NCBI GenBank assembly: GCA_021810625.1 | Contig: JAJZIJ010000026.1 | Span: forward strand, 1-34,694 | Direction: 5' to 3' | Source of the DNA: Acidobacteriota bacterium | GTDB taxonomy: Bacteria; Acidobacteriota; Terriglobia; Terriglobales; Acidobacteriaceae | Length of the DNA stretch: 34,694 nt | Shown here: positions 1 to 34,694 of the stretch, in pieces | How positions within the stretch are numbered: the first letter of the stretch is position 1 | How the letters are laid out: each line of letters opens with the position of its first letter | Translations under genes and position numbers: made by a program | Notes under the pieces: model-generated | The model's database searches: none | What the model was told of the DNA's origin: nothing | What the model saw: only the letters and a program-made list of their open reading frames with translations

Positions 1-2
1 CG

Positions 3-98
3 GATCGCTGCGCGCGCCTGCTGGGGACGTTTGTCAAATCCCCGGAGATTCAGTTCCACCACGATATCTACAACCAGTTCCTCTGGAATCAGTTCTAG
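3..98 (+). CDS. C-terminal tail of an unidentified protein (partial)
   Basis: An open frame enters from the left edge and ends at a TAG at 96-98. The last 31 residues include the segment LLGTFVKSPEIQFHHDIYNQ, rich in aromatic and polar residues and ending in Trp-Asn-Gln-Phe. Codon use (GC-rich third positions) fits a real gene, and the downstream repeat starts only about a dozen bases after the stop, as expected for an intergenic element. I do not recognise the family from so short a piece, and the frame choice rests only on its being open and having plausible composition. Confidence 0.45.
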   Translation, partial: DRCARLLGTFVKSPEIQFHHDIYNQFLWNQF

Positions 99-110
99 GG
101 AAGAGGAGCG

Positions 111-244
111 TCATTCTGCGCGAAGGTCGCTGCGGCGCAGCGAACGACCGAAGTGAAGAATCCAGCGAATATGTACTGGAAATACAGGGCAAACATTGTC
201 TGGATTCTTCGCTGCGCTCAGAAGGGCATCCCTTCGGAAAATGA
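111..244. repeat. Dispersed palindromic intergenic repeat (CHSERSEES-type)
   Basis: This gap element is built from nested inverted repeats. The 7-base arms 127-133 and 137-143 form a perfect hairpin with a 3-base loop, extended by GGTCG/CGACC at 125-129 and 145-149. An 11-base perfect inverted repeat pairs 155-165 (GAAGAATCCAG) with 200-210. The outer ends, TCATTCTGCGCGAAGG at 111 and CCTTCGGAAAATGA at 231, are imperfect inverted copies. Read on the minus strand it gives the peptide PSERSEES. That peptide is the hallmark of a family of dispersed repeats whose spurious translations fill databases as hypothetical proteins. Copy number in this genome cannot be seen here. Confidence 0.7.
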
Positions 245-269
245 TTGATTCCGTGGCTCCCCACGTCCC

Positions 270-1070
270 ATGCTGAAGGTGGAGTTTTCCCAGGCTTCCG
301 ATCCCGGATTGTTGCGGGATCACAATGAGGATTCTCTCGGTTGCGTTCTTCCGCAAACGCCCGATGAAGCGCGCTTGCGGGGATGGCTGTTCGCTTTGGC
401 AGATGGAGTTGGTGGGCAACAGCGCGGGGAAGTTGCATCCAGCATGGCCGTGGAAAGCGTACTGCATGGATTTCGCGGGGCCGCTCGCGGGGATGCGTTG
501 AGCGCCGTGCTTCCGCGCCTGATCCAGGATGCCAACGCAAAGATATTTGAGGCGGGAATGGCTACAGATATCTCTGGGAGCGCGATGGCGACCACGCTGG
601 TCGTCTGCGCTCTTCGCTATGATCGCGCAGTCGTGGCCCACGTCGGAGACTCGCGCTGTTATTTGATTCGCAAGCGTCAGGCTGTGGCGCTCACCCGCGA
701 TCACACAGTTTCCAATGAACAACTGCGGCTTGGCTTGATTTCCAGCAAAGAAGCCGCCCGGTCAGAAACATCCCATGTCCTGAGCCGGGCCATAGGGAGC
801 AATATGTTCCTTCAGGTCGATACGAGTGAGCATCCGGTATTTGCAGGCGATATGCTTCTACTGTGCTCGGACGGTCTGCACCACTCTGTCGCTCCCACAG
901 ACATTGCGGCGATTGTAGGAACAGGATCCGATTTGGATGGCGCAGCCCGCAGGTTGGTATCGCTGGCGAAGGAACGAGATGGAAGCGATAACATCAGCCT
1001 TCAACTCATCCAGGTTCGGAGCGTGGAGCGTGTTGGCATGTATCGTGGAAGGCAGTACAAGATTCACTAA
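270..1070 (+). CDS. PP2C-family Ser/Thr protein phosphatase
   Basis: The 266-residue product is a single PP2C domain (Stp1/PrpC type), a cytosolic metal-dependent phosphatase that reverses Ser/Thr phosphorylation by Hanks-type kinases. The metal and phosphate motifs are all present in order: RDHNEDS near residues 16-22, ADGVGG at 44-49, HVGDSR at 124-129, CSDGL at 199-203 and DGSDN at 237-241. There is no membrane segment and no extra regulatory domain. The ATG at 270 is the only reasonable start, since an in-frame stop lies at 246-248, but no clear ribosome-binding site precedes it. The palindromic repeat ends 25 bases upstream. The next gene starts 5 bases after the stop, so the two are probably cotranscribed. 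No partner kinase is encoded in the window. Confidence 0.93.
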   Translation: MLKVEFSQASDPGLLRDHNEDSLGCVLPQTPDEARLRGWLFALADGVGGQQRGEVASSMAVESVLHGFRGAARGDALSAVLPRLIQDANAKIFEAGMATDISGSAMATTLVVCALRYDRAVVAHVGDSRCYLIRKRQAVALTRDHTVSNEQLRLGLISSKEAARSETSHVLSRAIGSNMFLQVDTSEHPVFAGDMLLLCSDGLHHSVAPTDIAAIVGTGSDLDGAARRLVSLAKERDGSDNISLQLIQVRSVERVGMYRGRQYKIH

Positions 1071-1075
1071 ACATT

Positions 1076-1570
1076 ATGTTCAAGGTTCAATTGCTACATC
1101 CCGACGCAAAGGTTCCAACCGTCGCCCATCCCGGCACGGACATCGGCTTCGATCTCTATTCCATTGAAGATGTGCTTTTGCCACCTGGAGTTCCGGTGCG
1201 CGTGCGAACGGGTATTGCCGTGGAAGGCCCGCCGGGATGGGGATTCATTCTGGGGGATCGCTCCTCCATGGCCATGCGCGGAGTAACATACGCCGGAGGC
1301 AGGATTGACGCGGGCTATCGCGGAGAACTGCTGATCTGCCTGCTCAACGTGAATCAGCCAGTCTATAGCGTGAAGGTGGATAGGCGGAGCGATGGCAGCA
1401 TCGAAAATGTTTCTTTGGAACGAAGTGATGTGAGTGTCTCCATCGCCAAGGGCGACAAGATTATTCAGATGTCCCCATTCCAGGCCATGACGAGCGGAGA
1501 AATTGTCGTCGTGAGCGCGTTGTCCGTGGCGGATCGCGGCGCAAAGGGATTTGGCTCCAGCGGAAGGTAG
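1076..1570 (+). CDS. dut: dUTPase-family nucleotidohydrolase with an internal insertion
   Basis: The 164-residue protein has the five trimeric dUTPase motifs: I (GTDIGFDLYS, 20-29), II (DRSSMA, 61-66), III (GGRIDAGYRGEL, 74-85), IV (GDKIIQM, 126-132) and V (RGAKGFGSSG, 154-163). dUTPases hydrolyse dUTP to dUMP and diphosphate, which keeps uracil out of DNA and supplies dUMP for thymidylate synthesis. Two things are unusual. Motif II begins with Asp where Pro is common. The stretch between motifs III and IV (about residues 92-125) is about 20 residues longer than usual and is charged. A dCTP deaminase-type activity from the same fold is an alternative, but motifs III and V favour dUTPase. The gene follows the phosphatase gene with a 5-base gap. 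Confidence 0.88.
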   Translation: MFKVQLLHPDAKVPTVAHPGTDIGFDLYSIEDVLLPPGVPVRVRTGIAVEGPPGWGFILGDRSSMAMRGVTYAGGRIDAGYRGELLICLLNVNQPVYSVKVDRRSDGSIENVSLERSDVSVSIAKGDKIIQMSPFQAMTSGEIVVVSALSVADRGAKGFGSSGR

Positions 1571-1742
1571 CTGTTCCCAATTTGGCCCAGATGGAAATCG
1601 GAACGCATTGCAGGCATTTATTAATTTCTCCCAATCATTTTATGGTTCGATGCAGAAATGGGACGAATCTCCTCGATCCCTTGTGATAAATACTTCTTAT
1701 GGGCTGCCGATGAAGGGCGTAGAGTGTTGATCGGAATCCAAT
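1571..1742. other. Intergenic region, no gene seen
   Basis: This 172-base gap between the dUTPase and kinase genes is more AT-rich than its flanks. I see no convincing terminator hairpin, tRNA or small gene. The frame of the downstream kinase is open back to before 1575, but it is interrupted by a TGA at 1728-1730 just before the GTG start. No sensor-domain sequence is recognisable in that upstream stretch. It presumably carries the kinase promoter, but no good -35/-10 pair could be assigned. Confidence 0.5.
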
Positions 1743-3569
1743 GTGCAAATTTCCCACGTAATTCGCGCAGCTATCAGCAGTGTGGTCGCCCATAGCGTGG
1801 TCGTCAGGATCGCGCCCTGGTGGACGAATGATCGCGTGCTTTTTATGCTGGCGATGATTGTTGTCATCGTTGCTGGCACCATGATGTGGATTTTCACACT
1901 GCGGCACCGCGTGCAGGCGCAGACCGCAGAACTGCGCAAGGCCAGGGATGCCGCCGAACAGGCCAATCGCGCCAAGAGCCAGTTTCTGGCCAACATGAGT
2001 CACGAAATTCGCACGCCGATGAATGGCATCTTCGGAATGACGGAGTTGGCGCTTTCGACTGACCTGACGCATGAGCAACGCGAGTTTCTTACGATGGTCA
2101 AATCCTCGGCGGATTCGCTGCTGGTCATCATCAACGACATTCTGGACTACTCCCGCATTGAAGCCGGAAAACTTACCTTCGATTCGATTCGCGTCAACGT
2201 CCGCGATGTGGTGGCGGAGGTATTGAAAGCGACCGCGCTTGCCGCCCACAAAAAAGGCCTGGAAATCATCTATAGCATCTCCCCGGAGGTTCCGGTAGAG
2301 ATGATGGGCGATCCCACGCGCCTGCGCCAGGTGCTCACCAATCTGGTTGGCAATGCCATCAAATTCACGGAGTTCGGCGAAGTTGTTGTCGCGGCGCGCA
2401 CCGAGTCCAGAGACGGCAATCGACACACGCTCTGCTTCTCCGTCCGCGATACCGGCATCGGGATCTCCCCGGAGAATCAGCAGCGCGTTTTTCAGGCATT
2501 CGAGCAGGCCGATACTTCCACCACGCGCCAGTATGGAGGGACGGGTCTCGGCCTCGCCATCTCGCAGCGCATCGTGCAACACATGGGCGGACGAATCTGG
2601 ATCGACAGCATTCTGGGGGCGGGTTCCACGGTTTCCTTCACTGCAACGATGGAAGAGGCTCCGCCGCAGCCAGAGCGGGAGGTTCAGCCTGCGGCCAGCC
2701 TGGACGATCTGCATGGCATCTCGACGCTCATCATTGACGACAATGCAACCAATCGCCGCATTTTGCTGGAGATGACGCGGCACTGGGGAATGTTGCCCGC
2801 AGGCGCGTCCTCCGGGCCAGCGGGCTTGCAGGAACTGGTCAACGCCGTCGAGCGCGGCCAACCCTATCGGCTTATCCTGCTCGACGAGCAGATGCCCGGC
2901 ATGGATGGGTTGGAGGTGATTGAAAAAATCAAAGCCGATCCCAGCCTACAGGGCGTGATTATTATGATGCTGACCTCCTGCGATCAACTCTCCAGCATTG
3001 CGCGTTGCCGCAGCCTCGGCGTTAACACCTACCTCATCAAGCCCATTTGCCCGGCGGAGTTGCAGGAGACGATCCGCATGGGATTGGGCGCGCAAACGAT
3101 GCGATCAGCGACACACGCGCAATCGACATCCCCGGCAAGGCAGGGCCGAATGCTACGCATCCTCGTCGCGGAAGACAACATCATCAATCAAAAACTGGCG
3201 GCAACATTGCTAAGGAAGCTGGGACATGAAGTGGAGGTGGCGCGGAATGGCCGGGAGGCGCTGGATCAATGGAAGAACGGAAATTTAGACATGATTTTCA
3301 TGGATGTACAGATGCCAGAGATGGACGGAGATGAAGCAACCGTCCTCATCCGCGAACGAGAGAAAGCGAAGCAGAGCGGGGAGCACATCCCGATCATCGC
3401 CATGACCGCCTTTGCCATGAGCGGGGATCGCGAGCGTTTTATGGACGCCGGCATGGATGACTACCTGACCAAACCTGTCAGCTCCGAAGTCGTGGAGCGG
3501 GCTGTGAAACGCTTCTCCTGTTTTCTCCCTGATCCAACCCACAGCGATAACAACAGGCCGAATCCGTAG
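1743..3569 (+). CDS. Hybrid histidine kinase with two receiver domains, no sensor domain
   Basis: The 608-residue membrane kinase starts with GTG. In order it has a short N-terminus with PWWT at 25-28, one membrane helix (about 32-52), a coiled-coil linker and a HisKA domain with phosphoacceptor His87 in SHEIRTPMN. Next come a HATPase domain (about 190-315; N-box around VGNAIKF, then DTGIGI and GTGLGLAIS), a first receiver (about 330-455; phosphoacceptor Asp in [11 protein letters not shown], Lys in LIKP) and a second receiver (about 480-600; Asp in [11 protein letters not shown], Lys in LTKP). Both receivers look phosphorylatable. No Hpt or output domain is present, so phosphate must pass to a separate protein. 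The PWWT-helix junction is typical of kinases that carry a large periplasmic sensor upstream. Here only about 24 residues precede it, so the protein may be 5'-truncated. The stop abuts the convergent ribF gene. Confidence 0.9.
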
Positions 3570-4547
3570 CTATGCGCGTTGCGGCGACGGGTTGCGTAGC
3601 GCCTTCCACAAGCCGAAATAATGGCGCGCATGGGCCACATCCAGCGCGATCTGCGCCTTGAGCGCATCGGGGGAGGGCCAGCGCATCTCCGCCCGAATGC
3701 GATCAAGAAAATGCAGCGTGAGAGGAGTGGCTTCGTCAAGAGCGATGGGATGGAAACGGAGCAGATGGCTTTCTACGGCAAAGGAATCCGTGCCAAAGGT
3801 GGGCCGATTGCCAACGTTTGTGACCGCTTCAAAACTCTCGCCGCCCACCTGCACGCAGGTCAGGTACACTCCGTTCGCTGGCAGGAGTTCCCGATACGCA
3901 GCCAGATTGATGGTGGGAACGGTGTATCGCGCGCCGTAGCCGCGACCCGGCGCAGGCGTGGATTGCAGCGCGAAGGGCCGCCCCAGCAATTGTCGCGTGG
4001 AGCGCATGTCTCCCTGTTCAATGGCGGCGCGAATCCGACTGCTGGAGATGGGCTGGCCTCGCCACATCTGGGCCGGATGCGCGTGTACGGTAAATCCCAG
4101 GTTCGCGCCCAGACGGGTCAAGGTGTCCACATTGGCGCTTGCATCCTGACCAAAACGAAAATTCTCTCCCTCGTGGACTTCAATGGCATGGAGCGCGTCG
4201 CGGACAACGGCCTGTGCAAACTCCTGCGCGGAAAGCTGCGAGAGCGCCTGCGTAAAGGGCAGCACCAGCACGGCATCCAGGCCGGGATCGATCTCCAGAG
4301 TTTGCAGCAATTCCAGTTTTTGCTCCAGCGGAGTAATGAGAGTCAATGGTTGTTGCGGGCGCAACACGCGCACTGGATGCGGATCAAAGGTGACGGCGAC
4401 GGAGCGCGCTTGGCGTTGGCGCGCGCGCTGCGCCAGCTCCGCCAATACGCATCGGTGGCCGCGATGCACGCCGTCAAAGTTGCCAATGGTGACGAGCGAA
4501 GGGCCAAAGTCCGAGGGGATTTCTTGCAGCGAACGGAAGATCAGCAT
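3570..4547 (-). CDS. ribF: Bifunctional riboflavin kinase / FAD synthetase
   Basis: The 325-residue cytosolic enzyme phosphorylates riboflavin to FMN and then adenylates FMN to FAD. The N-terminal nucleotidyltransferase half shows GNFDGVHRGH (residues 22-31), the TFDPHP segment and ISSSRIR near residue 170. The C-terminal kinase half has GRGYGARYTVPTINL, a variant of the usual PTANL site with Ile in place of Ala, followed by TNVGNRPTFG. The length is normal for the family. The start ATG lies inside the last codons of the MBL-fold gene (7-base overlap) with a weak AGG about 7 bases upstream, so the two genes are likely translationally coupled. The convergent histidine kinase gene ends at the adjacent base with no room for a terminator. 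Confidence 0.96.
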   Translation of the reverse strand: MLIFRSLQEIPSDFGPSLVTIGNFDGVHRGHRCVLAELAQRARQRQARSVAVTFDPHPVRVLRPQQPLTLITPLEQKLELLQTLEIDPGLDAVLVLPFTQALSQLSAQEFAQAVVRDALHAIEVHEGENFRFGQDASANVDTLTRLGANLGFTVHAHPAQMWRGQPISSSRIRAAIEQGDMRSTRQLLGRPFALQSTPAPGRGYGARYTVPTINLAAYRELLPANGVYLTCVQVGGESFEAVTNVGNRPTFGTDSFAVESHLLRFHPIALDEATPLTLHFLDRIRAEMRWPSPDALKAQIALDVAHARHYFGLWKALRNPSPQRA

Positions 4548-5347
4548 GGCGCGCCTGCAAAGGGAATACGCAGCCCGTCATACGCCAGACGCACGGATGG
4601 AGGCAGCGTCGGCTCGACCTCTGCATGAAGAATTTCGTGCGACATGTGGGTGAAGTACGCCTGCTTCGGACGAATTCTCTCGACGAACTTCAGCGATTGC
4701 TCCACATGGGAATGGCTGGGATGCGGAGTCAGGCGGAGCGCGTCCAGGATGAGCACATCAAGATTTTCCAGCAAGGGAAAACTGGATTCCGGGATGTCGC
4801 TCATGTCCGTAAGATAGGCGGCAGAGCCGAAGCGAAAGCCTGCGGTCTGAAGCTCCCCATGCAGCAGCGGAACGCGCAAAAAGTCGATGCCAAAGAGGTG
4901 GGTTACGTCGGCCAGCGGTTGCAGCGAGACCCGCGCCTTGAATGGATATTTGTTGCTGTCGGAAAACGTATATTCAAACATGCGCTCCAGCACGGCAGCC
5001 GTGGCCGCATCTGCATGGAGAGGAATTTTCTCCTTGCCTTGAAAACTGAGCGGACGCAAATCATCAAGGCCAAGAATGTGGTCGGCGTGCGGGTGCGTGT
5101 AGAACACGGCATCCAGATGGTCGATCCCCTCGCGCAGCGCCTGCTGGCGGAAGTCCGGCCCGGAATCAATGAGCACGCAGCGTTCTCCGTAGAGAATCGC
5201 GATGGACGGGCGCGTGCGATTGTCGCGTGGGTCAGACGAGGTGCAGACGCGACATTTGCAGCCAAGCGTGGGCACGCCCATTGAGGTGCCACTGCCGAGC
5301 ATCAGGATGGTTGCATTCATCATGGTTGCGTTCATAGTCGAGTCCAT
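4541..5347 (-). CDS. MBL-fold metallohydrolase, PhnP/phosphodiesterase-like
   Basis: The 268-residue metallo-beta-lactamase-fold protein has the metal motif THPHADH at residues 84-90 followed by ILGLDD, an SGPDF segment near 62-66 and a later THMSHE histidine motif. The N-terminal GCKCRVC (Cys30, Cys32, Cys35) with downstream NRTRPS is characteristic of the PhnP-like branch, whose studied members hydrolyse cyclic phosphate esters such as phosphoribosyl 1,2-cyclic phosphate. No phn genes are nearby, so the substrate here is unknown. Several Met codons crowd the 5' end, at 5347, 5335, 5323 and 5320, and none has a strong ribosome-binding site. The true start could be any of these. The gene overlaps ribF by 7 bases. 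Confidence 0.88.
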   Translation of the reverse strand: MDSTMNATMMNATILMLGSGTSMGVPTLGCKCRVCTSSDPRDNRTRPSIAILYGERCVLIDSGPDFRQQALREGIDHLDAVFYTHPHADHILGLDDLRPLSFQGKEKIPLHADAATAAVLERMFEYTFSDSNKYPFKARVSLQPLADVTHLFGIDFLRVPLLHGELQTAGFRFGSAAYLTDMSDIPESSFPLLENLDVLILDALRLTPHPSHSHVEQSLKFVERIRPKQAYFTHMSHEILHAEVEPTLPPSVRLAYDGLRIPFAGAPC

Positions 5348-5403
5348 CAGGCTGCGCGTGGCGTAAAGACGGCATGGAGTGGATCAGGGCCGCCGGGGAA
5401 GAT

Positions 5404-6087
5404 TCAACGCCTACCCCTGGGATCCAGCTTGTTCCCTATATTCAGTCCTTTGGGATCCGAGGGATGCGCCGCCTGTTGCGCGGCATTGCGCGCAATGGCG
5501 TTGGTGATTTCGAGAAACATCATGCGCGCTTCAAACAGAGCGCTGTCCATCATGATCTTTTCGTTTTCATTTAGATTTCCAGCGGTCTTTTTGGCCAGAA
5601 CCTCCAGCATGTCGATGGTCTGGCGCGCGCCCATCAAGTCGATGCGAGCCTTCTCTCCCTGCGGCGTGCCTGCTCCGAGGTGCATCACCGCCGTCATGTA
5701 GAGCGACTGGACGACATGCTCAAATCCGACATTCGCGCTTTTCGCGCCGCCCGGCAGTTTGTCGTGCAAAATTTCATCCATTTGCCGCGTGGTTTCAGAG
5801 TAGGCGACCTGGGACTGCGCAGACTCCTCAGCGGTGGGGCCTTCGAGCGCCGGGGGTTCTTCTTTGGGGAGTTCCTTTGCAGCAGGCGCGGTCGTCTGCG
5901 GCACGGCATGAATGCCGCTTGCTGCGGACGATGCAGCGGGCGCAGTGGATGCAGCAGGTGCTTGCGATGTCTGCTTCCACCGCTCGTCGTGGGCTGCCGC
6001 ATCCTCGGTGGTGGTTGGGCGCACATCGCCTTCGCTGGTAAATTTGCGGCGGTCAATCACGGTGAACTCTGGTTCTTTTTCTTTCAT
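5404..6087 (-). CDS. DUF1844 domain protein
   Basis: The 227-residue protein opens with a conserved EFTVIDRRKFTSEGDVRP segment. A low-complexity Ala/Pro/Ser-rich linker follows (about 35-85). The C-terminal helical DUF1844 domain covers about 110-200, with VQSLYMTAVMHLG and then ARQTIDMLEVLAKKTAGNL. DUF1844 proteins are small cytosolic proteins of unknown function, common in Acidobacteriota and Deltaproteobacteria-like groups. The linker is longer than in many homologues. The start is supported by AGGATG about 6 bases before the ATG. It sits 35 bases downstream of ygfZ on the same strand and probably shares its transcript. Confidence 0.9.
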   Translation of the reverse strand: MKEKEPEFTVIDRRKFTSEGDVRPTTTEDAAAHDERWKQTSQAPAASTAPAASSAASGIHAVPQTTAPAAKELPKEEPPALEGPTAEESAQSQVAYSETTRQMDEILHDKLPGGAKSANVGFEHVVQSLYMTAVMHLGAGTPQGEKARIDLMGARQTIDMLEVLAKKTAGNLNENEKIMMDSALFEARMMFLEITNAIARNAAQQAAHPSDPKGLNIGNKLDPRGRR

Positions 6088-6122
6088 AGGTTCATCCTGC
6101 TTTCTAAAAATGTATGCCTGTT

Positions 6123-7178
6123 TTATGATGCCTGCGCTGACGGAGTGGCATGGCTCTTCTGCCAGAGAAAGGGCAGCGCTGATGGAGTGGCTATCGAGCC
6201 GTTACAACGCAACTCGGATTTTCTGTCGAGCGACTCCCGGCGAACATATCCCAGCGCAAAAACTTCTTCTCTGCCGTCGGGCAGCACAATGTTGGCGGCG
6301 CTGGTGATGTCGCCGACGGATTGATTTTCGGACAGGAGCGCGGTCTTTTCTGTCAAAGAGATCGCTTCCGTCGCGAAGCCGGAGTCAAGCATAAATCCAG
6401 AAAACGTTCGGTGGACGTTGCCACGCGAACGAATGCGCTCGACGATCTCCTGCCCCAAATAGCAGCCTTTGGTAAAGTGCAGCGCGCGCATCTGGGTTGT
6501 CTCCTGCGGCAGGTCGCGCGCGGTGATATCCCTTCCGTAGATGGGTGTGCCTTCCAGAATGCGAAGCTGCTCAATGGCGTGATTGCCGCAAGGGATGGCT
6601 CCAGCATCCAGAAGTGCCTGCCAGAGCGACTGCGTCTGATCCTGCGCCAGCCAAAGTTCATAGCGAGGCGTGATTGGACTGTGCGCGGCGATGAGCGTGC
6701 AGGCGTTTCCGCGCCAGGTGTGCGCGCGCATCTGCAACGGCTCCATGCCGTCTGCGTTGAGGCCGAGCTGCATCAGCGCGGCAGAGGCGCGGGGGCCGGC
6801 GATCCCCAGACAGGTCGTGGCCGATAATGGCGCGAGCGCAACATCGTCCATGATGATGTAGTGTTCCAGAAATGCCGTGAGCGTCGCAGCCTGGGCGATA
6901 TCGGTGTCCAGCCAGAATTCATCTCCGCGCTGGTAGATGTTCAGATCGCCCTGAATGCGGCCCTGCGCATTCAATACGAAGGCGTAGCAGCCATGATTTT
7001 GCGCAAGCGCGCCCACATGATTCGTGACCATGCCATTCAACCAGCGGACGCGATCTTCTCCGGCGCAGACAAGCAGCGCGCGCCAGCCCCGGTCATAGAC
7101 CCCCACCGTGGATAGCAGCGCGCGCAGCTCCTGCGCCGAATTCGAGAACACGGAAGCGGCTTGGGCGGGCTGATTCAT
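6123..7178 (-). CDS. ygfZ: Folate-binding YgfZ-type Fe-S cluster assembly/repair protein
   Basis: The 351-residue protein belongs to the GcvT-related YgfZ/IBA57 family, which uses tetrahydrofolate to help assemble or repair certain Fe-S enzymes. The diagnostic KGCYLGQE motif is at about residues 237-244, followed by VERIRSRGNVHR. The N-terminal region (VGVYDRGWRALLVCAGEDR, then WLNGMVTN) matches the family's folate-binding fold. The frame stays open to an ATG at 7247. I chose the ATG at 7176-7178 because AGGA lies about 9 bases upstream and a perfect -10 hexamer (7209-7214) lies between the two candidates. The protein then begins MNQPAQAAS, which is a normal length for the family. Confidence 0.92.
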   Translation of the reverse strand: MNQPAQAASVFSNSAQELRALLSTVGVYDRGWRALLVCAGEDRVRWLNGMVTNHVGALAQNHGCYAFVLNAQGRIQGDLNIYQRGDEFWLDTDIAQAATLTAFLEHYIIMDDVALAPLSATTCLGIAGPRASAALMQLGLNADGMEPLQMRAHTWRGNACTLIAAHSPITPRYELWLAQDQTQSLWQALLDAGAIPCGNHAIEQLRILEGTPIYGRDITARDLPQETTQMRALHFTKGCYLGQEIVERIRSRGNVHRTFSGFMLDSGFATEAISLTEKTALLSENQSVGDITSAANIVLPDGREEVFALGYVRRESLDRKSELRCNGSIATPSALPFLWQKSHATPSAQAS

Positions 7179-7208
7179 GGCGCATCCTGATGGACAACGT
7201 ACACTGTG

Positions 7209-7214
7209 ATTATA
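7209..7214 (-). promoter_or_regulatory. -10 element upstream of ygfZ
   Basis: On the minus strand the sequence reads CTATAATCAC, a perfect TATAAT hexamer 30 bases before the preferred ygfZ start. The -35 region is poor: no TTGACA-like hexamer lies at 16-18 bases. The same CTATAATCAC string occurs before the TPR gene at 20866-20871. Confidence 0.45.
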
Positions 7215-7285
7215 GCTTTCTACCGCATGTCGTTCGGCAGCGAACATTGCGCGGTGGCGGGCACCACGCGCATACGGGGTTTTGG

Positions 7286-8869
7286 ATGTTCAAAACACAT
7301 CTTGATACAAAGCGGCGATGCAGGTTCGCTGTACGCCTTGCATTCGTTGGCTTCTTTCTTCCATATCTGGCGGCACAAACCACAGGCAGCCCGACACCTC
7401 CGCCGATTGCGCCCGGCGGAACTCCACCAACCACCAGCACGGACACGCGCATTACACCCGCCCAGGCGAAGGAACTGTTCCACTCCGTCGATACGATTCT
7501 GCAATTCGACAGCAACGACACAGGGTATCCCATCCGCCGCGCGGTCAAGCCCCGCCTGGTAACACGCGATCAGGTGGTGCAGTATTTAACCGATCAATTG
7601 CGGAAGGGGCGCGAGACGCAGCGCTTGCAACAATCCGAGCTAGTACTGAAAAAATTCGGCTTGCTGGATCGCGACTTCCACCTGGAACCGTTTCTCATCC
7701 AACTGCTGCGCGAGCAAATTGCCGGATACTACGATGACAAAACGAAGACCGTAAATCTGCTGGACTGGATTGAGCCAGAGGCGCAAAAGCCCGTGCTGGC
7801 GCACGAGCTAACGCACGCCTTGCAGGATCAGCATGTGAGCCTGGAGAAGTGGGAACAGGCGGACGAGGAAAAAACCGCGAAGAATGTGGCTCAGGACAAC
7901 GAACATCTTGCCAAAGATGAAGACGATACCGTGCGCGATGCCGTGCTGGAGGGACAGGCGATGGCCGTCTTTATTGATTACGCGCTTGCGCCCGCAGGAA
8001 AAAATCTGTTGACGGCTCCGGACTTGGTTCGCACGATGAAGCAGGCCATGAACGACAATACCGACTCCCCGGTGATGGCGCGCGCGCCCCTGTTATTGCA
8101 ACAATCGCTGATCTTTCCCTATCGTGAAGGGCTGGATTTTATCACCGCCGTCCTGCGGGCCAAGGGCAAAGATGCAGCGTTTGCCGGGACGCTGGATCGT
8201 CCTCCGTCTTCGACCTACGAAATCTTGAACCCGCAAGCCTATTTGGATCATGCCAAGGTTCCGCTGCTCACCATGCCAGACATTCATGGCTTGATTGGGC
8301 CGGAGTACAAGCCGTATGACGTTGGCGTGATGGGCGAGTTGGACGTGCGAATTCTAACGGCGCTCTTCGGCGGACAGCAGGCGGCGGGCGTGCTGGCTCC
8401 GGCCTGGCGTGGGGGCATCTACTACGCGGCGCAGAGTCGCAAGGCCAGGACGGCGGCAGAGAAGACATCGACGGCATCCCTGGGGCTGCTGTATCTCTCG
8501 CGCTGGGCCACGCCGAAGGCGGCGCAGGGCTTTGCCGATATCTACGCAGCAGAGATAGGCCGCAAGTATGACCACGCGATTCCAAGAGCGTCGGATGCGC
8601 AGCCCTCTTCGGATAAAGAAATCGAGCGCATCTGGGACACCCCGGAGGGGCCAGTGCTGATTGCAGTTTCTGGCAAAACAGTTTTCATTAGCGAAAGCTT
8701 TCCCATGCCGCTGGCCCGCAAGCTGGAGTTTGTGATGATGGGCAGTGTCGCCAATAGCGCTCGGAACGCGATTGCCGCCAACGTGCAGCCTTCGGCAGAG
8801 TTGAGTTCCAGCTTGCGCCAATTTCTATACAAGGCGGGTATTCCGCTGGCAGCCACGCGCATCCCCTAG
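7286..8869 (+). CDS. Secreted HExxH putative zinc metalloprotease-like protein
   Basis: The 527-residue protein has an N-terminal signal peptide (positive start KTHLDTKRRCR, hydrophobic LAFVGFFLPYLAA), then a Pro/Thr-rich spacer. The next region carries IAGYYDDKTKTVNLLDW and then VLAHELTHALQDQH, with the HExxH zinc motif at residues 173-177. A second acidic motif, VLEGQA with Glu222, lies 49 residues later and could supply the third zinc ligand in gluzincin style. Proteolytic activity and substrate are inferred, and I cannot place it in a named peptidase family. The ATG at 7286 is preferred over a longer open frame from 7190. It gives a proper signal peptide and has GGGG 6 bases upstream. The gene is divergent from ygfZ. 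Confidence 0.75.
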   Translation: MFKTHLDTKRRCRFAVRLAFVGFFLPYLAAQTTGSPTPPPIAPGGTPPTTSTDTRITPAQAKELFHSVDTILQFDSNDTGYPIRRAVKPRLVTRDQVVQYLTDQLRKGRETQRLQQSELVLKKFGLLDRDFHLEPFLIQLLREQIAGYYDDKTKTVNLLDWIEPEAQKPVLAHELTHALQDQHVSLEKWEQADEEKTAKNVAQDNEHLAKDEDDTVRDAVLEGQAMAVFIDYALAPAGKNLLTAPDLVRTMKQAMNDNTDSPVMARAPLLLQQSLIFPYREGLDFITAVLRAKGKDAAFAGTLDRPPSSTYEILNPQAYLDHAKVPLLTMPDIHGLIGPEYKPYDVGVMGELDVRILTALFGGQQAAGVLAPAWRGGIYYAAQSRKARTAAEKTSTASLGLLYLSRWATPKAAQGFADIYAAEIGRKYDHAIPRASDAQPSSDKEIERIWDTPEGPVLIAVSGKTVFISESFPMPLARKLEFVMMGSVANSARNAIAANVQPSAELSSSLRQFLYKAGIPLAATRIP

Positions 8870-8979
8870 CCTGCATCCCGTGGCCGGATATACTGAGACG
8901 AGTTTCCCTTGCGCGTTAGGAAAACCTTGCAGGCCACCTTCGTTTGATGCGCGCCTGCATGTCATGGATAGATTGAGTC

Positions 8980-8984
8980 GGAGG
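8980..8984 (+). promoter_or_regulatory. Strong ribosome-binding site of mtnP
   Basis: GGAGG sits 7 bases before the ATG at 8992, the best Shine-Dalgarno match in this half of the window, and it fixes the mtnP start. A TATACT at 8889-8894 could be a -10 for the same gene, but it lacks a matching -35. Confidence 0.7.
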
Positions 8985-8991
8985 GAGAGCT

Positions 8992-9855
8992 ATGCATCAC
9001 GCAGAGATTGGCATTATTGGGGGCAGCGGTTTGTACACCATGCCTGGACTGACAAACGTACGCGAAGAGCAGATCAGCACGCCGTTTGGCGACCCTTCGG
9101 ACTGGCTGGTTCTGGGTGATCTGGAAGGTCGCAAGGTGGCGTTTTTGGCGCGTCACGGGCGCGGCCATCGCATCCTTCCTTCTGATCTGAACTTTCGCGC
9201 CAACATCTACGCCATGAAGCAACTGGGCGTAACCAGTATTCTTTCCATTTCCGCCGTTGGTTCGCTCAAAAAAGAACATGCGCCGGGGACGTTCGTCGTT
9301 CCCGACCAGTTTATTGATCGCACCTATGCGCGCCGTGCAACGTTCTTTGGCGGCGATGTTGTGGCTCATGTTTCGATGGCTGATCCAGTCTGCCCGGAGG
9401 CGGCCAAAACGCTGGCGGATGCCTGCGCGAAGACAGGTGTGGAGTCAAATATGGGCGGTACGTATGTCTGCATGGAAGGCCCGCAATTTTCCACCCGCGC
9501 CGAGTCCAACCTCTATCGCTCCTGGGGCGCAGATGTTGTTGGCATGACCAATCTACAGGAGGCAAAACTGGCCCGCGAAGCGGAGATATGCTACGCCACG
9601 CTGGCAATGGTCACCGACTACGATTGCTGGTACGAAGGCCACAGCGCCGTTACCACGGAGCAGGTGGTCGCTGTTTTGAATCAGAATGGAGACAACGCCA
9701 TCAAGGTGGTGCGCGCCGCCGTGGCCGCGCTCCCGGCGAATCGAAAGTGCCACTGCAACACCGCGCTGCGCGATGCCATCATCACCAAGCATTCGGTGAT
9801 TCCCTTTGCCACGCGACAAAAACTTCGCCTGATCCTGGATAAATATCTCCAGTAA
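8992..9855 (+). CDS. mtnP: S-methyl-5'-thioadenosine phosphorylase
   Basis: The 287-residue enzyme cleaves methylthioadenosine, the by-product of polyamine and related S-adenosylmethionine reactions, with phosphate to give adenine and methylthioribose 1-phosphate. Phosphate-site motifs are GGSGLY (10-15) and ARHGRGH. The nucleoside-site segment CMEGPQFSTRAES and then VGMTNLQEAKLAREAEICY follows the MTAP branch rather than guanosine/inosine phosphorylases. Length and start are normal, with a strong ribosome-binding site. A PfkB kinase gene follows after 29 bases on the same strand. No other methionine-salvage gene (mtnA, mtnK, mtnB) is present in the window, so the fate of methylthioribose 1-phosphate is not shown here. 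Confidence 0.95.
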   Translation: MHHAEIGIIGGSGLYTMPGLTNVREEQISTPFGDPSDWLVLGDLEGRKVAFLARHGRGHRILPSDLNFRANIYAMKQLGVTSILSISAVGSLKKEHAPGTFVVPDQFIDRTYARRATFFGGDVVAHVSMADPVCPEAAKTLADACAKTGVESNMGGTYVCMEGPQFSTRAESNLYRSWGADVVGMTNLQEAKLAREAEICYATLAMVTDYDCWYEGHSAVTTEQVVAVLNQNGDNAIKVVRAAVAALPANRKCHCNTALRDAIITKHSVIPFATRQKLRLILDKYLQ

Positions 9856-9884
9856 AAAATTAAGAAAGATTCAGTCAGAACATT

Positions 9885-10820
9885 ATGCCCATACTCGTTG
9901 TCGGCTCTGTTGCCTTCGATAGCATCCAAACCCCTTCCGGCAGTGTGGATCGCTGCCTGGGAGGGGCCGCGACCCATTTTTCTCTGGCGGCCAGCTTCTT
10001 TACGGATGTCCGCGTGATTGCTGTGGTGGGGGAGGATTTCACCGCGGAGCATGAGGGCGTTTTCGCTGCCCGCAACATCGACATCTCTGGCATCGAGCAC
10101 GCGCGCGGGCGCAGCTTTCATTGGACTGGCGCGTATCACGACAATCTGAACGAAGCCCAGACGCTCCAGACCGACCTCAACGTCTTTGCAAACTTTCAGC
10201 CAAAGATTCCCACCGCTTACGCAGACAGCGAGTATCTCTTTCTGGCCAATATCGATCCTAGGTTGCAGCATGAAGTTCGTCGCCAGATGCCCAGAGTACG
10301 CATGGTCTGTGGCGACACCATGAACTACTGGATCACTGGTCATGCAGAGAATCTGGCGCATGTGCTGCGCGATTTGGACACCTTGCTGATTAACGATGGC
10401 GAGGCCAAACTTCTGGCAGGAGAAACAAATCTTGTAACAGCGGCAGAACGCATTTTGCAAATGGGGCCGAAGACTCTGGTCATCAAACATGGGGAGCACG
10501 GCGCAACGGCGTTCTTCAGCGAGAAATCTTTTGCAGGAAAAGTGCGGAACCGGTTTTTCCGCGCGCCTGCCTTGCCGCTCTCGACTGTGGTAGACCCCAC
10601 CGGCGCTGGCGATTCTTTTGCCGGAGGATTTTTCGGCTATCTGGCCTCGCAGAAAAATTTAACTCCCGCCGTTTTCAAGCGGGCCATGTTTTATGGCGGC
10701 GTGATGGGTTCCTTTGCCGTGGAGCGTTTCGGCACGGAACGTTTGCAGCAACTCACGCGCACCGAAATCAATCAACGTTTTGAACTCTTCCGCGAACTCT
10801 CGCATCTCGATGCCGATTGA
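9885..10820 (+). CDS. PfkB-family carbohydrate/nucleoside kinase
   Basis: The 311-residue ribokinase-fold protein begins VVGSVAFDSIQTPSG and has the GGAATHFSLAASFF substrate-lid segment. Around residue 240 is the catalytic DPTGAGDSFAGGFFGY motif with the anion hole and base Asp. NDGEAKLL marks the usual middle helix. The phosphoacceptor is not determined by the sequence. The pattern of the N-terminal half resembles a widespread uncharacterised group called sugar kinase, and adenosine-kinase-like activity is an alternative. Its position directly behind mtnP suggests, but does not prove, a role with methylthioadenosine products. Its stop overlaps the start of the following membrane protein by 11 bases. 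Confidence 0.88.
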   Translation: MPILVVGSVAFDSIQTPSGSVDRCLGGAATHFSLAASFFTDVRVIAVVGEDFTAEHEGVFAARNIDISGIEHARGRSFHWTGAYHDNLNEAQTLQTDLNVFANFQPKIPTAYADSEYLFLANIDPRLQHEVRRQMPRVRMVCGDTMNYWITGHAENLAHVLRDLDTLLINDGEAKLLAGETNLVTAAERILQMGPKTLVIKHGEHGATAFFSEKSFAGKVRNRFFRAPALPLSTVVDPTGAGDSFAGGFFGYLASQKNLTPAVFKRAMFYGGVMGSFAVERFGTERLQQLTRTEINQRFELFRELSHLDAD

Positions 10821-12414
10821 TCGTCCATCCCCGGCCACGCGGGAGGAAACTCCTTTCGTGCTGGCACTCTCGGTGGCGCTGACTGCGGCCTCGCTGGCCT
10901 ATGGCTTCCGTCATGGACTCCTGCTGTTGTATGGAGACGCAGTCGCCCATCTCCACATTGCGCGCCGCATCTTTGATTCGATAAATCCCGGATATCGTCA
11001 ACTTGGCTCGGTGTGGCTTCCGTTGCCGCATCTGCTGCTGCTGCCGTTTGTGTGGCGCACGGACTGGTGGCAGAACGGTCTGGCTGGTGCTTGGCCTTCG
11101 ATGGCGAGCTATGTTGCCGCCAGTGTGGGCATGTATCGGCTGGCGCGGTTTTGGATGGAGCCGCTCTGGGCCGTGCTGGCCTTTCTCGCCCTGGCGCTGA
11201 ATCCTGGCTTGCTCTATATGAGTACCACCGCCATGACAGAGCCATTGTTTCTGGCGCTGTTCCTCTGGAGCGTGGTATGGCTGCTGGAGTTGGAATGCGC
11301 CACTCGGCTGGAAGATTTTTCGCAGGCGCGCAATGCACTGTGGAAGCTGACGCTTGTTCTGATTGCGGCAGTGTTCACCCGCTACGATGGATGGATTCTC
11401 GGCACGCTGGCATGGATTCTTGCAGCGACTTGGACTGTGCGCCGCAGACTGTGGCGCGCGCGCGCGATGCGTCCGGCGCTGGTGCTCTGTACGCTGCTGC
11501 TGGCCGCAGCGCCGCTGCTCTGGCTGGCCTACAATTGGCGATTTTATGGCGACCCGCTGGATTTTATGCGTGGGCCGTACTCCGCCAGCGCAATTGAAGC
11601 GCGCACCTCCGCCCCCGGCTCCGCGCATTATCCCGGCTATCACCATATATGGATCGCCACGCTGTATTACCTGAAGGCCGCGACGCTTGGCGCATTCTGC
11701 AAACATACTGGCCACGTAATGTTGTTGCTGGCCTACCTGGGAACAGGACTGGCCATCGGGCGCAATCGAGTTTCCGCTCTGCCAGCGGCCTTGTTGCTCT
11801 GGATGCCGCTCCCGTTCTATGCGTACTCCGTGGCCTATAGCGCGGTGCCGATTTTTATTCCCGTGTGGGGGCCATTTGCCTACTACAACACGCGCTATGG
11901 CATGGAGATGCTGCCCGCCTTCGCGCTTTTTCCCTTATTTGTAGCAGTGATGGTTACAAATTATCGTCCGCGCTGGCGTACTCCGGCGCTCTGGATGGTT
12001 GCGGCCTTGATGATCGCCAACAGCCTGCTGTTGCTGTGCGCCACGCCGCTGGTGTTGCAGGAGGCCAGAGTGAACGCCAGTACGCGAGTTCCCTTTGAGA
12101 AGGCGCTGGCGAAAAATCTGATGTTTCTGCCGCCGGAAGATACGGTTTTGATGTACACCTCGGCCCATGTAGGCGCGTTGGAAGATATTGGATTTCCCTT
12201 GAAACAGACGGTGAATGAGGGCGATGATGGACAGTGGGATCGCGCCATGCAACATCCTGCGGCAGCGGCGAATGTGGTGGTGGCGATTGCAGGCGACCCC
12301 GTTGCCGAAGCAGTTTCTCGTCATCCAGAAGGTTTGCAACTGATGGATATTATTTGCAGCACGGGTCAGCCATGCGCGCGCATCTATCGGTCTGCGCTGC
12401 ATGGAGTTCAATAA
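10810..12414 (+). CDS. Multispanning GT-C-like glycosyltransferase family membrane protein
   Basis: The 534-residue integral membrane protein has about ten hydrophobic helices. Its first loop carries GDAVAHLHIARRIFDS followed by GYRQLGSVWLPLPHLLLLPF, a pattern typical of the GT-C/PMT-like superfamily that moves sugars from polyprenyl carriers. The acidic residues of GDAVAH would be the catalytic-site candidates. A soluble C-terminal part (about 430-534) contains NEGDDGQWDRAM. The donor and acceptor are unknown. The ATG at 10810 inside the end of the PfkB gene gives a short cytosolic N-terminus. An upstream in-frame ATG at 10714 would lie wholly within the kinase gene and is less likely. The stop TAA shares its last base with an ATG of the next gene. 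Confidence 0.75.
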   Translation: MPIDRPSPATREETPFVLALSVALTAASLAYGFRHGLLLLYGDAVAHLHIARRIFDSINPGYRQLGSVWLPLPHLLLLPFVWRTDWWQNGLAGAWPSMASYVAASVGMYRLARFWMEPLWAVLAFLALALNPGLLYMSTTAMTEPLFLALFLWSVVWLLELECATRLEDFSQARNALWKLTLVLIAAVFTRYDGWILGTLAWILAATWTVRRRLWRARAMRPALVLCTLLLAAAPLLWLAYNWRFYGDPLDFMRGPYSASAIEARTSAPGSAHYPGYHHIWIATLYYLKAATLGAFCKHTGHVMLLLAYLGTGLAIGRNRVSALPAALLLWMPLPFYAYSVAYSAVPIFIPVWGPFAYYNTRYGMEMLPAFALFPLFVAVMVTNYRPRWRTPALWMVAALMIANSLLLLCATPLVLQEARVNASTRVPFEKALAKNLMFLPPEDTVLMYTSAHVGALEDIGFPLKQTVNEGDDGQWDRAMQHPAAAANVVVAIAGDPVAEAVSRHPEGLQLMDIICSTGQPCARIYRSALHGVQ

Positions 12415-12428
12415 TGCTGGGAGGCGAA

Positions 12429-13232
12429 GTGATTCCTTTCGTAAAAGCACATGCTTGCGGAAATGATTTTTTGATTGTGGATGATGCTCTGGCGCAGGGC
12501 AAACATGCCGAGCTGGCGCGGATGTTGTGCGCGCGTAACACGGGCGTGGGTGCCGATGGCGTGGAATACATCGCTCCAGAAAAAGATGGCAGGATCGCCA
12601 TTCGCCTGATGAATGCCGATGGGTCAGAGGCGGAAATCTCCGGCAATGGAACGCGCTGCGTGGCTGCGTGGCTGGCCTACTCCGCAGGAAAAAAAGAGGT
12701 CGTGATCTTGACGAAGGCTGGGCCTCGGCAGTGTCGCGTGATCTCGCAGATGGGCAGCACGGTACAGATTGAAACGGAGATGGGCGTTCCCGTCGTGCAG
12801 CCACGAACGCTGCGTTTGACTGGGGAAATTACATTGCAAGGCGCGGAGGTCTCTGTCGGCAATCCCCACTTCGTTCTGTTTGTTGAGACGGAGGATTTTT
12901 CCGTTGGGGGACTTTCCTGGCAGCAGATGGGCGAAAAGATCGCGCTGCATCCTGCATTTCCCCACGGCACCAATGCGGAGTTTGTTCGCATTCTCAACAA
13001 ACAGACCATCGAATTTCGCATTTATGAGCGGGGCGTTGGGCCAACGCTTTCGTCGGGCACTGGAACCTGCGCTTCGGCTTCGGCCAGCATCGCTCTGCGT
13101 GGAGTCGAGCGTAAACTGAACGTTCTGGCCGAAGGTGGCGCGCAAACCATCCATTGGCCGGAAAAGGAGCAGCCCATTCTGTTGACGGGGCCTGCGACGA
13201 TCATCGCGCGCGGAGAGGCTGGCTTGGCATGA
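12429..13232 (+). CDS. dapF: Diaminopimelate epimerase-like protein with both catalytic Cys replaced by Ser
   Basis: The 267-residue protein is clearly of the DapF fold. It has HACGNDF near the N-terminus, NADGSEAEISGNGTRC (about 63-78), VGNPHFV, GTNAEFV, YERGVGPTLSSGTGTC and a normal overall length. DapF interconverts LL- and meso-diaminopimelate with two Cys acting as acid and base. Here the codons at both sites encode Ser (TCC at residue 71, TCG at residue 209). The Glu of the usual GxGET motif is also Pro205. The substrate-binding Asn residues and the Glu-Arg pair remain. Epimerase activity is therefore doubtful, and the symbol marks homology only. The start is probably GTG 12429, behind GGGAGG. 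An ATG at 12414 in frame is the alternative. Confidence 0.85.
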   Translation: MIPFVKAHACGNDFLIVDDALAQGKHAELARMLCARNTGVGADGVEYIAPEKDGRIAIRLMNADGSEAEISGNGTRCVAAWLAYSAGKKEVVILTKAGPRQCRVISQMGSTVQIETEMGVPVVQPRTLRLTGEITLQGAEVSVGNPHFVLFVETEDFSVGGLSWQQMGEKIALHPAFPHGTNAEFVRILNKQTIEFRIYERGVGPTLSSGTGTCASASASIALRGVERKLNVLAEGGAQTIHWPEKEQPILLTGPATIIARGEAGLA

Positions 13233-14209
13233 CTTCCACGCCGATCAAGGCAATGCCGACCCTGCGACCAGCGGCCCTTTGCGAGGGCAGCGCGATTCGT
13301 CTGGTCTCTCCTGCGAGCTGGTTCGATCCTCAAAAGGTGAATCGCGGCATGGATGCGCTGCGCCAGATTGGATATCGCCCGGAGTTGGCGCGGAATGCGC
13401 TGGCGCGCCATGCGGAATACTTTGCTGGAACCGTTGCCGAAAGGCTGGAGGATTTGCACGCGGCATTTCGCGATCCATCGGTGGACGCGGTAATTTGTAA
13501 CCGTGGTGGTTACGGATCGGCAGAATTATTGCAAGGTCTCGATATTGCGCTTTTCCGAAAGCACCCAAAGGCGCTTATCGGATGCAGCGACATCACGACA
13601 CTGCTGACCTGGCTGCATGATGCAACCGGAGTAGTGACTTTTCATGGGCCGATGGCTGCTGGAGATTTTGCCCGCGCCGAAGGCATCGATGCTGCAAGCT
13701 GGCATCAGGCGCTGGGCCAGACCGCGCCGTGGCATCTGGATGGCAGCTCCGGGCTGCGCGTATTGAAACCCGGACGTGCAACTGGAAAATTCTACGGCGG
13801 CTGTCTCTCCATGCTGGCGGCATCGTTGGGAACGCCGTATGAAATCCAAACAGACGACACCATTTTGTTCGTCGAGGATGTAGCCACCAAGCCATATCAG
13901 GTTGATCGCATGTGGATGCAGTTGCGCTTGGCGGGGAAGCTGGACAAGGTTCGCGGCATCGTCTTTGGTCCGATGCTCGATTGCGTGCAGCCCGGCCAGC
14001 CCAGCGACATGCTGGAAAAAGTTCTGCTGCGCGTGTTGGAGGATTTCCCCGGCCCCGTCGCCATTGGATTACGCTCCGGCCATGTGACGGAGCGCAACCT
14101 GACGCTGCCCATCGGGATTGCGAGCGAGTTGGATCTGACGCAGGCTCCCGTTCTTCATTTTCTGGAAGCGGCTGTTACGCTGGAAGCACGCACCCATGTC
14201 AAAACCTAA
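13229..14209 (+). CDS. LD-carboxypeptidase, peptidase family S66
   Basis: The 326-residue cytosolic Ser peptidase removes the terminal D-alanine from murein tetrapeptides, a step of peptidoglycan recycling. All three catalytic residues of the S66 family are visible: nucleophile Ser120 in IGCSDIT, Glu216 in LFVEDV and His285 in SGHVTER. There is no signal peptide, which fits a cytosolic recycling role. The start ATG overlaps the stop of the dapF-like gene as ATGA (13229-13232), with GGAGAGG about 10 bases upstream. The 3' end overlaps mpl by 14 bases. The three genes therefore form a tightly coupled murein-peptide block. It resembles E. coli LdcA, but orthology is not provable here. Confidence 0.93.
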   Translation: MTSTPIKAMPTLRPAALCEGSAIRLVSPASWFDPQKVNRGMDALRQIGYRPELARNALARHAEYFAGTVAERLEDLHAAFRDPSVDAVICNRGGYGSAELLQGLDIALFRKHPKALIGCSDITTLLTWLHDATGVVTFHGPMAAGDFARAEGIDAASWHQALGQTAPWHLDGSSGLRVLKPGRATGKFYGGCLSMLAASLGTPYEIQTDDTILFVEDVATKPYQVDRMWMQLRLAGKLDKVRGIVFGPMLDCVQPGQPSDMLEKVLLRVLEDFPGPVAIGLRSGHVTERNLTLPIGIASELDLTQAPVLHFLEAAVTLEARTHVKT

Positions 14210-15641
14210 ACATGTTCACCTGATTGGAATCTGTGGCACGGCGATGGCGTCTCTGGCCGGCTTGTTGCAACTCTCCGGCTGGCACGTCACTGGATCGGAC
14301 GCAGCGGTATATCCGCCCATGTCCGACCTGCTGGCGAGTCTGCGGATTCCGATACGCCAGCCATTCGCAGAGTCAAATTTGCAGCCCTCCCCGGATTGCA
14401 TCCTCGTGGGCAACGCCATCTCTCGCGGCAATGTGGAGTTGGAGGCTGCGCTGGATCAGAAGATTCCGATCTACTCAATGGCACAGACGCTCCATGAACA
14501 TTTTCTGCGCGGACGCGAATCGCTGGTGATCGCCGGAACGCACGGCAAGACGACCACGACCAGCATGTTGGCCTGGATTTATGAAGTGGCCGCGCAGTCG
14601 GATCCCAAGTGGGCACCATCGTTTTTGGTGGGTGGAGTCGCAGAAAACTTTGGCTCCAGCTTTGCGCTGCGCCCTACAAAACCCTTCATTTTGGAAGGCG
14701 ATGAATACGACACGGCATTTTTCGACAAAGGGCCAAAGTTTCTTCACTACTTTCCAGACGCGCTGATCCTGACGCATGTGGAGTATGACCACGCGGACAT
14801 TTATGCCGATCTGGATGCCGCGCGAACGGCCTTTCGACGACTGGTTAATTTGGTTCCCCGGCGTGGACGTATCGTGGCCTTTGATGGCTCTGACAACGTG
14901 ACGCAATGCGTTGCGCACGCTTTCTGCGCGGTTGAGCGCTATGGATTTTCTGCGGATTCGCATTGGCGCATCTCCGATTTTTCGACGAAGGAAGATCGCA
15001 GCCTGTGGCGCGTGGAGCGGCAAGGTTCCCCCTGGATGGACTTTGAAATGTCGTTTGTTGGCGAGCATAACGTGCTGAACGCGACTGCCGCTGCTGCGTT
15101 GGCCGCAGGGCAAGGCGTGCCGGAGGAGGCAATTCGCAAAGCGCTCGCGAGCTTCCGCAGCGTGAAGCGTCGTCTGGAGGTTTGCGCGGAAGTCGCAGGC
15201 ATCACCATCATCGACGACTTCGCGCATCATCCGACGGCGATTCGAGAGACGCTGCGCGCCCTGCGCGCGCGCTATCCGGGACGACGCTTGTGGGCCGTGC
15301 TGGAGCCGCGCTCCAACACGCTGCGCCGCAATGTCTTTGAGAAGGAGTTGGTGGAAAGTCTGCAAATGGCGGATGCCGTCGTTCTCGCGGCAGTCTATCA
15401 ACAGGAAAAAATTCCAGCGGATCAACGACTGCACGCGGAGCATGTTGTTGCCCGCCTCAAGGAACGCGCCGTGCCTGCCGTGTTATTGCCGGATGTCGAT
15501 GCCATCGTCGCGCATCTGGCCGACCAATTGGTGGCGGGCGATGTGGTTGCTCTTCTATCCAATGGTGGCTTTGGAGATATCTATCACAAGCTGCCGCAGC
15601 GGTTGCGCGAATCCATGCGCGAGCCAGGCGGCAAAGGTTGA
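14196..15641 (+). CDS. mpl: UDP-MurNAc:L-Ala-gamma-D-Glu-mDAP ligase (murein peptide ligase)
   Basis: The 481-residue Mur-ligase-family enzyme reattaches the recovered tripeptide L-Ala-gamma-D-Glu-meso-DAP to UDP-MurNAc in the cytosol, returning recycled wall peptide to synthesis. It begins VHLIGICGTAMASLAGLL, the UDP-binding Gly-rich loop. The ATP P-loop GTHGKTTTTS lies at about 114-123, and LEGDEYDTAFFDKGPKF, DALILTHVEYDHADIY, GEHNVLNATAA and DDFAHHPTAI follow. The FDKGPKF segment and lack of a MurC-like stop point favour Mpl over MurC. The product of the preceding carboxypeptidase is exactly its substrate. The gene overlaps that upstream gene by 14 bases. Confidence 0.94.
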   Translation: MSKPKHVHLIGICGTAMASLAGLLQLSGWHVTGSDAAVYPPMSDLLASLRIPIRQPFAESNLQPSPDCILVGNAISRGNVELEAALDQKIPIYSMAQTLHEHFLRGRESLVIAGTHGKTTTTSMLAWIYEVAAQSDPKWAPSFLVGGVAENFGSSFALRPTKPFILEGDEYDTAFFDKGPKFLHYFPDALILTHVEYDHADIYADLDAARTAFRRLVNLVPRRGRIVAFDGSDNVTQCVAHAFCAVERYGFSADSHWRISDFSTKEDRSLWRVERQGSPWMDFEMSFVGEHNVLNATAAAALAAGQGVPEEAIRKALASFRSVKRRLEVCAEVAGITIIDDFAHHPTAIRETLRALRARYPGRRLWAVLEPRSNTLRRNVFEKELVESLQMADAVVLAAVYQQEKIPADQRLHAEHVVARLKERAVPAVLLPDVDAIVAHLADQLVAGDVVALLSNGGFGDIYHKLPQRLRESMREPGGKG

Positions 15642-15648
15642 AATTTTT

Positions 15649-16359
15649 ATGCTGCCCGCGTTGACCCTTTTCCTTTTTTACGCCGCGCTTACGCCCGTGG
15701 CCGCGCTGATTGGTTTCCCGTGGACGCTGATAACGGGCGATGTTTCCCTGCTCTATCGCATATCCCGATGGATCGCGGGCACGGGTGTTCGTCTGGCGGG
15801 CATTCGGACGCATGTCTCTGGATTGGAAAATGTCCCTGCGGGTACCCCCTGCATCTTTATGATGAATCACATCTCGAATCTCGATCCGCCGATTCTGCTG
15901 CCGCTAATTCCCGGACGCACGGCGTTCTTGGTGAAGAGAGCGTTGATGAAGATTCCGCTATTGGGGAGAGGGATGCGCATGGGAGATTTTATTCCCGTCG
16001 AGCGGGACAGAAAGCGCGAGAGCGCGATGGCCAGCATCCAGAAAGCCACGCAAGTGATTGCCTCCGGCGTACACATTACGGTGTTTCCAGAGGGAACACG
16101 ATCCCGCGATGGCCGACTCCTGCCCTTCAAAAAAGGCCCGTTCTATCTGGCGGAGCAAACGGGCGCACCGATTATTCCCATCTCCATTCACGGCACGGAA
16201 GGGATGATGCGCAAGGGAAGTTTGCGCGTAATTCCGGCGGAGGCGCATGTACATTTCCACGCGCCACTGCGAGCGGGCGACTATGCCACGCGGGAGGAGT
16301 TGATGCAGGCCACGCGCCAAGCCATTGCCTCCGGCCTGCCGGAGTGGATGCGAAGTTGA
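15649..16359 (+). CDS. plsC: 1-acyl-sn-glycerol-3-phosphate acyltransferase
   Basis: The 236-residue inner-membrane-associated acyltransferase makes phosphatidic acid from lysophosphatidic acid and an acyl donor. An N-terminal hydrophobic segment (LTLFLFYAALTPVAALIGF) is followed by the NHxxxxD motif NHISNLD with His74. Then come GDFIPVERDR and FPEGTRSRDG with Glu148 for glycerophosphate binding. The length is typical. The chosen ATG at 15649 lies 7 bases after the mpl stop. A longer open frame runs back into mpl but would place foreign sequence before the membrane segment. The convergent SPOR gene ends 3 bases beyond the stop. Confidence 0.92.
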   Translation: MLPALTLFLFYAALTPVAALIGFPWTLITGDVSLLYRISRWIAGTGVRLAGIRTHVSGLENVPAGTPCIFMMNHISNLDPPILLPLIPGRTAFLVKRALMKIPLLGRGMRMGDFIPVERDRKRESAMASIQKATQVIASGVHITVFPEGTRSRDGRLLPFKKGPFYLAEQTGAPIIPISIHGTEGMMRKGSLRVIPAEAHVHFHAPLRAGDYATREELMQATRQAIASGLPEWMRS

Positions 16360-16362
16360 GTT

Positions 16363-16980
16363 CTAACGTTGAACGGGCTTCAGAATTGCCCGATATCCAG
16401 CGGCGATGACCTTATGCCGCATGGCATCGGCCTGTTTTTGCGTGGCGAATGGGCCAAGCTGCACATGGAAGAATCTGTCATGTCGTCCGTTGCGAAGCTG
16501 CGCGCGCAAACCATCTTTCCGCAATGCAACGGTCAGCGCTTGCGCGTCGTGGCGACTGGCAAGGGCGGCGATCTGGATCATATATCCAAAGTTGGAAGCT
16601 GAATTCCCTTCTCGCTTGGAGGACGTTGTAGTGGGAGTGACGGCGCTCGCGGATGCGGGGGCAGGCTGCGCGTTCGTGGCGATGGCAGCGGGCTGGAGGG
16701 TAGCGGGCTGGAGGGCTACGGCTGCGGATGGTTTCGGCAATAATTTTTGCGCCGGGGGATTACTGATTGCCACCGCAGGAGCGGGATGCTCGATCGTTGG
16801 CATGGAATGCTGGGCATGACCGAAATTGCCCGCAGAATCCCCCGTTCGGCCAAAGGAGTAGCCAAGTCCAAAGAACACGGCGGAGACCAGCGTGATGCCC
16901 ATGAAAATGGACAGGATGATTCCTGGGCTGAAATGCAGCTCCTGCTCGACGGATTCCACTTCCTGAAAGAGCATGCTCAT
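16363..16980 (-). CDS. SPOR-domain membrane protein
   Basis: The 205-residue protein has a short cytosolic N-terminus, one membrane helix (about 20-42, IILSIFMGITLVSAVFFGLGY), a Pro/Ala-rich periplasmic linker (about 60-125) and a C-terminal SPOR domain (about 130-203). The domain starts at YMIQIAALASRHDAQAL and ends GPFATQKQADAMRHKVIAAGY. SPOR domains bind glycan strands stripped of peptide stems and often localise proteins to the division site. It lies 6 bases downstream of the slipin gene on the same strand. The partner and exact role are not evident. Confidence 0.9.
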   Translation of the reverse strand: MSMLFQEVESVEQELHFSPGIILSIFMGITLVSAVFFGLGYSFGRTGDSAGNFGHAQHSMPTIEHPAPAVAISNPPAQKLLPKPSAAVALQPATLQPAAIATNAQPAPASASAVTPTTTSSKREGNSASNFGYMIQIAALASRHDAQALTVALRKDGLRAQLRNGRHDRFFHVQLGPFATQKQADAMRHKVIAAGYRAILKPVQR

Positions 16981-16986
16981 GCAGGT

Positions 16987-17766
16987 TTATCCTCGATTGG
17001 ATTTGTCTGAAGACGGCAAGGTGGATTTGTTCAGCAAATTCAGCAACTCCATTGGCAATGGGAAGACGATAGTGGTATTTTTTTCCACGCCGATATCGGA
17101 CAGCGTTTGCAGATAGCGCAACTGCATGGTCATTGGCTCGGTGGCCAGCAACGCAGCGGCATCGACCAGCTTTTGCGCGGCATTAAATTCGCCTTCCGCA
17201 TGGATAATCTTGGAGCGCTTCTCGCGTTCCGCCTCTGCCTGCTTGGCCATCGCGCGCAACATCGACTCCGGCAGATCGACCTGTTTGACTTCCACGCTGA
17301 CTACTTTTACGCCAAAGGGCGAGGTGTGCAGGTCAATGATGGTCTGAATCTTCTGGTTGAGCGTCTCGCGGTGGGAAAGTAGTTCGTCCAACTCCACCTC
17401 GCCCAACACGGAACGCAGCGTGGTCTGCGCGAACTGCGAGGTTTGATACACGTAGTTCGTGACTTCGACGACAGCCTTGGCCGGATCAATCACGCGCAGC
17501 GTGATGACAGCGTTCACCTTCAACGTAACGTTGTCGCGGGTGATGATGTCCTGCGGTGGAACCTCCATCACTTCCTGACGCAGCGAGATGCGCACCATCT
17601 GGTCGAACGGGCGAAAGACCAGAATGACACCCGGCCCCTTCGAAGCGCTGAGCAGACGACCGAGGCGGAAGATCACGGCGCGTTCATATTCTTTCAGAAT
17701 TTTGATCGAGTTCATCAGGTACAGGGCGACGATCAAAACGACAATCAGGACGGCGGTCGAAGGCAT
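16987..17766 (-). CDS. Slipin / stomatin-like SPFH membrane protein
   Basis: The 259-residue protein has an N-terminal membrane hairpin (about 3-18), then [13 protein letters not shown], the slipin signature. The SPFH domain (about 25-180) includes [15 protein letters not shown] coiled-coil region [14 protein letters not shown] follows near 190-205, and the C-terminus is [12 protein letters not shown] and [10 protein letters not shown]. Bacterial slipins scaffold membrane microdomains and are almost always encoded beside an NfeD protein, as here. The NfeD gene is 87 bases upstream in the same direction. In Pyrococcus the NfeD-family protease cleaves its slipin partner. Start ATG 17766 has GAGAG about 8 bases upstream. 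Confidence 0.95.
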
Positions 17767-17853
17767 AATCCAACTCTCTGGAATTACAAAACGTCTGCAC
17801 GATGTATAGCACAGATCGGGGTGGAACGTTGGAACAACAGGTTGCGGGGAATC

Positions 17854-19191
17854 TCAATCGACACGCTCAGTATCGACACGTTCGACGGTCAACAGAAGAC
17901 CCTCGCGGCTCAGCACGCGCACGCTCTCTCCGGCGGCGACGGGAAGCGCGGATTGCGCCTGCCACAACTCCCCACGCAAACGAACCTGACCAATGGGCGC
18001 TAGCGGTGTCTGGGCGATGGCGAGAGTGCCCAACATGGTCTCACTGCCGATCTGCACTTTGTTGCGGCGCGCGCGCAGGGCAATCGTCGTCAGAAATACC
18101 GTGATGAGGCCAAAGCCAATCCCGGTGGCGAGAGCCGTTGCCAGATGGACGCGCATCTCCGGGATCGGCCCATTCACCAGAGTCAGCAATCCGAAGACGA
18201 GACAGATAATGCCCGCCAGCGCCAGCACGCCGTGGCTGGAGAATTTCACCTCCAGCAGCAGCAGAACCAGAGCGCCCAGCAGCAGGGCGACTGCCGTGTA
18301 TGCAATGGGCAGCAGGTTCAGCGCGAAGAGCGAAAGCAGAACCAGCAGCGTGCCCAGCGATCCGGGAATGATGGTGCCGGGAACATGGAATTCCAGATAG
18401 ATGAGCAGGCCGCCAACGATCAGCAAAATGACGGCGAGGTTCGGATCCATCAATGCGCCGAGAATGCGCTCACGCATATTGGGCGGGAGCGTGTCCACGG
18501 CGGCGTTTCGCGTATGAAAGACGGTCGTGGTGCCATCAAAGCGGGTTACAGTGGTTCCATCCAGCGCGTCGAGCAGGGCCGCGTCGCTCGGTGCTACACG
18601 GTCGATCAGATGCAGGGCAAGCGCCTCTTGATCGGTGTAGGACTTCGATGCGCGCACCGCTTCCTCCGCAGCCTGAGCGTTGCGATTGCGATGCGTAACG
18701 AAGGAGCGCAGAAAGGCGGCGGCATCATTTTCAATCTTCTGTTTCAGGATGGGATCCATCCGGCGGCCTTCGAGAATTGGATGCGAAGCGCCTGTGTTGG
18801 TTCCAGGGGCCATTGCCGCAACATCCGCCGATTCCAAAATAAAAAATCCAGCGGAAGCGGCGCGACTGCCCGTGGGCGATACATACACAATGACCGGAAC
18901 GGCAGAGTGTTCAATGGAAGCGACCATCGCGCGCGTGGAATCGAGCAGGCCGCCCGGAGTGCTCAATTCCACCAGAACGGCCTGCGCATGATGTTCTGCC
19001 GCGTATCGCAACCCTCGCGCCAGATAGGCGGCGCTGACTGGCTGTATCGTGTCGCGCAGAATCAGCTTGACGACCAAGGGCTGTGCCGCCGTTGACTGCG
19101 CTGAGGACAGGAGCGGAGGTATTCCGCAGCATGTCGCGAACAATAAAATCGTTTGTGGCAATACGAGACGCGCAAGAGCACGAAATTTCAT
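17854..19191 (-). CDS. NfeD-family membrane serine protease (long form)
   Basis: The 445-residue long-form NfeD has a signal peptide or N-terminal helix (1-32), a periplasmic ClpP-like Ser protease domain (about 35-235), several membrane helices (about 255-380) and a small OB-like NfeD domain at the C-terminus (about 385-445). The Ser nucleophile is Ser113 in GSRAASAGFF. LSTPGG is at 76-81, MAPGTNTGASHP follows, and the general-base Lys is probably in the KQKIEND segment at about 150-152. These features match the archaeal 1510-N type Ser-Lys protease. The start overlaps the TPR gene stop by 4 bases (ATGA). The last codons contain a short tandem duplication encoding ERVDTERVD. Confidence 0.94.
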   Translation of the reverse strand: MKFRALARLVLPQTILLFATCCGIPPLLSSAQSTAAQPLVVKLILRDTIQPVSAAYLARGLRYAAEHHAQAVLVELSTPGGLLDSTRAMVASIEHSAVPVIVYVSPTGSRAASAGFFILESADVAAMAPGTNTGASHPILEGRRMDPILKQKIENDAAAFLRSFVTHRNRNAQAAEEAVRASKSYTDQEALALHLIDRVAPSDAALLDALDGTTVTRFDGTTTVFHTRNAAVDTLPPNMRERILGALMDPNLAVILLIVGGLLIYLEFHVPGTIIPGSLGTLLVLLSLFALNLLPIAYTAVALLLGALVLLLLEVKFSSHGVLALAGIICLVFGLLTLVNGPIPEMRVHLATALATGIGFGLITVFLTTIALRARRNKVQIGSETMLGTLAIAQTPLAPIGQVRLRGELWQAQSALPVAAGESVRVLSREGLLLTVERVDTERVD

Positions 19192-20840
19192 GGGACCTGC
19201 CTTTCTTGTAGCTGAATGGCATGGAGAATTCCCAGCGCAGCGCTGTTCTTTGTGTCCAGGTGCAACGCGCTTTGCGCGAACTCTTTCGCGGCGGAAAATT
19301 GGCGCTGTTGCAAATCGAGCCGCGCCAGCACAAGATAGGCTGCTATGTTTGGCTGGAGTTGCAGCGATGTCATTGCCTGTTCGCGGGCCGCCGTGGCATT
19401 GCCGGTAAATTCGCGAATCTGCGCCAGACCGGCGTGCGCCAACGCGCTGTTGGGATCTGCGATCAAGGCTTGCTGGAACTGGCGCTCCGCCTCCAGCAGC
19501 AACCCCTGGTCCGTGTAGCTCTGACCTTCCTTGCAGAGCGCGGCTGCCTGTTGCGTTGGCGGCAGGGATTGCAATTTCAGCGCGCGCATCTGATCCATTT
19601 CAAAAGCGGCCTGACGGAAGGAGGTCTCGTTGTAGGTGCGCGCGATGCGTTCGAGCGGCTCATACATATCATCGCCTTTGCCTGCGTTTGGAGGAGCCGC
19701 TGTAGATGCCGATTCTGCGGAGGAATGTACCTCTGTCAGCAGATGCTGCTCCAGGTGCTGCGCTTCGTTGTCGTCGGGACGCAGGGCCAGAGATTTCTTT
19801 ACAGCCTCCAGCGCCTTGGTGAAGTGTTGGAAGCGCCGCTCCGAGACGGCGAGATTAAACCAGTCATTGGCGTTTTGTGGGTCGAGCAGAACGGCGCGTT
19901 GAAAGAGCGCCGTTCCATTCTGCCCCTGTCGGTTAAGCGCAACGCCCTGATTGTTCAATACCTCCGGCAATGGCAACACCGCCGCAACAGCGGAAAAGGC
20001 GCTTTCCGCCTGCGCATACTGCCCGGTATAGAGATCGGCCAGACCGGAATAAAATTGCGCTTCCAGCGCTCGTGGATTGCTGCGGGGAATTCGCGCAAAG
20101 GTGTCGATGGCCTGTTTATATTGTTGATGGGAAAAATAGGCCTTCCCCAAGGCCAGCAGCGCTGGTGCGTAATCCGGGCTGATCTGGACAGCAGCGTTCA
20201 AATGGCGAATTTGCTCCTCGATCCCCGGCTCGGTTTCTCCACGAATGTAGTTTTCAAACGCATCCAGTCGAAGGCCGTGGCCAGCGGCGAGAAAGGTCTG
20301 CTTCTCAACAGCAAAGCGCGGATCAATCTGCCGGACAAGTTGCCAGGCCAGACCATCTTCCACGTCCAGCAGTTGGTTAAGCGCGGCGCTCTCCTGTAGT
20401 GGAGCGCGCATCCTGGGGCCGCGCATTTCTAAAATGCGTGCCGTGGCGGTCACTTGACCGTTCTCCACGCGATAGGAGCCGAGAACCACTTCATCCACGT
20501 CGAGCGTCTGGGCGATGCGATAAATGGTGGCGTGCGTTGGATGCAATCCTGCGGGCAGGCCGAGGTGCTGCAAGGAATACTGGCGATCTTCGCGGCGAAT
20601 GGTAAGAAATCCAGCGGAGTGAAATCGCTCATTCAGAATGGTGGGGAAGGATTCTCCAATCCAATCCAATCCGGGCTGCGTGGAGTGGTTTTCAAAAGGC
20701 AGCACGAGGATCAGGTGACCATCCCCGTTGGGGCCGTTGGTCGAGGCAGCACGCGCCACATTCCTCAGCCCAAGCGTCAGAGACAGGAGAGCCAGCAGCA
20801 GGATGCCGAGAAAGCTCGGAACTCGTTTTGAAAAATGCAC
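19188..20840 (-). CDS. Secreted TolB-N-like and TPR-repeat protein
   Basis: The product is about 550 residues. A signal peptide (VPSFLGILLLALLSLTLGL) is followed by a TolB/FlgO-like N-terminal domain (about 45-170 with LILVLPFENHS and WIGESFPTIL). Six or more TPR-like helix pairs follow, in two blocks (about 215-370 and 430-545). They are separated by a Ser/Ala-rich linker. It is probably an envelope scaffold that binds a partner protein through the TPRs. No catalytic residues are seen. The frame is open to an ATG at 20903, which would give a long 50-residue leader. I chose GTG 20840 because a perfect TATAAT lies inside the longer version. The gene overlaps nfeD by 4 bases. Start choice is uncertain. 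Confidence 0.8.
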   Translation of the reverse strand: MHFSKRVPSFLGILLLALLSLTLGLRNVARAASTNGPNGDGHLILVLPFENHSTQPGLDWIGESFPTILNERFHSAGFLTIRREDRQYSLQHLGLPAGLHPTHATIYRIAQTLDVDEVVLGSYRVENGQVTATARILEMRGPRMRAPLQESAALNQLLDVEDGLAWQLVRQIDPRFAVEKQTFLAAGHGLRLDAFENYIRGETEPGIEEQIRHLNAAVQISPDYAPALLALGKAYFSHQQYKQAIDTFARIPRSNPRALEAQFYSGLADLYTGQYAQAESAFSAVAAVLPLPEVLNNQGVALNRQGQNGTALFQRAVLLDPQNANDWFNLAVSERRFQHFTKALEAVKKSLALRPDDNEAQHLEQHLLTEVHSSAESASTAAPPNAGKGDDMYEPLERIARTYNETSFRQAAFEMDQMRALKLQSLPPTQQAAALCKEGQSYTDQGLLLEAERQFQQALIADPNSALAHAGLAQIREFTGNATAAREQAMTSLQLQPNIAAYLVLARLDLQQRQFSAAKEFAQSALHLDTKNSAALGILHAIQLQERQVP

Positions 20841-20865
20841 GGTTGAAAGACGCACGCTACCCGTG

Positions 20866-20871
20866 ATTATA
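20866..20871 (-). promoter_or_regulatory. -10 element inside the longer start of the TPR gene
   Basis: The minus strand reads CTATAATCAC here, a perfect -10 and identical over ten bases to the element upstream of ygfZ. Transcription starting about seven bases downstream would exclude the ATG at 20903 and favour GTG 20840. No convincing -35 hexamer lies at the normal spacing. Confidence 0.4.
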
Positions 20872-20906
20872 GAAGTCCGACAGACGCGCCGCTGGCATTC
20901 CATGCG

Positions 20907-22577
20907 TTACGGATGGATTTCACGAATTTTCACGCTGCGTGCCGGGGAAATCGCGCGAAACGATGGCGCAACGAACTGCGCGTTCTGCACGGTCGGAAAC
21001 AAAATCACGGCGGCCCAGAGTCCATCGCGCTTCTGCTGCCAGACCACGGTTCCGCGCAGCAGGCGGGCTACAATCTCCGGCGGCACATCTCGATGGTCAT
21101 CAAAGAAACGCTGGTTCCAGGATCGGTCGCCCCAGCGGAGGATGGGCGGCAGCGCGTTGCTCTCATATTTGGTGGAGAAGATCAGCGCCGCGTTGTAGCC
21201 GCGCATCTGCGCCGCCCGCAGCACCTGCGGCAGGGAGAAGTTCTCAATGGCTACGACCGGAACAGGCTGGCGCACATAGCCCAGCTCCGGCTTGGTCAGT
21301 TCATCGCTGACGGGCCACGCGGTCAACACTGTGGCGTGTAGATCGCGATGCAGCAACTGCGCGATGGCCTGATGTTGCAGCAGAATCATGTTGCGATAGC
21401 TCAGGTTGTCCTCCGGCGCAAAACGGTAGGGAGGATTAACAAAAATTCCGGCGAGAAATGCGACCACGCTGAGCGCCACCAGCCAGCCCCACTGCTGCAC
21501 GCGCCGCCGCCAGGTGGAAACACAAAGCAGCAGAATGAGCGGGTACAGCGGCAGAAGATAGCGCGTCAACAATGCGCCGCCGAGCACGGAAAATAACAAG
21601 AGATTTCCGAGCAGAACCAGGCCGATCTGCGCCTGAATGTTCCAGGAGACACGCGGGCGCGGGTTGCCATCCTGCTGCCGCAACGCAGGCAGAAACATGG
21701 CGGCAACCATGCACAGCACCGGCACAAAGAGATTCAGGTAGACCGTAACGTCCATCAGCCGCACGGCGAATGCAATGACAAAACGCAGCGGATGCAGCGT
21801 GGCAATCGCGTTGTAGCGAACGAACTCTGGATTGCCGAAGAGATAGCCCGTTTTGTGGAAATGATAGGCGTACCAAGCGGCCAGCGGCAGCACCGGAAGG
21901 CCAAGCTGCAAGGCGACGCGCAGATGTTCCCGGCCCTGCGTGGGTTTTCGACGCATCTCCCACAGATGCCACAGCAGCAGCACCAGCGGTGTCGCAATTG
22001 CCGTCTCCTTGGCAAGGGCGGCCAGCGAAAAGCAGAGCGCAGCCAGCCAGCCTTGGCGCGGGCTGGGCCGCTCCTCCAGACAGTAAAACAATCCCCACAG
22101 CGTTCCGGCTGCGGCAAAGATGTCCGCGTGCGCCAGCGTGCTTTGCGCGAACCAGACCGGATAGAGCGCAGTTAGCAGCGTGGTTGCGGCGGCAACTTCA
22201 GCATTGAGCAGCCTGCGGCACAGGGCAAAGACTCCGGTCAGAGCCAGCGCCGCCACCAGACACACGGCCAGCCGCGTCACGGCAGGAGAAAATCCGGAAA
22301 CCTTCCACCAAAGCGCCAGATAGATCGCCGACAGCGGCGGATGCGCATTGGTCAGCGTGGAGTAAGGGATCAGCGTTCCAGTACGAAAAAAATCATACGC
22401 GGCGGGAATGTAATAGCCCGCCTCATCCCAGAAATATGGCAGGCGCAGAAGCGTCCAGTGCGACAGAAAAACTCCGGCATACATGATGGGAAAGACCATC
22501 CATGCCGGCAAGGGATCCTCGCGATGGCCGCGATAGAGTAAGCGATAGATGCCGGACTGCCGATCTGTCTGTGCCAT
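20907..22577 (-). CDS. GT39/ArnT-like membrane glycosyltransferase
   Basis: The 556-residue multispanning protein belongs to the PMT_2/GT39 branch of GT-C transferases, which transfer a sugar from a polyprenyl phosphate carrier in the periplasm. The first loop contains LPYFWDEAGYYIPAAYDFF, whose Asp-Glu pair is the expected catalytic site. NAHPPLSAIYLALWW and STLAHADIFAAAGTLWGLFY match family motifs, followed by LAALAKETAIATPLVLLLW. The C-terminal part (about 400-556) is soluble and less conserved. The acceptor and sugar are unknown. It is 66 bases upstream of the TPR gene start and 3 bases after the DUF3467 gene on the same strand. Confidence 0.9.
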   Translation of the reverse strand: MAQTDRQSGIYRLLYRGHREDPLPAWMVFPIMYAGVFLSHWTLLRLPYFWDEAGYYIPAAYDFFRTGTLIPYSTLTNAHPPLSAIYLALWWKVSGFSPAVTRLAVCLVAALALTGVFALCRRLLNAEVAAATTLLTALYPVWFAQSTLAHADIFAAAGTLWGLFYCLEERPSPRQGWLAALCFSLAALAKETAIATPLVLLLWHLWEMRRKPTQGREHLRVALQLGLPVLPLAAWYAYHFHKTGYLFGNPEFVRYNAIATLHPLRFVIAFAVRLMDVTVYLNLFVPVLCMVAAMFLPALRQQDGNPRPRVSWNIQAQIGLVLLGNLLLFSVLGGALLTRYLLPLYPLILLLCVSTWRRRVQQWGWLVALSVVAFLAGIFVNPPYRFAPEDNLSYRNMILLQHQAIAQLLHRDLHATVLTAWPVSDELTKPELGYVRQPVPVVAIENFSLPQVLRAAQMRGYNAALIFSTKYESNALPPILRWGDRSWNQRFFDDHRDVPPEIVARLLRGTVVWQQKRDGLWAAVILFPTVQNAQFVAPSFRAISPARSVKIREIHP

Positions 22578-22580
22578 GCG

Positions 22581-22886
22581 TTAGTGAACGGGGCCGTGGG
22601 TGGGGAAGGCATGTTTGGGTTCAATGGCAATCTCGCCGAATGCCTGCTCATATTGCAACAGATTTTGGCTCAGGACATTGTGGAGCGCCTTGGCTTGTTG
22701 TGGGCTTAAATAAACACCTTGCAGATTTTGCAGCGTCACTGCGTCTGGAGACTCCTGCCGCGCAGTGCCGAAGACGAGGCAGAAATCCCACACGCTGACG
22801 CGCACCTGCACGCTGTTGGCATAAATCTCCCGGTAGGAGGCATCTTCCATAATTTTTATTTTTGGCGGATTGATTGGCTGGCTCAT
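22581..22886 (-). CDS. DUF3467 protein
   Basis: The 101-residue protein matches DUF3467: EIYANSVQVRVSVWDFCLVF, then VYLSPQQAKALHNVLSQNLLQYEQAFGEI. It is a short cytosolic protein of unknown function, found near many unrelated genes. No signal peptide or membrane segment is present. Codon use matches its neighbours. The ATG at 22886 has no clear ribosome-binding site. It lies 3 bases upstream of the GT39-like gene and is likely the first gene of the minus-strand block down to the SPOR gene. Confidence 0.85.
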   Translation of the reverse strand: MSQPINPPKIKIMEDASYREIYANSVQVRVSVWDFCLVFGTARQESPDAVTLQNLQGVYLSPQQAKALHNVLSQNLLQYEQAFGEIAIEPKHAFPTHGPVH

Positions 22887-22968
22887 GCATAGAAGAGTAC
22901 CGCGATTTTGCGGAACACGCAGCCCGGAGGTTGCCGCGCGCCGTGCCGCAACCGATGCTTTATCCTAA

Positions 22969-22999
22969 GCAGGTGGAAGAGATCAAGTGAATCACCTGC
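22969..22999. repeat. Inverted repeat with 17-base loop
   Basis: GCAGGTG at 22969-22975 pairs perfectly with CACCTGC at 22993-22999. No T-run follows on either strand, so it is a poor candidate for an intrinsic terminator. It lies in the 157-base gap between the DUF3467 gene and the polysaccharide locus. Confidence 0.4.
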
Positions 23000-23043
23000 G
23001 CTGGACGGCACTGAAAAACGCTACCGGAATGATTTGGAAGCCG

Positions 23044-24126
23044 TCAGCGCTCCCGCAACGCAACCTCGAAGCGGTTCACTGCCCGGTCCCATGTGAACTG
23101 CTGAATGTGCGCGTTCCCTTGCCGGGCCAGCTTGATACGGAAATCCTGATCTTGAATTAAGCGCAATATATTTTCAGCTAGGCCGTTCGCATTCTTCGGC
23201 GGACTGAGCAATGCAGTTTTCTCATGAATTGCATATTCCCGATGGCCGCCTATGTCTGTCGCAACCAGTGCCGCACCGCACATCATCGCTTCAGCGGGAG
23301 GCAGACCCCAGCCTTCACTCCAGCTTGGCGCTAGAAAAATGGCAGCTTGGTTGTACAGTTCACGGAGCTTCGTTTGTGGTGGTTTTCTGTGATATTCGAT
23401 CCAATCTGGGAGATGGGGAGGAGCCGGTGGGGTTCCAAAAAGTGTGGCGCGAAGTTCTGGAACCTGCTGCTTCACAATGGAGAGTGCTTCCAATCCATCC
23501 GTGGAACCTTTCAAATTGTAATTATGAAAGAGCATCATAATCTCGCTGCTATTCCGATCTGTTGGAGGGACATCCATTCCGAACCGATGAAAGTCCAGTC
23601 CGTTCGGTATCAATACCGACGATTCACCCACACCACCCACAATGTCCATTAGCCATTTGGCAATGACAATCTTCTTTAAGGGCATCTTCCATGTTGCGTA
23701 TACCCTTTTCTCGTGGCCTTCCCACGTTTCCAAGCCTTGTATTAGATAGAAAAGCCTTCCCTTCTCTTTAGAATAACTATTGACGTATTCGGCGGTCTCC
23801 CACCAGGTTGCTATCACCGCATCTGCGTCTGGGATATATCGCTCCGCCAGAGACCAGACCCACGTCAAACGAACCTTGGGATCGACCTGAAACCATTTGT
23901 CTGGCCGATAACTGCCATCAATGCTGCGCTGAACATAACGAATCGCAGCCTTGGCACGTTTCACCCAAGGCTTATGGGTACCACACAGCGCCGGATGGAC
24001 GACTGTTACCGAATGACCTCGTTTGGAGAGGTGATTGGCATATTCATAGACAACTTTGGGGCCACCACAAGGATTGGTTCCAGCAAATGGCAGAACGAAC
24101 GTAATCTTGAGCGTGTCGTTTATCAT
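23044..24126 (-). CDS. GT4-type glycosyltransferase
   Basis: The 360-residue cytosolic GT-B-fold transferase has an N-terminal acceptor-side domain beginning ITFVLPFAGTNPCGGPKVVYE. The C-terminal donor-binding domain carries PSWSEGWGLPPAEAMMCGAA, whose spaced Glu residues are the EX7E motif of GT4 family retaining transferases. IPNGLDFHRF is the usual hinge. It probably adds one sugar of the surface polysaccharide, and the specificity cannot be read. I chose ATG 24126 (MINDTLKITF) over 24207. The longer version adds a Cys-rich tail unlike the family and runs into the divergent flippase region. Confidence 0.9.
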   Translation of the reverse strand: MINDTLKITFVLPFAGTNPCGGPKVVYEYANHLSKRGHSVTVVHPALCGTHKPWVKRAKAAIRYVQRSIDGSYRPDKWFQVDPKVRLTWVWSLAERYIPDADAVIATWWETAEYVNSYSKEKGRLFYLIQGLETWEGHEKRVYATWKMPLKKIVIAKWLMDIVGGVGESSVLIPNGLDFHRFGMDVPPTDRNSSEIMMLFHNYNLKGSTDGLEALSIVKQQVPELRATLFGTPPAPPHLPDWIEYHRKPPQTKLRELYNQAAIFLAPSWSEGWGLPPAEAMMCGAALVATDIGGHREYAIHEKTALLSPPKNANGLAENILRLIQDQDFRIKLARQGNAHIQQFTWDRAVNRFEVALRER

Positions 24127-24218
24127 TGGTATCACGGCAATGGAATGTCTGGAATGCCCGCGAAATAGTTTCGTGGAACTGCAATTTTTTATGGTACAGC
24201 ATGTCAATTAGGAAAACG

Positions 24219-25748
24219 ATGAAATCGCAGGACTTGGCCCCATCCGCTACAGGGCCTCCCATGCCAAAGACAAATTTCAAGCACAATACGCTTTACAACC
24301 TGGGCGGCAGCATTTTGTCGATGGCGGTCGCTTTGGTTACTGTGCCGCTTTTCCTGCACAAAATTGGCACCGAACGGTATGGCGTGCTGGCCATCATCTG
24401 GCTTTTTATCGGTTATTTTGGCATCTTCGATTTGGGGCTTTCCCGCGCCACGGCGAACCAGATTGCGAAGCTCAGGGATCAGCAGGAACGTGCCGACGTC
24501 TTTTGGACAGCCATTCTGCTGAACGCAGGCGTTGGGATTTTAGGTGGAGTGGTGCTTTACTTTGCTGGCGGCCTCATCTTCCAGGATGTTTTCAAAATGC
24601 CCGCATCAATGCGTGCCTCTGTAGTTACCATGATGCCGTGGCTTGCCGCGAGCGTTCCGATCGCCACCATTACCGGAGTGCTTACTGGCGTGCTGGAAGG
24701 CTGTGAGCGCTTTCTTCTAGTCAACAGTCTTCAGGTCTTTGGTTCGGCCCTGCTGCAAATCGTCCCTTTGACCGTTGCCTTTTTGCACGGGCCAGAACTT
24801 GGCTGGCTGATTGCAGCGGCCATCCTGACGCGCACGGTAACGACCCTTCCTCTGGTTACGGCTGTGTTGAAAACGCTTCCGATAGGTCGGCCACGCCTGC
24901 CAAGCAAGCGTTGGACGCAGGTACTCTTTGGCTATGGTGCCTGGATCACGCTATCAAATTTAATCGTTCCGTTTTTTGGCTCACTGGACAAATTCATGAT
25001 TGGCGGCATATCCGGCCTGTCCTCGGTAACGTATTATGCCGTACCAGAACAGTTGGCTCGTCGGGTATCTGTATTCCCCGGCGCTCTGGCTCGGACGTTG
25101 TTTCCCCGACTTTCCGCTGGGCATGAGTTGGGCGCAAAAGCAACGGCCACACGGTCTCTGACGGCCTTGATCGCCATTCTGACGCCAATCACCGTGTTGA
25201 TGATACTGGCCATGCGTCCCTTTCTGTCTCTGTGGATTGGTCTGCACTTCGCAGCGTTGGCTGGTCCGGTGGGTCTGGTGGTCTCCGCTTCCGTCTGGAT
25301 CAATGGCTTGGCCTTTGTGCCATACGCACTCTTGGAGGCGCGTGGCCGTCCCGACCTGACGGCAAAGTTCCATATTATCGAAATTTTCCCGCACATTGCG
25401 CTGCTGTGGTTTTGCCTGCACCAATTTGGTTTGATCGGCGGAGCATGGGCGCTCGTCTTTGTCAGTTCGCTGGATGCTGCATTGCTTTTTTGGAAGAGCG
25501 ACCTTCGCATCCATGCCCTCCGGTCTTTCTGGCAGGGGCTTGGGTGGGTCGTGCTGGCCCTGGCATTGGGATTTGTTTGCCCTGCTCTGCACACATGGTT
25601 TTATGTTCTGGCGATTGCGGCCCTGATTGGCACCACGATTTGGGGACTGCGTACGTCCGACGATGTCGCCGCACTCCTCCGTGCAGCATTGCGAAGACTG
25701 CATGGATGGACTGCGGCAGTTATCATGAAAGTACAGAGGAGCGCATGA
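24219..25748 (+). CDS. Oligosaccharide flippase, Wzx-like (MATE/MOP superfamily)
   Basis: The 509-residue inner-membrane protein has about 14 hydrophobic helices of the MOP superfamily, and it begins FKHNTLYNLGGSILSMAVAL, the typical first-helix pattern. It would flip polyprenyl-linked repeat units to the periplasm for polymerisation. IGTERYGVLAIIWLFIGYFG, LGLSRATANQIAKL and SLDKFMIGGISGLSSVTYYA match family landmarks. The start ATG 24219 has AGGA 5 bases upstream. Other in-frame ATGs at 24201 and 24261 are possible. It overlaps the next gene by an ATGA. The gene is divergent from the GT4 gene, with a 92-base gap that must hold promoters for both. Confidence 0.92.
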   Translation: MKSQDLAPSATGPPMPKTNFKHNTLYNLGGSILSMAVALVTVPLFLHKIGTERYGVLAIIWLFIGYFGIFDLGLSRATANQIAKLRDQQERADVFWTAILLNAGVGILGGVVLYFAGGLIFQDVFKMPASMRASVVTMMPWLAASVPIATITGVLTGVLEGCERFLLVNSLQVFGSALLQIVPLTVAFLHGPELGWLIAAAILTRTVTTLPLVTAVLKTLPIGRPRLPSKRWTQVLFGYGAWITLSNLIVPFFGSLDKFMIGGISGLSSVTYYAVPEQLARRVSVFPGALARTLFPRLSAGHELGAKATATRSLTALIAILTPITVLMILAMRPFLSLWIGLHFAALAGPVGLVVSASVWINGLAFVPYALLEARGRPDLTAKFHIIEIFPHIALLWFCLHQFGLIGGAWALVFVSSLDAALLFWKSDLRIHALRSFWQGLGWVVLALALGFVCPALHTWFYVLAIAALIGTTIWGLRTSDDVAALLRAALRRLHGWTAAVIMKVQRSA

Positions 25749-26623
25749 AGATTGGCATTGTCACGGTCACATATAACAGTCGCAGCGTGCTGGAGGACTT
25801 CTTTGCCTCGCTGGGGAAGCAGACCTACACCAACCATGCGCTGTACGTTGTCGATAGCGGCTCGACCGATGACACTGCCGCCTATGTCCAGGCCCATTTG
25901 CCGGAGCGCTGTACTTTCTTACAGAATGCTGAAAACATCGGGTTTGCTGCTGGGACAAATCAAGGCATCCGCGCCGCCTTTCAAGACGGATGCACGGCCA
26001 TCCTCGCCCTGAATAACGATGTTGTCTTTGGGCCAGAGTTGCTGGAGCGGCTGGCAAACGCGCTCGACCAATACCATTGCGACATGACGACCCCCATGAT
26101 GTATTACCATGAGCCAAAGGATCGCATCTGGGCAGCCGGGGGCAAACTGCAACCGTGGCTGGCCTATCGCAACAAGCACCGCGGCGAGGGGGAGACGGAT
26201 CACGGGCAATATAATGTCGCCTGCCGGGTCACCTTTGCCCCGCTGTGCTGCGTCCTGATTCGCAAGGAGGTACTTGACCGCGTGGGCCTGCTGGATGAGC
26301 GCTACTTTACCTATACCGAGGACGTAGATTTCATGTACCGCTGCCTGAAGCAAGGATTGTCGCTCTGGTATGTGCCGGAGGCAAAGCTCTGGCACAAGGT
26401 CAGCTCCCTGACCGGGAACATGTCCGACTTTATGGTGCGCTACTGCACCCGCAATCGAATGTATTTTATGAGGAAGAATCTACCGGTCTTGCAAGCGTGG
26501 TTCTGGTACATGGCATATCAGGCACACTATATGTTGGACGTAATCTTGCAGAAAAGTTCCAGGTGTAGGTGGAAGCTTCGCAGTATATCGGCGATTGAAG
26601 GATGGAACATGCACATAATCTAG
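25745..26623 (+). CDS. GT2-family glycosyltransferase (rhamnosyltransferase-like)
   Basis: The 292-residue GT-A-fold transferase starts KIGIVTVTYNS. It has the nucleotide-binding DSGSTDDT, then NIGFAAGTNQGI, LNNDVVF with the DXD-like metal site, and ERYFTYTEDVDF with the catalytic acidic ED. These features group it with dTDP-rhamnose-type and related inverting GT2 enzymes, but the sugar is not determined. The start ATG forms ATGA with the flippase stop and follows AGAGGAG. The C-terminal 35 residues are basic and less conserved, and the last 22 bases are shared with the next gene if that gene starts at 26602. Confidence 0.92.
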   Translation: MKIGIVTVTYNSRSVLEDFFASLGKQTYTNHALYVVDSGSTDDTAAYVQAHLPERCTFLQNAENIGFAAGTNQGIRAAFQDGCTAILALNNDVVFGPELLERLANALDQYHCDMTTPMMYYHEPKDRIWAAGGKLQPWLAYRNKHRGEGETDHGQYNVACRVTFAPLCCVLIRKEVLDRVGLLDERYFTYTEDVDFMYRCLKQGLSLWYVPEAKLWHKVSSLTGNMSDFMVRYCTRNRMYFMRKNLPVLQAWFWYMAYQAHYMLDVILQKSSRCRWKLRSISAIEGWNMHII

Positions 26624-27972
26624 TCTATAGAGTTGCATATAGCTTATTACATTTCGTCACACCTATGCCAAAACTTGTTTCAGTGACCCATCTATCACGC
26701 GCAACTATAAGACATGGAGAATCACCCAAGAGGAAGAGGTGGGATTCCTTTCTGGGAATGATTTTTGCATTATCTGGCGCATTGTTTGCAACTGCACTAT
26801 TCAATTTTGGTAATTCGGGGATACCGATTTTCTATCTAATCCTGCTACTTCCTTTTATTGCAGTGATATTTTCAAACTTGCGTCCATTACGTATCTTATT
26901 AAATAAATCTGACATGCGTAACTTTTGGGTAATTGCAAATGTCTGCATCTGTATGCTTGCAGTTACATTTTTGCATGTTCTCTTTGATGTGCAACCTGCT
27001 GGATTTGAATTAACTCACGCGGCGATGCGGATTAGCTTTTTAGGATACGCTGCCTGCTGCTTATATTTTATGGAAGGCAATATCCTTATTAGTTGTATGT
27101 ACTGGCTGCGAAGAATATTGACTGGCGTAGCACTCTATGGGATATATCAGCTGCCTGCAAAATTTCTAAACCTCCCACTCTTCCTAGATTGGCTCCGAAA
27201 CAACCGTTCATATGACGTTTATGGCTTCGATACATCTGGCTGGGTGAGCTTAGTTCGTGCCACTTCGATCTATCCAGAGCCATCTCTATGCACGGTGCCA
27301 GTTCTGGTACTAATTCTTTTAACGGCATATCTTCCGGCACCGCGATACTCCAAGGTTTTTGTGTGGATTGTCGTCGTACTATTTTCCATTCTTACCTTCT
27401 CGCGCACCATCTGGCTTGCGATCGCATCCTTGGTTATTGCAGGCATCTTATCGCGTAGCGAGACATTTTGTAGAAAATTCCAGCGGCATAAGCTATTTTT
27501 TGCTATTCTCCTTTTATTTTTAATCGTAGCTATACCGATATGGGCATTTCTTGGAAGTAACTACAAGGCGGATTTATCTCGCCAGGAACGCGCTGGAAGC
27601 GTAGTTATTGGGATTCAATTGGTGCAACAGCGCCCCTTTCTTGGATATGGATGGAACTCCTATGAAACGCTGATGGATGCGTATCAAATAAATATGGAGG
27701 ATGTTAGTCCAAACGTTTCATTTCGTACTATTCACAATATGTTTGTAAGCTATGCAGAACAAGCTGGAATTGTAGGATTACTCTATTGCATTTTCCCGTT
27801 CATGCTTATCATCTTCGCCTCAGAAGCGCCTGTAGGCTTGAGGCTCGCAAGCATTTCATCCCTGCTTGCTGCATCTGAATTGGGTGGAGATGTGGCGTAT
27901 ACATCTCTTTTTTGGCTTTGGACGGCCATCGTTATCAATTGGAATAAAGGAAATCTACTGAGAAAGCGTTAG
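26602..27972 (+). CDS. O-antigen polymerase/ligase-type membrane protein (Wzy/WaaL-like)
   Basis: The 456-residue protein has about ten to twelve hydrophobic helices and a large periplasmic loop. That loop holds SIYPEPSLCTVP and later RQERAGSVVIGIQLVQQRPF followed by LGYGWNSYE, a pattern seen in O-antigen ligases and polymerases. Polymerisation of repeat units or ligation to lipid A-core is the likely role, and the sequence alone does not decide between them. The gene is clearly more AT-rich than its neighbours. Starts at 26602, 26665 or 26758 are all possible and none has a good ribosome-binding site. The 3' end overlaps the convergent GT4 gene by 18 bases. Confidence 0.82.
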   Translation: MEHAHNLVYRVAYSLLHFVTPMPKLVSVTHLSRATIRHGESPKRKRWDSFLGMIFALSGALFATALFNFGNSGIPIFYLILLLPFIAVIFSNLRPLRILLNKSDMRNFWVIANVCICMLAVTFLHVLFDVQPAGFELTHAAMRISFLGYAACCLYFMEGNILISCMYWLRRILTGVALYGIYQLPAKFLNLPLFLDWLRNNRSYDVYGFDTSGWVSLVRATSIYPEPSLCTVPVLVLILLTAYLPAPRYSKVFVWIVVVLFSILTFSRTIWLAIASLVIAGILSRSETFCRKFQRHKLFFAILLLFLIVAIPIWAFLGSNYKADLSRQERAGSVVIGIQLVQQRPFLGYGWNSYETLMDAYQINMEDVSPNVSFRTIHNMFVSYAEQAGIVGLLYCIFPFMLIIFASEAPVGLRLASISSLLAASELGGDVAYTSLFWLWTAIVINWNKGNLLRKR

Positions 27973-29115
27973 GCTGCGCACAGTGTACATGGTTTTATAG
28001 GCATGGTATGTTAGCTCGGCAGTCTTTTCCCAGCGAAATGCTTTTGCCTGCTGTTTTCCAGCAACTATCAAAGAATCCCTATACTTCCGATTCTCAACGA
28101 CAGTTTCAATGGCTTTTGCAAGTTCTTCTAGAGAGAATGGGTCTATAAGGGCTGCCCCAGGACCAGCTACTTCTGGAAGCGAACTGACGTTGCTTGTTAC
28201 AACTGGTACGCCTGCTGCCATTCCTTCGAGTACAGGTAGGCCAAACCCTTCGTACAGAGAGGGATAAGCCATAAGATCGCAGCCTGCGATGAGGGGCAGT
28301 TTGTCTTCTGATGCAATGTAACCAAGGCGGAGTATTCTATGCTTCAATGGGGATTGCTCAATAGCATCCAGCGTGGGCTTGTAGTTCCAGCCAAGCCCCC
28401 CGGCGATGACCAAGGCGTGTTGCGGATACTTATTCCCAATTAATTCAAAAGCCTGTATGAGGCGGAGCACATTTTTTCGTGGCTCCAAAGTTCCCAGGTA
28501 GAGAATGTAAGGGACTTTAACTTTCAGGCGCGAAAGCGTGTCTTTCTTGCTTTGCTGTGGCACGACAGCAAAGCATGCCTCTTCTACGCCCAGCGGTGTC
28601 ACAGCACGCAAATTACTCTCTGGGCCAAACATTCTCTCAGCATCTTTCCGCGTCGATTCGGAAACAAATAATACCCCTTCTGCGTACCGCAGTGCCATCT
28701 TGATGAAGAATGGCATGACAACCCGCTTACTACGGGTGTGCATCTGCGGACAAAGAAAGAAAGTCATGTCGTGTATGGTTACGATCCTGGAGCAGGGACA
28801 GAATAGGGGAAAGGTGTAGTGCAAGGAATGTACGATGTCAATATGGTTCTGTAGTAAGACCCAAGGTAAAATACATTGTTCATAGAGAGCAAGTGCTATT
28901 CGATTGCGAAAAAAACGCGAGGGGACATGCAGTGGGCGTATTTGCGCGTGCTTGGAAATCCACATTCGCAGCGATTGATCGTCATCCTGAATGAGTAGAA
29001 ACAGGGTGTCTTCAGGACGCAAAATGACCGCGATTTCTTTGATTAGATTTTCTGCATATATTCCAACGCCGGTTCGCGCAAGCGGGATTTGAGTAGTATC
29101 AATGAGTATCCGCAT
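27955..29115 (-). CDS. GT4-type glycosyltransferase (mannosyltransferase-like)
   Basis: The 386-residue GT-B-fold enzyme starts MRILIDTTQIPLARTGVGIY, typical of GDP-mannose or UDP-sugar-using GT4 enzymes. IVTIHDMTFF, LFVSESTRKDA, YILYLGTLEPRKNVLRLI and the EX7E region PSLYEGFGLPVLEGMAAGVP follow in order. The last feature is decisive for the family. Its base composition is AT-rich like the adjacent polymerase. It is encoded opposite to the flanking genes and its 3' end overlaps the polymerase by 18 bases. The sugar donor is unknown. Confidence 0.93.
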   Translation of the reverse strand: MRILIDTTQIPLARTGVGIYAENLIKEIAVILRPEDTLFLLIQDDDQSLRMWISKHAQIRPLHVPSRFFRNRIALALYEQCILPWVLLQNHIDIVHSLHYTFPLFCPCSRIVTIHDMTFFLCPQMHTRSKRVVMPFFIKMALRYAEGVLFVSESTRKDAERMFGPESNLRAVTPLGVEEACFAVVPQQSKKDTLSRLKVKVPYILYLGTLEPRKNVLRLIQAFELIGNKYPQHALVIAGGLGWNYKPTLDAIEQSPLKHRILRLGYIASEDKLPLIAGCDLMAYPSLYEGFGLPVLEGMAAGVPVVTSNVSSLPEVAGPGAALIDPFSLEELAKAIETVVENRKYRDSLIVAGKQQAKAFRWEKTAELTYHAYKTMYTVRSLTLSQ

Positions 29116-29134
29116 TGGCCATTTCCTCAGTTAG

Positions 29135-29140
29135 TATAAT
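29135..29140 (+). promoter_or_regulatory. -10 element in the divergent gap before the second GT2 gene
   Basis: TATAAT occurs perfectly at 29135-29140, preceded by TTAG. It lies 40 bases before the preferred TTG start at 29180 on the plus strand, between two divergent glycosyltransferase genes. A -35 candidate at normal spacing is weak. Confidence 0.45.
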
Positions 29141-29166
29141 ACATGCTGGCAGATATTGAGGTGTAC

Positions 29167-29172
29167 GGAGGT
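29167..29172 (+). promoter_or_regulatory. Ribosome-binding site that fixes a TTG start
   Basis: GGAGGT, a near-perfect Shine-Dalgarno sequence, sits 7 bases before TTG at 29180. It selects this TTG over an earlier in-frame TTG at 29156 that has none. Confidence 0.65.
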
Positions 29173-29179
29173 AGGACGA

Positions 29180-30019
29180 TTGCGGGCTATAACGGTAAGT
29201 ATCGTGATCTACAACAACAAGCTGAGCGAAATTCATGGCTTGTTGGCTCGGCTACAGCAAGATGCCTGCATTGAGCGCTGGGTGGTGGTGGACAATGGGA
29301 GTTCTGACGCAATTCTGGATGCCGTACAGGAGATGGGCGGTCTCTATGTTCGATCAGGAGAGAATCTTGGCTTTGGTCGCGGGCACAATCTGGCGTTGAA
29401 GCACCTTGTCGGAGTCGATGCGCCGTATCACTTGATCCTGAATCCAGACATTGAGTTCGGGGCCGATACGCTGGGACGATTAGCGGGCATGATGGATGCG
29501 GCCCCGGAGGTCGGGTTGGTGATGCCCAAGGTTGTATATCCAGACGGCGGCGTTCAATACCTGTGCAAGCTGCTGCCTGCGCCGATGGATTTGGTGTTGC
29601 GCCGATTCGCTCCGCTCATTATCAAGCGCTTGGCGCAAGAACGCATTGCGGCCTTTGAACTGCGGAACTTTGATTACGCCGCGCCCGCGCATATTCCCTA
29701 TTTGTCGGGATGTTTTATGTTTGCGCGACGCTCGGTGCTAGAAGCCGTGGGCGGCTTTGACGAACGGTTCTTTTTGTATATGGAGGATTTAGATCTTTGT
29801 CGGCGGATAGCCGCCAAGTCGAAACTTCTATACTGGCCAGAGGTGGCTGTCACCCATGTACATCAAAAAGCTTCGTATAAGAGTTTTCGCATCTTACGCT
29901 TGCATCTTGTGGCGGCCATCACCTACTTTAACAAGTGGGGATGGTTCTTCGACGCGCAGCGGAAAGATGCCAATCGCGCAACCATTGCGCACCTTCGCGC
30001 AAAAGGATACAACGTATAA
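29180..30019 (+). CDS. GT2-family glycosyltransferase (rhamnosyltransferase-like)
   Basis: The 279-residue GT-A-fold enzyme begins RAITVSIVIYNNK and carries VVDNGSSDAILD, ENLGFGRGHNLALKH, LILNPDIEF with the metal site, SGCFMFARRSVLEAVGGFDE and RFFLYMEDLDLCRR with the acidic catalytic pair. This is the WsaF/RfbF-like layout of GT2 rhamnosyl or related transferases. The synthesis genes for dTDP-rhamnose at the right end support that guess without proving it. The start codon is TTG at 29180, behind GGAGGT. The stop is 41 bases before gmhA. Base composition returns to the GC-rich norm here. Confidence 0.92.
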   Translation: MRAITVSIVIYNNKLSEIHGLLARLQQDACIERWVVVDNGSSDAILDAVQEMGGLYVRSGENLGFGRGHNLALKHLVGVDAPYHLILNPDIEFGADTLGRLAGMMDAAPEVGLVMPKVVYPDGGVQYLCKLLPAPMDLVLRRFAPLIIKRLAQERIAAFELRNFDYAAPAHIPYLSGCFMFARRSVLEAVGGFDERFFLYMEDLDLCRRIAAKSKLLYWPEVAVTHVHQKASYKSFRILRLHLVAAITYFNKWGWFFDAQRKDANRATIAHLRAKGYNV

Positions 30020-30060
30020 TCAACGAACATAGGCGTGGGAGTGCAGATGTGGAGAGTGTC

Positions 30061-30681
30061 ATGGACAACCTTGTGCGGGAGCAGTTAGGCGATATGCTGG
30101 CGGTGCTTCGGGCCGTGGAAGCGGACGCAGTGTTACATGCCACGTTGGTTGATGCGGCGGAAGCGACGGCGCGCGCCTTGAAGTCTGGACGCAAGCTGAT
30201 GGTTGCGGGGAATGGCGGCAGTGCGGCGGATGCACAACATCTGGTGGCGGAGTTTGTTAGCCGATTGTGCGAGGATCGCCCCGCCATGCGCGCTGTGGCG
30301 CTGACGACGGACTCCTCCATCCTGACGGCGATTGGGAATGATTACAGCTACGAGCGCGTCTTTGAACGGCAGATTGAAGCGCTGGGGCAGGCCGGAGATG
30401 TGTTCATGGGAATTTCGACCTCCGGCAACTCGCCCAACGTGCTGCGCGCACTGGAGCTGAGCCGGGGGCTGGGTATCACGACCATCGGCCTAAGTGGGAG
30501 GACAGGTGGCAAGATGCCGCCGCTATGCGATTACTGCATCCGAATTCCCTCCGATGTGACAATGCACATTCAGGAGGCGCATCTGGCGCTGGAACACATC
30601 TTCTGCATGATTGCGGAACGCAGCTACTTTGGGCCGGAGCAGTTTGCGGCAACCAAGGCAGCCGACGCGCGCGCCCGGTAG
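30061..30681 (+). CDS. gmhA: Sedoheptulose 7-phosphate isomerase
   Basis: The 206-residue SIS-fold enzyme converts D-sedoheptulose 7-phosphate to D-glycero-D-manno-heptose 7-phosphate, the first step of ADP-heptose synthesis for LPS core or glycans. Motifs present are MVAGNGGSAADAQHLVAEF, ALTTDSSILTAIGNDYSYE, GISTSGNSPNVLRAL and the C-terminal HIQEAHLALEHIFCMI metal-site helix. Length and all landmark residues are normal. The ATG at 30061 has GGAG 7 bases upstream, and a longer frame from 29935 runs inside the preceding GT2 gene. The next heptose gene, hldE, follows after 77 bases. Confidence 0.95.
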   Translation: MDNLVREQLGDMLAVLRAVEADAVLHATLVDAAEATARALKSGRKLMVAGNGGSAADAQHLVAEFVSRLCEDRPAMRAVALTTDSSILTAIGNDYSYERVFERQIEALGQAGDVFMGISTSGNSPNVLRALELSRGLGITTIGLSGRTGGKMPPLCDYCIRIPSDVTMHIQEAHLALEHIFCMIAERSYFGPEQFAATKAADARAR

Positions 30682-30758
30682 CGCGCATTTTTTCAAATTG
30701 CTCCATCGCCAAAGCTACACCATGCAAGCTCAAGAGCGCTATTGTGTAATCTAGGAAG

Positions 30759-32264
30759 ATGATGATGTTCTCAGATACCGCAGCCATTCGCACAGGGATT
30801 ACCGAAGGCTTTCAGCGGCAAACCATTTTGGTTGTCGGCGATCTTATGCTGGATCAATACGTATGGGGCAAAGTCGAGCGCATCTCTCCAGAAGCTCCCG
30901 TTCCCGTCATTAAGCTTGAAAATGAGACGCTCGCAGCAGGAGGCGCTGCCAATGTGGCGCGGAATCTGGCAGCTCTTGGCGCTTCGTCGATTGTTATTGG
31001 CATGATCGGCAACGACGATGACGGAAGTAAACTTGTCGCGCAGCTTGAAAGTAGTTTGATCCACTCCCAACATGCTGTTCGTACTCTTCGCCGCACAACA
31101 GTAAAGACGAGGATCGTTGGCGGCCATCAACATATCGCGCGCATCGATTCCGAGGATAACTCGACAATCAGCGAATTAGAGGAAGATGCTTTAATCGCCT
31201 CGATACGACAGGCGATGGAAGAGCATGCTTGCGGGGCTGTCGTTATTTCCGACTACGGTAAAGGCGTGGTTAGTGAGAGGGTAAGTCAGCATGTGATTAC
31301 CGAGGCGCGACGAACAAACATTCCCGTCTTTGTAGATCCAAAAGGATGGGACTACAAAAAATATCGCAACGCAACAACACTCTGCCCCAACCGCTCTGAA
31401 TTGCTCCAAGCGACAGGAGGAAACTCCAGAAACCTGGAAGAGTTACTGGGCAAAGGGACACATCTAATCGGCCAGCTTCATTTGAAGTTTTTGATGGTAA
31501 CGCTGAGCGAGCTTGGCATTGCGCTTATTGACGAAAATTTGGAAGTCTTTCCTGCGCAAACACGCGAAGTTTTCGATGTCTCTGGCGCAGGCGATACCGT
31601 CATTGCAACGCTGGCGGTCGCCGTTGCGTCGGGACTCAATACGCGCGATGCTGTCATTCTTGCCAATGTGGCGGCTGGAGTCGTAGTGGGAAAGATTGGC
31701 ACGGTTCCCATCACGGCCAGCGATCTGGCGCGGGAAATCGAATGGATAGAAAGCAGGCATACTTCAGAAAATCGCGTATATCGTCGATCCGATTTGGTGG
31801 ATGTTGTTTTGCAATGGAAGAAACGCGGCGAAAGAATTGTCTTTACAAATGGATGCTTTGATCTACTCCATGTCGGCCATATTCGGTTGCTGCAGGAAGC
31901 AAAATCTATTGGCACAAAATTGATTGTTGCCATCAACTCAGACGCATCGGTACAGCGATTGAAAGGGCCGAAACGTCCAATCGTGAAGGAACGAGACAGG
32001 GCAGAAATACTATCGCACCTTTCTTCTGTGGATGCAGTTGTTATCTTTGACGAAGATACGCCGCTGGAAGTAATTCAATCTGTCCGCCCACAAATTCTGG
32101 TCAAAGGATCGGACTACAGCGAGTCCACAGTTGTTGGGGCCGAAGAGGTCAAGAGTTGGGGTGGTCGAGTGCAACTGATTCCACTGGTAGATGGATTTAG
32201 CACGACCAGAACGGTACAAAAAATCAGCCATGCTTCGGCAGGTTCTGAAAACGCGAAGGAGTAA
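30759..32264 (+). CDS. hldE: Bifunctional heptose 7-phosphate kinase / heptose 1-phosphate adenylyltransferase
   Basis: The 501-residue fusion performs two steps of ADP-heptose synthesis. The N-terminal ribokinase-type domain (about 1-330) has VVGDLMLDQYVWG, ERISPEAPVPV, GGAANVARNLAALG and the catalytic DVSGAGDT. The C-terminal cytidylyltransferase-fold domain (about 350-500) has FTNGCFDLLHVGHIRLL with the HxGH motif and LVKGSDY. Length matches the E. coli fused form. Three ATGs in a row lie at 30759, 30762 and 30765 behind AGGA at 30753-30756, and the second or third gives better spacing. The stop is 2 bases before hldD, so the two genes are surely cotranscribed. Confidence 0.96.
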   Translation: MMMFSDTAAIRTGITEGFQRQTILVVGDLMLDQYVWGKVERISPEAPVPVIKLENETLAAGGAANVARNLAALGASSIVIGMIGNDDDGSKLVAQLESSLIHSQHAVRTLRRTTVKTRIVGGHQHIARIDSEDNSTISELEEDALIASIRQAMEEHACGAVVISDYGKGVVSERVSQHVITEARRTNIPVFVDPKGWDYKKYRNATTLCPNRSELLQATGGNSRNLEELLGKGTHLIGQLHLKFLMVTLSELGIALIDENLEVFPAQTREVFDVSGAGDTVIATLAVAVASGLNTRDAVILANVAAGVVVGKIGTVPITASDLAREIEWIESRHTSENRVYRRSDLVDVVLQWKKRGERIVFTNGCFDLLHVGHIRLLQEAKSIGTKLIVAINSDASVQRLKGPKRPIVKERDRAEILSHLSSVDAVVIFDEDTPLEVIQSVRPQILVKGSDYSESTVVGAEEVKSWGGRVQLIPLVDGFSTTRTVQKISHASAGSENAKE

Positions 32265-32266
32265 GT

Positions 32267-33226
32267 ATGTGGATTGTTACAGGCGGCTGCGGATTTATAG
32301 GTAGCAGCATCGTGGCAGGGCTGAATCAGCAGGGCATCACCGACATTATGGTTGTTGATGATCTAAAGAATGGACAGAAATTTCTGAACCTTCAGGATTG
32401 TAAGATTGCGGACTATCTCGATAAAGATAGTTTTCGCGCAAGGATCGCTGCGGGCCAATCGTTTGGGCCGGCTGGGTCAGTCAGCGCCATTCTGCATCAA
32501 GGAGCATGTTCCGACACGATGGAGTATGACGGAACTTTTATGATGGAGAATAATTATGAGTACTCCAAAGATGTACTCCAGTTCTCTCAGACCATCCAGG
32601 CTCCGCTCATTTACGCTTCGACCGCTGCTACTTATGGCGCAAGCACAAAATTTTGCGAGCAGGAAGAGAACGAGCATCCATTGAATGTGTATGGCTGGTC
32701 GAAATTGATGTTTGATCGCTATGTGCGCTCTCACATGGATTCTTTTACATCGACCGTCATTGGTCTTCGTTACTTCAATGTCTATGGTTCTCGCGAGGGG
32801 TTCAAGGGGCGGATGGCCTCCGTGATCCATCAGTTTTTGCAGCAGTGCCAGCGCGAGGGGAAAATTCGCATGTTCGAGGGATCAGGGAAATATACTGCGG
32901 GCGAGCAGCGCCGGGACTTTGTGTATGTCGGCGATCTGGTGAATCTCAATCTATTTTTCGCGCAGGGAAAATCTCCCAGCGGTGTGTACAACGCTGGGAC
33001 GGGAAAGAGTCGATCCTTCAATGACGTTGGGCGCGCGGTGATCTCCGCGCTGGGGCAAGGCTCGATTGAGTACATTCCATTCCCCGAAGGTCTCAAGGAG
33101 AAGTATCAGAATTTTACAGAGGCTGATCTTACAAAGCTGAGAGCGGCGGGATATAAGGCATCCTTTACCGAATTAGAGTCGGGCGTGTTACAGGTCGCAC
33201 AGGAGATCAAGAAGCGATCCCTGTAA
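32267..33226 (+). CDS. hldD: ADP-L-glycero-D-manno-heptose 6-epimerase
   Basis: The 319-residue short-chain dehydrogenase-fold enzyme makes the final ADP-L-glycero-beta-D-manno-heptose. It starts MWIVTGGCGFIGSSI, the NADP-binding Gly motif, and has LHQGACSDTMEYDG, ASTAATYGAS and NVYGWSKLMFDRYV with the catalytic YxxxK. GLRYFNVYG and RRDFVYVGD follow. The HQGACS and EHPLN segments are specific to HldD rather than GalE. It is 2 bases behind hldE. Its stop is 19 bases from the convergent rfbD gene, with no terminator hairpin seen in the gap. Confidence 0.96.
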   Translation: MWIVTGGCGFIGSSIVAGLNQQGITDIMVVDDLKNGQKFLNLQDCKIADYLDKDSFRARIAAGQSFGPAGSVSAILHQGACSDTMEYDGTFMMENNYEYSKDVLQFSQTIQAPLIYASTAATYGASTKFCEQEENEHPLNVYGWSKLMFDRYVRSHMDSFTSTVIGLRYFNVYGSREGFKGRMASVIHQFLQQCQREGKIRMFEGSGKYTAGEQRRDFVYVGDLVNLNLFFAQGKSPSGVYNAGTGKSRSFNDVGRAVISALGQGSIEYIPFPEGLKEKYQNFTEADLTKLRAAGYKASFTELESGVLQVAQEIKKRSL

Positions 33227-33245
33227 CAATTTCTATTTACTCGAC

Positions 33246-34151
33246 CTACTCAATCTCTTGCAGAACGGAAGCCAGAGAGATGCGCCAATCCGGCAGGCGC
33301 ACATCGAAAACGCGCGCCAGCTTCGCGCAATCGAGGCGTGAATTTTTTGGCCGAGCCGCCGGGGTTGGATACTCTGCCGTTGAAATGGCGATCAGGCGCG
33401 CACAATTCCCGGCATTTTCTGGATGCAGCGCAACCCACTGACGCAGCGCCTCTGCAGCAAATCCATGCCAGGTTGTTTCTCCTGCCGCCACCAGATGATA
33501 AATTCCAGAATGCTCTTCCTTGTCGCCGGAGAGCCATCGCTCCGCAACCGCTGCTGTCGCGCTTGCAATGTCGCGTGACCAGGTTGGCGCTCCGGTTTGA
33601 TCGGCGACGATACGCAACTCCGGCTTCTCCGTCGCCAGCTTTAAGATCGTCCGCAGAAAATTTCTTCCGCGCGCGCCGTAGACCCAACTCGTGCGCAGCG
33701 TCAGATAGGGAATGCCAGCATCCGTCAATGCCTGCTCGCCAGCCAGTTTCGTTTTGCCGTACACGCCAAGTGGATGCGTCCGATCCTCTTCGACATACGG
33801 CGTTGGCTTGGCGCCATCCAACACGTAATCGGTGGAGTAATGAATGACTGCGGCCCCGATTTTCTTTGCTTCTTCCGCAATCACAGCCACGGCATCCGCG
33901 TTGATGGATTGTGCCAGCGCGGGTTCACTCTCCGCCTTGTCCACCGCAGTGTAGGCTGCGGCATTGACAATGAGGCTGGGCTGGATTGCGCGGATACAGG
34001 AGCGGATGGAATCTGGCGATTCCAGGTTCATCTCCTCGCGGTTGACCGCAGTAACTGTGCCGAGAGTTGGTAAAATGCGCTGTAACTCCCAACCTACTTG
34101 ACCGTCGCGGCCAGTGACAAGAATGCGCATGGAAGAGTGCGTGGGGATCAT
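33246..34151 (-). CDS. rfbD: dTDP-4-dehydrorhamnose reductase
   Basis: The 301-residue short-chain dehydrogenase-fold enzyme reduces dTDP-4-keto-L-rhamnose to dTDP-L-rhamnose with NADPH. It has RILVTGRDGQVGWEL at the N-terminus, NAAAYTAVDKAE, HYSTDYVLDG, YGKTKLAGE with the YxxxK pair, TLRTSWVYG and RNFLRTIL. The length is normal. The ATG at 34151 has GGAG about 8 bases upstream. A second ATG at 34130 (MRILVTG) is a possible later start. The gene lies 3 bases downstream of rfbA. No rfbB or rfbC is in the window, so they may lie just beyond the right edge. Confidence 0.95.
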   Translation of the reverse strand: MIPTHSSMRILVTGRDGQVGWELQRILPTLGTVTAVNREEMNLESPDSIRSCIRAIQPSLIVNAAAYTAVDKAESEPALAQSINADAVAVIAEEAKKIGAAVIHYSTDYVLDGAKPTPYVEEDRTHPLGVYGKTKLAGEQALTDAGIPYLTLRTSWVYGARGRNFLRTILKLATEKPELRIVADQTGAPTWSRDIASATAAVAERWLSGDKEEHSGIYHLVAAGETTWHGFAAEALRQWVALHPENAGNCARLIAISTAEYPTPAARPKNSRLDCAKLARVFDVRLPDWRISLASVLQEIE

Positions 34152-34154
34152 CGC

Positions 34155-34694
34155 TTACACTCCGCGCAATACGCGCAGCAGATAGTCGCCATAGCCGCTC
34201 TTGCCCAACTTGGCGGCAAGCTGCTCCATCTGCGACGCGGTGATGTAACCCAGGTTATAGGCGATCTCCTCCGGGCAAGCGACTTTCAATCCTTGCCGTT
34301 TTTCCAGCGTTTGGATGAAGAGCGAAGCCTCAATGAGCGAATCATGCGTACCCGTATCGAGCCATGCGAAGCCACGACCCAGAGGCTCTACGTAAAGCTG
34401 ATCGCGCTCCAGATACCAGCGATTCACGTCGGTAATCTCCAATTCGCCGCGCGGCGAGGGCCGCAGGGATTTTGCAATCTCGACGACCTGCGCATCGTAA
34501 AAGTAGATTCCAGTTACGGCGTAATTGGATTTTGGTCGGGCTGGTTTTTCTTCAATGGAGCGGGCGCGGCCTTGTGCATCCAGCTCGACGACACCGTAAC
34601 GTTCTGGATCTTGCACGGAGTAGGCGAAGACCGTGGCTCCCTGCTCCCGCGCAACAGCGTTGCGAAATATCTGGGGCAGACCGTATCGGTAGAA
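34155..34694 (-). CDS. rfbA: Glucose-1-phosphate thymidylyltransferase (3' part, runs off the edge)
   Basis: The last 179 residues of the enzyme that joins dTTP and glucose 1-phosphate to start dTDP-rhamnose synthesis are encoded here. The 5' part lies beyond the right edge. Visible landmarks are the opening [10 protein letters not shown], then [59 protein letters not shown] and the C-terminal [12 protein letters not shown]. All are diagnostic of RmlA. The gene ends 3 bases before rfbD, suggesting one rfb operon running leftwards. Confidence 0.95.

Follow-up and report, generated by a model that had tools for sequence, protein, structure and literature searches.

The dapF gene of this acidobacterial contig encodes a diaminopimelate (DAP) epimerase family protein with serine at both positions of the catalytic cysteines, and its product is probably the organism's working DAP epimerase, which would convert LL-DAP to meso-DAP with two serine hydroxyls in place of the two catalytic thiols. 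Judged from the genomes, the best supported function of this Ser/Ser DapF would be an ordinary role performed with an extraordinary acid-base pair.

The window is the whole stretch of 34,694 nucleotides that was analyzed, and the features of the dapF locus are listed in the table below. A GGAGG sequence sits a few bases 5ʹ of the GTG start codon. The product matched the full-length DapF family TIGR00652 with 214.1 bits (cut-off 114.65) and PF01678 with 158.1 (cut-off 34.7), the latter as two half matches. A bifunctional DapF/glutamate racemase was rejected, as the score for NF038284 was 82.5 bits against a cut-off of 350 and the genome has a separate MurI. This glutamate racemase keeps its catalytic cysteines (ACNT and GCTHYP), indicating no general avoidance of thiol racemases in this organism.

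Table. Features of the dapF locus in the window
Feature	Position	Strand	Remarks
Upstream hydrophobic protein	10807..12414	+	No Pfam family (0); often kept beside dapF
dapF	12429..13232	+	267 aa from a GTG codon; member of the DAP epimerase family carrying Ser71/Ser209
Ser71 codon TCC	12639..12641	+	First catalytic Cys position (Cys73 of E. coli)
Ser209 codon TCG	13053..13055	+	Second catalytic Cys position (Cys217 of E. coli)
S66 LD-carboxypeptidase gene	13229..14209	+	PF02016 and PF17676; NF008424 154.9 bits, under cut-off of 378
mpl, UDP-MurNAc:L-Ala-gamma-D-Glu-meso-DAP ligase	14196..15641	+	TIGR01081 410.5 bits (cut-off 388.7)

An earlier note on this DNA had described both catalytic cysteines as replaced by serine, and translation together with alignment to the E. 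coli enzyme confirmed this. Ser71, within EISGNGTRC, aligned with Cys73, and Ser209, within TLSSGTGT, with Cys217, so that the cysteines which characterize two-thiol (Cys/Cys) DAP epimerases at the acid-base positions are both missing. The nearest genome carries the same two codons at these sites, and all 57 DapF genes read within the class were Ser/Ser, which excludes chance or sequencing error as the source of this form. In comparison with the sister genome, dapF was found to be under purifying selection (dN 0.061, dS 0.396, dN/dS 0.154).

The class sample consisted of 61 genomes, the organism's own and 60 relatives. A protein search matched 57 of the 61, with one gene each, and a Pfam PF01678 search matched 58, of which 57 were over the cut-off. 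When a second PF01678 gene was sought in the source genome (2.45 Mb, 99% complete), none was found, and a Cys-type dapF paralogue elsewhere in this genome was ruled out on that basis. The idea that the Ser/Ser protein might be a paralogue beside a conventional enzyme thus lost ground, as dapF was the sole PF01678 gene found and the class as read carries Ser/Ser throughout. The class genomes without a protein match were G049 (75% complete), G050 (54%), G052 (100%) and G055 (98%). Searches of G052 and G055 gave neither a PF01678 match nor a match to meso-DAP dehydrogenase (Ddh); some relatives may therefore form meso-DAP in another way or build a wall that lacks it. These two absences are the main fact against the simple story for the Ser/Ser DapF.

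The source genome contains the genes that make and use DAP. The genes lysC, dapB, dapA and dapD lie side by side on its contig 70, with scores of 530 for lysC (NF006570, cut-off 455), 321 for dapA (TIGR00674, cut-off 206) and 294.5 for dapD (NF008808, cut-off 204); dapB was slightly below its cut-off (119.1 vs. 122), yet it carries HHISKKDAPSGTA. The presence of dapD indicates the succinylase route instead of the LL-DAP aminotransferase DapL, which was rejected: the best match in the organism's own genome was 83.5 against 364.7, and no cut-off was passed among the 25 NCBIfam families shown. Ddh was also rejected as an alternative route, as it was over the cut-off in none of the 61 class genomes and none of the weak N-terminal matches in 18 of them passed. 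To our knowledge, every DAP route except that through Ddh ends in LL-DAP, and since no Ddh exceeded the cut-off, this organism should need an epimerase. On the consuming side, LysA scored 502 (cut-off 298) and MurE, named as the DAP ligase, scored 521 (cut-off 373) and has DNPR, which we take to mark DAP specificity. Mpl, whose family name refers to the meso-DAP tripeptide, adds to this demand.

The earlier note had considered an inactive enzyme or another substrate, and had made its case for a new function depend on dapF not being the sole DAP epimerase of an organism with a DAP-containing wall. At the gene level, we found a single DapF together with genes that predict a DAP-containing wall. 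The proposal of inactivity or another substrate is weakened by the missing second DapF, the class-wide form, the intact contacts described below, the dN/dS of 0.154 and the genes that require meso-DAP. The wall composition of these bacteria was not found in the part of the literature searched; the published growth tests in it used yeast-extract media or left lysine prototrophy unsettled.

The predicted structure agreed with the family assignment. The AF2 model of the dapF product, built with 57 sequences, had a pLDDT of 95.9 and a pTM of 0.92, and has the two domains of the DapF fold with the catalytic residues heading two helices, which start at 72 and 210, straight after Ser71 and Ser209. 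The best PDB match was a cyanobacterial DapF (9mro_A; Z 34.8, rmsd 1.9 Å, 255 residues aligned), tied with the next two at Z 34.1, namely 3ejx_B (A. thaliana DapF) and 7vdy_B (O-ureidoserine racemase); C. glutamicum DapF (5m47) followed at Z 32.4, and Foldseek also put DapF structures first. The substrate-contacting Asn residues and the ERG pair are retained, as the earlier reading had stated: Asn12, Asn62, Asn145, Asn182, Glu200 and Arg201 correspond to E. coli Asn11, Asn64, Asn157, Asn190, Glu208 and Arg209, which we take to be the polar DAP contacts.

A scan of named genomes returned at least 570 relatives, of which the 80 ranking highest in similarity to the query were kept, giving a biased set. 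All 80 of these best loci among at least 570 were Ser/Ser, including that of Terriglobus roseus DSM 18391 (L096), and the titles of these 80, from which the phylum was named Acidobacteriota, were acidobacterial or simply "bacterium," apart from one record (L089) titled Verrucomicrobia. L089 carries a dapF of the acidobacterial type, flanked by PNP and PfkB genes as at the source locus, and its genome is probably mislabelled or mixed. A separate phylum sample of 149 genomes contained 139 with a DapF match, 130 of them over the cut-off, and 123 of the 139 were read; the other 16 were 15 from the source organism's family, among them the source genome itself and some read earlier, and one further genome, G189. 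Among the 123 genomes read, all outside the class, 60 had only Ser/Ser, 56 only Cys/Cys, four Cys/Ser and three both forms. Counted per family, 33 of 58 were Ser/Ser only and 21 Cys/Cys only. The three genomes with both forms all belong to family f32, and Cys/Ser was the sole copy found in its four genomes (L185, L224, L227 and L258; families f17, f28 and f50).

Some Cys/Cys proteins were unusual. Those of family f32 (L273, L275–L281, L285 and L286) were strongly diverged, with Asp for Asn62 and Ala for Cys77, and scored below the TIGR00652 cut-off, and three genomes of this family hold a Ser/Ser copy as well; those of family f56 (L262, L263 and L282–L284) had CLNAARC where CGNGxRC is expected, with Cys/Cys kept. 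Outside the phylum, nine plasmid-borne dapF genes were read of 117 matching plasmid records, and eight were Cys/Cys and one, from Sphingomonas, was a diverged Cys/Ser form. On plasmid p1 of Sphingomonas morindae (L291), both catalytic motifs were diverged (CGSATRG and GSGSCSC). As the outside sample is these nine plasmid copies, we do not claim that Ser/Ser occurs only in this phylum. Viral contigs gave 26 pattern matches and zero true relatives of dapF; 28 phage records had matches below 60% identity. A DNA-pattern survey of the phylum was dropped in favor of the family search, since it mixed real and chance hits and the reversed control also matched often.

A maximum-likelihood tree was built from 127 rows, with near-duplicates removed by hand and columns 71 and 209 left out, by a quick search under a mixture model with SH-aLRT supports. 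The main Ser/Ser clade comprised 61 rows (support 98). A second Ser/Ser clade of seven rows from families f12 and f39 (support 100) was nested in a 52-row clade (support 97) that was otherwise Cys/Cys or Cys/Ser, and a third group of three rows, the extra copies of family f32, was placed elsewhere in the tree. Well-supported branches alone forced two changes, and a single clade of all Ser/Ser rows was rejected (AU p 0.0163; p 0.0165 without the third group). There were at least two changes between Cys/Cys and Ser/Ser. The question whether the Ser/Ser form is a clade-wide orthologue or a paralogue was answered in part as an orthologue would have it, the form being clade-wide in the class with no paralogue found, but the Ser/Ser proteins as a whole do not make up one clade. 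The outgroup was the nine plasmid-borne rows of other phyla, which did not fall on one side of a branch and left the root unfixed. We infer that the changes were gains of serine because the outgroup and the solved structures are Cys/Cys. The four Cys/Ser genes are possible natural intermediates and agree with a change at the second site before the first. We lean towards the view that a large part of the phylum makes meso-DAP via Ser/Ser DapF, that this form arose repeatedly from Cys/Cys, and that Cys/Ser forms survive. Around the other Ser/Ser genes, one f12 locus (L304) lay near xerC-like and hslU-like genes, as judged by eye, and in one genome (G122) the extra Ser/Ser copy was followed by an ArgE/DapE deacylase-like gene that was below all cut-offs.

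Either serine does a job that was thought to need cysteine, or another enzyme makes meso-DAP. The second option, that the Ser/Ser protein has lost DAP epimerization and keeps a structural, regulatory or DAP-binding role while an unrelated enzyme makes meso-DAP, is unlikely but has several points in its favor. Changing Cys to Ser leaves related enzymes almost without activity: single mutants of the racemase PddB had less than 0.1% activity, with M. tuberculosis DapF said to be the same (PMC8225329), and the activity of HisR mutants was greatly reduced (PMC11602996). A review states that cysteine is chemically preferred over serine for its lower pKa and easier desolvation (PMC8142540), and G052 and G055, without DapF and Ddh, suggest that another route may exist. 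Against it stands the conservation of the active site. In the main Ser/Ser clade, the six contacts and Gly72-Asn73 were invariant in 61 of 61 rows, Gly74 was kept in 60 and Gly210 in 57, none of which a dead catalyst would need. Over 272 loci (some genes counted twice), Cys and Ser were the sole residues at either catalytic site, and the scatter of the Ser/Ser rows over more than one clade also speaks against such a loss. At a further position, E. coli Gln44 is Gly in the dapF product, as it is in 51 of 52 Cys/Cys rows.

The distribution of LysA bears on the same question. In the phylum sample, it was over the cut-off in 34 of 53 genomes that have the main Ser/Ser form and in 9 of 56 Cys/Cys genomes; the figures were 0 of 7 for the second Ser/Ser clade, 0 of 4 for Cys/Ser and 2 of 3 where both forms occur together. 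The association of LysA with Ser/Ser had a Fisher p of 2.6e-7 in plain counts, but there were just two independent contrasts on the tree. This pattern is not what the loss of epimerization predicts, though the second Ser/Ser clade runs opposite to it; in Cys/Cys genomes, LysA may be too diverged for the cut-off. Further points against a working Ser/Ser epimerase come from that second clade, in which Asn145 is replaced by V, I or L and none of the seven genomes has LysA over the cut-off.

As noted earlier for this locus, LD-carboxypeptidase and Mpl genes adjoin dapF. The dapF stop codon overlaps the ATG of the S66 carboxypeptidase gene (ATGA, 13229–13232), which in turn overlaps mpl (14196 vs. 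14209), and because of these overlaps the three genes are probably co-translated. The arrangement was kept among relatives. Of the best 80 named loci, some of them cut by contig ends, 78 had S66 beside dapF, 72 had mpl and 70 had the upstream hydrophobic protein; when 29 class loci were tested, S66 and mpl were there in all 29 and the hydrophobic protein in 23. Outside the class, none of 30 DapF loci, 22 of them Ser/Ser, had S66 or mpl as neighbours in flanks of about 1.5 kb. Murein-gene coupling is therefore a trait of the class and not of the Ser/Ser form, so the neighbours say little about that form.

These neighbours had been one reason to suspect that the protein racemizes, epimerizes or eliminates from a different substrate, which could be DAP as part of a murein peptide or some other diamino acid. 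The family offers precedents, as the DapF fold serves several substrates (PMC12039745), the lone DapF homologue of Fusobacterium turned out to be a histidine racemase (PMC11602996) and one relative with a Ser/Thr pair acts as a dehydratase (PMC4113996). We consider this reading very unlikely for dapF, given the 0/30 result outside the class, the retained polar residues matching the E. coli DAP contacts, and the failure to find another DapF in a genome with DAP-pathway genes.

Other residues near the catalytic sites were compared among the groups. Glu was the commonest residue at position 69 in the main Ser/Ser clade (87%) and the second (100%) and was present in 3 of 3 rows of the third group, compared to 13% of Cys/Cys rows. 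Cys77 was invariant in the 14-sequence class alignment A1. The replacement of Glu by Pro in GxGET, also pointed out in the earlier note, is present but not telling; it is a local trait, since the 61 main-clade rows have Glu there in 21 cases and Pro in 22, and all 7 rows of the second clade have Glu. The least probable alternative is a DAP epimerase in which Glu69, Cys77, Cys10, or a bound water or metal, and not the two serines, transfers the proton; the enrichment of Glu69 and the invariance of Cys77 in the class would favor it, whereas 13% of main-clade rows lack Glu69, Cys77 is equally common in Cys/Cys (44/52) and main Ser/Ser rows (51/61) and absent in the third group, and in the order's second family 11 of 12 genes have Asn at position 10.

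In enzymes of this kind, a thiolate pulls off a proton with a pKa of about 29 without any cofactor. If the two serines of the dapF product do the same, we propose that Ser71 and Ser209, at the N-termini of two central helices, would face the DAP alpha-carbon from one side each, and that the helix dipoles and backbone NH groups, which lower the thiol pKa in the Cys enzymes, would stabilize a serine alkoxide. One serine might then accept a proton within the closed, desolvated pocket and the other donate one, perhaps, at a guess, with the help of a nearby acid such as Glu69. The published thiol pKa values of H. influenzae DapF, 6.5 and 8.5, were attributed to the N-termini of helices and to backbone amides (PMC12039745). 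A possible gain from Ser/Ser would be immunity to the oxidative switch reported for Cys/Cys DapF, as the C. glutamicum enzyme is inactivated under oxidation by a disulfide joining its catalytic cysteines (PMC5296763).

The "different mechanism" that the earlier interpretation had listed is now its most interesting part. If serine does the work, cofactor-independent amino-acid stereoinversion needs no thiol at all, and the availability of Cys/Cys, Cys/Ser and Ser/Ser relatives for comparison makes the thiolate answer testable. If the Ser/Ser protein is dead, an undiscovered DAP epimerase awaits. As DapF is an antibacterial target, thiol-reactive inhibitors such as aziridine-DAP should be expected to fail on Ser/Ser forms.

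In the literature searched (mostly without subscription journals, by titles and abstracts), we found no description of a natural Ser/Ser DapF or of a natural serine at either DapF site. One natural serine is already known in an active relative. The 4-hydroxyproline epimerase of the proline racemase superfamily, which shares the superfamily fold, has a catalytic Ser93 at one position and is active (PMC4113996); it differs from the dapF product in having one serine, opposite a cysteine (Cys236 in the figure legend and Cys255 in the text of that paper), and another substrate. Hydroxyproline epimerases in our fold comparison had 13–15% identity to the dapF product. The trans-3-hydroxyproline dehydratase B9K4G4 (Ser90/Thr256) likewise has no cysteine at the catalytic sites, but it eliminates water and does not epimerize, and its Thr is described as having a non-catalytic orientation (PMC4113996). 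The engineered H. influenzae DapF variants C73S and C217S (2q9h and 2q9j) have serine at one of the same sites; a Cys mutation of this kind was used since it hinders catalysis and helps crystallization (PMC12039745). These variants are laboratory-made and changed at a single site each, and such single changes cripple the enzymes, whereas the Ser/Ser form is a natural double change in a wide clade. The closest known systems are the Cys/Cys DapF enzymes (TIGR00652) of H. influenzae, Anabaena, A. thaliana and C. glutamicum, with which the dapF product shares the family, the predicted fold, the six contacts and the catalytic sites at helix N-termini; it differs in having two serines, which leaves it with neither a thiol-thiolate pair nor a disulfide switch.
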